In this document: positions 1-48,784 of the stretch, piece by piece
How the letters are laid out: every line of letters starts with the position of its first letter
Position numbering within the stretch: position 1 is the stretch's first letter
Translations under genes and position numbers: made by a program
DNA from: Candidatus Geothermarchaeota archaeon
GTDB lineage: Archaea > Thermoproteota > Nitrososphaeria > Geothermarchaeales > JDFR-13
Direction: 5' to 3'
NCBI GenBank assembly: GCA_015523545.1
Contig: WAKB01000014.1
Span: forward strand, 1-48,784
DNA: 48,784 bases
Notes under the pieces: model-generated
Told to the model about the DNA's origin: nothing
Seen by the model: only the letters and a program-made list of their open reading frames with translations
Databases searched by the model: none

Positions 1-505
1 GGAGCCGCCTGAGAGGCTAATCATATTCCGCGGGGTGGAGCATAAGGCAAGCTACAGCTATGGAGCGAAGGTTCCAGTCAGGGAGATAGTGGAGCGGATA
101 TCCAGGTATGCCCATGTAGCCGTTATCCCACGTTACGGCGAGGAGGAGACGATCCTTGATGGGATAGACAACGTGACTATCATCAGGGAGGCGGTCGAGG
201 CGCCTAGGCTGATAGCCTCCGCGGATATGGTAGTCTCCTCAGGCGGTACGATGGCTAGAGAGGCTGGGATAATGGGGATCCCAACAATATCCTTCTACTT
301 CAGGGACGACGTCCTCATATACCTCATGGGTAGGGGCCTCCCCATCCGCTATGTACCCATGCCCGATAGGATCGAGGCCATCGTATCCCGAGTCATGAGG
401 GAACCCGACACCTATAGAGAGGATACTGAGTATCTCGTCAGGGATTTTGAGAATCATGTCGAGGTGCTTGTCGAGGAGGTGGATGGGATACTCTCTACCC
501 GTTGA
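1..505 (+). CDS. DUF354 glycosyltransferase-like protein, C-terminal part
   Basis: The reading frame is open from the first bases (frame starting at base 2) and the start codon lies outside the window, so this is a partial gene with about 167 residues visible. The sequence resembles the C-terminal half of DUF354 proteins, which have a GT-B fold like UDP-GlcNAc 2-epimerase. The visible nucleotide-sugar-site-like segment is VVSSGGTMAREAGIMGIPT, at roughly 60-80 residues before the middle of the remaining chain. A methionine 34 bases in is probably internal, since the upstream residues also fit the family. The substrate is not predictable. It ends 55 nt before the carboxypeptidase start. Confidence 0.75.
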   Translation, partial: EPPERLIIFRGVEHKASYSYGAKVPVREIVERISRYAHVAVIPRYGEEETILDGIDNVTIIREAVEAPRLIASADMVVSSGGTMAREAGIMGIPTISFYFRDDVLIYLMGRGLPIRYVPMPDRIEAIVSRVMREPDTYREDTEYLVRDFENHVEVLVEEVDGILSTR

Positions 506-517
506 TAGAGAGCCCCA

Positions 518-524
518 TTTATAT
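518..524 (+). promoter_or_regulatory. TATA-like box of the M32 carboxypeptidase gene
   Basis: TTTATAT sits 37-43 nt before the ATG at 561 and about 30-35 nt before the alternative TTG at 555. A transcript starting about 26 nt downstream would have little or no leader, the pattern seen at many genes in this window. The position fit is inferred; no transcript data are available. Confidence 0.45.
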
Positions 525-560
525 GTCTCCAAACCCCCCTATACCCTATAGTGCTTGGCT

Positions 561-2072
561 ATGGAGACCCTAAGACTCTTCCAGGACGAGACGATCAGGG
601 AGATCCTCGAGAGGTACAGGGTCATATGGGCATTGGGACACGCGTCCTCCATCATGGGATGGGACAGCGAGACCTACATGCCTAAGCAGGGGTATAGAGA
701 CAGGGCCATAGCCTCATCGGAGCTCAGCACCCTCTCAAAGAGGCTTATGACCGATCCGGAGATGCTCAGGCTGATCGATAAGGCTGAGGAGAAGCTTGAA
801 GATCTCAACGACTATGAGAAGGGTGTGGTGAGGATCCTGAGGAGGGGGGTAAGGATATATACACAGCTACCCGACGACCTGATAAGGGAGATAGCCAAGA
901 CTAGGCAGGAGGCCCGGGTAAAATGGGCGGACGCCAAGATCAAGGACGACTTCGAGATCTTCAGGCCTATGCTGGAAAAGGTTGTCAACCTCTCTATACA
1001 GGTTGCTGAGCACCTGGGCTATGAGGATAATAGGTATGACGCCCTACTCGACCTCTTCGAGGAGGGCCTCACATACGAGAAGGCTAGGAACAACATAACA
1101 TATGTAGCGGGAGAGCTCAAGAAGATCTTCGATGAGGTCTACAACGGGGATGAGTATCCAAGTCAACACGAGCTGGAGAAGGTCGAGTACGATAGGGAGG
1201 CCATGGAGAAGGTGAATAAGGAGATACTGAGCATGGTGGGCTATCCATGGGACAGGGCGAGGCTAGACGTCTCCCTACACCCCTTCACAATGGCCGCAGG
1301 CCTAGACGATGTCAGAATAACCACGAGGTATGAGGGGAACGACTTCAGGAGGACGATGTACTCTGTGCTACACGAGTTTGGACACGCCCTCTACGACCTA
1401 CAGGTAGACCCCCAGCTGAGATATACGCCCCTGGAGGGAGGGGCTAGCCTAGGCATCCATGAGAGCCAGAGCAGGTTCTGGGAGAACATAGTCGGTAGGA
1501 GTAGGGAGTTCACCGAGGTTGTGAAGCCTATACTGGATGAGTACCTAGGCTTCACCAAGGACTATAGAGTCGAGGACCTCTACAGATACTTCAACATCGT
1601 GAGGCCAGGGCTGATAAGGGTTGACGCGGACGAGCTGACCTACGACTTCCACATAGTGATCAGGATGGAGATAGAGAACATGCTGGTAAATGAGAGGCTC
1701 AAGGTGAGTGAGGCACCAGAGGTCTGGAACGATATGATGGAGAAGTATCTAGGGATAAGGCCGAAGAGATACTCGGAGGGGATACTCCAGGATATCCACT
1801 GGAGCATCGGGATGATGGGCTACTTCCCCACATACTCACTGGGTAACATCCTGGCTTCACAGATACTGGAGGCCTTCAAGAGGGAGAAGGGAGACATAGC
1901 AAATTACATTATAGAGAAAGACTTCAAAACGATTAGGGAGTTCCTAGGGGAGAAGATCCACAGATATGGAGGGACCTACGACCCAGCCACACTCATCAGG
2001 ATGGCCACAGGCGAGGACATCAACCCGAGGTACTATATCCAGCACCTCAGGGAGAAGTTCCTAGGCCAGTAA
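561..2072 (+). CDS. M32 family metallocarboxypeptidase
   Basis: About 503 residues, the usual length for thermostable carboxypeptidase Taq (family M32), a cytoplasmic zinc/cobalt exopeptidase that removes C-terminal residues from peptides. The HEFGH zinc motif lies at residues about 271-275, and the third ligand is the Glu of GIHESQSRFWEN at about residue 301. The C-terminal region contains the family blocks RVDADELTYDFH and GYFPTYSLGNI. I chose ATG 561; an in-frame TTG at 555 adds two residues and cannot be excluded. It is followed after 8 nt by the SDR gene, so the two are probably co-transcribed. Confidence 0.93.
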   Translation: METLRLFQDETIREILERYRVIWALGHASSIMGWDSETYMPKQGYRDRAIASSELSTLSKRLMTDPEMLRLIDKAEEKLEDLNDYEKGVVRILRRGVRIYTQLPDDLIREIAKTRQEARVKWADAKIKDDFEIFRPMLEKVVNLSIQVAEHLGYEDNRYDALLDLFEEGLTYEKARNNITYVAGELKKIFDEVYNGDEYPSQHELEKVEYDREAMEKVNKEILSMVGYPWDRARLDVSLHPFTMAAGLDDVRITTRYEGNDFRRTMYSVLHEFGHALYDLQVDPQLRYTPLEGGASLGIHESQSRFWENIVGRSREFTEVVKPILDEYLGFTKDYRVEDLYRYFNIVRPGLIRVDADELTYDFHIVIRMEIENMLVNERLKVSEAPEVWNDMMEKYLGIRPKRYSEGILQDIHWSIGMMGYFPTYSLGNILASQILEAFKREKGDIANYIIEKDFKTIREFLGEKIHRYGGTYDPATLIRMATGEDINPRYYIQHLREKFLGQ

Positions 2073-2080
2073 CGAATGTC

Positions 2081-3004
2081 ATGACAAGACTCCTAGTCAT
2101 AGGTGGGTACGGCTACGTAGGTAGGAGCCTCGTACTAGAATCCCTGAAGAGGGGCTGGGAAGCCATAGTAGTCTCTAGGAGGGGAAGCGCCCACAAGAGG
2201 CCCTGGCTAAAGAGGCTCTATCAAAGGCTTGGAGTAAGAGAGGTACTAGTAGAGAGCCTCACCGACGGTTTTGGGGAGATCCTATCCAATGCTGGTGGAG
2301 CCGATGTAGTAGTCAATGCAGTAGGTGTGAATAGGGGGACACCTAGGCATATGTACATCTCCAACGCCGTTACACCATACATCCTCTTCCGAGGACTGGG
2401 TAGACACCTCCCCGACAAGCTCTATATCCATATAAGTGCATATGTCCCCGACCCCCTGAGCAGCGTATATGGTGAGAGCAAGGCTCTGGGCGAGAGGCTA
2501 TTTATGAGACTGGCTAGGGAGGGGATGAAGATCCTCATCCCTAGGCCGGGTCTAATAATAGGTAGGCTCCCCACGCATCCAGAGTGGAGGAATCTCTACC
2601 TCCTCTCGAGGAAGGGGATATCGATAGAGACGGGGAATGATACAGGCTTCACACCTGTGTGGGAGATAATAGGATCAGCCGAGACAGCCCTTGAATGTAT
2701 AGGTAGTGGGACTCCCTACAGCCTAGTCCTCTATAGAGGGGATCCAGGGCTAATAACCCGGTACTTCACCAGCTTCGCTGGGCGTGAAGCTCTACATATA
2801 CGCCTAGCCGGATCCCCACCACCATACCTACTCCCGAGACACGGCCTTCTAGGCTTTATAAGGAGCTTTATCCATAGAGGAGAGGCTGAGATAGCTAGGG
2901 AGCTATACATGTGTGGATATAGACCTGAGACGAGACTCAGAGAAGCCTTGATCAGGGCATATAGAGACCTAGAGCTCCTCAACCCATTCCCTACACAGGG
3001 GTAG
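2081..3004 (+). CDS. NAD(P)-dependent epimerase / SDR family protein
   Basis: 307 residues of an extended or atypical short-chain dehydrogenase. The N-terminus carries the Rossmann dinucleotide loop VIGGYGYVGRSL, and the Tyr-x3-Lys pair lies in YGESKALGE, at about residue 127. The closest architecture is the NDUFA9/complex-I-associated or nucleoside-sugar epimerase group; the substrate cannot be read from the sequence. The start ATG follows the carboxypeptidase stop by 8 nt, suggesting one transcript. Its last 36 nt overlap the end of the convergent sfsA-like gene. Confidence 0.8.
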   Translation: MTRLLVIGGYGYVGRSLVLESLKRGWEAIVVSRRGSAHKRPWLKRLYQRLGVREVLVESLTDGFGEILSNAGGADVVVNAVGVNRGTPRHMYISNAVTPYILFRGLGRHLPDKLYIHISAYVPDPLSSVYGESKALGERLFMRLAREGMKILIPRPGLIIGRLPTHPEWRNLYLLSRKGISIETGNDTGFTPVWEIIGSAETALECIGSGTPYSLVLYRGDPGLITRYFTSFAGREALHIRLAGSPPPYLLPRHGLLGFIRSFIHRGEAEIARELYMCGYRPETRLREALIRAYRDLELLNPFPTQG

Positions 3005-3706
3005 GTCGGGGTTCTCGAGGTATACGTAGCCCTGGCTATCCATATAGATTGAGAGGGCCTTGACACCCACACCAGCCCTCAATGCCTTCCCCAGGAGGCG
3101 ATATATCTCTGGGTCGCCAGCCCTATACGGCTTGAAGCACCTAACCCTTGGCAGGGCGGATATGAATATGATATAGGCAGCCTCCCCCCTAGACACGAGT
3201 CTAATCAGCTCCCTGACATGCCTCTGCCCCCGGGTCGTGGGACAGTCGGGATAGGACGCGGCGTCATCTACCCTGAGGACGGCGCTCTTGGTCTCAATGA
3301 GGACATCCCTGTCACCGCACCTGAGGAGGTAGTCGAGCATCGAGTCACCGATCCTGGGGTTCCTAGATACCAGGCTACACCCCGCTAGGTATGGTATCCT
3401 ATCCCTCTCCAGTAGCCTCTCAAAAACCATTGACTGGGTCCTTACGTCTGGTATGCTGTAGAGACTCTCTACATCCTTGGCGGCTATGAGCCTATACCTC
3501 AGCCTCCCACCGTCTATGCCCTTGATTAGGACCTCCCTCCCCGGGACGAGGATGTCGTGCAGCCTACCAGTATTTGTTATATGTACCTCTTCCTCCCGGT
3601 CATTGAGCTCCACCAAGCCTACAAACCTGTTTAGCCTTCTCTTGAACCTAGCCTTTATGAGGCCCTCAATCCTAAGTATCGGGCTAGAACTCGAGGACGA
3701 GGACAT
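2969..3706 (-). CDS. sfsA: SfsA family protein
   Basis: About 245 residues. It has an SfsA-type N-terminal OB-like segment (RFKRRLNRFVGLVE, then VHITNTGRLHDIL) and the nuclease-like part with DYLL, LIETKSAVL, YPDCPTTRGQRHVREL. In E. coli, SfsA was named from maltose regulation and is DNA binding; the fold is related to PD-(D/E)xK nucleases, so a DNA-related role is likely but unproven. I chose ATG 3706; a longer frame to 3742 runs deep into the upstream gene. Even so the start overlaps the upstream PIN-like gene by 23 nt, and this overlap encodes a run of seven serines after the first Met. Confidence 0.85.
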   Translation of the reverse strand: MSSSSSSSPILRIEGLIKARFKRRLNRFVGLVELNDREEEVHITNTGRLHDILVPGREVLIKGIDGGRLRYRLIAAKDVESLYSIPDVRTQSMVFERLLERDRIPYLAGCSLVSRNPRIGDSMLDYLLRCGDRDVLIETKSAVLRVDDAASYPDCPTTRGQRHVRELIRLVSRGEAAYIIFISALPRVRCFKPYRAGDPEIYRLLGKALRAGVGVKALSIYMDSQGYVYLENPDLPLCREWVEEL

Positions 3707-4094
3707 CGTCGAACATCCCGAGCCTCCTATCCATAGTAACAAGTATCAGCCCCTCACCCCTTGCAGCGGCCAGGTAGAGCATATTCCTAGGCTCTATCTC
3801 ATGCTCCGAGGCTAGGTGCATAGCCTCCTCCACGTATTTGTTATGGTCGATGAACCTCGTTATCGTTGAGTCTATCATGCTCCTCAGGACGTTTGAGAGC
3901 CTCATGAAGACCTCGGATACGTCATAGCCCTCATCACTAATCACCCTATAGGCATAGTCTATTGTGTCTGCATGGATTATGTCGAGGCTGGCGAGCTCAG
4001 GCACGTTCTTATTGATAAACTCGAAGGCCTCCATATAGCCGTCCAGCCCGGCTAGGTACCTACCGTATACCGTGAAGTCGACTAGATACTTCAT
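3684..4094 (-). CDS. PIN-domain-like protein
   Basis: 136 residues. The start MKYLVDFTVYGRYL with an early Asp, and the C-terminal block LYLAAARGEGLILVTMDRRLGMFDDV, resemble the first strand and the last acidic site of PIN-fold ribonucleases. The central acidic residues are harder to place, so this may be a diverged or inactive member. No antitoxin gene adjoins it; instead the 3' end overlaps the sfsA start. A GGTGGGTAGAT purine-rich stretch precedes the ATG. A TATA-like CCTATAAC lies near 4131 on the minus strand. Confidence 0.6.
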   Translation of the reverse strand: MKYLVDFTVYGRYLAGLDGYMEAFEFINKNVPELASLDIIHADTIDYAYRVISDEGYDVSEVFMRLSNVLRSMIDSTITRFIDHNKYVEEAMHLASEHEIEPRNMLYLAAARGEGLILVTMDRRLGMFDDVLVLEF

Positions 4095-4154
4095 ATCTAC
4101 CCACCAATCTATTGGATACCCCCAAGTTATAGGGACTCCTCTATACAGGGCCTA

Positions 4155-5126
4155 CTATACTCCGCCCGTAGCCCTAGTTACCAGCTTAACCAATGTATTA
4201 GGGACCCAGCGGGGGAACGGGTTCCTATACTCGCCATCAACATATTTCTGGGTCACCCTATCGAGGAGGGCCATATCATCAGGAGACAGGCTGATCCTCA
4301 TAGCCTCGAGGATCGACTCGACATGCCCCCTCCTCTTCACACCGGGTATAGGTAGAGCACCCTTCTCCACAAGCCACCTAAGAGAGATAGCGGCCTTAGA
4401 CACACCATACTTCTCAGATAGATCTGCCAGAACCCTTTGGAGCTCCACGTCACGGGCCGCCTTCTTGAATACGGGGTCTAACCTTCTCGCCATGTTATCC
4501 ACACTGGTCTTGCCTGCTAGGACACCTTTTCCCAAGGGGCTATAGGCTATCAACAGGACCCCTCTCTCCTCCATGAAGCGCTTGAAGCCGTTCTCAGCCC
4601 TTCTATATACAAGGCTGTACTGTATCTGGTTAGAGACGATCTCATGCCTCGACATACATTCCAACGCCTTCTCCAGGAGGGGTCTGTCGAAGTTGCTGAC
4701 CCCGATATACCTTATCACACCCCTATCAACTAGATCCTCAAGGGTCCTCAGCACTCTACATATGGCTCCGAAGCCTATGCCTGCAGGTGGCCAGTGGACC
4801 TGGTAGAGGTCTATAGCGTCAACACCGAGTCTCGACCTACTCCTCAGAGCTGCCTTCTCCACATCACTTGGAGATGTCCTGTACCCAGCGACCTTGGTGG
4901 CGACTATTACATCGTAGCCCCTGATAGCCTCTCCAACAATCTCCTCTGAGAGACCCATCCCATATACCTCGGCCGTGTCGATAAAGTTTACACCATTCTC
5001 AAACGCATATCTATACGCCCCGACTACGTCTTCCCGTGTATATCCGGATCCCCAGCTCCTAAAGCCGGCTTGCCAAGCACCTACTCCTATAGAGGAGAGT
5101 TCAGGCCCATCCCTCCCAAGCCTCAT
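4155..5126 (-). CDS. aldo/keto reductase
   Basis: About 323 residues of a TIM-barrel aldo/keto reductase. The conserved catalytic set is visible: Asp and Tyr in NFIDTAEVYGMG, Lys in VIVATKVAG, and His in LYQVHWPP. The NADP-binding end includes PIPGVKRRGHV. It resembles archaeal/bacterial AKR11-13-like oxidoreductases; the physiological substrate is unknown. I chose ATG 5126 (MRLGRDGPELSSIGVG), the typical family start; the frame extends to a GTG at 5177. A CTTTATCG box lies about 30 nt before the ATG. It is divergent from the TtuA-fusion gene. Confidence 0.85.
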   Translation of the reverse strand: MRLGRDGPELSSIGVGAWQAGFRSWGSGYTREDVVGAYRYAFENGVNFIDTAEVYGMGLSEEIVGEAIRGYDVIVATKVAGYRTSPSDVEKAALRSRSRLGVDAIDLYQVHWPPAGIGFGAICRVLRTLEDLVDRGVIRYIGVSNFDRPLLEKALECMSRHEIVSNQIQYSLVYRRAENGFKRFMEERGVLLIAYSPLGKGVLAGKTSVDNMARRLDPVFKKAARDVELQRVLADLSEKYGVSKAAISLRWLVEKGALPIPGVKRRGHVESILEAMRISLSPDDMALLDRVTQKYVDGEYRNPFPRWVPNTLVKLVTRATGGV

Positions 5127-5210
5127 GCCGAGAATATTATATCCCTCCAAGTCGATAAAGCAGGGTGGATGTGCCACACCCCTTTATACACGGATACTTC
5201 ACGTGTAGAT

Positions 5211-5236
5211 GGGTGTAAACGCTTTCATTTACACCC
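5211..5236. promoter_or_regulatory. Perfect 9-bp inverted repeat, operator-like
   Basis: GGGTGTAAA (5211-5219) and TTTACACCC (5228-5236) are exact reverse complements separated by 8 nt. The element lies in the 159-nt gap between the divergent aldo/keto reductase and the tRNA thiolase fusion, upstream of the latter's TATA-like box. Dimeric archaeal regulators commonly bind such sites; the regulator is unknown. Confidence 0.55.
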
Positions 5237-5238
5237 TA

Positions 5239-5259
5239 TTGATAACAATGCTTTATCAA
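5239..5259. promoter_or_regulatory. Second inverted repeat covering the TATA box of the TtuA-fusion gene
   Basis: TTGATAA (5239-5245) and TTATCAA (5253-5259) form a perfect 7-bp inverted repeat with a 7-nt spacer. The right arm overlaps CTTTATCA (5251-5258), which sits about 31 nt before the ATG at 5286 and is the best TATA candidate for a leaderless transcript. A protein bound here would compete with TBP. Confidence 0.5.
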
Positions 5260-5285
5260 CCCGAGGGGTACACGGAGATATTGGG

Positions 5286-6449
5286 ATGGAGCCGGCCAGG
5301 ATAGAGGTTGTTGGCAGAGGTATAGAAGGGGAGGTGGAGCCGGGTAGGAGGCTTGGAGACGTTGTTAAGGAACTCGGGCTCCGAACCGTCGAGTACATAC
5401 CCGTGGTAAACGGGAGAGTAGTCACCTGGGAATACATGCTTAGACCTGGGGACAGGGCTAGGCTACTACCCGTTGTCTCCGGGGGAGCAGGATGTGAGAT
5501 ATGTGGTGAGGAGGCCGTCTATAGCTATCTAGGAATAAGCCTCTGCAGGGGGCACTACATAGAGTATTTCGAGGGGAAGGTGCTCGATACGATCAGGGAG
5601 TATAGCCTCATACAGCCTGGTGAACATGTAGCGGTAGCTGTTTCAGGCGGGAAGGACTCACTCTCCCTCCTATACCTACTAAACAAGTATAGAGAGGACC
5701 TGGGAATCGAGGTCACAGCCCTATTGATAGACGAAGGGATAAAGGGCTATAGAGACCTGACGATCGAGGACTTTATGAGAATAAACCGAGACCTCGGAGT
5801 CAGATACAGGGTTATAACCTATGAAGAGGTGTTTGGACACGGCCTAGACGAGATAATAGATATAGCTAGGGAGAAGGGACTACCTAGATACCCCTGCTCA
5901 TACTGCGGCGTCTTCCGTAGATACCTACTAAACATCGGTGCAAGGATAGCCGGGGCGGATGTACTAGCGACTGGCCACAACCTAGACGACATTGTCCAGA
6001 CATATGTATTGAACATCGTGACGAATAGCCTCGAGAGGATACTACACCTACTCCCACGGACCAGTGGGGCTGACCACCCCCTCCTAGTACCCAGGGTAAA
6101 GCCATTCTACAGAGTACTCGAGATGGAGACCACACTATATTCAGTCTTGATGGGTCTATACCCCAGGTTCATAGAATGTGTATATGCCCCGGAGGCGCTG
6201 AGAAACGACGTTAGGAACTATGTCAATGAGCTGGAGGAGAGGAGGCCCGGCACTAAATATAAGATCATCAATAGCCTCGAAGACCTAATCAAAAGGTATG
6301 GACCAGCCGTGGCAAGGATAGGCTCCTGCAGGATATGTGGAGAGCCAACCTCCGGCGACATATGTAGAACATGTAGATACCTAGACTCACTAGGCCTACT
6401 CGAGAACCTCCTTAGATGGAGGAGCCGCATAGGCCTAGTGGAGGGATAA
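5286..6449 (+). CDS. TtuA/Ncs6-type tRNA 2-thiolation enzyme with N-terminal ThiS/TtuB-like domain
   Basis: 387 residues from ATG 5286; the frame opens at 5070 but the upstream residues look non-coding. Residues 1-67 form a beta-grasp ThiS/MoaD/TtuB-like domain (VNGRVVTWEYMLRPGD, ending PVVSGG). Residues from 70 on are a TtuA-like ATP-pyrophosphatase: an N-terminal zinc finger (C70, C73, C87, H90), the PP-loop SGGKDS at 120-125, Cys204 and Cys207 in PCSYCGVFRR and Cys298 in FIECVY as the likely 4Fe-4S ligands, and a C-terminal CxxC...CxxC zinc site. TtuA adds sulfur to U54 of tRNA for heat stability, using a TtuB thiocarboxylate as donor. Here donor-like and acceptor enzyme are one chain. Confidence 0.85.
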   Translation: MEPARIEVVGRGIEGEVEPGRRLGDVVKELGLRTVEYIPVVNGRVVTWEYMLRPGDRARLLPVVSGGAGCEICGEEAVYSYLGISLCRGHYIEYFEGKVLDTIREYSLIQPGEHVAVAVSGGKDSLSLLYLLNKYREDLGIEVTALLIDEGIKGYRDLTIEDFMRINRDLGVRYRVITYEEVFGHGLDEIIDIAREKGLPRYPCSYCGVFRRYLLNIGARIAGADVLATGHNLDDIVQTYVLNIVTNSLERILHLLPRTSGADHPLLVPRVKPFYRVLEMETTLYSVLMGLYPRFIECVYAPEALRNDVRNYVNELEERRPGTKYKIINSLEDLIKRYGPAVARIGSCRICGEPTSGDICRTCRYLDSLGLLENLLRWRSRIGLVEG

Positions 6450-6480
6450 GCCTAAAAAGAATAGACAGACGGAGAAGGAC

Positions 6481-6488
6481 AATTTAAT
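6481..6488 (+). promoter_or_regulatory. TATA-like box of the polyprenol-kinase-like gene
   Basis: AATTTAAT centres about 28 nt before the ATG at 6513, which fits a leaderless transcript. The upstream gene ends at 6449. Confidence 0.4.
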
Positions 6489-6512
6489 TCATGGGTCAAG
6501 AATAGTCCTTAT

Positions 6513-7184
6513 ATGGAGATTCTAAGCATTACGATGGAGGAGATACTGATCTCCATCGCCCTCCTGATATACGTCCTCTTCATAACATCCTACGTGACGA
6601 AGAAGCTATATGAGAAGTATAAGGACCGCGTCGGAGATATGCGGATGAGATACTACAACAGGAAGATCATACATATATTCGCAGGAGGCGTAGTGGCCCT
6701 CCTAGTGCCATACATCTACAGTGGACCACTCCTCCCCTTCCTAATGGGCCTAGCCCTAGCCATACTGGTGCTAATACCCTATCTGAAGAGGCAGATACTC
6801 TACTGGTTCCAGGTAGAGACCAATATGTATGACGTCAACTTCTGCATAATGTGGGGCCTACTATTCCTAGTCTCATACCTGATCTGGGGAGACCTGGTAC
6901 ACGGCATGGTGATAATATCCTTCATGGCCTTCGGAGACGCGGCTACGGGCATAGTTAGGAACTACTTCTTCAAGAGGAGGACTAAGCACTGGCTGGGCAA
7001 CCTAGCCATGTTCCTCGTATCGGCACCAATAGCATATTACTACCTAGGCCTAGAGGGGGTACTATCAGCACTAGCCGCCAGCATAGCGGAGCACTTCGAG
7101 TTCGGCCCGATAGACGACAATGTCCTAGCACCCAGTGCAGGTTTAATAGTCCTGCTCCTACTAAAATACTTCTCCCCAGCCTGA
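6513..7184 (+). CDS. Dolichol/phytol kinase-like or CDP-archaeol-type membrane nucleotidyl enzyme
   Basis: 223 residues with about six or seven membrane segments. It has the family blocks of CTP-dependent lipid kinases (SEC59/DGK1/VTE5 group): YYNRKIIHIFAGG near residue 50, MAFGDAATGIVRN near 145, RRTKHWLGNLAMF, and EHFEFGPIDDN near the end. This family phosphorylates long-chain isoprenoid alcohols or diacylglycerol using CTP, so a role in making the lipid carrier for glycosylation or in archaeal lipid recycling is likely. It is followed after 10 nt by carbamate kinase. The exact substrate is not determinable. Confidence 0.75.
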   Translation: MEILSITMEEILISIALLIYVLFITSYVTKKLYEKYKDRVGDMRMRYYNRKIIHIFAGGVVALLVPYIYSGPLLPFLMGLALAILVLIPYLKRQILYWFQVETNMYDVNFCIMWGLLFLVSYLIWGDLVHGMVIISFMAFGDAATGIVRNYFFKRRTKHWLGNLAMFLVSAPIAYYYLGLEGVLSALAASIAEHFEFGPIDDNVLAPSAGLIVLLLLKYFSPA

Positions 7185-7194
7185 GGCGGTCACC

Positions 7195-8112
7195 ATGACG
7201 CGATACCTAGTGGCGCTAGGTGGCAACGCCCTCCTACAGCCTGAGGAGGAGCCGACCTATGAGAACCAGTATAGGAATGCCTTGAAGGCTATGGAGAAAA
7301 TATACCGAGCGGTCTCAGAGGACGACCACCTAGTCATTACGCATGGGAATGGGACACAGGTAGGCGTTACTCTCCTGAGGTACTACTCAGCCGGGGAGGT
7401 GCCTCCCTACCCATTATATGCGGCGGTGGCTGAGACACAGGCCCTGATAGGCCATATATTAGCATTGGCATTCTACAACGTATCCGAAGGTAGGGAGAGG
7501 ATCTACCCAATAGTGACACACGTGGTGGTCGACCCCAAGGATCCAGCCTTTAAAAACCCATCCAAGCCCATAGGCCCGGCCTACAGCTTCGAGGAGGCTG
7601 TTGAGTATATGGAGCTGGGCTGGACCTTCAAGAAGACCTCAAAGGGCTGGCGAAGAGTAGTGCCTAGCCCAGAGCCCCTCGAGATAGTAGAGATACCCCT
7701 GATTAGAACGGCCTATGAGGAGGGCCACATAGTAGTCGCCTGTGGAGGGGGTGGCATACCCGTTGCTAGGGAGGGTGAGAGGCTCCGGCCAGTCGACGCG
7801 GTCATAGACAAAGATAGGGCGAGCAGCCTCCTAGCCATATCACTGGGCGTAGAGAAGTTCATCATACTGACTGGGGAGGAGTATGTCTACCTCAACTATG
7901 GGGAGCCTGATATGGAGCCGATAACCGAGACAAGCCCCGAGGAGATGAGGGAGTATCTAAAGCTATACAGCTTCGAGGAGGGGAGTATAAAGCCGAAGAT
8001 AGAGGCTGCGCTGGAGTATGTAGAGAAGACTGGTGGGACAGCCATTATAACGAGCCTTGAGAGGGCCGGAGAGGCGATTAGGGAGGCCCATGGGACAGTT
8101 ATAAGGCCCTAG
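7195..8112 (+). CDS. arcC: Carbamate kinase
   Basis: 305 residues of the amino-acid kinase fold. The N-terminal LVALGGNALLQP, LVITHGNGTQVG, VACGGGGIPV and IDKDRASSLLA blocks are carbamate kinase signatures. It interconverts ATP plus carbamate and ADP plus carbamoyl phosphate in the cytoplasm. In Pyrococcus a related enzyme can work in the synthetic direction. The ATG follows GAGGCGGTCACC, a reasonable ribosome site. The stop codon TAG shares bases with the stop of the convergent gene on the other strand (CTAG). No arginine deiminase or ornithine transcarbamylase gene adjoins it. Confidence 0.92.
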   Translation: MTRYLVALGGNALLQPEEEPTYENQYRNALKAMEKIYRAVSEDDHLVITHGNGTQVGVTLLRYYSAGEVPPYPLYAAVAETQALIGHILALAFYNVSEGRERIYPIVTHVVVDPKDPAFKNPSKPIGPAYSFEEAVEYMELGWTFKKTSKGWRRVVPSPEPLEIVEIPLIRTAYEEGHIVVACGGGGIPVAREGERLRPVDAVIDKDRASSLLAISLGVEKFIILTGEEYVYLNYGEPDMEPITETSPEEMREYLKLYSFEEGSIKPKIEAALEYVEKTGGTAIITSLERAGEAIREAHGTVIRP

Positions 8113-8648
8113 AGCACCTCCTCCCTGAGGAAGTTGGCTATACGCCTCTTCAAGACCTCCTTATCAGGGTTTGTGAAGGAGCGGACCTCCTCGAAGCCGG
8201 TCTCGGTCCTCTTATAGAAGTATATGGTCACCCCGTCCTCATCCTGGACATAGTTGAAGTAGGACTGCTTATCAGTCCATATCCACAGGATCCCCCTCTG
8301 GAAGACGTGGGGAGTAGTTATTAGGAACTCCCTATACCATGCATAGTCTCCATCAACGCCTAGGAAGATCACTCCCACCCCCTCTATCTCTGACAGAAGC
8401 TTCATATTCATGAACTGTTTAGTTATGTTCTCAACCCACTCAGCAGAGTCGTTCCCAGGCTTGAAGACGACCAGTATGATCGCCCTCTTATCCCTTAGAT
8501 ACTTTTCTAGGGTAAATTCCGTCTCCCCGGCCATGGCTATAACGGTGTCGTCCCAAAGATTTGGTGGGGGCTGGCGTATAAGGGTTAGGAAGGAGAGGAA
8601 TAGGAAGCCTACTAGTACACCCATGACGATTAGTGGGGTCCGCCTCAT
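8109..8648 (-). CDS. Membrane-anchored thioredoxin-fold-like protein without cysteines
   Basis: 179 residues. One N-terminal hydrophobic segment (about residues 5-24) acts as signal anchor, so the rest is probably outside the membrane. The remaining chain resembles a TlpA/redoxin fold: AIILVVFKPGNDSAEWVEN occupies the place where the CxxC active site normally lies, followed by GVIFLGVDGD. I find no cysteine anywhere in the protein, so it cannot be a thiol oxidoreductase. It follows the moeA fusion by 26 nt and has GGTGGT just before the ATG, suggesting membership of that operon. Function unknown. Confidence 0.65.
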   Translation of the reverse strand: MRRTPLIVMGVLVGFLFLSFLTLIRQPPPNLWDDTVIAMAGETEFTLEKYLRDKRAIILVVFKPGNDSAEWVENITKQFMNMKLLSEIEGVGVIFLGVDGDYAWYREFLITTPHVFQRGILWIWTDKQSYFNYVQDEDGVTIYFYKRTETGFEEVRSFTNPDKEVLKRRIANFLREEVL

Positions 8649-8674
8649 ACCACCTATTCAAATGTTGTGGGAGT

Positions 8675-10636
8675 CTAAATAAGCCTCTCCAAATAATCCT
8701 TGTCAAGAATCACGCCGGGGAAGCCCTCAATAATCCTCCTAGCCTCCTCGGAGCCTAGCCATTCAAGAACCACGTCGTACTCGCCCCTCCCATACCTCTC
8801 GGCGTTGAAGATAATGTCTACATACTCCCATCTCAGGGGTATGAAGTCCACGTCCCTACCCTGTATAGCCACCTCACTCGCTACGCCCACGTCGTAGAGC
8901 CCCTTCTCGACAGCCTTCACAACGGCTGAGTGGGTCCTAGCCTCCACCGAGTAGCCGAATATGCGGCTCCTGAGCTCCCCGGGCTCTAGACCCATTTCAC
9001 GGGCCAGTCTACCAAGCTCCATATCGGTGTATACCCTTATACCGCTCCCTACACTCCTGTTGATGAACCTCACATCCTCCCTAAGGAGGTCTCTCCACCC
9101 AGATATGCCCTTTGGATTCCCCTTGGCAACTACGAAGCCTATCCTCCTCATGAAGCCCCTATGCAGTACGACCCTATCCGCACCATACCTCTCTACATAG
9201 CCGATGTTGTAGACACCATCCTCATCCAGTAGGTGTATAACACCCATGTCTGAGAAGCCCTCCGCACAGTTCTTTAGAGCCGATGTAGAGCCTACATAGA
9301 TCCTCTTACTCCTAACCCCCCTATCCCTATTTAGCCGTCTCATCAACGTGTCGTAGACTATGCTGTGACTACTGAAGGATATTATGTGGGAGGGTCTCGA
9401 CTCCCCTATAAGCCAGGCGTCCGCCCTGTCACCCATCTCGAGGTAGTTCTGGTTCTCCGGGATCACCACGTATCCATCAGCCAGTCGGAGGGTGGCGATA
9501 GCCCCACTATCCGTCTGAATCGGGTAGGCCATATAGCCACTCCCCGTATCCTTGAGGATTACTGGGTGGAGATGCTCGACACCAAAGACGCTGTCTATAG
9601 CTGCACCTACTGTGGTTGATACACGCCTAGCCGTGTCTGTCGGGAGCCTATTCACCCACCTGATAACCGGTGAGAACACGTGTAGATAGACCATCAGGCT
9701 CGAGACTGGAAAGCCGGGTAGACCTATGAATAGCTTACCCCTTATCAACGCTGCCAGTGTAGGCTTTCCAGGCTTAATCCTAAGCCCGTTGAAGAGTATC
9801 TCGGTATCACCTATAGACTCTATAACGTCTCGGAGAACGTCCTTTACACCAACGCTAGTAGCTCCTGAGAAGACGACTACATCACTGGTCTCCAGACCCT
9901 CTTCCAGTAGTCCGGCCATGGACTCAGGAGTATCCCTGGCAACCCCTATGAAGCGTGGTCTACACCCATCCCTAACCAGTGCAGCCGAGATTGCATGGCC
10001 ATTCACATCGTAGATCTGGCCGTCCCCCAGCTCCTCCCCGGGAGGTATGACCTCGTCCCCACTACTTATCACAGCGACCTTCAAACCGTCATACACCTTG
10101 ACCCGGGTGATTCCCAGGCCGGAGAGGATACCTATCTCCCTAGGTGTGAGTAGAGTACCCTCCTCCAACACGCCCTCCCCAAGGGATACGTCGCTACCAG
10201 CGTTCTGTATCCACTCCCCCGGTGGGGAGTAGTGGAAGACGAGGACATATCCATCCTCCAGCTCTGTATACTCCTCCATAACCACCGTGTCTGCACCTGG
10301 AGGTATGGGTGCACCGGTAGCTATCCTAACCGCCTCTCCAGGCCCAACCTCCCTATCGGGCCAGCCACCGGCCTCGACACTCCCAACTAGTCTAAGCTTT
10401 ACCGGGTTGTTCTCCCTGGCACTGGCTATGTCTATACTCCTAACAGCGTAGCCATCCCTCAAACTCCTTGTGAAGGGGGGCAGATCGATGGGGGCCTCCA
10501 CATCCTCCGCCAAGACCCTACCTACAGCCCCCCATACATCGGTCTCGACAACCCTATCTATCTGGCTAAGCCTATCCAGGAGTATCTGTCTAGCCTCCTC
10601 AGGATGGATAAGCCTCTTGAATACATGCCCACTCAT
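8675..10636 (-). CDS. moeA: MoeA fused to a periplasmic-binding-like (PBP) domain
   Basis: 653 residues. Residues 1 to about 410 are MoeA, which inserts molybdate or tungstate into adenylylated molybdopterin: PPFTRSLRDGYAV, the RIATGAPIPPGADTVVMEEY block, SGATSVGVKD and GLPGFPVSS. Residues from about 430 are a PBP/LysR-substrate-domain-like module (RIYVGSTSALKNC, GFVVAKGNPKGISGWRDLL, VKAVEKGLYDVGVASEVA), perhaps sensing metal oxyanion. This fusion is common in archaea. Two MoeA motifs deviate: the usual SxxDGYA and TGGxSxG read SLRDGYA and SGATSVG. It starts with an ATGA overlap on the upstream moeA stop. Confidence 0.9.
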   Translation of the reverse strand: MSGHVFKRLIHPEEARQILLDRLSQIDRVVETDVWGAVGRVLAEDVEAPIDLPPFTRSLRDGYAVRSIDIASARENNPVKLRLVGSVEAGGWPDREVGPGEAVRIATGAPIPPGADTVVMEEYTELEDGYVLVFHYSPPGEWIQNAGSDVSLGEGVLEEGTLLTPREIGILSGLGITRVKVYDGLKVAVISSGDEVIPPGEELGDGQIYDVNGHAISAALVRDGCRPRFIGVARDTPESMAGLLEEGLETSDVVVFSGATSVGVKDVLRDVIESIGDTEILFNGLRIKPGKPTLAALIRGKLFIGLPGFPVSSLMVYLHVFSPVIRWVNRLPTDTARRVSTTVGAAIDSVFGVEHLHPVILKDTGSGYMAYPIQTDSGAIATLRLADGYVVIPENQNYLEMGDRADAWLIGESRPSHIISFSSHSIVYDTLMRRLNRDRGVRSKRIYVGSTSALKNCAEGFSDMGVIHLLDEDGVYNIGYVERYGADRVVLHRGFMRRIGFVVAKGNPKGISGWRDLLREDVRFINRSVGSGIRVYTDMELGRLAREMGLEPGELRSRIFGYSVEARTHSAVVKAVEKGLYDVGVASEVAIQGRDVDFIPLRWEYVDIIFNAERYGRGEYDVVLEWLGSEEARRIIEGFPGVILDKDYLERLI

Positions 10637-11883
10637 CTAGACACCACGCTCCTATAGAGTATTACCTCCACCTCACTACCCTTCTCGAAGCCCTCCACCT
10701 CCTCCGGCACGACCAGGTATCCATCGCCCAGGGCCAGGCTAGAGGTAACCCCTGCTCCAGAGGCATAGATCGGCTCCACCATATAGCTATCCCCCTCCCT
10801 CCACACCCTCACCCTTACATAGTGTCTCAGCCCAGGCTTGGAGGGTACACGCCTCCTGAGGACACCCTTCACCACACGGGGCACATATACACCCCTTACA
10901 CCAGCGAGCTTCTGGACAGCGGGCCGTAGGAAGACCTCTGAGGATATCGCCACAGCCACGGGGTAGCCGGGTAGGCCTAGATATGGCTTCCCAGAGACCT
11001 CGGCTATTAGGACAGGCTTACTAGGCTGTAGAGCCACGCCATGCACATGTACCTCACCAATATCCTCGACAACCCTAGATACAATATCATCCCCACCAAG
11101 CGAGGTCCCACCAGTAGATACTATGAGGTCGCAGCGCGAAGCCATCTCCAGCAAGGTATCCCTAACCGTATCCGGCTCATCAGGTTTGATACCCATGTCT
11201 AATATCTCCACAGGCATTTCCCTGAGGAATCCTCTTAGGAACGGCCTGTTAGACTCCCTTATCATCCCGGGCCCAGGCTTATCCTCGGTCAACTCGGAGC
11301 CGAAGGCCACTATCCCTACAACTGGCCTCCTATAGACCTCAATAGTATCTATCCCTAGTGAGTATAGAGCCGGCAAATCCTGTGGATAGATGACTCGTCC
11401 ACGGGGGACGACGACATCCCCCACCCTGAGATCCTCACCCTTTAGGGAGACGTTCTCATATCTGCTGACGGACTTGTATACATCGATGTAGCCATCCCCC
11501 TCCTCGACATACTCTATCATGACGACGGCATCGCTACCCCTTGGCATCGGGGCACCAGTATCAATCCTCACCGCCTCACCAGGACCCACCTCACCATCGT
11601 ATCCCCTCCCAGTCGTGCTGTAGCCTATGACTCGGAGCCTGATAGGGTTGTTCTGCGACGCGGAGGACACGTCACTACTCCTGACAGCGTAGCCATCCAT
11701 GGCGCTCCTATCGAAGGGCGGTATATCCATTGGTGACGCTACATCTCTTGAGGAGACCCTACCCACTGATTGGGAGACTGGTACCTCCTCAACCTCATCA
11801 ATGGGTCTAACGATCTCGAGGAGCTTGGCAAGGGCTTTATCCACGTACTCGAATCTCTTGAAGCCTCTACGCTCCCTCCTCAT
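10633..11883 (-). CDS. moeA: Molybdopterin molybdenumtransferase MoeA
   Basis: 416 residues with canonical MoeA blocks: PPFDRSAMDGYAVRSSD, IDTGAPMPRGSDAVVMIEY, STGGTSLGGDDIV and GLPGYPVAVA, with an N-terminal linker and a C-terminal beta-barrel (YVRVRVWREGDSYMVEP). It catalyses metal insertion into molybdopterin-AMP. It lies 6 nt after moaA and overlaps the fused second moeA by 4 nt. Two adjacent MoeA paralogues are frequent in archaea and may separate molybdenum from tungsten use (inference). Confidence 0.93.
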   Translation of the reverse strand: MRRERRGFKRFEYVDKALAKLLEIVRPIDEVEEVPVSQSVGRVSSRDVASPMDIPPFDRSAMDGYAVRSSDVSSASQNNPIRLRVIGYSTTGRGYDGEVGPGEAVRIDTGAPMPRGSDAVVMIEYVEEGDGYIDVYKSVSRYENVSLKGEDLRVGDVVVPRGRVIYPQDLPALYSLGIDTIEVYRRPVVGIVAFGSELTEDKPGPGMIRESNRPFLRGFLREMPVEILDMGIKPDEPDTVRDTLLEMASRCDLIVSTGGTSLGGDDIVSRVVEDIGEVHVHGVALQPSKPVLIAEVSGKPYLGLPGYPVAVAISSEVFLRPAVQKLAGVRGVYVPRVVKGVLRRRVPSKPGLRHYVRVRVWREGDSYMVEPIYASGAGVTSSLALGDGYLVVPEEVEGFEKGSEVEVILYRSVVSR

Positions 11884-11889
11884 CAGGCA

Positions 11890-12894
11890 TTAAATGGGAC
11901 ATACACTCCTATCAATATGCTCCCCAATCTCGAAGCCCTCCACCCTATCCGTCTTGAAGAAGGGCTCCCTATTCCTAACCGCCTCTAGGAACTGCCGGAC
12001 AATATACTCGTCGCTATACCCCTTCCTGATATAGGATATGAAGTCTACGTGGTTGTCACTCCTCATTAGGCAGGGCTTGAACTTACCGTCATAGGTAATC
12101 CTTATCCTATCGTTCCCCATGCAGAAGGCGTTGTTCCACATAGGCTTGACAAACTCGACCTTCACACCGTTGTCGAGGACATAGACCATCCTGTTGTGTA
12201 GACTCCTCCTATACTTCTTAACGACCCTAGGCGCAATCATCTCCTCAACCTTGTCGAGGGGGTAGAAGTACTGCTTGAAGAATACTGGGTCGACATTGAG
12301 GAGCTCTATAAACTGGACGATATTCGTCTCCCCACCGCCTAGGGAGTAGCTATAGTCGATCATGTCCCAGACCTCATCCTCATTAATACCCTTGAGGATG
12401 ACCATGTTCAGCTTTATCGGGAGGAGACCCGCGTCGAGGGCTGCCTCCACAGCCTTGAACGTGGCGTCTCTACGATCCATCTTTGTTATGAACTGGTACC
12501 TATCCCTCTTCAGGCTGTGGAAGCTTATGTTGACCCTGTCTAGACCCGCCTCCTTGAGGTCCCAGGCGAGGGTCTCAAGCCTGAAGCCCGTGGTGGTCAT
12601 CGAGATCTCCTCAACCCCTGTGGACTTTATCCTAGCCACGATCTCGACGATATCCTTCCTCAGCATCGGCTCCCCGCCCGTGATCTTGATGTATCTAACG
12701 CCGAAGCGTCTCAGGACCCTGACTACCCTCTCGATCTCCTCCGGGGTCATGTAGCGGGGCTCCTCATGTATACCCTCCTTGTGGCAGAATATGCAGGAGT
12801 AGTTGCATCTATAGCTGCTGTTTACGCTTATCCTAGCACCGATGACCGGCCTGTTGAAACGGTCGACCAGCACCATACTCCCTAGGACACCCAC
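11890..12894 (-). CDS. moaA: GTP 3',8-cyclase MoaA
   Basis: 334 residues from GTG 12894, or 328 from ATG 12876. It is a radical SAM enzyme making the first molybdopterin precursor from GTP. The radical SAM motif is CNYSCIFC (C30, C34, C37), followed by ITGGEPMLR and MTTTG. The C-terminal second cluster usually uses CxxC plus a later Cys; here the region reads FCMGNDRIRI and then KPCLM, so the middle Cys is Asn. The C-terminal GlyGly of bacterial MoaA is also absent; the chain ends with a Cys-containing tail (SVCPI). It heads the moaA-moeA-moeA operon. Confidence 0.9.
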   Translation of the reverse strand: MGVLGSMVLVDRFNRPVIGARISVNSSYRCNYSCIFCHKEGIHEEPRYMTPEEIERVVRVLRRFGVRYIKITGGEPMLRKDIVEIVARIKSTGVEEISMTTTGFRLETLAWDLKEAGLDRVNISFHSLKRDRYQFITKMDRRDATFKAVEAALDAGLLPIKLNMVILKGINEDEVWDMIDYSYSLGGGETNIVQFIELLNVDPVFFKQYFYPLDKVEEMIAPRVVKKYRRSLHNRMVYVLDNGVKVEFVKPMWNNAFCMGNDRIRITYDGKFKPCLMRSDNHVDFISYIRKGYSDEYIVRQFLEAVRNREPFFKTDRVEGFEIGEHIDRSVCPI

Positions 12895-12916
12895 ATATGA
12901 ATAGGGGGGCTGGGGG

Positions 12917-12922
12917 ATATAA
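12917..12922 (-). promoter_or_regulatory. TATA-like box of the moaA operon
   Basis: On the minus strand TTATAT lies about 26 nt before the GTG at 12894, the spacing expected for a leaderless start there. A palindromic GTTTAAAC lies just upstream near 12928-12935. Confidence 0.4.
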
Positions 12923-12983
12923 CCAGTGTTTAAACCCGGTATATATTGATGGCCTAAGGTATAGACGGTTTTGAGGCGTTGAT

Positions 12984-13442
12984 CTATATAGCTATCTTAC
13001 CCTCGCTTATCAGCCTCCTAATATGTAGCTCCGCCTTCTTAAGCAGGTTCTTAGCCGTCTTATAGGTGGCCTTCTCCACAGCATAGGGATACTCTAGCCA
13101 TACATATCCCTTATGCTCCCAGGATATCCTTACATCCTTAGTCAGGCTCCTCATAAGGAAGAAGACGACAGTCTTCCTCACAACGTTGCCGTGGCTGTAG
13201 AAACGGTAGCTGATCTCCTCCCTGAAGCCGGGTATCAAGACGAGCTTATCCCTCGGTATACCCGTCTCCTCCTCCACCTCCCTATACGCGGTCTCCAGCT
13301 CCTCCTCACCCTCCTCGATAATCCCCTTGGGAAAGTCCCAGTGGCCCGAGGGGTAGTGTAGGAGGAGGTACTCCCTCTTACCCGGGCCATCTATGTAGAA
13401 GACGACGGCCCCTGCAGACCTCTCATATATCACGTCGGCCAA
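12984..13442 (-). CDS. Nudix hydrolase (diadenosine polyphosphate hydrolase-like)
   Basis: 152 residues. The complete Nudix box is present: GIIEEGEEELETAYREVEEE followed by TGI, near residues 40-62. The start SAGAVVFYIDG and the length match small Ap4A hydrolase-type Nudix enzymes, which cleave nucleoside diphosphates linked to other groups in the cytosol using divalent metal. The start is a TTG at 13442 by frame; a GTG at 13433 would trim three residues. It is a separate unit from moaA, 90 nt away. Confidence 0.88.
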   Translation of the reverse strand: MADVIYERSAGAVVFYIDGPGKREYLLLHYPSGHWDFPKGIIEEGEEELETAYREVEEETGIPRDKLVLIPGFREEISYRFYSHGNVVRKTVVFFLMRSLTKDVRISWEHKGYVWLEYPYAVEKATYKTAKNLLKKAELHIRRLISEGKIAI

Positions 13443-13538
13443 GGCTTACCACCCATCCTTTATGAGTAGGCCCCCGCAGGGCGGAGGATTCCCGAGACCC
13501 ATTAAAAATTTATGGGTCGCCACTTAATTTATCAATGC

Positions 13539-13544
13539 GGTGAT
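13539..13544 (+). promoter_or_regulatory. Ribosome site deciding the UPF0173 start
   Basis: GGTGAT ends 4 nt before ATG 13549. In-frame GTG 13540 and ATG 13543 lie inside this sequence, so the third candidate start is preferred. AT-rich boxes at about 13502-13512 and 13524-13531 are possible TATA elements. Confidence 0.45.
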
Positions 13545-13548
13545 GCCT

Positions 13549-14244
13549 ATGGCGAAGCTAGACGTGACATGGCTGGGCCACGCAGCGTTCCTACTCAACT
13601 ATGACGACACTGTGAGGATAGTGATAGACCCATTCCTAGTGGTCTCGCCGATAAAGGCTGGTGACATCAAGGATGTAGACCTACTCCTAGTGACCCATGC
13701 ACATCAGGACCATGTGGGAGACTCCTGCGAGATACTGAAGAACAATCCAGGGGCGAAGATAGTCGCTATCTATGAGCTGGCCAGCCACATTGCTGAGCAG
13801 TGTGGCGCCAAAGAGTTTATAGGGATGAACATAGGTGGCACATGGAGGTTCGAGAAGAACGGTGTCGAGACCCTAATTACGCAGGTTGAGGCTACACACT
13901 CCTCGATGGGTATAGGGGCGCCCACAGGCTTCGTTATAAGGTTCCCCAACTTCTCCGTATACCATGCTGGGGACACGGGGGTATTCCCCGGGATGGAGCT
14001 TATAGGGAGGCTATACAAGGTTAGGCTGGCACTCCTACCCATAGGTAGCCACTTCACCATGGGCATTCCAGAGGCAGTCGAGGCTGTAAAGCTGATCAAG
14101 CCCGAGGCAGTAATACCGATGCACTACAACACCTTCGACCTTATCAAGGCTGATCCCAACGAGTTCAAGGAGAAGGTTGAGGCCGCTACATCCACCAAGG
14201 TAGTTATCCTAAAGCCCGGGGAGACCAAGACCTTCTTCATATAG
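13549..14244 (+). CDS. UPF0173 metallo-beta-lactamase-fold hydrolase
   Basis: About 231 residues. The metal site THAHQDH lies near residue 50, and the other ligands are in EATHSSM, VYHAGDTGVF and PMHYNTF. This YtkL/UPF0173 group is a widespread family of metallo-beta-lactamase-fold hydrolases with no settled substrate. The start MAKLDVTWLGHAAF is typical of the family. It stands alone, 218 nt before the ECF gene. A five-T run at 14263-14267 follows the stop and may end transcription. Confidence 0.88.
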   Translation: MAKLDVTWLGHAAFLLNYDDTVRIVIDPFLVVSPIKAGDIKDVDLLLVTHAHQDHVGDSCEILKNNPGAKIVAIYELASHIAEQCGAKEFIGMNIGGTWRFEKNGVETLITQVEATHSSMGIGAPTGFVIRFPNFSVYHAGDTGVFPGMELIGRLYKVRLALLPIGSHFTMGIPEAVEAVKLIKPEAVIPMHYNTFDLIKADPNEFKEKVEAATSTKVVILKPGETKTFFI

Positions 14245-14262
14245 CCATCTAAAACCCACCCA

Positions 14263-14267
14263 TTTTT
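14263..14267 (+). terminator. T-run after the UPF0173 gene
   Basis: TTTTT occurs 19-23 nt after the stop codon. Archaeal RNA polymerase terminates at short T-runs. This is a weak call because no other evidence supports it. Confidence 0.3.
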
Positions 14268-14297
14268 ACACTCCTATTCCTCGAGAAGTATATGTCT

Positions 14298-14376
14298 CCT
14301 TGTGGCCCCCAAGACCGGCTCCCAGTCATCGACCCCAAGGGGCCTGGGGGCTCTTGGGAGTGTGAGTCGGGGGCCA
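14298..14376 (-). ncRNA. Candidate H/ACA box guide RNA
   Basis: Read on the minus strand, this gap folds as one archaeal H/ACA unit. The lower stem is GGCCCCC/GGGGGCC (7 bp, 14369-14375 with 14304-14310). An 8+8 nt internal loop (GACTCACA and CCGGTCTT) would be the pseudouridylation pocket. A 6-bp upper stem follows (CTCCCA/TGGGAG), then an asymmetric loop AGAGC/TCGATGAC that could form a K-turn, and an apical hairpin CCCCA-N7-TGGGG. ACA (14301-14303) follows the lower stem directly, 15 nt from the upper stem, matching the 14-16 nt rule. AGTTTTAA near 14402-14408 could be its TATA box. It is GC-rich within an AT-rich gap. Confidence 0.5.
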
Positions 14377-14416
14377 TAGAGATATTTATACACCCAGTCG
14401 TTAAAACTATACAACG

Positions 14417-14424
14417 CTTTATCC
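14417..14424 (+). promoter_or_regulatory. TATA-like box of the ECF S-component gene
   Basis: CTTTATCC predicts a transcript start near 14447, giving a short leader that contains GGTGAT (14452-14457). That ribosome site ends 5 nt before the TTG at 14463 and supports this unusual start codon. The leader is too short to hold a riboswitch. Confidence 0.45.
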
Positions 14425-14462
14425 CCACCAATCCTGAATAGCTGGGTATTAGGTGATACTGG

Positions 14463-15185
14463 TTGGCCCTCAGCAGGGGGATCAAGGCTACAAAGGTATT
14501 CCTAATATCCTACTCAGCCCTGATGACGACCCTAGTATTCATATCGACAGTCGTCATATCCGTCTATATCCAGGCTACGGCAGGGTTCTTCAACATAGGG
14601 GAGTTCGGTGTATACCTAGCAGCACTCACAGGGGGGCCGATTGTAGGCGCGATAGCCGGAGGTATAGGATCTGCCCTAGCCGACATATACCTGGGATATA
14701 CCCACTACGCACCAATAACCCTTGTCGTCAAGGGTCTGGAGGGCTTCATAGTGGGCCTACTAGTCCAAAGGCTTCGTAGAGCCAGGATATCGAGGCCCCT
14801 CGGGATGATCCTTGTGGGTGGCTCCTCACTCATGATCACCCTAATAGGGGTACAGTTCTACGTGGGCGCCGCCGAGCTGAGCCTCCTAGGCTCGATATAC
14901 ATGGTGGAGTTCTCCTACATAGTATGGCCATTGGTCTCCCTCCTCCTACTGGGCTGGGGCCTCTATCTATACCTTAGGAAGCCTGAGAGGACGGTGGAGA
15001 TAGCGGCTATCCTAGTCGGCGGGATGGTCATGGTCATAGGCTACTTCACCGCCCAGTATACGATACTGGGATACGGGCCAGGCGCATATGTTGAGTTACC
15101 CTTCAACATTATGCAGGTCTTGATAGGGATGACCCTCGCATTACCGATCTACGAGAGGATAGGGAGGATCATAGGGACCCCATAG
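14463..15185 (+). CDS. ECF transporter S component
   Basis: 240 residues with about six membrane helices. The N-terminal half carries the typical ECF substrate-binding pattern: FFNIGEFGVYLAALTGGP, then GAIAGGIGSALADIYLGYTH and TLVVKGLEGFIVGL. Such S components bind a vitamin or metal and pair with a shared energy module (two ATPases and EcfT), none of which is in this window. The vitamin cannot be deduced. The TTG start is supported by GGTGAT 5 nt upstream. Its last 17 nt overlap the end of convergent lutB. Confidence 0.82.
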   Translation: MALSRGIKATKVFLISYSALMTTLVFISTVVISVYIQATAGFFNIGEFGVYLAALTGGPIVGAIAGGIGSALADIYLGYTHYAPITLVVKGLEGFIVGLLVQRLRRARISRPLGMILVGGSSLMITLIGVQFYVGAAELSLLGSIYMVEFSYIVWPLVSLLLLGWGLYLYLRKPERTVEIAAILVGGMVMVIGYFTAQYTILGYGPGAYVELPFNIMQVLIGMTLALPIYERIGRIIGTP

Positions 15186-16332
15186 CCCTAGCGCGGAGCC
15201 TACGTATGATGCCGGGTATATCAATATCCATTGGGCAGATCTCGTAGCACCTACCGTCGAGGAGGCACGTGTATAGCGCGGGCAGACTCTCATCCAGCCC
15301 GAATGTGAAGCTCGATACTATAGCCCCTATACCGGATGGGTAAGCCTTACCCCCAAACCTACCACCGACGATCTGGTAGGAGGTACATACATACATGCAG
15401 GCACCACACTTGATACACAGGGCAGCCTCCCAAGCCTCCGGATCATTAATAAGCCTACTCCTACCCCCATCAACGAGGACTAGGTGGATATCCCTGGGGC
15501 CATAATCCGCCTCAGACCTGGCGAAGGTGAATATGTCGTAATACCCAGTAACCAGGTATTTTGAGAATCGTGAGGCGGTCAACCCAACCTTGATAGCGTC
15601 CTCCATAGTGGGCACAAGCTTGGCAATATCAGCAACTACTATCAGAGTCTTGGGGGTGTTTAGAACCATCCTAATATTACCCTCATTATGTACAAGTACT
15701 ACAGCCGGCTCCTCTACAGAGAGAGCGTTCGCACCTACTATCCCCACGTCAGCCTTGAAATACTTCTCCCTCAGGAGGCCGGTTGCATACCTAACCATCC
15801 CCTCCACATCGTCAGGATCGAACTCTACACCGAATCTCTCCTTCAAGAGCTTGGCCACCCTATGCCTACTATAGTGGATCGAGGGGGTTACGATATGCAT
15901 CGGCTCGTCCCCCGCTAGCTGGACTATGAACTCTCCTAGGTCGGTCTCCCAGACCTCGTTCCCATTCTCCTCTAACACCGCCCTAAGATCCATCTCTTCT
16001 GTGACCATGCTCTTACTCTTTACGATCGTCTTCCCACTCCCGACGACGTCGGCTATGTATCTCCTAGCCGCCTCCCTAGTCTCGGCGTAGAAGAAGTTTA
16101 TCCCCCGCTCACTACATCTCTTCTCCAGCCTCTTAACCAGGCTATCGATGTTCCTGAGAGCCTCCTCCTTAATCCTCCTAACCTCCTCGGCATAGCGGTA
16201 GGACTCGGGGTGCTCACTAAGCAGCTTATATATACCCTTCTCATAGGCCTCTACTGCCCTCTCAACACCCGTCCTAAACTCCTCATCCACGATGGTCTCG
16301 TTAAGCTTCTTTACATATCTACTCCACACCAT
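15169..16332 (-). CDS. lutB: LutB-like iron-sulfur LUD protein
   Basis: 387 residues. The N-terminal LUD domain includes VKSKSMVTEEMDLRAVLEE and VGIVGANALSVEEPAVVLV. The C-terminal part has two 4Fe-4S motifs, CIKCGACMYVC and CLLDGRCYEICP. LutB passes electrons in the LutABC complex that oxidises lactate to pyruvate. It overlaps lutA by 14 nt and ends the mdh-lutC-lutA-lutB operon. In bacteria the LutB chain is longer (about 470 residues); this one lacks some C-terminal sequence. Confidence 0.85.
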   Translation of the reverse strand: MVWSRYVKKLNETIVDEEFRTGVERAVEAYEKGIYKLLSEHPESYRYAEEVRRIKEEALRNIDSLVKRLEKRCSERGINFFYAETREAARRYIADVVGSGKTIVKSKSMVTEEMDLRAVLEENGNEVWETDLGEFIVQLAGDEPMHIVTPSIHYSRHRVAKLLKERFGVEFDPDDVEGMVRYATGLLREKYFKADVGIVGANALSVEEPAVVLVHNEGNIRMVLNTPKTLIVVADIAKLVPTMEDAIKVGLTASRFSKYLVTGYYDIFTFARSEADYGPRDIHLVLVDGGRSRLINDPEAWEAALCIKCGACMYVCTSYQIVGGRFGGKAYPSGIGAIVSSFTFGLDESLPALYTCLLDGRCYEICPMDIDIPGIIRRLRARAMGSL

Positions 16333-17275
16333 CCCCTACCACCAGGTTCTCATCCAGGAACTCTATCAAGTCCATTACCCTGCCGCCCACGCTCTCGAAG
16401 CTGACCAGGCAGATCGGACATGCAACCAGGATCTTATCTCCACCCGCATCTCTAAGCTCTGAGAGGCGCCGCTTGGCAATTTCTCTTGAGAGGCGTGAGT
16501 AGTAGGTCTCTATAGGGCCGCCGCAGCACATGGAGAAGCGTCTAGTCCTGAGGGGCTCCCTTATCTCTACACCTGAGGACTTGATGATCTCCCTTGGCTC
16601 GTCGATTATCCTCCTATGCTTAGACTTTGAGTAGTGGCAGGGGTCGTGGTAGGTGACGCTATACCCAGGGTTTCTAAGCCTAGCCCTACCATCCCTAAGA
16701 GCCTCGAGCACCAGGTCGATGTAGTTCACCACCTCCAGGTCATAGCCAGGGACATACTCGGGGTAGATATACTTCATCAGTTCATAGACATGGGGGTCTA
16801 TCGTGACCAGCCTCTTAACCCCCCTATCCCTCAGGTATTCGTATACACGGGCCGCATACTCCCTAAACTCGCGGTCGAATCCGAACTCGTATAGAAGCAT
16901 TCCTGGGTAGGGCTCCTCTCTCAGGCAGCCTACCTCGTAGCCGAGCCTCCTAAGGATGCTTAGGGCCTTTCTAGGCAGGTTATAGACCCTCCCCTCCCCA
17001 GGATCTATGAAGAGCCTATAGACCGGGCCTAGGGACATGAATATCTTGGCCAGCCTAGCTATGAAGTCCCTATCAGGATCTTTAGTCACCAGGTCTAGGA
17101 AGCGGCCCCTCCTCAGGACTATCTCCATGGTCTGGTAGAGACAGCCCGTGTATAGAATCGTATCACCAGGCTCCCCATCACACCAGGAGGAGCACCTACC
17201 CAGTGGGAGGCGGAAAATATGCATCCTCTCGACTACGTTATCCCTGAGGAGGGTCAGGTTTCTAGGGACCTCCAT
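16319..17275 (-). CDS. lutA: LutA-like CCG-domain protein
   Basis: 318 residues, longer than bacterial LutA (about 240). The second cysteine-rich half is complete: HDPCHYSKS, FSMCCGGPIETYYS and ACPICLVSF. The first half keeps only single cysteines (TGCLYQ and GCLREEPYPG), with no CC pair. CCG domains in heterodisulfide reductase B and glycolate/lactate oxidases hold iron-sulfur clusters, so this protein probably holds one cluster rather than two. It overlaps lutC by 22 nt and lutB by 14 nt, so the three are tightly co-translated. Confidence 0.8.
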   Translation of the reverse strand: MEVPRNLTLLRDNVVERMHIFRLPLGRCSSWCDGEPGDTILYTGCLYQTMEIVLRRGRFLDLVTKDPDRDFIARLAKIFMSLGPVYRLFIDPGEGRVYNLPRKALSILRRLGYEVGCLREEPYPGMLLYEFGFDREFREYAARVYEYLRDRGVKRLVTIDPHVYELMKYIYPEYVPGYDLEVVNYIDLVLEALRDGRARLRNPGYSVTYHDPCHYSKSKHRRIIDEPREIIKSSGVEIREPLRTRRFSMCCGGPIETYYSRLSREIAKRRLSELRDAGGDKILVACPICLVSFESVGGRVMDLIEFLDENLVVGDGVE

Positions 17276-18054
17276 CTCAACCCTTCTCCAACCAATTCTA
17301 AACTGTACCCATACTCTCTAAAGAGATGGGTATATATCTCTGAGTATGGCCCACTATACGTCTCGGCTATGAATGGGTCTAGAGCCCTAAATACTTCACA
17401 ATCCATCACGCCGAGTACATGGGGGACATACCTTGTGAGGAAGAGGCGGTATGGCCATGGATCCCTATCCACTATGTATAGGGTCAGCTCCCTAGGGCCG
17501 TGAGCCCCGTAGACAACCCTCTTCTCAATATCACCTGTCCTACTAGGACTGCTTATAGCTCCTATATTCGCCTCCCAGCTACTCAGCCTCCATATCTCCC
17601 TAGCAACCCTGAATGCGTCTAGGAACCTGTCAAATATACGCTCCCTCCCAGCAACCACTACTAGACGCCTACTATGTGTGGAGAGGGGGACATACCTATA
17701 TGGATGTATCAGGAACATAGTCCCAGTCTCGAGGGCTATAGAGTCGGCTACAACTATCCCGGTACTTATCCCCTCAACCTCTTCCTTCGACAGGTCCCTA
17801 CAGAGGGGCTCCGCGCAATCCAGCCTAGCCTCTAAAAGCTCATGGATAGGCATGTAATACGAGCCCTGACCAAGCTCCAACCTATCCCGTAGTTCCGACG
17901 CGTCGTCCAAAACCTCTACATATACCTTGTTGGAGCGGAAGGCCCCTAGATCAAGTTCACCTGGCTCCTTACCCAGTATCTTCTCAAGCCTGAGTATAGA
18001 TGCCTTTATAATCTCAAGGGCTCCCCTAACCTTCTCCGGGCTCGGCGGGGTCAA
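17254..18054 (-). CDS. lutC: LutC-like LUD-domain protein
   Basis: 266 residues. The LUD core is clear: STGIVVADSIALETGTMFLI, followed by ISSPSRTGDIEKRVVYGAHG and ELTLYIVD. This matches the YkgG/LutC family, the third component of the iron-sulfur lactate dehydrogenase. The C-terminal extension of about 60 residues after the LUD core has no recognised motif. The start is a TTG one base after the mdh stop; no other start fits before the LUD core. It is translationally linked with mdh. Confidence 0.8.
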   Translation of the reverse strand: MTPPSPEKVRGALEIIKASILRLEKILGKEPGELDLGAFRSNKVYVEVLDDASELRDRLELGQGSYYMPIHELLEARLDCAEPLCRDLSKEEVEGISTGIVVADSIALETGTMFLIHPYRYVPLSTHSRRLVVVAGRERIFDRFLDAFRVAREIWRLSSWEANIGAISSPSRTGDIEKRVVYGAHGPRELTLYIVDRDPWPYRLFLTRYVPHVLGVMDCEVFRALDPFIAETYSGPYSEIYTHLFREYGYSLELVGEGLRWRSLET

Positions 18055-18055
18055 G

Positions 18056-18970
18056 CTAGACCAGCCCCGCCGCAGCCAGGGACTCCCTATAGGTCTTCTC
18101 GATGGCCCTGGCCGCCTTCTCTATACCCTGCCTCTCCTCCTCATCGAGGAGACTCCACATGTCGCCTCTATAGCCACGGCCAATCCTAGCTGGCACTGTG
18201 ACATATACAGGTTCATCCATACCCTCGAACTGCCTAGGCCTAGAGTAGGCCAGTATCCTACCTGTGTTGAGGGCTAGCCCCCTAATAATCTCTATGAACG
18301 AGCCTGCAGGGCCCCACCTCGTGCCTCCGGTGGCCCTTATAATCTCAACGCTTATCCCCTTGACATACTTCTCGGCCTCCTCCCTATCCACATTACCTGG
18401 CTTGGAACCGTCCACCCTCACCGTGCTCCATAGTAGGACTGCCTCCTCACCATGCTCACCACCTACATAGCCCTCTATACTTGAGACTGGTGCTCCAAGG
18501 AGCCTGGATAGGATTATCCTGAAACGGGAGGTCTCAAGGTTCGTCCCTGTCCCGATCACCCTCTCATAGTCGCCAACCACCTTTGCCAGGAGGGTAGTCA
18601 TAGCGTCTACAGGGTTGGTTATGACGAAGTACCATGCATCAGGGTTCCTATCCCTCATCGCCTCCCCTATCTGCCTCATGATCTTGGCGTTCTCGCCGGC
18701 TAGGTCACGCCTACTCATCCCTGGCTTCCTGGGGAATCCCGCCGATACAACCACTATATCAGCATCCTCCACCTGTGAAGCGTCTGGATAGGCCCTGACC
18801 TCCACGTCGAGGCCATGGTTGGACACACCGTGGAGGACATCTTCAGCCGTCATCCTGGCTAGGGGCTCATTCACATCGACTATTGAGAGTAGGTCTACAT
18901 ATGGCTCGAAGGCCAGGGTGTAGGAGAGGGCGCTCCCAACCTTGCCTGACCCTACCACCGCTATATGCAT
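18056..18970 (-). CDS. mdh: LDH-like malate dehydrogenase
   Basis: 304 residues of the lactate/malate dehydrogenase family. Rossmann start VVGSGKVGSA; Asp32 (SIVDVNEP) favours NAD. Arg81 in GFPRKPGMSR is at the position that makes the enzyme prefer oxaloacetate/malate over pyruvate. Catalytic His173 is in GGEHGEE. The usual catalytic-dyad Asp (NLDSARFR) reads NLETSRFR, that is Glu146. It heads the lut operon: a GGTGAT ribosome site (18977-18982) and a TATA-like CTTAAAA (19014-19020) precede it. Linkage with lutCAB suggests lactate and malate oxidation are co-controlled. Confidence 0.88.
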   Translation of the reverse strand: MHIAVVGSGKVGSALSYTLAFEPYVDLLSIVDVNEPLARMTAEDVLHGVSNHGLDVEVRAYPDASQVEDADIVVVSAGFPRKPGMSRRDLAGENAKIMRQIGEAMRDRNPDAWYFVITNPVDAMTTLLAKVVGDYERVIGTGTNLETSRFRIILSRLLGAPVSSIEGYVGGEHGEEAVLLWSTVRVDGSKPGNVDREEAEKYVKGISVEIIRATGGTRWGPAGSFIEIIRGLALNTGRILAYSRPRQFEGMDEPVYVTVPARIGRGYRGDMWSLLDEEERQGIEKAARAIEKTYRESLAAAGLV

Positions 18971-18976
18971 ATCATA

Positions 18977-19020
18977 ATCACCCGTGACAAGTAGTATGAT
19001 GTCTAGGCCTGTGTTTTAAG
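18977..19020 (-). promoter_or_regulatory. Promoter and ribosome site of the mdh-lutCAB operon
   Basis: On the minus strand CTTAAAA (19014-19020) precedes a predicted start near 18991, leaving a leader of about 20 nt with GGTGAT (18977-18982) six bases before the ATG. Confidence 0.4.
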
Positions 19021-19046
19021 GATGGGGTATATAGGATAGGCACGGC

Positions 19047-20189
19047 TCAACCCCTCTCCTCGATAGGTATGTATCTAAGGCCTAGCTCACCGACATACTT
19101 TGCACGTGGCCTGATAAGCCTGGGATCCTCTAGATACTCGAGTATATGGGCTATCCAGCCGCTGAGCCTTGAGAGGGCGAATATTGCTGGGGAGAAGTCG
19201 TCTGGCAGGCCTAGGTATAGGTATACGAGGCCTGAGAAGAGGTCTATATTGGGGCATATCCTCTTCGTCTTGCAGAGCCTCTCCATACCCACCTCCTCAA
19301 CCTTAAGGGCTATCCTGAAGAGGCGATCCACGTCTGGCGGGAGGTCGAGCCCCAACAATATGTTCTTAAGTATCTTAGCCCTAGGGTCGTAGGTCTTATA
19401 CACCCTATGACCAAACCCCATAATCCTCTCCTTCCTAGCCAGCTTTGCCTCGAAATACTCCTCCACCCTATCGGGGCTACCAATCTCCCTAAACATCTTC
19501 AACGCGGCGCCAGCCGCACCTCCGTGGAGAGGCCCCTTCAACGTATTTATGCTGGAGGTCACGGCTGAGTAGAGGTCTGATAATGTTGATATGGTTACCA
19601 TCCCGGCGAAGGCACTGGCGTTGAGCCCATGCTCCGCATGTAGGATCAGGATGTCGTCGAAGATCTCGGCATCCCTAGTGGACGGCTCCCCACGCACCAT
19701 GTATATAAAGTTCTCGGCATACCCCAGGTTGGGATCCGGCTCGACGAGTCGATATCCACGTCTAAGCCTATACCAGCTAGCCAGTATAGAAGGTGTCTTA
19801 CCCAGGATCTTCACTATCTTCTCGTAGAGATCCTCCCTCTCAAGACTATTGATCTTCTCGTCCCACAGCCCTATGGTGAGTAGGCTATACTTCAAGATGT
19901 CTAGTGGGCTGTTCCTCTTCGGTACCTCCCTAAGTATCTTGATGATCCCCTCCTCCAGCTCATAGTTACTCGAGATATCGGCTATCCAGTTGTAGAGCTC
20001 CCTCTTCGTAGGCAGCTTACCGAAGATCAGTAGGTAGGAGACCTCCTCATAGCTGGACCTCTCCACCAGCTCCTCGAGGTCGTAGCCACGGTAGTAGACC
20101 TTCCCATTAACCCCGTCGATATAGGAGATCCTCGTCTCCTTCACATAGACGTTCTCCAGCCCCTTATGTATCACCACGTCTTCGGACAT
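19047..20189 (-). CDS. gltA: Citrate synthase
   Basis: About 380 residues, the size of archaeal and type-I dimeric citrate synthases. It carries HAEHGLNASAFAGMV, GPLHGGAAGAALKM, the catalytic block MGFGHRVYKTYDPRA and the aspartate of NIDLFSGLVY. It condenses oxaloacetate and acetyl-CoA, the entry step of the oxidative TCA cycle. A 2-methylcitrate activity cannot be excluded. ATG 20189 is preceded by an in-frame GTG at 20192. It is divergent from isocitrate dehydrogenase with 107 nt between them. Confidence 0.94.
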   Translation of the reverse strand: MSEDVVIHKGLENVYVKETRISYIDGVNGKVYYRGYDLEELVERSSYEEVSYLLIFGKLPTKRELYNWIADISSNYELEEGIIKILREVPKRNSPLDILKYSLLTIGLWDEKINSLEREDLYEKIVKILGKTPSILASWYRLRRGYRLVEPDPNLGYAENFIYMVRGEPSTRDAEIFDDILILHAEHGLNASAFAGMVTISTLSDLYSAVTSSINTLKGPLHGGAAGAALKMFREIGSPDRVEEYFEAKLARKERIMGFGHRVYKTYDPRAKILKNILLGLDLPPDVDRLFRIALKVEEVGMERLCKTKRICPNIDLFSGLVYLYLGLPDDFSPAIFALSRLSGWIAHILEYLEDPRLIRPRAKYVGELGLRYIPIEERG

Positions 20190-20225
20190 CACCTAAACCC
20201 AATAATAGAATCAGGGATACAGGTA

Positions 20226-20235
20226 TAAACGTTTA
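20226..20235. promoter_or_regulatory. Palindrome between citrate synthase and isocitrate dehydrogenase
   Basis: TAAACGTTTA is a perfect 10-bp palindrome in the divergent promoter gap. It overlaps the TATA-like GTTTATACC of the citrate synthase side and lies about 20 nt before CTTTAAAG (20255-20262), the likely TATA box of icd. One regulator could control both TCA genes (inference). Confidence 0.4.
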
Positions 20236-20296
20236 CCCACCCGTCTAATCCCCACTTTAAAGCTTTGAGGCAGACATCTAAATGGATTGATCAGTG

Positions 20297-21358
20297 ATGA
20301 GGCGTTACAAGGTAACCCTCGTACCTGGAGACGGGACAGGGCCCGAGCTGGTTGAGACGGCCCTCATGGTCCTGGAGAAGGCTGGGGAGCTATTCGGATT
20401 CGAGATCGAGTGGGATAGGCATGAGGCAGGTATACCCGCCTATGAGAAGTATGGAGACCCCCTACCCAAGGATACGCTGGAGAGTATTAGGGAGACCGGC
20501 GTCCTATACAAGGGTCCTATAACGACCCCCGTCGGGAGCGGCTATAGATCGGTGAACGTGGCTATAAGGAAGGAGTTTAAGCTATACGCCATAGTGAGGC
20601 CGGCAAAGGCGATACCACGCTTCTCCTCCAAGTTCCCGGACGTCGACCTAGTTGTGATTCGTGAGGGTACCGAGGAGTTCTACGCCGGTATTGAGCATAG
20701 GATAAACACTGTCGACAGGGAGAGGATAGCCGCGGAGTCGATAGGGATAGTGACCCGTGAGACTAGTGAGAAGGTCGTTAGATTCGCCTTTGAATACGCG
20801 CGGAAGATGGGGAGGAAGAGGGTCTCAGCCGTGCATAAGGCCAATATCCTTAAGGAGAGCCACGGCCTATTCAGGGACGTCTTCTACGAGGTTGCCAAGG
20901 AGTATAGCGATATCGAGGCCGACGACTACATGGTGGATAACATGGCCTACCAGCTCGTGGTGAAGCCCCAGAACTACGACGTCCTCGTATGTCCAAACCT
21001 AGTGGGAGACATACTCTCCGACCTGACCGCCGGCCTAGTAGGTAGCCTAGGCCTGATACCAAGCGGGAACATCGGTGATAAGTATGCGATGTTCGAGCCG
21101 ATACATGGCAGCGCCCCCAAGTATGCTGGGCAGAACAAGGTGAACCCCACGGCACAGATACTGGCTGGCGTCATGATGCTCCAGCACCTTGGCGAGATGG
21201 AGGCGGCCAAGAAGATCGAGGAGGCGGTCTTCAAGGTCATCGAGGAGGGTAAGAAAGTAACCTATGATATCGCAAGGGTGTATGGAGTAGAGCCTGTAGG
21301 CACCAGGGAGATGGGGGAGGCCATAGTCGAGAAGCTCGTGGAGCTAGCCGGACAGTAG
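20297..21358 (+). CDS. icd: Isocitrate dehydrogenase (NADP-type signature)
   Basis: About 353 residues of the beta-decarboxylating dehydrogenase family. Substrate-site motif SVNVAIRKEF identifies isocitrate rather than isopropylmalate. The cofactor region HGSAPKYAGQNKVNP keeps Lys, Tyr and Val at the positions that bind NADP in E. coli Icd, so NADP preference is predicted. It converts isocitrate to 2-oxoglutarate. Homoisocitrate dehydrogenase is the main alternative; the divergent citrate synthase favours the TCA role. A GTG at 20294 precedes the chosen ATG. The last 15 nt overlap the convergent gene. Confidence 0.9.
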   Translation: MRRYKVTLVPGDGTGPELVETALMVLEKAGELFGFEIEWDRHEAGIPAYEKYGDPLPKDTLESIRETGVLYKGPITTPVGSGYRSVNVAIRKEFKLYAIVRPAKAIPRFSSKFPDVDLVVIREGTEEFYAGIEHRINTVDRERIAAESIGIVTRETSEKVVRFAFEYARKMGRKRVSAVHKANILKESHGLFRDVFYEVAKEYSDIEADDYMVDNMAYQLVVKPQNYDVLVCPNLVGDILSDLTAGLVGSLGLIPSGNIGDKYAMFEPIHGSAPKYAGQNKVNPTAQILAGVMMLQHLGEMEAAKKIEEAVFKVIEEGKKVTYDIARVYGVEPVGTREMGEAIVEKLVELAGQ

Positions 21359-21763
21359 GCGCCTCCTCTCCCCAACCAACTCCCTTATCCTTAAAACCAC
21401 CTCGAGAACCATCTTGAGATACTCCCTAAGCAGGACTGGCGAGGATGCCTGGCCAGCCCTCTCGACCATGCTACCTAGGTGGAGGAGGAGCCTCGCAATC
21501 CTAGTATCAAGCTTCTCAAGCCTCTCCTCATCAACCGGGCTACCACCCATTGATCTAACCTCCTCGGCCAACCTGTTCAAGAGACCTGCTATGATGTCTG
21601 CTGTGGAGGATGCCGCTGGATCATGGGACGCAATCCTTAGGAGTGGGGAGGCCGCTAATTCGTCGAGCCTATCCCCCAACCACCTATTGACCATCTCCAG
21701 CCCGCCGTGGGAATAGCCCTTGAAGCCGGGTATGTAATGTGCTAGTGGCCTATCCATCCCCAC
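21344..21763 (-). CDS. Hypothetical alpha-helical protein downstream of the DHH-like gene
   Basis: 139 residues, not recognised. The sequence is mainly helical with a charged C-terminus rich in Arg, Leu and Glu and no Cys, signal peptide or membrane segment. It overlaps the end of the DHH-like gene by 14 nt on the same strand, so the two are coupled, and its 3' end overlaps icd by 15 nt. The tight coupling suggests it is a real gene working with the DHH-like protein. Confidence 0.5.
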   Translation of the reverse strand: MGMDRPLAHYIPGFKGYSHGGLEMVNRWLGDRLDELAASPLLRIASHDPAASSTADIIAGLLNRLAEEVRSMGGSPVDEERLEKLDTRIARLLLHLGSMVERAGQASSPVLLREYLKMVLEVVLRIRELVGERRRLLSG

Positions 21764-22694
21764 CCAAAATATATTTCCTCACCATGTCTATGTATCTCCC
21801 GGCCACCCCCTCCTCAACCACTAGGCCTAGGAACCTCCTATCCCCACCAGTCGGGAGATCATCCCTAAGGAATCTCTTTACCAGGGGCCTAAGATCCCTC
21901 TTCCCGCTATAGGCCCCTATAGAGACGTAGCCACCTATGAAGCCATGGTCATGGACAAGCACATCCCTACCGCCAAACCTCCTAACGAGGCTCTTCACCA
22001 GGTCAACGATCACATACATCTCCCCCTCATACCCCAGCTCCACCATACTGTCGATCCTAGCAAGTGGGACTAGACTCTCAATATATCGATCCACCCTTCT
22101 AAGCGTCTCCGATGCAGACTCCTCGTCGAAGCCCCTAAGCCTCCTCATCAGTATCTCCACATTCCTATATAGCCCCATCAGGTCACCCGTATACATCGGG
22201 GCGTTTAGAAGCCTGACGAGCCTCTTCAGATCGTCGAGGCCCATATCCATGTTCTCAAGATACTTCGCGAAGATGTCCCAGTACTCGTTGTTAAGGACCC
22301 TGTCACCCATGTCATGATACATACCTAGTATCGCGTCGATATCAGGCTCAACCCCGAAGTACTCCATTAGGATATAGGTTGTACTCACCCCCTCTTGGCA
22401 TACACAGGTCGCCTTCAACCCCCTATAGCTGGGGTGTAGCTTCGAGTCATCAATGATATAGACGTATGAGTGGCTAGTGAGCCTCGATATGTCCCTACGC
22501 CTCAGATGCATATCCACGACGTATATGTAGTCGTAGTGGGAGAGCCTCTCAACCCACTCATCCTCGAGCCAGTACACACCCACGTCGGGGAAGAACACGG
22601 TATCGGCGAAGCCCGATCTCATAAGCATGGAGGCTGAAGCCTGTCCATCGACATCCCAGCTAGCCACTACTACCGAGGCCACACCACCCACCAC
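21750..22694 (-). CDS. DHH-superfamily-like protein with degenerate motifs
   Basis: About 314 residues from GTG 22694 (GTGs at 22691 and 22682 are also possible; the frame extends to 22838 over the neighbouring gene). Motif I SWDVDGQASASM, motif II IYVVDMHL, motif III YIIDDSKLH where DHH would stand, and motif IV YHDMGDRV follow the DHH order. DHH proteins cleave nucleotides or single-stranded nucleic acid with two metals. Replacement of DHH by DDS suggests altered or lost activity. C-terminal HDHGFIGGYVSIGAYSG resembles the DHHA1 substrate-binding part. Confidence 0.6.
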   Translation of the reverse strand: MVGGVASVVVASWDVDGQASASMLMRSGFADTVFFPDVGVYWLEDEWVERLSHYDYIYVVDMHLRRRDISRLTSHSYVYIIDDSKLHPSYRGLKATCVCQEGVSTTYILMEYFGVEPDIDAILGMYHDMGDRVLNNEYWDIFAKYLENMDMGLDDLKRLVRLLNAPMYTGDLMGLYRNVEILMRRLRGFDEESASETLRRVDRYIESLVPLARIDSMVELGYEGEMYVIVDLVKSLVRRFGGRDVLVHDHGFIGGYVSIGAYSGKRDLRPLVKRFLRDDLPTGGDRRFLGLVVEEGVAGRYIDMVRKYILGGDG

Positions 22695-22731
22695 GTGATT
22701 AATAAGCCCACCACCGAATCCTATATGGTGT
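22695..22731. promoter_or_regulatory. Crossed divergent leaderless promoters in 37 bp
   Basis: For the plus gene (ATG 22732) the TATA-like ATTAATAA is at 22698-22705. For the minus gene (GTG 22694) the TATA-like CCATATAG is at 22721-22728. Each box lies next to the other gene's start codon, so assembly of one initiation complex should block the other. Confidence 0.4.
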
Positions 22732-23577
22732 ATGAAGAAGATACTATACCTACTCCTAGCAATAATCCTACTCCTCCCCCCACCAGCGATGGGAGACGTG
22801 TTCAAGATAGGTGAGCAGAGGGGGGACTGGACAACCATATCCGACTTTATTATAGAGACCTCCCCCGGTCCCGGGGAGGCTTACCTCAAACTATTTGCGG
22901 AGGGGTATAGGCTGGGGAGCTGGGTCATAAGCTTCGACATAAACCTTGTGGGCCAGCTTGGGGACGAGGTGTATGGAGAGCTGAGGCTCTCCGTCCCCGA
23001 GCTGGGGGTGGAGCTCGTCTATACAGAGACCCATGTATATAACGGGTTGGATATGGACAGTATAGCGAATACCCTGAGCCTCTACATCGGGGGCGAGGAG
23101 GTCTATAGCCTGTCGGACTCCGCTGTTGAGCCTTTTGACAGTAGGCTCAACATGAGGATGTACCTAGCAGTCCAGAACGTCGGGGGCACCGTATACATCA
23201 TCCTGAGGGACGATTACGGCGACTATGGAGGGGGTGATGCACAGATATACTATGAGGCGGAGCTGCCCTACGACGGTGGGGAGGTTACCTTCGTGATAGA
23301 GGCATTGAAGAGGGGAGGCGACGGGAGCTCCATGGAGATCCCATTCATATTAAACTCGCCGAAGGACTCGATCGTGTATGAGGCTCCGCAGATAGAGCTC
23401 CTAGACTATAGCATCAACGCAGTCTTCTCAATAAGCCTCATGTTCCTCGTCGGAGCCATAGCCTTCAACCTGATCTCGGCAAGGATACGTGAGCTCGAGA
23501 CAGGGGAAGCTGTTGAGACTGTTAGGGAGGCTGGTAGGAAGAAGGAGGGGAGGAAGGGTAGGAGGAGCCAGCGGTGA
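22732..23577 (+). CDS. Secreted beta-rich protein with C-terminal membrane anchor
   Basis: 281 residues, family not recognised. It has an N-terminal signal peptide (MKKILYLLLAIILLLPPPAMG), an extracellular beta-rich region of about 205 residues with an acidic glycine stretch (RDDYGDYGGGD), one membrane helix at about residues 229-250 (AVFSISLMFLVGAIAFNLIS), and a very basic cytoplasmic tail. This type I topology is seen in archaeal surface or complex-associated proteins. It overlaps the next gene by 4 nt (GTGA), suggesting the two work together. Confidence 0.6.
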   Translation: MKKILYLLLAIILLLPPPAMGDVFKIGEQRGDWTTISDFIIETSPGPGEAYLKLFAEGYRLGSWVISFDINLVGQLGDEVYGELRLSVPELGVELVYTETHVYNGLDMDSIANTLSLYIGGEEVYSLSDSAVEPFDSRLNMRMYLAVQNVGGTVYIILRDDYGDYGGGDAQIYYEAELPYDGGEVTFVIEALKRGGDGSSMEIPFILNSPKDSIVYEAPQIELLDYSINAVFSISLMFLVGAIAFNLISARIRELETGEAVETVREAGRKKEGRKGRRSQR

Positions 23578-24299
23578 GGGGTATAGGCCCCTTCATCATC
23601 CCCAGGGAGCCGAGTATAGCAGGGTTCATACTGATATCCCTCCTCCTAGGAATCGTCACAACCAGGCCAGACCCTATCAATGTCCTAGTCGCCTCGGCAA
23701 TATACCTCCACCTAATATTCACGGTCGACAGGGTATTCTACGCCAGTAGGCTCCTCGATAAATGGGTGATATACAGCATAACTTCGAACACACTCCTATT
23801 CCTATACACCGCCTGGGTAGGCGGGCTAGACACGCTGTACTCAGTAGTCCTGGTTGCACCCCTACTCGGCATCACCATGATAGGTGTAAGGATATGGGGA
23901 AGGAAGGATCCAATCGTTCTGATCAGTGGAACCTTAATGTTCACCCTCCTGACGCTCCACTCGGCATCCTACGTGGGCGGTATGACCCTACTAAGCATCT
24001 ATACAGCGGGTATCTACAGCATATACACAGTGATAAGCGTCCTCTACGTAGAGGCCAGGGTCGGTAGGATAGGCCCTTCATTACCACTAGCCATGGCAAT
24101 GGCAGCATACATCCTACTCAGCATCAATAACCCATTAGCCGGTACAGTGGCTATAGACCCGCTGGCGAAGACAGTGGCCACATGGATAAGGAGGGATATT
24201 ATACCTATAGACCAGATCACATCCCTAGGTAAGAAGGAGACGATACGGCTACTTATCCATACCCCCCTCTTTCCCTTAGCTGGACTTCTCCTTACGTAG
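23574..24299 (+). CDS. Polytopic membrane protein of unknown function
   Basis: 241 residues with about seven predicted membrane helices and few charged residues. The N-terminal IGPFIIPREPSIAGF resembles YwiC-like proteins only loosely, so no family is claimed. It starts at a GTG overlapping the stop of the anchored secreted protein and ends with a 24-nt overlap on convergent tatC. The pair may form a membrane complex (inference). Confidence 0.55.
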   Translation: MRGIGPFIIPREPSIAGFILISLLLGIVTTRPDPINVLVASAIYLHLIFTVDRVFYASRLLDKWVIYSITSNTLLFLYTAWVGGLDTLYSVVLVAPLLGITMIGVRIWGRKDPIVLISGTLMFTLLTLHSASYVGGMTLLSIYTAGIYSIYTVISVLYVEARVGRIGPSLPLAMAMAAYILLSINNPLAGTVAIDPLAKTVATWIRRDIIPIDQITSLGKKETIRLLIHTPLFPLAGLLLT

Positions 24300-25091
24300 C
24301 ATCCACCTACCTATCCATATAGAGAGTTCGAAGGCGAATATGAATGGAATGGATATGAGGAGCATGGATACAGGTGTAGGGTCAGCAGTAATGATGGCGG
24401 CTAAGGTTAATACTCCTACATAGATGTATCTCTTCACATTGGCAACCATGTCTGGATGTATAACCCCGAACCGGAAAGCCATCACCATGAAGACCGGTAT
24501 AGTGAATATAAGGCCCGAGGCCAAAACAGTTAGGACTAGAGTGTTGAAGAATGTCCGTGCATTGATTATAGTTGCCCATCCAAGGAGCTCAACAAAGAGT
24601 AGGAGAATCCTAAATGTGATGGGGGTTATAACTAGGAATCCATAGATAATCCCGAAGAGGAATGCTGCGCTGAAGCCAAAGACGAACCTCTTGATAAATC
24701 TCTTCTCATGTGGATATAGTGCTGGCTCAAGGAACATGTACATCTCATAGGCGAAGTATGGAACAACGGCTGCAGTGGCTAGGAGGATACTCGCCTCCAC
24801 ATAGAGCTCGAGAGGGGTGGTTATCTCCGCTGGTATAAGCGTAATGTTCCTGACGCCGGATGTCTCCTTGATATACGTCTCGAGCCACTTCATCACGGTC
24901 AGGGTGAGCGGCCTATATACGCCGCCCTCCACCATCGCTATCAAGTCCTCTAGGGATGCCGGGGCGCTGAGGAATACTAGTATTGAGACTAGCCAGGCTA
25001 TGACAACCCTCCTCAGCCTGGTAAGAAGCTCATATAGATGGTCCCAGAAGGTTAGCTCCTCCTCTTCCCTGTCAACCTCCTCAGTAGTCAT
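24276..25091 (-). CDS. tatC: Sec-independent translocase TatC
   Basis: 271 residues with six membrane segments. The N-terminal TFWDHLYELLTRLRRVVIAW matches the TatC signature (HLxELRxR), and the second block has PYFAYEMYMFLEPALYPHEKRF. TatC recognises twin-arginine signal peptides and moves folded, often cofactor-bearing, proteins through the membrane. It overlaps tatA by 4 nt (ATGA) and is downstream of it. A periplasmic-type insertion of about 40 residues after helix 1 is larger than in E. coli TatC. Confidence 0.92.
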   Translation of the reverse strand: MTTEEVDREEEELTFWDHLYELLTRLRRVVIAWLVSILVFLSAPASLEDLIAMVEGGVYRPLTLTVMKWLETYIKETSGVRNITLIPAEITTPLELYVEASILLATAAVVPYFAYEMYMFLEPALYPHEKRFIKRFVFGFSAAFLFGIIYGFLVITPITFRILLLFVELLGWATIINARTFFNTLVLTVLASGLIFTIPVFMVMAFRFGVIHPDMVANVKRYIYVGVLTLAAIITADPTPVSMLLISIPFIFAFELSIWIGRWMLRKEKSS

Positions 25092-25369
25092 CTCCCATCT
25101 TTCCCGTTGCTAGTGTCTCTCGTTCTCCTCTCCCTAGGCGTCTCCACAACCTCGCGGGCAGTCCTCCTGACCTCCTCTGAAACATCCTTTACAGGCTTCT
25201 CAACCTCCTCCAAACCACGTCTAAACTCCTCCTCGAGCTCCCTCCTATATCTGTTGAGCTCTGCGTAGTACTTACCCAATGTCCTAGCCATCTGGGGGAG
25301 CTGGTCCGGCCCCACTAGGATGAGTAGGGCTATGAGTATCAGTATAAGTTCTGTAAAGCCTAGGTTCAT
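25088..25369 (-). CDS. tatA: Sec-independent translocase TatA
   Basis: 93 residues. One N-terminal membrane helix (ELILILIALLILVGPDQLP) is followed by the amphipathic helix starting MARTLGKYYAELNRY, then a charged tail. This is the TatA/B pattern; TatA forms the pore with TatC. GGAG three bases before the ATG serves as ribosome site. It precedes tatC in one operon. Confidence 0.9.
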   Translation of the reverse strand: MNLGFTELILILIALLILVGPDQLPQMARTLGKYYAELNRYRRELEEEFRRGLEEVEKPVKDVSEEVRRTAREVVETPRERRTRDTSNGKDGR

Positions 25370-25427
25370 CTGCTCCCCCCTTCCACCAGTTAATATTACA
25401 GGGGATCCATGTAAATATTTAGCCCCT

Positions 25428-25434
25428 GGAGGTG
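25428..25434 (+). promoter_or_regulatory. Ribosome site supporting a TTG start for the first HIT gene
   Basis: GGAGGTG is a near-complete archaeal Shine-Dalgarno sequence and ends 7 nt before TTG 25442. No ATG fits the family start. A TATA-like GTTAATATTA lies near 25390-25400. Confidence 0.55.
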
Positions 25435-25441
25435 CCCTGTA

Positions 25442-25936
25442 TTGAAGCGTCTATGGGCCCCGTGGCGGATGGAGTATATAAAGAAGCCCCGGGAGAAGCG
25501 CTGCCTATTCTGCAGAGTGGCTGAGGAGGACAAGGATAGGGATAACCTTGTCCTCTACAGGAGCCACCACAGCTACATAATCATGAATAGATACCCCTAT
25601 AACAACGGCCACCTAATGGTGGTCCCCTACCGACACACCCCAACCCCTGAGGAGCTCGATGTAGAGGAGGAGCTGGACATAGCGGAGCTGGTAAAGCTCT
25701 CACTCAGAATACTCAGGAAGACGATGTATCCACAGGGGTTCAACATAGGGGCCAATATAGGTAGGGCTGCAGGTGCAGGCATTGAGGAGCACTACCACAT
25801 CCATATAGTGCCTAGATGGATAGGCGACACCAACTTCATGCCAATACTGGCAGACACCAAGGTGATCGTAGAGTCTCTATACGATACCTATGATAAGCTG
25901 AAGGCAGCCCTTGAGGAGCTGGACAGCGAGGGCTAG
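25442..25936 (+). CDS. HIT family hydrolase, Ap4A phosphorylase-like
   Basis: 164 residues. The catalytic triad HYHIHIVPRW is near residue 120, with the zinc-finger-like CLFC at about residues 21-24 and NRYPYNNGHLMVVPYRH. It belongs to the HIT superfamily branch that includes Ap4A hydrolases/phosphorylases, cytosolic enzymes acting on dinucleoside polyphosphates or adenylated intermediates. The start is TTG (KRLWAPWRMEYI is typical of the family). A second HIT protein is at 37456. It ends 3 nt before convergent CBS gene. Confidence 0.9.
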   Translation: MKRLWAPWRMEYIKKPREKRCLFCRVAEEDKDRDNLVLYRSHHSYIIMNRYPYNNGHLMVVPYRHTPTPEELDVEEELDIAELVKLSLRILRKTMYPQGFNIGANIGRAAGAGIEEHYHIHIVPRWIGDTNFMPILADTKVIVESLYDTYDKLKAALEELDSEG

Positions 25937-25939
25937 GGG

Positions 25940-26515
25940 CTAGACATACATAGCCCCCTCCTCATCCTCCTGCTTCCGCCTCTCCTTAGCCTCCTCAGCA
26001 TGCTTAGCCAGCTCATTCTCGAGGAGGGAGATGACCCTAACCATCAAGTCCCTCTGCATCCCAAAGACGCCTAGGAGATCCTTCGCCTCAACAATCCCAA
26101 CCAGCCTACCCATCCTATTTACGATGGGTATACGCCTAACACCCTCCTTGATCATCAGCCCAGCTATATAGTCGAGCGGGGCGTCTACACGGGCCATGTA
26201 TACACGCTCAGTCATGACGTCCCCAACCCTCACCTTCTGGGGATCCAGCTCCCTGGCAACAACCCTAGTCACAATGTCTCGATAGGTGAGTATACCCTTC
26301 ACACTCCTCTTCTCATCAACCACTATCACTGCTCCACTGTCATTCTCATCCATGACCTTGGCTGCATCAGTCACACTCTTCTCAGGGGTTATCGTTACTG
26401 GAGGCTCCATAACGTCGTAGGCCCTGACACCCAGGACGTTGGACATGAACTCATATATCTTCCTGCTTATCTCGTTCAGGCCTAGATCCTTACCACCCAT
26501 CTGTGCCTCAGACAT
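25940..26515 (-). CDS. Tandem CBS-domain protein
   Basis: 191 residues with two CBS modules. The first runs from VMEPPVTITPEKSVTDAAKV to GILTYRDIVTRV; the second from VGDVMTERVYMARVDAPL to GIVEAKDLLG. CBS pairs bind adenosine nucleotides or S-adenosylmethionine and regulate partner proteins. No enzyme domain is attached. The N-terminal 35 residues and the C-terminal charged tail (AKERRKQEDEEG) are unique. It stands alone between the HIT gene and the flippase-like gene, 43 nt from the latter. Confidence 0.9.
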   Translation of the reverse strand: MSEAQMGGKDLGLNEISRKIYEFMSNVLGVRAYDVMEPPVTITPEKSVTDAAKVMDENDSGAVIVVDEKRSVKGILTYRDIVTRVVARELDPQKVRVGDVMTERVYMARVDAPLDYIAGLMIKEGVRRIPIVNRMGRLVGIVEAKDLLGVFGMQRDLMVRVISLLENELAKHAEEAKERRKQEDEEGAMYV

Positions 26516-26558
26516 GGCCAGGAAAATATAGGGCGGCCCCTCTTAATAGGTATATCCA

Positions 26559-28070
26559 CTACCTACCCATTAACCCGCCTAGGAGGATCCTGACATGCCT
26601 CCTGACCCAGGGGATGGAGAGGCTGAGTAGGAAGTATAGGGCATACCCCATGATGAGGTGTAGGAGTAGGACGGGCCCCTCTATAAATATATCCCTAACG
26701 ACTAGCTCACCAGTGCCTAGGTAGAGGTAGAGCGGGAGAACCCCGAGAGAGACGAGTAGGAATAGGATCGGATTCACAGAGGAGTAGCCAATACCTAGCC
26801 TTGGAGACAGGAACCTATAGATAAGTATTACCTCGAGAACCAGCTGGACCAGTAGAATACCTAGGAGTAGGAGTGGTATCAGGATGGGTATCCCTACTAC
26901 CAGGAGTATGTATGACCCGACTATAGCTGGGGTGATGAAGAGTAGGAAGAAGCGGAGCTCGAGGCTGGAGACCCTGTAGAAGAGGCCCTTGGGGACACCC
27001 TCAAACCCATCAATATCCACCCTATCCCCACCAAACGCGAGCCTGATTAGGGAGATCCTAACCACCTCTAGGATGAGTAGTAGGACGGCTAGTGGGACGA
27101 GGTATGAATACTCGATGTACTCAGGCCTGAAGATGCTGAGTATAGGCCTGTGTAGGTATAGGGAGGATGTGAGTATAGGTGTCAAGATATAGAGGATGAA
27201 GTCGATATACTCGGTGAACACCCTCTTATCAACCCCACCATAGAACTGTCGTGAATATATTACGGCGAAGAACCCCCTGAAGAAGCTCCTCCCCCAGGCA
27301 AGTATCTTGAAGACTATCCATAGACTATTGACTAGGGCCTCACCTATACGTAGGAAGAAGGCTATGAAGTACTGGATACTCGGCTGGTTAGACCTAGGAA
27401 GTAAGATGTACTGCGCGACAGCCAGACGGAGATTCCTCCATAAAGAGTCTATATCCGGCCTCCTAGGTATAAGGAGGCCAAGGGGTATAGCCCCACCGAC
27501 CAGGAGTATCATCATGAGTGTGGAGAGGCCCATACCAACGGCGTCTGCAAGGACAGCGTCGATAGCCGCTAGCCTCCCACCTTGGTAGAGGATCCAGGCG
27601 ATATAGGCCACTCTGAAGAGGTAGTTTGAGGAGAATACTAGGGAGTAGTACCTAGGCGCCACTATGTTTAGGATCTGTATAAAGCTGTAGAAATATGTCG
27701 TGGCTAGGGAGTCTAGGACCAGGGCGGCTATCCAGACAGGGTCTAGAGGCTTTATGAAGAGATGGACTATAGGTAGTGGTATGGATATGAAGGCAAGGAT
27801 AGACATCGTTGTGAGTCCTCTATACTCACCGATCAGTCTGCGACCCTCCCTGACATAGCTCCTAGCCCCCCACTGTAGATGCCTAGTGGTTAGGAGGGCC
27901 AATATGTTGTAGAGGGTGGATATACCCCCATACACCAGTAGATCAGCCCCGGAAAGGGTCCTAGTAACCATGACAAGGTGTATAAAGGTGAGTGTGACGA
28001 GTGAGACGGAGAATACGAGGTTGAATATAAGTGGTACCTTTATACCCCTATCCATCGATTCGAGGGCCAT
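26559..28070 (-). CDS. MOP-superfamily flippase-like membrane protein
   Basis: 503 residues with about 12-14 membrane helices and little soluble sequence. Length and helix pattern fit polysaccharide-type flippases (MOP superfamily), which move lipid-linked sugars across the membrane. A role in N-glycan export would match the heavily glycosylated surface protein at 44227 and the polyprenol-kinase-like gene at 6513 (inference from context). The identification rests on topology more than on motifs, so another transporter type is possible. It follows the cobalamin adenosyltransferase by 20 nt on the same strand. Confidence 0.6.
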   Translation of the reverse strand: MALESMDRGIKVPLIFNLVFSVSLVTLTFIHLVMVTRTLSGADLLVYGGISTLYNILALLTTRHLQWGARSYVREGRRLIGEYRGLTTMSILAFISIPLPIVHLFIKPLDPVWIAALVLDSLATTYFYSFIQILNIVAPRYYSLVFSSNYLFRVAYIAWILYQGGRLAAIDAVLADAVGMGLSTLMMILLVGGAIPLGLLIPRRPDIDSLWRNLRLAVAQYILLPRSNQPSIQYFIAFFLRIGEALVNSLWIVFKILAWGRSFFRGFFAVIYSRQFYGGVDKRVFTEYIDFILYILTPILTSSLYLHRPILSIFRPEYIEYSYLVPLAVLLLILEVVRISLIRLAFGGDRVDIDGFEGVPKGLFYRVSSLELRFFLLFITPAIVGSYILLVVGIPILIPLLLLGILLVQLVLEVILIYRFLSPRLGIGYSSVNPILFLLVSLGVLPLYLYLGTGELVVRDIFIEGPVLLLHLIMGYALYFLLSLSIPWVRRHVRILLGGLMGR

Positions 28071-28090
28071 CGCTCCCCAGCTCTCACGGT

Positions 28091-28639
28091 CTAGACGGCC
28101 CTTGGATTTTCGTAGCCCAGCTCCCCAGCCAGGTATAGGGCCATGGCGAAGACCAGGTCGCTGAGTCTATTAATAATCTTCATAAGTATATCCCTATGTT
28201 CAAGATCCACCTCCCTAGTCATGGTTATAAACCGCCTCTCACATCTACGGAGAACCGTCCTCGCAAGGTGGAGATAGGCCGCTCCTCCAGGGCCTCCCGG
28301 GAGGATGAAGTGTTTGAGGGGGTATTTAGAGTAGTAATGGTCAGTCCTCTCCTCAGCCCACCTCAAGTCATCCTCCGATACGGATGGCTTACCCGATACG
28401 GTGAACCCGATCCTGAATAGGAGCCTCTGGAGCCTAACTATGTCCTCCCGAAGATCATCGAAGCCCTCGCTAGGGATATGTGCCAGGGCGACCCCAAGTA
28501 CCGAGTTGGCCTCGTCAAGGGTGCCTAGAAACTCTATGGCAGGGTGATCCTTAGGTATGTATCTCCCGAATATGAAGCAGAAGGTCTCCCCCCTATCACC
28601 CTTCCCCGTATAGAGGGACATATAGACCACCGACACCAT
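28091..28639 (-). CDS. PduO-type cob(I)alamin adenosyltransferase
   Basis: 182 residues. The ATP and cobalamin motifs are LYTGKGDRGET near the N-terminus, LDEANSVLGVA, FILPGGPGGAAYLH, RTVLRRCERR and INRLSDLVFAMA. It transfers adenosyl from ATP to reduced cobalamin, making coenzyme B12 for mutases or ribonucleotide reductase. ATG 28639 lies about 25 nt from a TATA-like CTATAAC (28661-28667), so it is probably leaderless; ATG 28621 is the alternative with the family-like start MSLYTGKGD. Confidence 0.9.
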   Translation of the reverse strand: MVSVVYMSLYTGKGDRGETFCFIFGRYIPKDHPAIEFLGTLDEANSVLGVALAHIPSEGFDDLREDIVRLQRLLFRIGFTVSGKPSVSEDDLRWAEERTDHYYSKYPLKHFILPGGPGGAAYLHLARTVLRRCERRFITMTREVDLEHRDILMKIINRLSDLVFAMALYLAGELGYENPRAV

Positions 28640-28660
28640 AATAATAGGCCTTGGCTAAGA

Positions 28661-28718
28661 GTTATAGCCAGGTCCAAGTATAGCTGGTGAAATACCAAAC
28701 CATACCACATCTTATAAG
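28661..28718. promoter_or_regulatory. Divergent promoters of the cobalamin adenosyltransferase and ctaA
   Basis: CTATAAC on the minus strand (28661-28667) and CTTATAAG on the plus strand (28711-28718) each lie about 25-27 nt before the respective ATG (28639 and 28742), giving two leaderless transcripts from one 102-nt gap. Confidence 0.5.
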
Positions 28719-28741
28719 ACTATATCACAGTGTTATAGTAG

Positions 28742-29197
28742 ATGAGGATGAGCGGGGGTAGCAGAACACTTAAGATACTTACACTTACATATGCGGGGAT
28801 GATATTCCTCGCCATAGCCTGGGGAGGCTATGTAAGGGCATATGGAGCAGGGATGGGCTGCGGTCCTGACTGGCCACTATGTAATGGATACCTAATCCCT
28901 CCAGACCTCTTCACCGATATGAGGGTATTCCTAGAGTATTTCCACAGGATAATAGCTTTCCTAACCGGCTGGGTCGCCCTTGGAGCCACTATTTACATCC
29001 TAGCCAGATATAGGCATGATAAGCCACTACTACTCGCCCTAGTAGCTGTGGACACACTCCTCCTGATACAGATAACCATAGGGATGTATGTAGTGGCCAC
29101 CCATCTAGACCCATTCCTATCAGCCACACATCTAGCTGTAGCCTCGGCCACCTTCGCCGCCTCAGTAGTCTTGGCTACACTATCAATGAGGAGGTAG
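28742..29197 (+). CDS. ctaA: Heme A synthase, half-size archaeal type
   Basis: 151 residues and four membrane helices, half the bacterial CtaA length. Compact CtaA of this kind is known from Aeropyrum pernix and may form a dimer that rebuilds the eight-helix form. Visible features: a conserved Cys pair (C40, C47 in GCGPDWPLC), His68 in EYFHRIIAF, His121 and His130 in SATHLAVAS, candidates for heme ligation. It oxidises heme O to heme A for terminal oxidases. ctaB follows after 16 nt. Confidence 0.88.
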   Translation: MRMSGGSRTLKILTLTYAGMIFLAIAWGGYVRAYGAGMGCGPDWPLCNGYLIPPDLFTDMRVFLEYFHRIIAFLTGWVALGATIYILARYRHDKPLLLALVAVDTLLLIQITIGMYVVATHLDPFLSATHLAVASATFAASVVLATLSMRR

Positions 29198-29213
29198 TCT
29201 GTGGGGAGTAGAG

Positions 29214-30065
29214 ATGCCGACACTAACAGACATTATACGGCTGGGTAAGCCCAGGATAACCTGGCTACTCGTCTACACAGCTATAGCCACCTATATCTAT
29301 GCGGCTGAGGCTCTGGATCCACTATATATAGCCCTCTTCCTAATAGCCGGCGTATTAACCGTCTTCGGCTCCAACGCCCTAAACAGCTATATCGATAGAG
29401 ATATAGACAGGCTTATGAAGAGGACAAACCTTAGACCAATACCCCAAGGGGCTATAATGCCTAGCCAAGCAATAATATTCGGTATAGCCTGGCTAATACT
29501 CGGCACAGGCCTCTTCCTATGGATCTTCAACCCGTGGGCAGCTCTAGCAGCCCTGATAGGTGGGCTCTACTACGTGGTTATCTACACAGTCATCCTCAAG
29601 AAGAGGACGATATGGAACACCGTGATAGGCGGCTGGGCCGGCTCGATGCCAACCATAACAGGCTGGCTAGCCGCTGGGAAGCCCTTATCTATGGAGCCGA
29701 TAATACTAGCCCTCATAGTATTCCTCTGGACCCCAGGCCACTTCTGGAGCCTTGCATACAGGGTTAGGGAGGAGTACCGTAGGGTGGGCCTACCCATGCT
29801 GCCATCGGTAAAGGATTCTGGGTATACAAAGAGGATGATAATAACATTCTATCTACTCACGGCCGTGGCCATAGTCATATCCACGCTCTACATCACGGCC
29901 TATCCATACCTCATAACGGCATATGTATCGACAGCCCTACTGATCTACGCGTCATACATCATCTATAGGAGGCTTGACGACGATACTGCCTGGAAGAGCT
30001 TCAAGATATCGAGCCCCACACTAGCTCTACTCTACACAGGGCTAATAATCTCTAGGCTCATCTAG
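29214..30065 (+). CDS. ctaB: Protoheme IX farnesyltransferase (heme O synthase)
   Basis: 283 residues of the UbiA prenyltransferase family, with about eight or nine membrane helices. The first Asp-rich site is NALNSYIDRDIDRLMKRT at about residues 62-79, and the second is in the loop with YRVREEYRRVGLPMLP. It adds a farnesyl-type chain to heme B to give heme O, the substrate of CtaA. Together with ctaA it implies a heme A- or O-containing oxidase elsewhere in the genome. GGGGAG precedes the ATG. Its end overlaps vapC by 8 nt. Confidence 0.93.
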   Translation: MPTLTDIIRLGKPRITWLLVYTAIATYIYAAEALDPLYIALFLIAGVLTVFGSNALNSYIDRDIDRLMKRTNLRPIPQGAIMPSQAIIFGIAWLILGTGLFLWIFNPWAALAALIGGLYYVVIYTVILKKRTIWNTVIGGWAGSMPTITGWLAAGKPLSMEPIILALIVFLWTPGHFWSLAYRVREEYRRVGLPMLPSVKDSGYTKRMIITFYLLTAVAIVISTLYITAYPYLITAYVSTALLIYASYIIYRRLDDDTAWKSFKISSPTLALLYTGLIISRLI

Positions 30066-30471
30066 ACCCCTCCCCAAATGGATCAACGTATTCAAGCCCC
30101 TCAATCCTAGGCATATCCCTAATATTCTCAGTGTAGACCTTTGTACACCCAGCGTTTAGATAGGTATAGGCTAGGAGGGCGTCCCAGAACCTACGATACC
30201 CAAGGGAGAGTCGGATCTCCACCTCCCCATAGACAGGCTTCGAGATGGGGATCCTGAGGATACGGTCGATCAACTCTAGACCAGTCTCCAAGGCCTCTCC
30301 CCAAGCCTTCCTATGCAGAGTATATGCCAGCTCACCCAAGACCTGTAGGGATACCGAGTATCTACCAGGATGCTCAAACATATCCCTAACTATCCCGACC
30401 GCCACCCTATGCTTCTCCACATCACTATTATCCAGGGAGTAGAAGAGGATATTAGTATCTATCCCTATCAA
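30058..30471 (-). CDS. vapC: VapC-like PIN-domain toxin
   Basis: 137 residues. PIN-fold start IGIDTNILFYSLDN with Asp5; later acidic residues are in FWDALLAYTYLNAGCTKVYT and NIRDMP. VapC toxins are metal-dependent ribonucleases cutting tRNA or rRNA. The start is TTG, overlapping the vapB stop by 4 nt (TTGA), the typical toxin-antitoxin arrangement. The 3' end overlaps ctaB by 8 nt. Confidence 0.85.
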   Translation of the reverse strand: MIGIDTNILFYSLDNSDVEKHRVAVGIVRDMFEHPGRYSVSLQVLGELAYTLHRKAWGEALETGLELIDRILRIPISKPVYGEVEIRLSLGYRRFWDALLAYTYLNAGCTKVYTENIRDMPRIEGLEYVDPFGEGSR

Positions 30472-30701
30472 GACCTCTCACCATAAATCTCGTCTCTAGA
30501 CAGTGGACCCCCTAGCTTATAGCCCCTCTCAAGCCTCCTAAACAGGTCATCGTTAGAACCCTCTAGCCCACTCCTGATAAACTCCTCCAGAGCCTTCTTT
30601 ATAGAGCCCTTCCCACCTCCATACCTCTTCCTAGCATACTCCTTCAACTTCTCATACAGCTCCTCATCAATACTCACAGTCACGATCCTAGTCCTATTCA
30701 T
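30468..30701 (-). CDS. vapB: VapB-like ribbon-helix-helix antitoxin
   Basis: 77 residues. The N-terminal RIVTVSIDEELYEKLKEYA forms a ribbon-helix-helix DNA-binding segment, followed by a helical region (SIKKALEEFIRSGL) and a C-terminal tail (LERGYKLGGPLSRDEIYG) of the kind that wraps the toxin. It would repress its own operon and neutralise VapC. Two copies of AAATATTTAAAT lie just upstream of the ATG. Confidence 0.82.
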   Translation of the reverse strand: MNRTRIVTVSIDEELYEKLKEYARKRYGGGKGSIKKALEEFIRSGLEGSNDDLFRRLERGYKLGGPLSRDEIYGERS

Positions 30702-30705
30702 TGTG

Positions 30706-30736
30706 AAATATTTAAATGTCGTCTAAATATTTAAAT
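30706..30736. promoter_or_regulatory. Duplicated AT-rich element upstream of vapBC
   Basis: AAATATTTAAAT occurs exactly twice (30706-30717 and 30725-30736), 19 nt apart start to start. Both copies contain near-palindromic TATA-like sequence. Ribbon-helix-helix antitoxins often bind tandem sites over their own promoter. Confidence 0.5.
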
Positions 30737-30762
30737 ATTGCCTCCCAATAGAGACCATAGCC

Positions 30763-31668
30763 CTATCTATGGTGGCTATAGCCCACCATAGAGGCTATGT
30801 CTTTAAACCCCTTCCTCTCCATGTGCTGCTGAATCCCTTTGAGGATATCCCCTATACTCTCCACCCTTCTGTTGAAGAGGTATGACCCTATACCCACTGC
30901 GGATGCACCGGCGTAGAGCATGGCGACTGCCTCGCGCCATCCCGTCACGCCACCAGTCCCGATGATTGGGACTCTATACTCGCCGTAGATCTCGTGGACC
31001 ATCCTGAGGGCTATTGGATGTATCGCTGGGCCGCTCAGCCCTCCATATACATTGGTTAGTATGGGCCATCCACTCTCGATATCTATGGCTAACCCCTTCA
31101 CCGTATTCATTACTGTGAAGCCCTCCACCCCCCTGTCCAGGCTCCTAGCCACCAGCTCCATATAGGTGTCGGTGAGGCCCAGCTTGACATATACTGGCCT
31201 ACCCAGGGAGACCACCTCCTCGATGATATCCAGGGAGTAGCCCACGTCCTCCACGATATCCATCCCCAATCCCTTCACATGTGGACAGCTTAGGTTGAGC
31301 TCTATAGCATCGACATTATTCTCTACGCCTACCTCTGCACAGTGGCGGAAGTCCTGTGGTGTAGCCCCCGCAATACTAAGTATGACAACAGCTTCCTGAG
31401 GGAGTAGTGAGAGTAGCCTGGGCAGATACTCTATCCCCGGATTTGCGAGGCCTACAGCGTTGAGGTATCCATATCCAAGATCCACCACTATAGGCGGGTC
31501 ATAACCCTTACGAGGCTTTGGAGTCAGGCTCTTCGTAGTCACAGCCCCGAAGCCTGCTTCCCAGGCTCTTCTCAATAGGCTCTCATCACTACCTATGAAG
31601 CCAGAGGCCAGTACCAACGGGTTCCTCAGGGAGAGGCTACCAAGCCTTGTGGATAGATCCCTAGCCAC
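30763..31668 (-). CDS. pyrD: Dihydroorotate dehydrogenase, class 1B catalytic subunit
   Basis: About 301 residues from GTG 31668 (the frame extends to 31695). FMN-binding TIM barrel with NPLVLASGFIG, VTTKSLTPKPRKG, the catalytic Cys in ELNLSCPHVKG, and IIGTGGVTGWREAVAML. The Cys base is typical of class 1 enzymes; together with PyrK it forms the NAD-linked class 1B complex oxidising dihydroorotate to orotate. It overlaps pyrK by 8 nt and ends the pyr operon. Confidence 0.93.
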   Translation of the reverse strand: MARDLSTRLGSLSLRNPLVLASGFIGSDESLLRRAWEAGFGAVTTKSLTPKPRKGYDPPIVVDLGYGYLNAVGLANPGIEYLPRLLSLLPQEAVVILSIAGATPQDFRHCAEVGVENNVDAIELNLSCPHVKGLGMDIVEDVGYSLDIIEEVVSLGRPVYVKLGLTDTYMELVARSLDRGVEGFTVMNTVKGLAIDIESGWPILTNVYGGLSGPAIHPIALRMVHEIYGEYRVPIIGTGGVTGWREAVAMLYAGASAVGIGSYLFNRRVESIGDILKGIQQHMERKGFKDIASMVGYSHHR

Positions 31669-32416
31669 CTGGATACCCCCTCTCCAGTAGCTCATCCGCC
31701 CTGAAGACAGGACCGTCTAGACAGACTAGGAGCCCAGTCCCCTCGACCACGCATGAGCCGCAGACACCTACTCCACACTTGACGATCCTCTCCATAGAGA
31801 CTTCACATGGTATCCTATCCCCACATAGCCTGAGTACAGCCCTATTCATAGGCTCTGGGCCACATGCATATATACTTGTGAAGCCCCCTAGATTCTCCTC
31901 GAGATACTGTGTGGGGAGCCCCTTATAACCTCTCGACCCGTCCTCGGTATATAGTATGGCCTCCCACCCCAGGTCTAAAGCCTCCCTTATGAAGAGCTCC
32001 ACATCCCCACTTGGCTGCCCCTCCACATATACGCCCTCAACACCCATCTCTGCAAGCTTCTTAGCAAGTAGTATGAGGGGTGCAGCGCCTACACCCCCTC
32101 CAACCAGTAGGGGCCTACCACTCCTCCGTGTGAATCCCCTCCCATAGGGCCCACGGATATAGAGCCTATCACCAGGCTCCATCCCAACCAGCCTCCTAGT
32201 GGTTTTTCCCACAGCCTTAACCGTGATCCGGAGTGGATCATCGTCGGATGGTGCCATTGGCACCTCCTCCAGCCCGGGTAGCCAGACCATCACGAACTGG
32301 CCTGGAACGGTTTCTAGGGATATGTCTAGGTATAGATTGGCCACATCCCCCCTCCGGTCGACCCTAGTCACGACAGCTTCGTGGTAATGACTCCCCTTAC
32401 AGCAGCCTCCTGACAT
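31661..32416 (-). CDS. pyrK: Dihydroorotate dehydrogenase electron-transfer subunit PyrK
   Basis: About 251 residues from ATG 32416 (ATG 32440 is also in frame). FAD-binding part with DDPLRITVKAVG and GDRLYIRGPYGRGF, NAD-binding part with PLLVGGGVGAAPL, and a 2Fe-2S site near the end in KCGVGVCGSCVVEGTGLLVC. It carries electrons from PyrD FMN to NAD. The first residues contain an unusual GGCC pair. It overlaps the pyrC end by about 20 nt. Confidence 0.92.
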   Translation of the reverse strand: MSGGCCKGSHYHEAVVTRVDRRGDVANLYLDISLETVPGQFVMVWLPGLEEVPMAPSDDDPLRITVKAVGKTTRRLVGMEPGDRLYIRGPYGRGFTRRSGRPLLVGGGVGAAPLILLAKKLAEMGVEGVYVEGQPSGDVELFIREALDLGWEAILYTEDGSRGYKGLPTQYLEENLGGFTSIYACGPEPMNRAVLRLCGDRIPCEVSMERIVKCGVGVCGSCVVEGTGLLVCLDGPVFRADELLERGYPGG

Positions 32417-33635
32417 TCTCTCCATACCCCTTCCCACCAACTATCTCGCCTTCTAGATATACAGGCTCACCCCTCACGAATGTGGCTACCACGGCCCCCC
32501 TAACCTCCATATCCTTGAAGGGGCTATGCCTAGCCTTCGAGAAGAACTTGGATGGGTCGATACGATACTCCCTGTTTAGATCCACCACGACTAGGCTCCC
32601 ATATCTACCCTCTCTGATCGCTCCATACCTATCTATGAGGCCGAACCTCTCAGCGGGTCTATAGGAGTATAGCCTCACGATATCGCTAACAGATATGAAG
32701 CCTTTATACCGCAGGGTTGATAGTATGGGGAAGGCAGTCTCCAACCCCGGGAACCCATTAGCACCCTCCATCTTCTCCTCCCATGTATGAGGGGCATGGT
32801 CAGTAGCCACCATATCTACCCTGCCGTATACAAGATCTCTAAGGAGACAATCAACACACTCCCGACTCCGGAGGGGAGGCCTTACATTGCCATATGGCGG
32901 TGGGAGATCCTCCCTGCTAAGCATTATGTGATGGGGAGTGACATCGATGGTTGCTCCGGGGTTCAACTCCCTCACCTCATCAACCACGCTACAACATGTG
33001 ACATGGGTAATATGTGACTGTACACCTATCTGGCTAGTATATTCAGCAACATACCTCGTCCACTCCACCTCCAGTGAGAGGTCATCCCTACCCTCCCTAT
33101 ACCCCCTAGGCTCCTCGGCATGATATATTGTGGGGACGCCCTTGGCATAGTTGTAGATCAACACGTCGCTCATATGATCCAGGCTATTCTCTACGAAGTC
33201 GTCGGGATAGACCTTCATCGCTACAGCCCTCTCCTCATATCCGAAGAGGTTGTCCAGATCCCTAGGGACTCCGTATATGATACCATAGTCGACATAAGCC
33301 TTGGAATTGGCTACATCATCCCTCCATTCCAGGGCCGCAAGGGTGTTGTTCCTAGGCCTTGTGTTGGGCATGTCGAATATAACTGTGACTCCACCAGCCG
33401 CCGCCGCCATCGTCCCGGTTGAGAAGTCCTCCTTATAGCTCTCCTCGAAATCCCTCATATGGGTGTGGATGTCTATGAAGCCTGGGAGTATTAGGTGTCC
33501 ACACCTCATATAATCGTGGTCAACCTTCTCACCATGGTCCAAGGTCTTCGATATCCTGGTTATAACGCCATCCTCAATCGTGATATATGCCTCGAGAATG
33601 CCTCCGTCTATGAATGCCTTGCCATAGATGATCAT
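32397..33635 (-). CDS. pyrC: Dihydroorotase
   Basis: 412 residues of a type I dihydroorotase (amidohydrolase fold). Metal ligands: FIDIHTHMRD (H57, H59), DVTPHHIML, TDHAPHTWEEK. The FDMPNTRP block is a family signature. It converts carbamoyl aspartate to dihydroorotate. Start overlaps the pyrI stop by 4 nt (ATGA). I see VAMKVYPDD where the second metal-site Lys may lie. Confidence 0.93.
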   Translation of the reverse strand: MIIYGKAFIDGGILEAYITIEDGVITRISKTLDHGEKVDHDYMRCGHLILPGFIDIHTHMRDFEESYKEDFSTGTMAAAAGGVTVIFDMPNTRPRNNTLAALEWRDDVANSKAYVDYGIIYGVPRDLDNLFGYEERAVAMKVYPDDFVENSLDHMSDVLIYNYAKGVPTIYHAEEPRGYREGRDDLSLEVEWTRYVAEYTSQIGVQSHITHVTCCSVVDEVRELNPGATIDVTPHHIMLSREDLPPPYGNVRPPLRSRECVDCLLRDLVYGRVDMVATDHAPHTWEEKMEGANGFPGLETAFPILSTLRYKGFISVSDIVRLYSYRPAERFGLIDRYGAIREGRYGSLVVVDLNREYRIDPSKFFSKARHSPFKDMEVRGAVVATFVRGEPVYLEGEIVGGKGYGENVRRLL

Positions 33636-34111
33636 GTCTCAAAGAAATGTTTGATCACGTCCTCATAATCAGTGTATCGTTCACAGTATATGCATCTAAG
33701 CCTGAGTGGAGATGGCCTCACCACCTCCAGCCTCGGCGTGATATGCTCCCTAGGACTGTTCGAAATACATCTAGGGTTTGAGCACTTGACGACCCCTATA
33801 ACCTCGTCGGGAAGCCTAACCTTGAACTTCTCCACCACCCTATACTCCTCAACATAGTTGACCGTCGCGTCGGGTGCTACAAGGCCTATCTTGTTGAGAG
33901 TCTCCCCCTTTATATGGATACCCTCGACCTTGATGATATCCTTCCTACCCAGTTTACGGCTATCGGTATTGACTATAACGGCGAGCCTATTTCTAGGCTC
34001 CTGGTGGAGGCCTAGTAGACGGAGGACGATGAAGGCCCGGCCCGGAGGTATATGGTCTATCACGGTCCCCATCTTAATCTTCCTGACCAGGATACCATTC
34101 TCGACATCCAT
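33632..34111 (-). CDS. pyrI: Aspartate carbamoyltransferase regulatory subunit
   Basis: 159 residues. The N-terminal allosteric domain binds nucleotides, and the C-terminal zinc domain has four cysteines in KCSNPRCIS and LRCIYCERY. It transmits CTP/ATP control to PyrB, so the pathway is expected to be allosterically regulated. It starts 2 nt after the pyrB stop. Confidence 0.93.
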   Translation of the reverse strand: MDVENGILVRKIKMGTVIDHIPPGRAFIVLRLLGLHQEPRNRLAVIVNTDSRKLGRKDIIKVEGIHIKGETLNKIGLVAPDATVNYVEEYRVVEKFKVRLPDEVIGVVKCSNPRCISNSPREHITPRLEVVRPSPLRLRCIYCERYTDYEDVIKHFFET

Positions 34112-34113
34112 CT

Positions 34114-35031
34114 CTATACACCCATGACGAGCCTGAGTAGAGCCATACGGATATAGACCCCATACCTAGCCTGGAGGAAATACTTTGCATAGGGGGTATC
34201 ATCAACCTCCACAGCTATCTCATCGACCCTTGGTAGGGGGTGGAGAATAATGAGATCCTCCTTAGCATCCCTCAATGCCTCTAGGTCTACTCGGTAGCTT
34301 CCCCGTACCCTCTCATACTCTAGGGGATCTGGGAAACGCTCCTTCTGAATCCTAGTCACGTATAGCACATCCAGATCCGGCACAACGTCCCTAAGGCTAC
34401 TCGTCTCTACATACTCGACCCCCCTAGAGTCTAGATAGTCTCGAACCTCACTCTTGAGGCGGAGCTCCTCAGGGCTTATCAGGACTATACTTCCAGGCCT
34501 ATATAGGGTGAGGCCCAGTATGAAGGAGGCGGCAGCCCTACCATACTTCAGGTCTCCCAGCACCCCAATGGTTAGGCCGTCTATCCCGCCCTTCAGCCTG
34601 TTTATAGTATATAGGTCTATCATCGCCTGTGTAGGATGGTTATGTGCACCGTCACCAGCATTTATAACGGGGGACTCCGCAACCTCGGCGGCGTAGTATG
34701 CGGCTCCCTCCCTCTTATCCCTGATAATGAGGAGGTCGGCGTAGGAGTCGAACATACGTATGGTATCGGCTAGAGACTCTCCCTTAGCTATCGAGGTGGC
34801 CTCAGCCATGCTCAGCGGGAGTACGGAGCCGCCCAGCCTATTAACGGCTGAGTAGAAGCTATACATCGTCCGTGTACTAGGCTCTAGAAATATAAGGGCT
34901 ACAGACCTCCCGGATAGGTCTGGGGCCCTATAGTCAGACTCTACCAGCTGGTCGGTCAGGCTGAATAGACGGTCAAGATCATCTCTCCGGAAATCCAGTA
35001 TGTTTATTACGTCTCTGCCTCTCCAAGTCAT
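34114..35031 (-). CDS. pyrB: Aspartate carbamoyltransferase catalytic subunit
   Basis: 305 residues. Carbamoyl-phosphate loop [12 protein letters not shown] (S52-T55), the second loop in [12 protein letters not shown] with its Lys, and HPLPRVDEI at the C-terminal aspartate site. It condenses carbamoyl phosphate and aspartate. The start overlaps the pyrE stop by 4 nt (ATGA). Confidence 0.95.
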
Positions 35032-35639
35032 CTCTGCGACGCTATATAGTTCATGACCCTTGAATAGGTCTCCTCATCTATGTATCCAGCCCTGTAGAGG
35101 ACCTCGAATATCTTGGAGACGGTGTATACTGCATGGAGCCTCACACCCACCTCGGCCAGCTTCTCACTAGCCCCCTGCTCACGGTCTATGAAGACTATAG
35201 CGTCACTCACCTCAGCCCCCTCCTCCCTAAGCTTCTCCACAGCGTGTAGGATGCTCCTACCAGTTGTGGAGACGTCCTCCAGTACGAGGACTCTCCAGCC
35301 CCTCTGGAGCCTCCCCTCTACAAACTTCTTAGTGGCATACTCCTTGGCACTCTTCCTAACATATACCATGGGGATGTCCATGGTGTAGGCCAGGATACCA
35401 GCTATCGGTATAGAGCCGACCTCTATACCAGCTACAGCATCGAACTTGCAGCAGTGGAAGGCCTCATACCTATATAGCGAGGCGACCTTACGTAGGATGC
35501 TCGGCACGGATAGGGCCATCCTCAGATCAATGTAGTAGGGGCTCTTCATGCCTGAGGAGAGTGTGTACTCGCCGAAGAGGATGAAGCCGTTTTTATATAG
35601 GTCGTGGATAAGCTCCTCCCATAGGACATCTACCGCCAT
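35028..35639 (-). CDS. pyrE: Orotate phosphoribosyltransferase
   Basis: 203 residues. The PRPP-binding motif is [14 protein letters not shown], at about residues 115-130, and the N-terminal [19 protein letters not shown] is a family signature. It joins orotate to PRPP, giving OMP. The start overlaps the pyrF stop by 10 nt and the stop overlaps the pyrB start. Confidence 0.94.
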
Positions 35640-36334
35640 GTCAGGACACCGTGGAGCCTCTTCACCTCTGAAATAGGGTCGTCGGCCATATAAATCCGCC
35701 TACCGACGATCTCGGCGTCGGCGCCATGCTCAACAGCCACCCTAGGCCTAGCCCCCTGTGCACCGACGCCGGGGGCTATGATCACCCTATCACCTACGAT
35801 CCCCCTATACATCTTGATCAGGATCGGGTAGGTCGCTGGCAGGACGTAGCCCTCCAGCCCGATCTCGAGGCTCCGCATCACCATGTCTGCGGATACCCTG
35901 TTTAGATACTCCATTCCACCCCTATGGGACATGGCCGCCACTAGGATCGGCGATATCCCTAGGTCGGAGGCATACTCAACGGCATCTACGAGGCCGTCCT
36001 CAAACCCTATGAATCCATGCATGATAACAGCGTCGAACCCAGCCTCGTACACCTGCTCGATAGACTGTCTAGCCACGTATCCTATATCGGCCAGCTTGAG
36101 ATCCACTATCCACAGGACATCATTTACAGAGTCTATCCATTTAGAGATGGTATGGAGGCCGTATGAGAGAATTGTTGGGACACCTATCTTAACCCCGAGC
36201 AGGTCTTTAGAGACAGAGTTCAAAAGGTTCTCGATGGCTACGGCCTCATACATGTTTGTAGTAACGTCCAGAGCCATTATCAGCCTACTGTTATGCCTCT
36301 TACCATAGAGCTCGAGGAGCTGCCGTAGCATCAT
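35630..36334 (-). CDS. pyrF: Orotidine 5'-phosphate decarboxylase
   Basis: 234 residues. The catalytic tetrad lies in IVDLKLADIGY (D78, K80, D83) with the preceding LIMALDV strand, and the phosphate loop is in IIAPGVGAQGARP. It forms UMP, the last step of the pathway. It heads the pyr operon. TATA-like CTATAAAC (36351-36358) is close to the expected spacing. ATG 36334 or ATG 36331 may be used. Confidence 0.93.
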   Translation of the reverse strand: MMLRQLLELYGKRHNSRLIMALDVTTNMYEAVAIENLLNSVSKDLLGVKIGVPTILSYGLHTISKWIDSVNDVLWIVDLKLADIGYVARQSIEQVYEAGFDAVIMHGFIGFEDGLVDAVEYASDLGISPILVAAMSHRGGMEYLNRVSADMVMRSLEIGLEGYVLPATYPILIKMYRGIVGDRVIIAPGVGAQGARPRVAVEHGADAEIVGRRIYMADDPISEVKRLHGVLTWR

Positions 36335-36350
36335 ACCACATCATCCCAAC

Positions 36351-36378
36351 CTATAAACACTGGCCAGACATATTTCAC
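36351..36378. promoter_or_regulatory. Divergent promoter gap of the pyr operon and the DUF998 gene
   Basis: This 55-nt gap holds CTATAAAC (36351-36358) and CATATTTCA (about 36369-36377). Both could act as TATA boxes on either strand; which serves pyrF and which DUF998 is not clear from sequence alone. Confidence 0.35.
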
Positions 36379-36389
36379 TTTGACCCTAG

Positions 36390-36998
36390 ATGAGGAGTAT
36401 CCCTAGACACATAGTCAGGCTATGGAGATATACAGGCTTGATAGGCGCTGTAACAGCCTGGATCTTCATATCCACATCAGTAACAGTCAACCCATGGTTC
36501 GACCCATGGAGAGACGCCCTTAGTGACCTCGGGGTTGAGGAGGCGAACATGCCCTGGATATACAACTATGGACTTATCACAACGGGCCTCATCATAATGC
36601 TCTACTCGGGCTACCTAGTATACACTTCCAAGGGGAAGCTGGAGGCGGTGGGCGGTGGATACGTATTTATAGGCGGGATATTCCTGGCCCTGATAGGCAT
36701 ATTCCCCGGCGGGACGAGGCCCCACATATTCGTCTCCACATACTTCTTTGTACAGATGGGTCTGGCAATACTCGCTATGGGGCTCGGTACATGGGGTGGG
36801 GAACGGCTCTACAGCAGGATATGTATAGCCATATTCATCCTGATGCTCCTAGGCACCTTCGTAGACTGGCCCTCAGCAGCACTGATAGAGATCTATGAAA
36901 CGATCCTCCTGGACCTATGGGTATTGGCAAGGACGTTCGTCTATAGGGACTTACCGACTGAGTCGTACCACTCCACGTATTCCAACGCCTTCTCATAG
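36390..36998 (+). CDS. DUF998 family membrane protein
   Basis: 202 residues with about six membrane helices. The loop VNPWFDPWRDALSDLGVEEANMPWIYNYGL is the DUF998 signature (the alSdLG block), and GIFPGGTRPHIFVS follows the fourth helix. Function of DUF998 is unknown. Its 3' end overlaps the convergent hypothetical gene by 58 nt, the longest tail overlap in this window; the last about 20 residues are therefore coded opposite that gene. Confidence 0.75.
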   Translation: MRSIPRHIVRLWRYTGLIGAVTAWIFISTSVTVNPWFDPWRDALSDLGVEEANMPWIYNYGLITTGLIIMLYSGYLVYTSKGKLEAVGGGYVFIGGIFLALIGIFPGGTRPHIFVSTYFFVQMGLAILAMGLGTWGGERLYSRICIAIFILMLLGTFVDWPSAALIEIYETILLDLWVLARTFVYRDLPTESYHSTYSNAFS

Positions 36999-37381
36999 AG
37001 TGGGTTATCATCCAGGCCGTATTCAAGCCACTTCCCTAGGTTTACTCTAAGCTCCTCTAGAATCTCACCGATCCTCCCACCTATCTTCTCCAAGTCCTCA
37101 TCGCTAAGCCGCTCGAAACTCATCTTGGCTACATGGGACTCTATGAAGGGTAGGAACTCACCCCTAGCCACCATCACCGTCTTTAGACCCTCGCTGGATA
37201 GGTATAGAGAGTACTGCTCCTTATCCACCAGGTGGATCATGTTGTCTATCCCTGGTGGGACTAGGCTGGAGAGTATCATCAGCAGCCTCCTTACAGCCTC
37301 TATGTCGCCGCCACGTATACTCTTGACTAGTCGCTCGATATCCCCTATCATCCCATCCCTACCTAATACTTGGCTTATCAA
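36941..37381 (-). CDS. Hypothetical protein, helical
   Basis: 146 residues from TTG 37381, or 136 from ATG 37351; not recognised. The sequence is largely helical and charged with no Cys or membrane segment. Context: 74 nt downstream of the HIT gene on the same strand and tail-to-tail with DUF998. The amino-acid composition resembles its neighbours, so it is probably real, but only weakly supported. Confidence 0.5.
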   Translation of the reverse strand: MISQVLGRDGMIGDIERLVKSIRGGDIEAVRRLLMILSSLVPPGIDNMIHLVDKEQYSLYLSSEGLKTVMVARGEFLPFIESHVAKMSFERLSDEDLEKIGGRIGEILEELRVNLGKWLEYGLDDNPLYEKALEYVEWYDSVGKSL

Positions 37382-37455
37382 TCTAAGCCTTAGGTGTTTA
37401 TTGTTTATCCTATCGGGGATCTGTATATACCTAGTTGCCGAGTACGGGGTCCAAG

Positions 37456-37890
37456 CTACTCCTCGAGGAGCCTCGTAAGCTTATCAATCTTCTCCCTCCA
37501 CATTGAGAGGACCTCCTCAGCCTCCTCAGGCCCAACCTCATGCCTAGGCCCGAAGATCCCCTGGAATCCCTCTGTCCAGCGTGGAATCACATGGATATGA
37601 AAGTGGAATATCTCCTGCCCAGCTGGGCGCCCACTATTAGTTACAATGTTCACCCCAGTAGCCCTCAACTCATTCCTGTATATCTTGGCCAGGGCTGTGG
37701 CAAGTCTCCATAGCTTATCTGCAAGCGCCATAGGAACGTCCTCCACCCCTTGGTAATGCTTCCTAGGTATGATGAGGAGATGCCCCTTTGAGACTGGATA
37801 CTTGTCTAGTATCACCAGGGCATCGTCATCGCTATATACCTGCCACGACGGTATCTCACCACTGACTATAGCGCAGAATATGCATGCCAT
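37456..37890 (-). CDS. HIT family hydrolase (HINT-like)
   Basis: 144 residues from ATG 37890; the frame runs further upstream but MACIFCAIVSGEIP is the classic HIT start. The triad is FHFHIHVIPRW near residue 100, with the N-terminal CIFC zinc pair and VILDKYPVSKGHLLIIPRKH. HINT-type enzymes hydrolyse nucleoside phosphoramidates. A TATA-like ATTAATAT lies about 30 nt upstream (37916-37923), so the gene is near-leaderless. Confidence 0.9.
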   Translation of the reverse strand: MACIFCAIVSGEIPSWQVYSDDDALVILDKYPVSKGHLLIIPRKHYQGVEDVPMALADKLWRLATALAKIYRNELRATGVNIVTNSGRPAGQEIFHFHIHVIPRWTEGFQGIFGPRHEVGPEEAEEVLSMWREKIDKLTRLLEE

Positions 37891-37935
37891 GATAGATAGT
37901 ATCCCGGACGGAGTCATATTAATTGGGGTGGGGAG

Positions 37936-38679
37936 TTGGCGGGGATATTCCATACCTATGGTGGAGACCCCTTGACAAACCTGGCTATGGAGGAGGCAAT
38001 TCTAGGACTGGCTATAGATACTGGCGAGACGCTGTATAGGGTGTGGATAAACAGGCCATCAGTAATCATCGGCGTCTCTACAGACCCCGCCCTAGAGGTG
38101 GATCTCGCCCTGGCAGAGAAGCATGGCATACCAGTCCTGAGGAGGTTCTCGGGTGGCGGGGCTGTTTACCATGACCTGGGCAACATAAACATCAGTATCT
38201 ACTGGCCCAGACGAGTCATGGACATAGCCTGGATATACCGGGAGGGAACCGGGCTTATACGTAGGATCCTATCGAGCCTCGGTCTCGAGAGCCATGTGGA
38301 GAATATGAGTGACGTGGTTGTCGATGGCTACAAGGTCTCTGGGAGCTCCGCCTGGATAGGTAGGGCGACACTTTTCCACGCCACCCTACTGGTAGACTCT
38401 GATATAGACCTGCTGAGGAGGATTACGAGGCCTAGGTGGGACCTGGTTGAGAGTGGTAGGGTGACACGCGCGAAGTACAACCCTGAAAACCTCTCGAGAT
38501 TCATGGATATCGATGTGGATACCGCTATAGACACGATAATCAAGGTTATCGGGGATGTAAGGGTGGGGTTACCCAACGAGGTGTGGAGAGAGGTCTCAAG
38601 GATTAGGGAAAGGTATATAGAGGAGGGGGTGGTTATCCAGGGAGAGGTGGATACTGAGCCCCCACTACTTCTTCTTTAG
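37936..38679 (+). CDS. lplA: Lipoate-protein ligase A, N-terminal catalytic type
   Basis: 247 residues. The lipoyl/lipoate-binding motif RRFSGGGAVYHDLGN is at about residues 70-84, and the catalytic Lys lies in DGYKVSGSSAW, with HATLLV beyond. It attaches lipoate to E2 lipoyl domains, here the E2 at 40034. In Thermoplasma the small LplA needs a separate LplB partner; none is seen in this window. The TTG start follows GGGGTGG. It converges on lpd with a 15-nt overlap. An octanoyl-transferase role is an alternative. Confidence 0.85.
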   Translation: MAGIFHTYGGDPLTNLAMEEAILGLAIDTGETLYRVWINRPSVIIGVSTDPALEVDLALAEKHGIPVLRRFSGGGAVYHDLGNINISIYWPRRVMDIAWIYREGTGLIRRILSSLGLESHVENMSDVVVDGYKVSGSSAWIGRATLFHATLLVDSDIDLLRRITRPRWDLVESGRVTRAKYNPENLSRFMDIDVDTAIDTIIKVIGDVRVGLPNEVWREVSRIRERYIEEGVVIQGEVDTEPPLLLL

Positions 38680-40023
38680 AACCGAGTGTATAGGCCTGCC
38701 GAGTATATGCTCCGCCGCCTCCCGAAGCGCCTCCGACACTGTTGGGTGTGGATGTATAGTCAGTGCCAAGTCCTCAAGTGATGCAGAGGTCTCCAGCAGA
38801 TATGTAGCCTCACCAGCCAGCTCCGATGCATGGGGAGCAGCTATATGGATACCCAGCATCTCCTCACCGCTATAGACTATCTTGACTATACCGTCTGCTC
38901 CCCCCTCTATGAAGGCCTTAGCCACACCGCCTATCGGGTATACCTCGGCCTCAGCCTCTAACCCCTTCTCCCGGGCCTCCTCCAGCGTGAGGCCCACAGA
39001 GACTATCTCCGGATCCGTATAGACGACTGCAGGGACATACCTCTGGACATAGTATGCATCACCACCAGCAGCTTTCTCACCAGCCACAACTGCCTGGGCG
39101 AAGGCCTTATGAGCCAGCATGGGCTGACCAGCCACGTCCCCCGATGCATATACACCATCCATGCTCGTAGCCATCCTATCATCAACCTTTACGAAGCCCT
39201 TGTCATCGAGCTCCACACCCAGCTCCCTTGCGAAGCCACTGTTAGGCCTCCTACCCACGGCCACCAACACCTTCTCCACACTTATCTCCTCACCATTGGA
39301 GAGCGGTACCCTGATATGTTCATCTTCCCTCCGAGGCTCCCCAGCCTTTACCCCTGTATAGATCTTTACACCCCTCTCACGCAGCTTTTTATCCACGACC
39401 TTAGCCAGGTCTGGATCCATCTGGGGGAGTATCCTGTCTAGGAGCTCGACAATGTATACCTCGCTACCCAAGGCCGAGAAGACCGTTGCATACTCGACAC
39501 CTATGTATCCACCGCCTATTATCAGGATGCTCCCTGGGGGCTCCTCTAGGCTGAGTATAGTCCTGTTGTTATGGATATACTGGCCATCCACCGCGTAGCC
39601 CGGGATACTGGCCGGTTCGGAGCCGGTGGCGATTATTATCGAGCCAGCCTCCACCTCCTCACCGTTTACCACCAATCTCTTCCCAGTCTTGGGTCTTGCC
39701 TCCCCCCTAAGCATCTCTACGCCATAGCTCCTGAGGAGGTATTCAACCCCTCTAGACGACCTTGTATAGACCCTCCTAACCCACTTGGCTAGCTCGCCAT
39801 AGTCTAGCTCGGCACTACCCCTGATGAATGGATAGCTCCTTATCTCCTCCATGACCTTGGCGGCCTTTAGTAGGGCCTTTGTAGGTATACATCCATAGTT
39901 TGTACACTCCCCTCCGAACCTATCCCTCTCTACGATGGCTACCTTGGCGCCCATCTGGGCAGCCCTGATAGCTGCTGGGTAGCCGCCAGGCCCACCACCG
40001 ACAACAACTACGTCGAACTTCAT
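38665..40023 (-). CDS. lpd: Dihydrolipoyl dehydrogenase (E3)
   Basis: 452 residues of the pyridine nucleotide-disulfide oxidoreductase family. FAD loop VVVGGGPGGYPAA, redox disulfide C40/C45 in GGECTNYGCIPTKA, NAD loop ILIIGGGYIGVEYA, and C-terminal catalytic His-Glu in HPHPTVSEALREAAEH. It reoxidises dihydrolipoyl groups of the E2 core. It follows E2 by 10 nt and ends the operon. Confidence 0.94.
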   Translation of the reverse strand: MKFDVVVVGGGPGGYPAAIRAAQMGAKVAIVERDRFGGECTNYGCIPTKALLKAAKVMEEIRSYPFIRGSAELDYGELAKWVRRVYTRSSRGVEYLLRSYGVEMLRGEARPKTGKRLVVNGEEVEAGSIIIATGSEPASIPGYAVDGQYIHNNRTILSLEEPPGSILIIGGGYIGVEYATVFSALGSEVYIVELLDRILPQMDPDLAKVVDKKLRERGVKIYTGVKAGEPRREDEHIRVPLSNGEEISVEKVLVAVGRRPNSGFARELGVELDDKGFVKVDDRMATSMDGVYASGDVAGQPMLAHKAFAQAVVAGEKAAGGDAYYVQRYVPAVVYTDPEIVSVGLTLEEAREKGLEAEAEVYPIGGVAKAFIEGGADGIVKIVYSGEEMLGIHIAAPHASELAGEATYLLETSASLEDLALTIHPHPTVSEALREAAEHILGRPIHSVLKKK

Positions 40024-40033
40024 TGTCTACACC

Positions 40034-41257
40034 CTATTCGAGTAGGAGGAGCTCGGGATTCTCAAGTATCTCCTTAAGCCTCATGAGGAAGCGTGTGACG
40101 TATGCCCCCTCGAGGATCCTGTGGTCGAAGCTGATGGATAGGTACATGTATTTCCTGTTGACCAGCTGGCCATCGACTAGGGCGGGCCTCTCGAATGTTC
40201 TGTGTACACCGAGTATAGCCACCTCGGGCGGGTTTATAACAGCCATTCCAGCTATGGAGCCTATCGCCCCGATATTGGTTATCGAGAAGGTGCCGTCCTG
40301 GACCTCCTCCAGCGAGAGCTCCATCTTCCGAGCCTTATCGGCGAGCATCCTAATCTCCCGGGCAAGCTCGAGTATAGATTTCTTATCCGCGTTCTTGATG
40401 TTGGGAACTACTAGGCCCTCAGGACTATCCACCGCTATCCCGATGTTGTAATACTTCTTAACTACTATCTCCATCCTCTCCTCATCTATCGATGCGTTGA
40501 GGAGTGGATACTCCTTCAGAGCCATCGTGACAGCCTTCACGATGAATGGTGTTATGGTTAGCTTGACACCCTTCTCAGCCGCATAGCCCTTCAGCCTCTC
40601 CCTAAGCTCCCAGAGCCTGGTCACGTCAACCTCCTCTATCAGGTACGCATGGGGGATCGTCTGCTTAGCCTTCGTCATTGTGGTGTACATGAAGCGCCTG
40701 ATGCCATGGATACGTATCCTCTCCACAGGCTTCTCAACCTGCTCCAATGCCTTTGCTACAGTCTCGACAGGCTTGGCGACCTCCTTGGCGGCTGCCTCCA
40801 CATCTCTCTTAGTAATGATGCCCCTAGGCCCACTGGGCTTTACCCTAGCTAGATCCACACCCAGCCTCTTAGCTAGGAGCCTAACACCTGGTGGCGCCCT
40901 TATCCTAACCCCTTTCTCAGTCACCCTAACCTCTTCCTGAGTCTCCTCCTGAGTAACGGTCTCCACCACAGTACCCTTCTCCTCACTAGATACCTCCTCA
41001 CCATCGACCGGCTTACCTACAACCTCTATCTCTACCAGTGGACTCCCCACAGGGACTACTTCCCCCTCCTTAGCCAGTATCTTGACGATCCTCCCGTCGT
41101 AGGGAGATGGTATCTCGACCTTCGCCTTGGCGGTTAAGACCTCGACTATGGGCTGGAACTGCCTTACCTCGTCCCCCTCCTTGACCAGCCACCTGATGAT
41201 CTCCCCCTCAGCCACACCCTCACCTATATCCGGCAGTTTAAAGGTGACCCTCGACAT
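40034..41257 (-). CDS. 2-oxoacid dehydrogenase E2 acyltransferase
   Basis: About 407 residues from ATG 41257 (GGTGGT four bases before it; a GTG three codons upstream is in frame). Domains in order: lipoyl domain with Lys44 (LTAKAKVEIP, not the common DKA), a long linker with Glu/Thr/Val repeats, an E1/E3-binding domain (VRLLAKRLGVDLARVKPSGP), and the acyltransferase with SFDHRILEGA. The usual HxxxDG catalytic block ends EG here. It transfers acyl groups from E1 to CoA; pyruvate, branched-chain and 2-oxobutyrate substrates are possible. Confidence 0.92.
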   Translation of the reverse strand: MSRVTFKLPDIGEGVAEGEIIRWLVKEGDEVRQFQPIVEVLTAKAKVEIPSPYDGRIVKILAKEGEVVPVGSPLVEIEVVGKPVDGEEVSSEEKGTVVETVTQEETQEEVRVTEKGVRIRAPPGVRLLAKRLGVDLARVKPSGPRGIITKRDVEAAAKEVAKPVETVAKALEQVEKPVERIRIHGIRRFMYTTMTKAKQTIPHAYLIEEVDVTRLWELRERLKGYAAEKGVKLTITPFIVKAVTMALKEYPLLNASIDEERMEIVVKKYYNIGIAVDSPEGLVVPNIKNADKKSILELAREIRMLADKARKMELSLEEVQDGTFSITNIGAIGSIAGMAVINPPEVAILGVHRTFERPALVDGQLVNRKYMYLSISFDHRILEGAYVTRFLMRLKEILENPELLLLE

Positions 41258-41267
41258 CGCGACCACC

Positions 41268-42245
41268 TCAATACTCCAAGACCTTCTTCACAGCCAGGTA
41301 TAGCCTGGCTATGTTAGGCATATAGAGCTTCTCGTGGGCCAGTGGGAACGGGGTGTCGTAGCCAGTGACCCTTATGATGGGTCCGTAGAGGAGCTCAGGG
41401 TGGTGCTCAGCTATGAAGGCAGCTATCTCCGCTCCCAGACCCAGGGTCTTCGGGGCTTCATGGACAACTACCAACCTACCAGTCTTCTCCAGGCTCTCCA
41501 CGATCATGTCCTTGTCGAAGGGGAATAGGGTCCTGAGGTCGATAACCTCAATCTCAGCCCCCAGCTTATCCTTTAAGAGGCCGGCCGCCGATTTCACCAT
41601 GTGTACCATGGCGCCCCAAGTAACGACTGTGACGTCGCCGCCCTCCAAGACCTTCTTCGCCTTCCCCAGCTCTATGGTATAGTCCTCCTCAGGAACCTCC
41701 TCCTTGACCGTACGGTATATAGACTTTGGCTCTAGGAAGATGACTGGGTCGTCCAGCCTAATACTGCTCTTCAGAAGCCCCTTGGCGTCGTATGGACCGC
41801 TGGGCATAACGGTGTATAGACCAGCAGTATGTATGAAGTAGGACTCGGGGCTCTGGCTATGATGCATACCACCCTTAATACCTCCGCAGCAGGGGCTCCT
41901 GATTACTAATGGGACGTTATACATCCCACCAGTCCTAAACCTTATCTTCGCGGCGTTGCTGACTATCTGGTCGAATGCCTCATAAACAAAGTCGATGAAC
42001 TGGATCTCAGCCACCGGTCTAAGCCCGTTGAGGGCCATCCCTATTGCGAAGCCGACTATACCCAGCTCGGTCAGGGGGGTGTCTATAACCCTCTCCTCGC
42101 CGAAGATGTCTATCAAGCCCTCTGTGACGAGGAATACCCCGCCCCTCCTACCAACGTCCTCGCCTAGGACGACCACTGAGTCGTCCCTCTCCATCTCCTC
42201 ACGGAGGGCCGTGTTGAGAGCCTGTACCATATTCATTACAGGCAT
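41268..42245 (-). CDS. 2-oxoacid dehydrogenase E1 beta
   Basis: About 325 residues from ATG 42245 (the frame extends to 42326, overlapping E1 alpha, which is less likely). Transketolase-like subunit with VVLGEDVGRRGGVF, TPLTELGIVGFAIGMAL, EIQFIDFVYEAFDQIV, and VVHEAPKTLGLGAEIAAF. It pairs with E1 alpha to hold thiamine diphosphate and decarboxylate 2-oxoacids. Gap to the E1 alpha stop is 2 nt. Confidence 0.93.
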   Translation of the reverse strand: MPVMNMVQALNTALREEMERDDSVVVLGEDVGRRGGVFLVTEGLIDIFGEERVIDTPLTELGIVGFAIGMALNGLRPVAEIQFIDFVYEAFDQIVSNAAKIRFRTGGMYNVPLVIRSPCCGGIKGGMHHSQSPESYFIHTAGLYTVMPSGPYDAKGLLKSSIRLDDPVIFLEPKSIYRTVKEEVPEEDYTIELGKAKKVLEGGDVTVVTWGAMVHMVKSAAGLLKDKLGAEIEVIDLRTLFPFDKDMIVESLEKTGRLVVVHEAPKTLGLGAEIAAFIAEHHPELLYGPIIRVTGYDTPFPLAHEKLYMPNIARLYLAVKKVLEY

Positions 42246-42247
42246 TC

Positions 42248-43384
42248 CTACTCCACCTCCAGGCCGAGCTCCTTCATTATCCCGAGGCTCTCGTAGAACT
42301 CCTCCTTCTCCAGCTCCAACACCCATATCTTATCCCCATACACATTCTCGAAGAAGACGTCCTCGGGGAGCGGGGGCTTCTCCAGCGCTTCACGAGCAGC
42401 CTTCTCCACATGGTCGTAGTACATTTTATAGATCTCGTCGTACTCACCCTCCCTCAGGTATCCATGCTCCTCCATATATTTCCTCAGCCTCCTAAGGGGC
42501 TCATACCTCTCCATCCTCTTAACCTCCTCCTCACTCCTGTACCTACTAGGGTCATCAGCTGTGGTGTGGCTGCCAAGCCTATAGGTAACCATCTCTATGA
42601 AGAAGGGCTCACCTCTACGGGCTTGGGTAATCGCGTCTATAGCCGTTTTATACATAGCCACTACATCGTTACCATCCACACGTATCGAGTCGACTCCGTA
42701 GGAGAGGGCCCTAAAAGCTATTGTAGGGGCCCTAGTCTGCCTCTTAAGAGGGACAGATATCGCCCACTGGTTATTTTCACATACGAAGACTGTCGGCGTC
42801 TTGAAGACCCCAGCGAAGTTCAGACCGGCGTGGAAGTCTCCACGGGATGTAGCCCCATCTCCAAACATTACCATCGTTATCGTGTCCAGCCCCCTATACT
42901 TCATAGCGTAGGCTGCTCCAACGGCATGGGGGATCTGGTTACCGACGGGGACGGGTGTCGGGATCATGTTATACTTTCTATGTCCATATATGGCGAAGTC
43001 GCTTCCCCTCAGAGGGTCGTCCCGGTTGTATAGAGCCCTGTCGAGGATCTCCTCCTCAGTCATCCCCCTCACGAGATATACGCCTAGGTCTCGGTAGCTG
43101 GGGAATACCCAGTCCTCAGGCCTCAGTGGGTATACAGCCCCGACAATTGCCTCCTGACCCTTGTTAGGAGCATGGATAGCCACCTTACCCATCCTCTGGA
43201 GCCTGAGGAGCCACTCATCCAGGACACGGGCCCTAATCATGTAGTGTAGGAGATCCCTCAGAACCTCATCCCCAATATCGGGGAACTCGCCTACTACCCT
43301 ACCCTCCTCATCGATAATCCTGTATAGGCCCGTCGCCCTCTCAAGCTTCTCAGGATCGATATCAACCCTACCCAGGAGAGACAT
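42248..43384 (-). CDS. 2-oxoacid dehydrogenase E1 alpha
   Basis: 378 residues. The thiamine diphosphate motif begins GDGATSRGDFHAGLNFA and ends at the Asn of CENNQWAIS; TYRLGSHTTADDPSRYR marks the E1 alpha active-site region of branched-chain/pyruvate enzymes. It heads the E1alpha-E1beta-E2-E3 operon. Archaeal complexes of this type are known in Thermoplasma and Aeropyrum and oxidise branched-chain 2-oxoacids and pyruvate. A leaderless promoter is likely. Confidence 0.93.
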   Translation of the reverse strand: MSLLGRVDIDPEKLERATGLYRIIDEEGRVVGEFPDIGDEVLRDLLHYMIRARVLDEWLLRLQRMGKVAIHAPNKGQEAIVGAVYPLRPEDWVFPSYRDLGVYLVRGMTEEEILDRALYNRDDPLRGSDFAIYGHRKYNMIPTPVPVGNQIPHAVGAAYAMKYRGLDTITMVMFGDGATSRGDFHAGLNFAGVFKTPTVFVCENNQWAISVPLKRQTRAPTIAFRALSYGVDSIRVDGNDVVAMYKTAIDAITQARRGEPFFIEMVTYRLGSHTTADDPSRYRSEEEVKRMERYEPLRRLRKYMEEHGYLREGEYDEIYKMYYDHVEKAAREALEKPPLPEDVFFENVYGDKIWVLELEKEEFYESLGIMKELGLEVE

Positions 43385-43411
43385 TGCAGTAGATAAATAC
43401 TTCTCATCTCG

Positions 43412-43417
43412 ATATAA
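43412..43417 (-). promoter_or_regulatory. TATA-like box of the 2-oxoacid dehydrogenase operon
   Basis: TTATAT on the minus strand is centred about 30 nt before ATG 43384, giving a near-leaderless operon start. Confidence 0.45.
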
Positions 43418-43426
43418 GTTGGGATT

Positions 43427-43440
43427 GGATAAAAAAGAGG
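43427..43440 (-). terminator. T-run after the cupredoxin gene
   Basis: On the minus strand, TTTTTT (43431-43436) follows the cupredoxin stop by about 30 nt and lies before the E1 alpha promoter, a likely terminator that prevents read-through into the next operon. Confidence 0.4.
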
Positions 43441-43468
43441 GGAGTTATTACAAGACCTCGATATTAGA

Positions 43469-44008
43469 CTACTCTTCAACTTCAATCCGGAAAATCATTC
43501 CCTGATCTGCATGAGTCTTACCGGCCTGTCCAGTTCCCTCTACCTCGAAGCAGACAACATAGTATGTCCCAGGCTTCTCAAACATTATGGTGAGCTCTGT
43601 GGAGTCACCTGGCTCTAGAACCGCTTCTCCAAGCATGCCGTCACCACCAGCCTCTGAAGCCTCCTCCCGATGCGCAAACTCCTTCTCAAAAGTCTCTATC
43701 AATTCCTCCCCCTCTAGACCCTGATCCATAAGTTCTTGGAACAATTCTTGTGCCCTCATGAGCATCATGTCTTTCATGTCTTCCGAAACTACCATGAACT
43801 CATGTGTAAATCCTCCCCTGTTGGTTATTTTGAAGGTCACGCTCTCTCCAGCCTTTACCCTCAGCGGCTCTTCGACATCTTTGAAGATGAAGATAAAGTC
43901 TCCCAGCTCAACTTCAACTGTTCTACCTTCCTGTGGCATCATTCCTATGAGGATTATTGCAACAGCTAGTACACCCACTACCACTCCTGCTATTACCTTA
44001 GAGTTCAC
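43469..44008 (-). CDS. Membrane-anchored cupredoxin
   Basis: 179 residues. N-terminal hydrophobic anchor (about residues 5-23), then a cupredoxin fold. Probable type 1 copper ligands: His69 (GFTHEFMVV), Cys153 (YYVVCFEVEG), His166 and Met171 (KTHADQGM). The Cys-to-His loop has 12 residues, longer than in plastocyanin-like proteins. A Met-rich helical insert lies at residues 78-96. It may pass electrons to a terminal oxidase outside the membrane. The GTG start follows GGGGGTGA. Confidence 0.85.
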   Translation of the reverse strand: MNSKVIAGVVVGVLAVAIILIGMMPQEGRTVEVELGDFIFIFKDVEEPLRVKAGESVTFKITNRGGFTHEFMVVSEDMKDMMLMRAQELFQELMDQGLEGEELIETFEKEFAHREEASEAGGDGMLGEAVLEPGDSTELTIMFEKPGTYYVVCFEVEGTGQAGKTHADQGMIFRIEVEE

Positions 44009-44134
44009 AGCCTAGTCACCCCCTTAAACAACTACTTCATCGATTAATAATCCTATATACTCATAATTTAAGTCGATATATGGATGTGTCTGACGATAGC
44101 CATTTTCTTGGATTTCTGGCTTGATAAGGAGGAG

Positions 44135-44197
44135 GCGGTTCAGAGTCGCTTCATCTCTTCATCCAGTGTCCAGCAGCCACCGCCTCATCATCACCAC
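44135..44197 (-). ncRNA. Candidate C/D box guide RNA
   Basis: In the 218-nt gap downstream of the surface-protein gene, the minus strand has a C box ATGATGA (44185-44191), an 11-nt guide GGCGGTGGCTG, a D'-like CTGG, a C'-like TGGATGA, and a D box CTGA (44140-44143), closed by GTGGT/ACCGC. The first guide pairs 10 of 11 positions (one wobble) with the archaeal 16S rRNA 530-loop sequence CAGCCGCCGCG. D' and C' are degenerate and the second guide is long (15 nt). A competing 8-bp hairpin (GAGGCGGT/ACCGCCTC) is also possible, so this is tentative. Confidence 0.35.
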
Positions 44198-44226
44198 TAG
44201 ATTCTATAGAGCCCTCCCAAAATAAT

Positions 44227-46365
44227 TCAGCGACCTACGAGGTAGAATATGGCGTCGGCCGGGCCATGTATCCTCAGTATACCCTGCCCTGGGAGTATCC
44301 ACATCCTCACCGGCTGGCTCCAGGGAAGGTGGTTCTCAAGTATCGCCCCCGCAACGATATAGGTTCCATGGTGAGACATGTCCAGAATCCTTATATGGAC
44401 TAGTTTATAGGGTACATCCCTATCCCCGAATAGGAAGCGGATCATGTTACCTGTGTCGGCGAATAGTAGGATAATGCCCCTGTCACCCATCACCGTCATA
44501 ACGGCTGGTATATGGTCGAGCATGCCGTATGCCTTGATCGCCAGTATGGGTAGGCGGAGAATGATCTTGTCGTACCAGCTGGGTAGAGTAGTTAGTATCC
44601 CGAAGTCGAGCCTATAGCTCCATGAACCGCTGAAATAGGAGGTGGATATTGTAAACACTAGATCCTGGATGAAGGGGTCAGCCGGGTTGAATATATAGTC
44701 GAAGGTGAAGTAGGAGTTCCCATCCCCACCCGTAACTGCCGAGCCTACGTATACACCGTCCTCCCAGTAGTCGATCCTTATCCCAGAGACCGGGAGGCCA
44801 GTATAGCTACTCAGAACCTGGACATTCAGCGTCCATATACTCCTAGGGCTACCAAGGCTACCATACGGATTATAAACCGTCTCATAGAGGACGCCACTAC
44901 CCATCGAGACGTCGAACCGGTCTATCAAGCTATAAGATATGTTGAAGAATACGCTGGGCGAGCCGTCGTAGAACGGATACTCCACGATGGAGAAGGAGTA
45001 TGGATAGCTCGAAAGCCTCTCGTCGAACCACCATATAGTTTCAAGGTCAAGCCGGGGAGAAGCCCAGATGGAGTTGATAATAAAAACATATATGCCTTCT
45101 GAGACGCTTGAAGTGTTGGTCCTAGCGACTCTTAGAGACACCTCGTCATAAGTGCCATAGGCGATGCCATAGCCACCCGACGATATTATAGTATCAAGGA
45201 TGGTGGCATAGCCCTTAGCATTAGGCGTTGTGGTGAAACTTATACCTAGTGAAACCGCATCAATATATACATTCTCAACACTATAGTACGACTCTTCATA
45301 GGGGCCCAGAGGAACTGGCCAGGTAACCACGTTCCCGGTGGCTATCCCCGTATCGACACCATAGATATAAGAATCGGATATGTTAATATAGACTGGTTCG
45401 GCGATATTGGTTCCCCTAAAGTTGAATATGAACATCCCAAAACCTGACGACCAGGAAGGATCAGCAATATTGGTCTCATGTATCGTGATGTTCACCCTAC
45501 CTAAAGTGTTAAAATTAATGAGTATCCCCGATTGGAAGGGGCCTAGGACTGAGAAGTTATGGATATATGCGGTTAAACCACCATTATACCCGCTTTCCCA
45601 AATATACAGAGGGTTAATGGTAGGATCCAAGGGATCAGATATTACTGAGAAGTTCTCCACAGAAACCTCGACGACTGATACCCCCATGAGATACGGTCTT
45701 AAAAATGAGGAGCCGTCTGTCCAGACATCTGTAAGGGAGTAGTTACCGACTAGTGTCGAAGAGAGGGCATAGGTATAACCAGTAAGGTTTACCCCGTGAA
45801 ATATTGTCCTACTCGGGAAAATAGGGTCAAGAGGCGATGGGAATGAGTATTGATAGAGAAACGTTGAGAAGCCACCTGAATTAGAGGCATTCACATTTTC
45901 TAAGTAGGCGGAGACATTGAAATCGTTCTGGCTGAAGAGGGTTCCAGTAAGGGAAGATACAATTGATACATTGACTAGGTATATGGAAGTATTCACCAGG
46001 TTGAAGACAGTCCCACTCCCGAGACCCACAATTACCTCTAGGTTATAGATCTTCAGGCTGGGTACATCCTGCATAGAGACATAGGGGGACATGGGAGGCG
46101 CTATGATCAACCTATATCCATTGCCTTCAAGTACAACATCGCCATAACCCATCCCCGAACCGGTAACTATGGCTTGACCAGTATCAACCACATCACCTGT
46201 GAATACTATGGTTGTACATCCCATGGATAGGGCTGTAGAAACATTGGGAACCCCGATAGGGACATTACATGTTAAACCAGATACATGGGAGGTGGAATAC
46301 GGCTGTAGAAGTATCAAAATAGGTATTAGGAGGGCCAAGGCTAGGATATTAAGCCTCACAGACAT
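44227..46365 (-). CDS. Large secreted beta-rich surface glycoprotein
   Basis: About 712 residues from ATG 46365 (GTG 46371 also in frame). The N-terminal signal peptide is followed by about 480 residues of short repeating beta strands resembling a parallel beta-helix, with 13 N-x-S/T sites, then a beta-sandwich like a CNA-B/Big carrier domain (SSYTGLPVSGIRIDYWEDG) near residues 525-575, and a C-terminal domain of about 120 residues. No catalytic motif is recognised and there is no C-terminal anchor. It is probably an exported, N-glycosylated adhesin or polysaccharide-binding protein. Lower GC than neighbouring genes by eye. Confidence 0.6.
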   Translation of the reverse strand: MSVRLNILALALLIPILILLQPYSTSHVSGLTCNVPIGVPNVSTALSMGCTTIVFTGDVVDTGQAIVTGSGMGYGDVVLEGNGYRLIIAPPMSPYVSMQDVPSLKIYNLEVIVGLGSGTVFNLVNTSIYLVNVSIVSSLTGTLFSQNDFNVSAYLENVNASNSGGFSTFLYQYSFPSPLDPIFPSRTIFHGVNLTGYTYALSSTLVGNYSLTDVWTDGSSFLRPYLMGVSVVEVSVENFSVISDPLDPTINPLYIWESGYNGGLTAYIHNFSVLGPFQSGILINFNTLGRVNITIHETNIADPSWSSGFGMFIFNFRGTNIAEPVYINISDSYIYGVDTGIATGNVVTWPVPLGPYEESYYSVENVYIDAVSLGISFTTTPNAKGYATILDTIISSGGYGIAYGTYDEVSLRVARTNTSSVSEGIYVFIINSIWASPRLDLETIWWFDERLSSYPYSFSIVEYPFYDGSPSVFFNISYSLIDRFDVSMGSGVLYETVYNPYGSLGSPRSIWTLNVQVLSSYTGLPVSGIRIDYWEDGVYVGSAVTGGDGNSYFTFDYIFNPADPFIQDLVFTISTSYFSGSWSYRLDFGILTTLPSWYDKIILRLPILAIKAYGMLDHIPAVMTVMGDRGIILLFADTGNMIRFLFGDRDVPYKLVHIRILDMSHHGTYIVAGAILENHLPWSQPVRMWILPGQGILRIHGPADAIFYLVGR

Positions 46366-46375
46366 GCCCACTTAG

Positions 46376-46397
46376 AAGGGTCAACCCTTAGATAAAA
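46376..46397. promoter_or_regulatory. Palindromic operator between TATA box and start of the surface-protein gene
   Basis: AAGGGT and ACCCTT (46376-46381, 46384-46389) are exact reverse complements with two bases between. The element lies between the TATA-like TTTTAT (minus, 46392-46397) and ATG 46365, where a bound protein would block initiation. Confidence 0.45.
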
Positions 46398-46546
46398 TGC
46401 CCATAATATAATATCTAAATATTTTCTGAACAACAAGCTACTCAACATAGTTGCTGGGTCATTCTCCGGGTAAGCACTATATTCCATTGCTTTAAATCGT
46501 GGGGCCTCCTTAATTCAGAGTAAATCCGGGTCGTGGGTGTATAGAC

Positions 46547-47563
46547 ATGGCTGTAACCAATGGGAGCGCCAGCCTCCCCGAGTGGGTTACCATCGAGTTT
46601 TGGATAGTGTATCATCTCGTCGTCGCGATCTTCATCATTATAGATCTATATTCTGCTACCCATCGGGAGGAGCTCACCTTTAGGGAGGCCACGCTATGGA
46701 CTATTATATGGATAGGTGTGGGCGTGGCCTGGGGTGGCGTCATATTCTGGTTAATGGGGCCTGTAGAGGCCGGGCTGTATTATGCCGCCTTCCTAATCGA
46801 GAAGATGCTTAGCATGGATAACCTCTTCGTCTTCGCAATCATATTTAGCTACTTCTCCGTACCAGAGAATGTCCAGCCGGTAGTCCTGTACGTGGGTATA
46901 ATAACGGCGGTAATCTTTAGGGCATTATTCATTTATGGTGGGATCGTCCTAATCGAGCAGTACCAATTCACAGTAGTAATATTTGGCTTGATACTCTTCT
47001 ACAGCGGGTACAAACTCCTAAAGAGTCATGAGATGAAGGTGGAGCCTGAGAAGAACCCGATAATAAGGTTGGCAAGGAAGTACCTACCCATCTATGAGGG
47101 GTATGAGGGTTATAAGTTCATAGTGAGGAGGAACGGGAAGATATACCTCACACCCCTTGTACTCGTCTTGATAGCCATCGAGACCACCGACATAATATTC
47201 GCTGTAGACAGTGTACCAGCCGTCCTAGCCATAACGACCGACTTCCTCATAGCATACACCTCCAACATCTCAGCCGTCCTCGGGCTTAGAGCACTATACT
47301 CACTAGTCTCCCTCACAGTTATCCACTTCAAGTATGTGGGTAAGGGCCTATCCATCATACTAACATATCTAGGTGCGAAGATGATCCTAAACGGACTAAA
47401 TATTTACAAGATCGAGACAACACTTTCAATAGCCATCGTCATGACGATCCTACTCGGATCAATAATCCTGTCAGTGGTGGACCGCCGTGGAGGTGAAGGT
47501 GGAGAGGCTGAGGAAGTGGCTGGCGGGGAAGGAGGTGGTGAGGGGGGCGACCATAAGGCTTAG
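46547..47563 (+). CDS. TerC family integral membrane protein
   Basis: 338 residues with about eight membrane helices. TerC signature blocks are EKMLSMDNLFVFAIIF and AIETTDIIFAVDSVPA, both carrying membrane acidic residues typical of metal-ion transport. Bacterial TerC/Alx members export manganese or mediate metal stress responses. The last 25 residues are a glycine/glutamate low-complexity tail that coincides with a 77-nt overlap into the next gene. GGGTG precedes the ATG. Confidence 0.88.
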   Translation: MAVTNGSASLPEWVTIEFWIVYHLVVAIFIIIDLYSATHREELTFREATLWTIIWIGVGVAWGGVIFWLMGPVEAGLYYAAFLIEKMLSMDNLFVFAIIFSYFSVPENVQPVVLYVGIITAVIFRALFIYGGIVLIEQYQFTVVIFGLILFYSGYKLLKSHEMKVEPEKNPIIRLARKYLPIYEGYEGYKFIVRRNGKIYLTPLVLVLIAIETTDIIFAVDSVPAVLAITTDFLIAYTSNISAVLGLRALYSLVSLTVIHFKYVGKGLSIILTYLGAKMILNGLNIYKIETTLSIAIVMTILLGSIILSVVDRRGGEGGEAEEVAGGEGGGEGGDHKA

Positions 47564-48053
47564 GAGTGGGGAGAGAATAAATATTTATGGCCCACCCGGC
47601 TCTGGCAAGACCATCCTCCTACTAAGCCTGGTCGACATAGTGGTCAGGGATGCTGGGATAGTCCAGATAGGCGGGATGGATCCACTGAACCATAGGTCAG
47701 AGATCCTCAGAAGGACATGTTACATACCCCAGACGATAGCTGGTAAGATGGATCCAGGGCTATACATATCCCTATACAGGTCTCTACATGGCCTGGAGAC
47801 GGGTGGGACAGACTATGGTGGAGAGCTCGACAAGAATATTCTTCTAAGGCTACAGCTTTTGAAGAGGCCCGGCCTAGTGATCATAGACGGTGTCGAGGAC
47901 CTAGACAGTGGTTCCAGGATACTGTTAAACAACTATCTAGAGGAGGCGGGCGCCACACTCATAACAGCCTCTAGAGAGCCCGATGATGGGACTAGATACG
48001 ACTATAGAGGCTATATGGAGGGGGGTAAGCTCGACGTCTTCCCGGTGGTATAG
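47487..48053 (+). CDS. Degenerate ABC-type ATPase
   Basis: 188 residues. Walker A GPPGSGKT near residues 35-42 and a Walker B-like LVIIDGVEDLD. The catalytic Glu after Walker B is Gly, the LSGGQ signature is only YGGEL, and the H-loop His is not visible (TLITASRE). It is also shorter than usual (about 220-240). It may bind ATP without normal hydrolysis. GTG 47487, 47493 or 47499 could be the start; even 47499 overlaps terC by 65 nt. The next gene starts directly after its stop. Confidence 0.65.
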   Translation: MEVKVERLRKWLAGKEVVRGATIRLRSGERINIYGPPGSGKTILLLSLVDIVVRDAGIVQIGGMDPLNHRSEILRRTCYIPQTIAGKMDPGLYISLYRSLHGLETGGTDYGGELDKNILLRLQLLKRPGLVIIDGVEDLDSGSRILLNNYLEEAGATLITASREPDDGTRYDYRGYMEGGKLDVFPVV

Positions 48054-48662
48054 GTGGCGGCCAGGATACTAACCACATTGATTCTAAGCGAGGTATATAG
48101 AGGCGTGTGGGGAGCCATACTAATAGCGACATACGTATCGCCCATAGCTATCCATAGCCTAGGACTCGGTAGATGGCCATTGATACTATCAATACTCCTA
48201 GCAGTATCCATAACATACCTCGGGGTGAGGAGGTTTAGGGGGGAGCCTATACTCCTACTATCCCTCCCAATAACGAGATATGAACTGCTTAGGAGTGAGG
48301 CCACGGCCATCCTACTCACACTACTCCCACTAGTCCTAGTCTCACACATCCTCTGGGCATGGAACCTACTCGGTGGGCTACTCGCGGCTACATCCCTATC
48401 CATGCTCGCCACTACATATATCTACATGGGTAGGGGGCTGAGGGCAAAGGTAACCAGTATAATAATCCTCAGCCTATTGATTGAGGGTGGGCTGCTAACC
48501 CTTCCATTGGAGCTACCAGGATATATACTCCCCTCACACGTCCTCCTAGGCCTCGTCCATCCATACCCAGATGAGCCAGTTGTTCTGCTAACCCTCATCA
48601 TCTATGGCGCGGCCTTCTACCTATTATCAACCCGTCTAGCAGGGTTGAAGGACTATCTATAG
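48054..48662 (+). CDS. ABC-2-like membrane protein, partner of the ATPase
   Basis: 202 residues with about six membrane helices. The cytoplasmic loop FRGEPILLLSLPITRYELLRSEA resembles the coupling region of ABC-2-type permeases. The GTG start is directly adjacent to the ATPase stop. The substrate is unknown. It ends 3 nt before a convergent partial gene. Confidence 0.6.
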   Translation: MAARILTTLILSEVYRGVWGAILIATYVSPIAIHSLGLGRWPLILSILLAVSITYLGVRRFRGEPILLLSLPITRYELLRSEATAILLTLLPLVLVSHILWAWNLLGGLLAATSLSMLATTYIYMGRGLRAKVTSIIILSLLIEGGLLTLPLELPGYILPSHVLLGLVHPYPDEPVVLLTLIIYGAAFYLLSTRLAGLKDYL

Positions 48663-48665
48663 GAG

Positions 48666-48784
48666 CTACTCAACCACATACTTGTATATCACGTCGTCGA
48701 CAAGGTTCCTAGCCAAGTCCTCAGCCATGTCAAGATCCCCACCCTTCACCATTAGGCCCCCGGCATAGGTCACGCCAGCAATGA
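48666..48784 (-). CDS. C-terminal end of an unknown protein
   Basis: The minus strand is open from the window end to TAG at 48666-48668, giving about 38 residues, with the segments IAGVTYAGGLMVKGGDLD and ARNLVDDVIYKYVVE. The start lies beyond the window. The fragment is amphipathic and codon use matches the neighbours, but it is too short to assign. Confidence 0.45.
   Translation of the reverse strand, partial: IAGVTYAGGLMVKGGDLDMAEDLARNLVDDVIYKYVVE

Follow-up and report, generated by a model that had tools for sequence, protein, structure and literature searches.

Sulfur carriers fused N-terminally to the enzyme that they serve, with a Gly-Gly (GG) motif at the junction, are known from several systems in which the partner is molybdopterin synthase and cleavage after the second Gly is needed for activity: M. 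tuberculosis MoaX requires cleavage after Gly82 (PMC4326299), DRJAMM cuts D. radiodurans MoaD-MoaE (PMC8832034), and HvJAMM1 cuts a linear SAMP1-MoaE fusion, giving active enzyme (PMC4443979). HvJAMM1 also takes SAMP2 off NcsA (PMC4048286). In Caldiarchaeum subterraneum, ubiquitin and SAMP precursors extend past GG by a short tail, which is trimmed by Rpn11 or a JAMM protease, and CsJAMM cuts the SAMP precursors (PMC6043591). In tRNA thiolation, in contrast, carrier and enzyme, i.e. TtuB and TtuA in Thermus and SAMP2/UblA and NcsA in archaea, are separate proteins and the carrier has a free C-terminal GG (PMC7138817, PMC4048286, PMC11323500). In the TtuA-TtuB complex this free C-terminus coordinates the [4Fe-4S] cluster of TtuA (PMC7138817), and a single ThiS-type carrier of Thermococcus is used for both thiouridine positions (PMC11323500).

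The window, i.e. the whole stretch of 48,784 nucleotides analysed here (Candidatus Geothermarchaeota archaeon, contig WAKB01000014.1; genome G000, about 90% complete), encodes both families in a single open frame of 387 aa that starts with the ATG at 5286. Its features are:

5286..6449 (+): fused gene, ThiS/SAMP2/TtuB-type sulfur carrier plus NcsA/TtuA-type tRNA thiolase, from profile and structure-sequence matches
5286..5486 (+): ubiquitin-like sulfur-carrier domain, residues 1-67
5481..5486 (+): internal Gly66-Gly67, with the proposed cut after Gly67
5487..5492 (+): A68-G69 linker; congeners instead terminate the carrier here (TAA) and begin ttuA (ATG)
5493..6446 (+): tRNA thiolase part, residues 70-387
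5493..5555 (+): N-terminal zinc finger, residues 70-90 (C70, C73, C87, H90), from sequence and conservation in the family alignment
5643..5660 (+): PP-loop SGGKDS, residues 120-125, invariant in the family alignment
5895..5906 (+): Fe-S cluster cysteines C204 and C207, with full or nearly full conservation in the family alignment
6177..6179 (+): third Fe-S cluster cysteine C298, likewise invariant or nearly so
6327..6374 (+): C-terminal zinc ribbon, residues 348-363, from a profile match and the family alignment

An earlier note, made from the sequence alone, had described residues 1-67 as ThiS/MoaD/TtuB-like and ending in SGG, and the profile searches agree: residues 1-70 match Pfam ThiS (PF02597) significantly (E=3.7e-7, 31 bits, cut-off 22.5), and the carrier domain matches NCBIfam PRK08364 (1.9e-11) and solved SAMP2 (5lda_B, 1.1e-7), while a profile built from 25 relatives matches the structures of SAMP2, TtuB and ThiS. 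Residues 1-67 thus match the profiles of the beta-grasp carrier family. The GG at the free C-terminus, however, is lacking in the encoded chain, as the translation reads VVSGG (GG being residues 66-67), A68, G69 and then zinc-finger Cys70, just as the note had it. The note's span of 5286-5500 does hold the carrier, but the domain ends at 5486 and the remainder belongs to the first zinc-finger residues.

Residues 70-373 match NcsA (6scy, 3.5e-56), TtuA PH0300 (5mko, 8.3e-51) and Thermus TtuA, and retain the PP-loop, all three cluster cysteines and the two zinc fingers intact. As to the tRNA position modified, 34 (NcsA) or 54 (TtuA), the fused protein scores 196 bits with the NcsA and 183 bits with the TtuA model, both far under the cut-off. 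The genome encodes two further NcsA/TtuA-like proteins; one of them (L002) scores 209 with TtuA versus 148 with NcsA, and the other, the third paralogue of the set (L003:877-1848), has a degenerate PP-loop, YDGSKPS, and is perhaps a non-catalytic partner.

A protein of the same architecture was found in a second species, also a metagenome assembly ('Nitrososphaeria archaeon', G003, locus L012 on JALWXN010000004.1); it was assembled independently, has the same SGG-AG-C junction and shares 87% protein identity with the window's fusion. GG is therefore kept in both species known to have this type of fusion; its conserved loss in intact fusions, which the earlier note would have taken as a refutation, is not seen. 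In the remaining two genomes of the genus (G001 and G002) there are two genes: the carrier ends VVSGG-TAA and the ATG of the enzyme follows one base later (GGTGGATAATATGGATAGATGT), as compared with GGGGGAGCAGGATGT at the window's junction. From GG to the zinc-finger Cys codon the fused form is 7 nt shorter than its congeners, without stop and start and in frame. Comparison of these junctions indicates that the fusion arose within the genus, when a net deletion of about 7 nt took away the carrier stop and the ttuA start.

The adjacent carrier-enzyme pair is itself widespread, occurring in Desulfurococcales, Pyrodictiaceae and other Thermoproteota, and the two genes often overlap there, with the start codon of the enzyme within the GG codons (GGTGGCTAAGTGC). 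In a maximum-likelihood tree the fused pair is sister to the unfused enzymes of G001 and G002, and all four belong to a clade whose crenarchaeal members mostly come with an adjacent carrier gene (support 100/99), while the best-matching enzymes of six other genomes of the window's family are placed elsewhere; gene transfer from crenarchaea is possible. Among the matches listed in a draw of 398 genomes no further GG-keeping fusion was found. Six long-looking proteins (G145, G186, G340, G253, G349 and G040) were rejected as fusions, their upstream sequence being unrelated. In several relatives (L013, L105-L110) carrier and enzyme are separated by just one in-frame TGA or TAG; stop readthrough was considered there and dismissed, since an ATG, GTG or TTG follows closely and ordinary initiation is enough. 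The carrier of the same gene pair in G328 has a short natural tail, SGG-RVRI, and in G413 and G286 a separate carrier-like ORF just upstream of ttuA (L121:922-1125 and L122:1718-1921) ends in RSAG rather than GG.

Comparison of the two fused species gives a dN of 0.115 and a dS of about 1.9, which is saturated, for the carrier domain, and a dN of 0.073 and a dS of 0.98 for the enzyme part. In view of this purifying selection we rejected a decaying carrier domain. Each of codons 64-70 (V S G G A G C) differs between the two species, always synonymously, and VVSGG is invariant in 25 of 25 aligned carriers. Hence, the tail is kept as it is in working carriers and not eroded like a mere linker.

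The AlphaFold2 model of the fusion is confident overall (mean pLDDT 93.5, pTM 0.86) and weakest in the junction block, residues 61-70 (mean pLDDT 70), as for a flexible link, although few sequences stand behind its carrier part, as MAFFT misplaced the carrier-only rows of the alignment. The best PDB matches in Foldseek are TtuA chains (5ztb_B, 1.4e-25), including those of the TtuA-TtuB complexes 5ztb and 5gha. Gly67, peptide-bonded and only two residues ahead of the zinc finger, could not form the thiocarboxylate needed for cluster binding. The reasoning of the earlier note, i.e. that the internal GG must be freed for thiocarboxylation unless the domain works without a thiocarboxylate, stands.

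We favour the former and put at roughly 0.7 the probability that the gene encodes a linear precursor, which would be cut after Gly67, most likely by the JAMM protease of the genome, into carrier and thiolase. According to this scheme a carrier of the SAMP2/TtuB kind would be made head-to-tail with the thiolase it serves, and cleavage by a JAMM1-type metalloprotease would yield equal amounts of the two. The freed carrier would end in VVSGG and the thiolase would start with Ala-Gly-Cys, its N-terminus thus having the length of unfused MAKC or MARC homologues minus the Met. The carrier could then be adenylated by an E1 of the MoeB/UbaA type and converted to a thiocarboxylate, which would give its sulfur to the [4Fe-4S] cluster of the thiolase for the formation of 2-thiouridine in tRNA.

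The components that such a pathway would use are encoded in the genome. A JAMM protease gene lies at G000:C6:27259-27558, and its closest solved relative is Pyrococcus JAMM1 (5lda_A, 7.3e-23), the crystal partner of which is the same SAMP2 that matches the window's carrier domain. Thus a ubiquitin-like (Ubl) domain with GG at the partner junction and a JAMM in the same genome, the two marks of a JAMM-processed fusion, occur together. The gene is also found in G003 and in G002, so that its presence is not specific to fused species; none was found in G001, which is 85% complete. An E1 of the MoeB/UbaA type and free GG carriers are present elsewhere in G000, as are rhodanese-domain proteins, and G003 encodes an E1 as well. 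Outside the genus, G350 has a JAMM1-like gene that runs in the same direction as a ttuA homologue and overlaps its 3' end (L142:52-1460), which is an independent link between JAMM and thiolase; the G350 enzyme groups with those of the GG-less fusions described below.

The fused carrier is not the only one in these genomes to run past GG. MoaD of G000 (L004, G000:C12:104968-105204) reads PPVSGG and continues for 21 aa (GCLNSLL...) before the downstream moaE, and MoaD of G003 (L081) continues after PPVSGG for 15 aa (SRFKPPA...) that are unlike the G000 tail; in G001 and G002 MoaD ends at GG. As MoaD needs a free GG end to work in molybdopterin synthase, the unlike tails point to trimming. Moreover, in both fused species a carrier-like domain is fused in frame to an 8-oxoguanine glycosylase (YVSGG-SLET...; L009, G000:C1:269067-269216 and downstream, and L094 in G003), scoring 6.4e-4 with ThiS, just under the cut-off, and 3e-47 with Ogg-HhH, while in G002 (L095) carrier and glycosylase are separate and the carrier ends SGGI-stop. 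Three of the five GG carriers in each fused genome are hence without a stop right after GG and the other two end at GG, which is a pattern and not a statistic, the sample being small and the two genomes belonging to sister species. Of the 18 GG carriers in six genomes of another genus, 17 have GG at the very end and the remaining one is longer by one residue. In G000, G003 and G002 a ThiS/MoaD-like protein (L007, L091 and L090, respectively) stands in tandem with a GG carrier; as a conserved SPRALFVL/V end replaces GG, it is probably not a carrier.

In another family (G135, G403 and G423; L134-L136) a TtuA-type enzyme likewise has a carrier-like domain fused directly to it, but the domain has lost its GG (SIPGR or LPRGR). 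Homology of the domain to the carriers is supported by hhalign (probability 94.7, E 6e-8), and the two complete fusions fall in a different clade from that of the window. In the model the junction is highly ordered (block 61-70, pLDDT 96), and a JAMM was found in none of the three genomes, one of which is 99% complete.

This independent fusion, rigid and in genomes where no JAMM was found, is an argument that the window's chain, too, could stay whole, with the carrier as a fixed docking or regulatory module and the sulfur coming from a free carrier or from sulfide. Other GG carriers are present in G000 and could serve the thiolase, NcsA and TtuA enzymes are able to use sulfide (PMC11323500, reviewing earlier work), and the mere two residues between GG and zinc finger could hinder a protease. 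Nevertheless, we regard an uncut docking module as unlikely: the VVSGG tail is lost in the independent fusion but kept under synonymous change in the window's lineage, the fused genomes encode a JAMM, and two other carriers of the same genomes pass GG, one of them a MoaD, which cannot work without a free GG end. A fusion that is never cut and whose internal-GG carrier acts in thiolation without a C-terminal thiocarboxylate, or is a permanent, built-in ubiquitin-like tag on the thiolase, seems improbable. Of the two possibilities left by the earlier note, cleavage is thus favoured for the window's lineage by the synonymously kept GG, the JAMM and the two further extended carriers, whereas function without a thiocarboxylate fits the separate GG-less fusion.

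If the chain is cut, the cut might be made by another protease or by the chain itself. The MoaX-cutting protease was not identified in the MoaX study (PMC4326299), and the JAMM occurs beyond the fused species; yet the enzymes known to cut archaeal carrier linkages, both linear and isopeptide, are of the JAMM1 type (PMC4443979, PMC4048286, PMC6043591), and both fused genomes encode one, which makes a different cutter doubtful. Finally, an artefact of assembly or sequencing, or separate production of the enzyme from an internal start, is highly improbable. Both genomes are metagenome-assembled, but two independent assemblies agree on the in-frame junction while differing synonymously across it, so that we rejected misassembly. 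In-frame candidate starts do exist, an ATG at codon 51 in the window and a GTG at codon 64 in L012, but none is common to both species, and internal initiation would in any case not give the carrier a free GG. We therefore rejected it.

Compared with the described systems, the window's fusion shares with MoaX, MoaD-MoaE and SAMP1-MoaE the N-terminal carrier and the GG at the junction, but its partner is a tRNA thiolase, and the cut shown to be needed for activity there is one that we infer here by analogy. With TtuB-TtuA and SAMP2/UblA-NcsA it shares the two families and the expected sulfur chemistry, although its GG is internal, and like the Caldiarchaeum precursors its carrier is extended past GG, albeit by a whole enzyme. 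Fusions of a Ubl to a pathway partner (Ubl-Cgi121, Ubl-E1, MoaD-MoaE and MoaD-MoeB) appear in two archaeal surveys (PMC2948915, PMC11237513). Passages of the 2010 Ubl survey already describe a gene association of ThiS with PP-loop ATPases but no Ubl-PP-loop thiolase fusion (PMC2948915); TtuA is absent from the main text of the 2024 survey, where MoaD fusions are listed (PMC11237513). In the open-access literature searched, we found no description of a carrier-thiolase fusion. A GG-junction fusion as such is known, and what would be new is the tRNA thiolase as partner and the clear recent origin.

By analogy, the ubiquitin-precursor way of making carriers may thus extend from molybdenum-cofactor synthesis to tRNA thiolation, with the transition from abutting genes to a gene fusion caught within a single genus. 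That three of five GG carriers dispense with the stop suggests that a reliable GG-cutting protease renders the stop codon dispensable, and eukaryotic ubiquitin fusions may have begun in this way. The contrast with the GG-less fusion, in genomes where no JAMM was found, makes this idea testable. Near the fused gene, at 8678-12894(-) of the window, there is also a molybdenum or tungsten cofactor cluster, made up of a MoaA-type radical SAM gene and two genes of the MoeA type, of which one includes a PBP-like domain.
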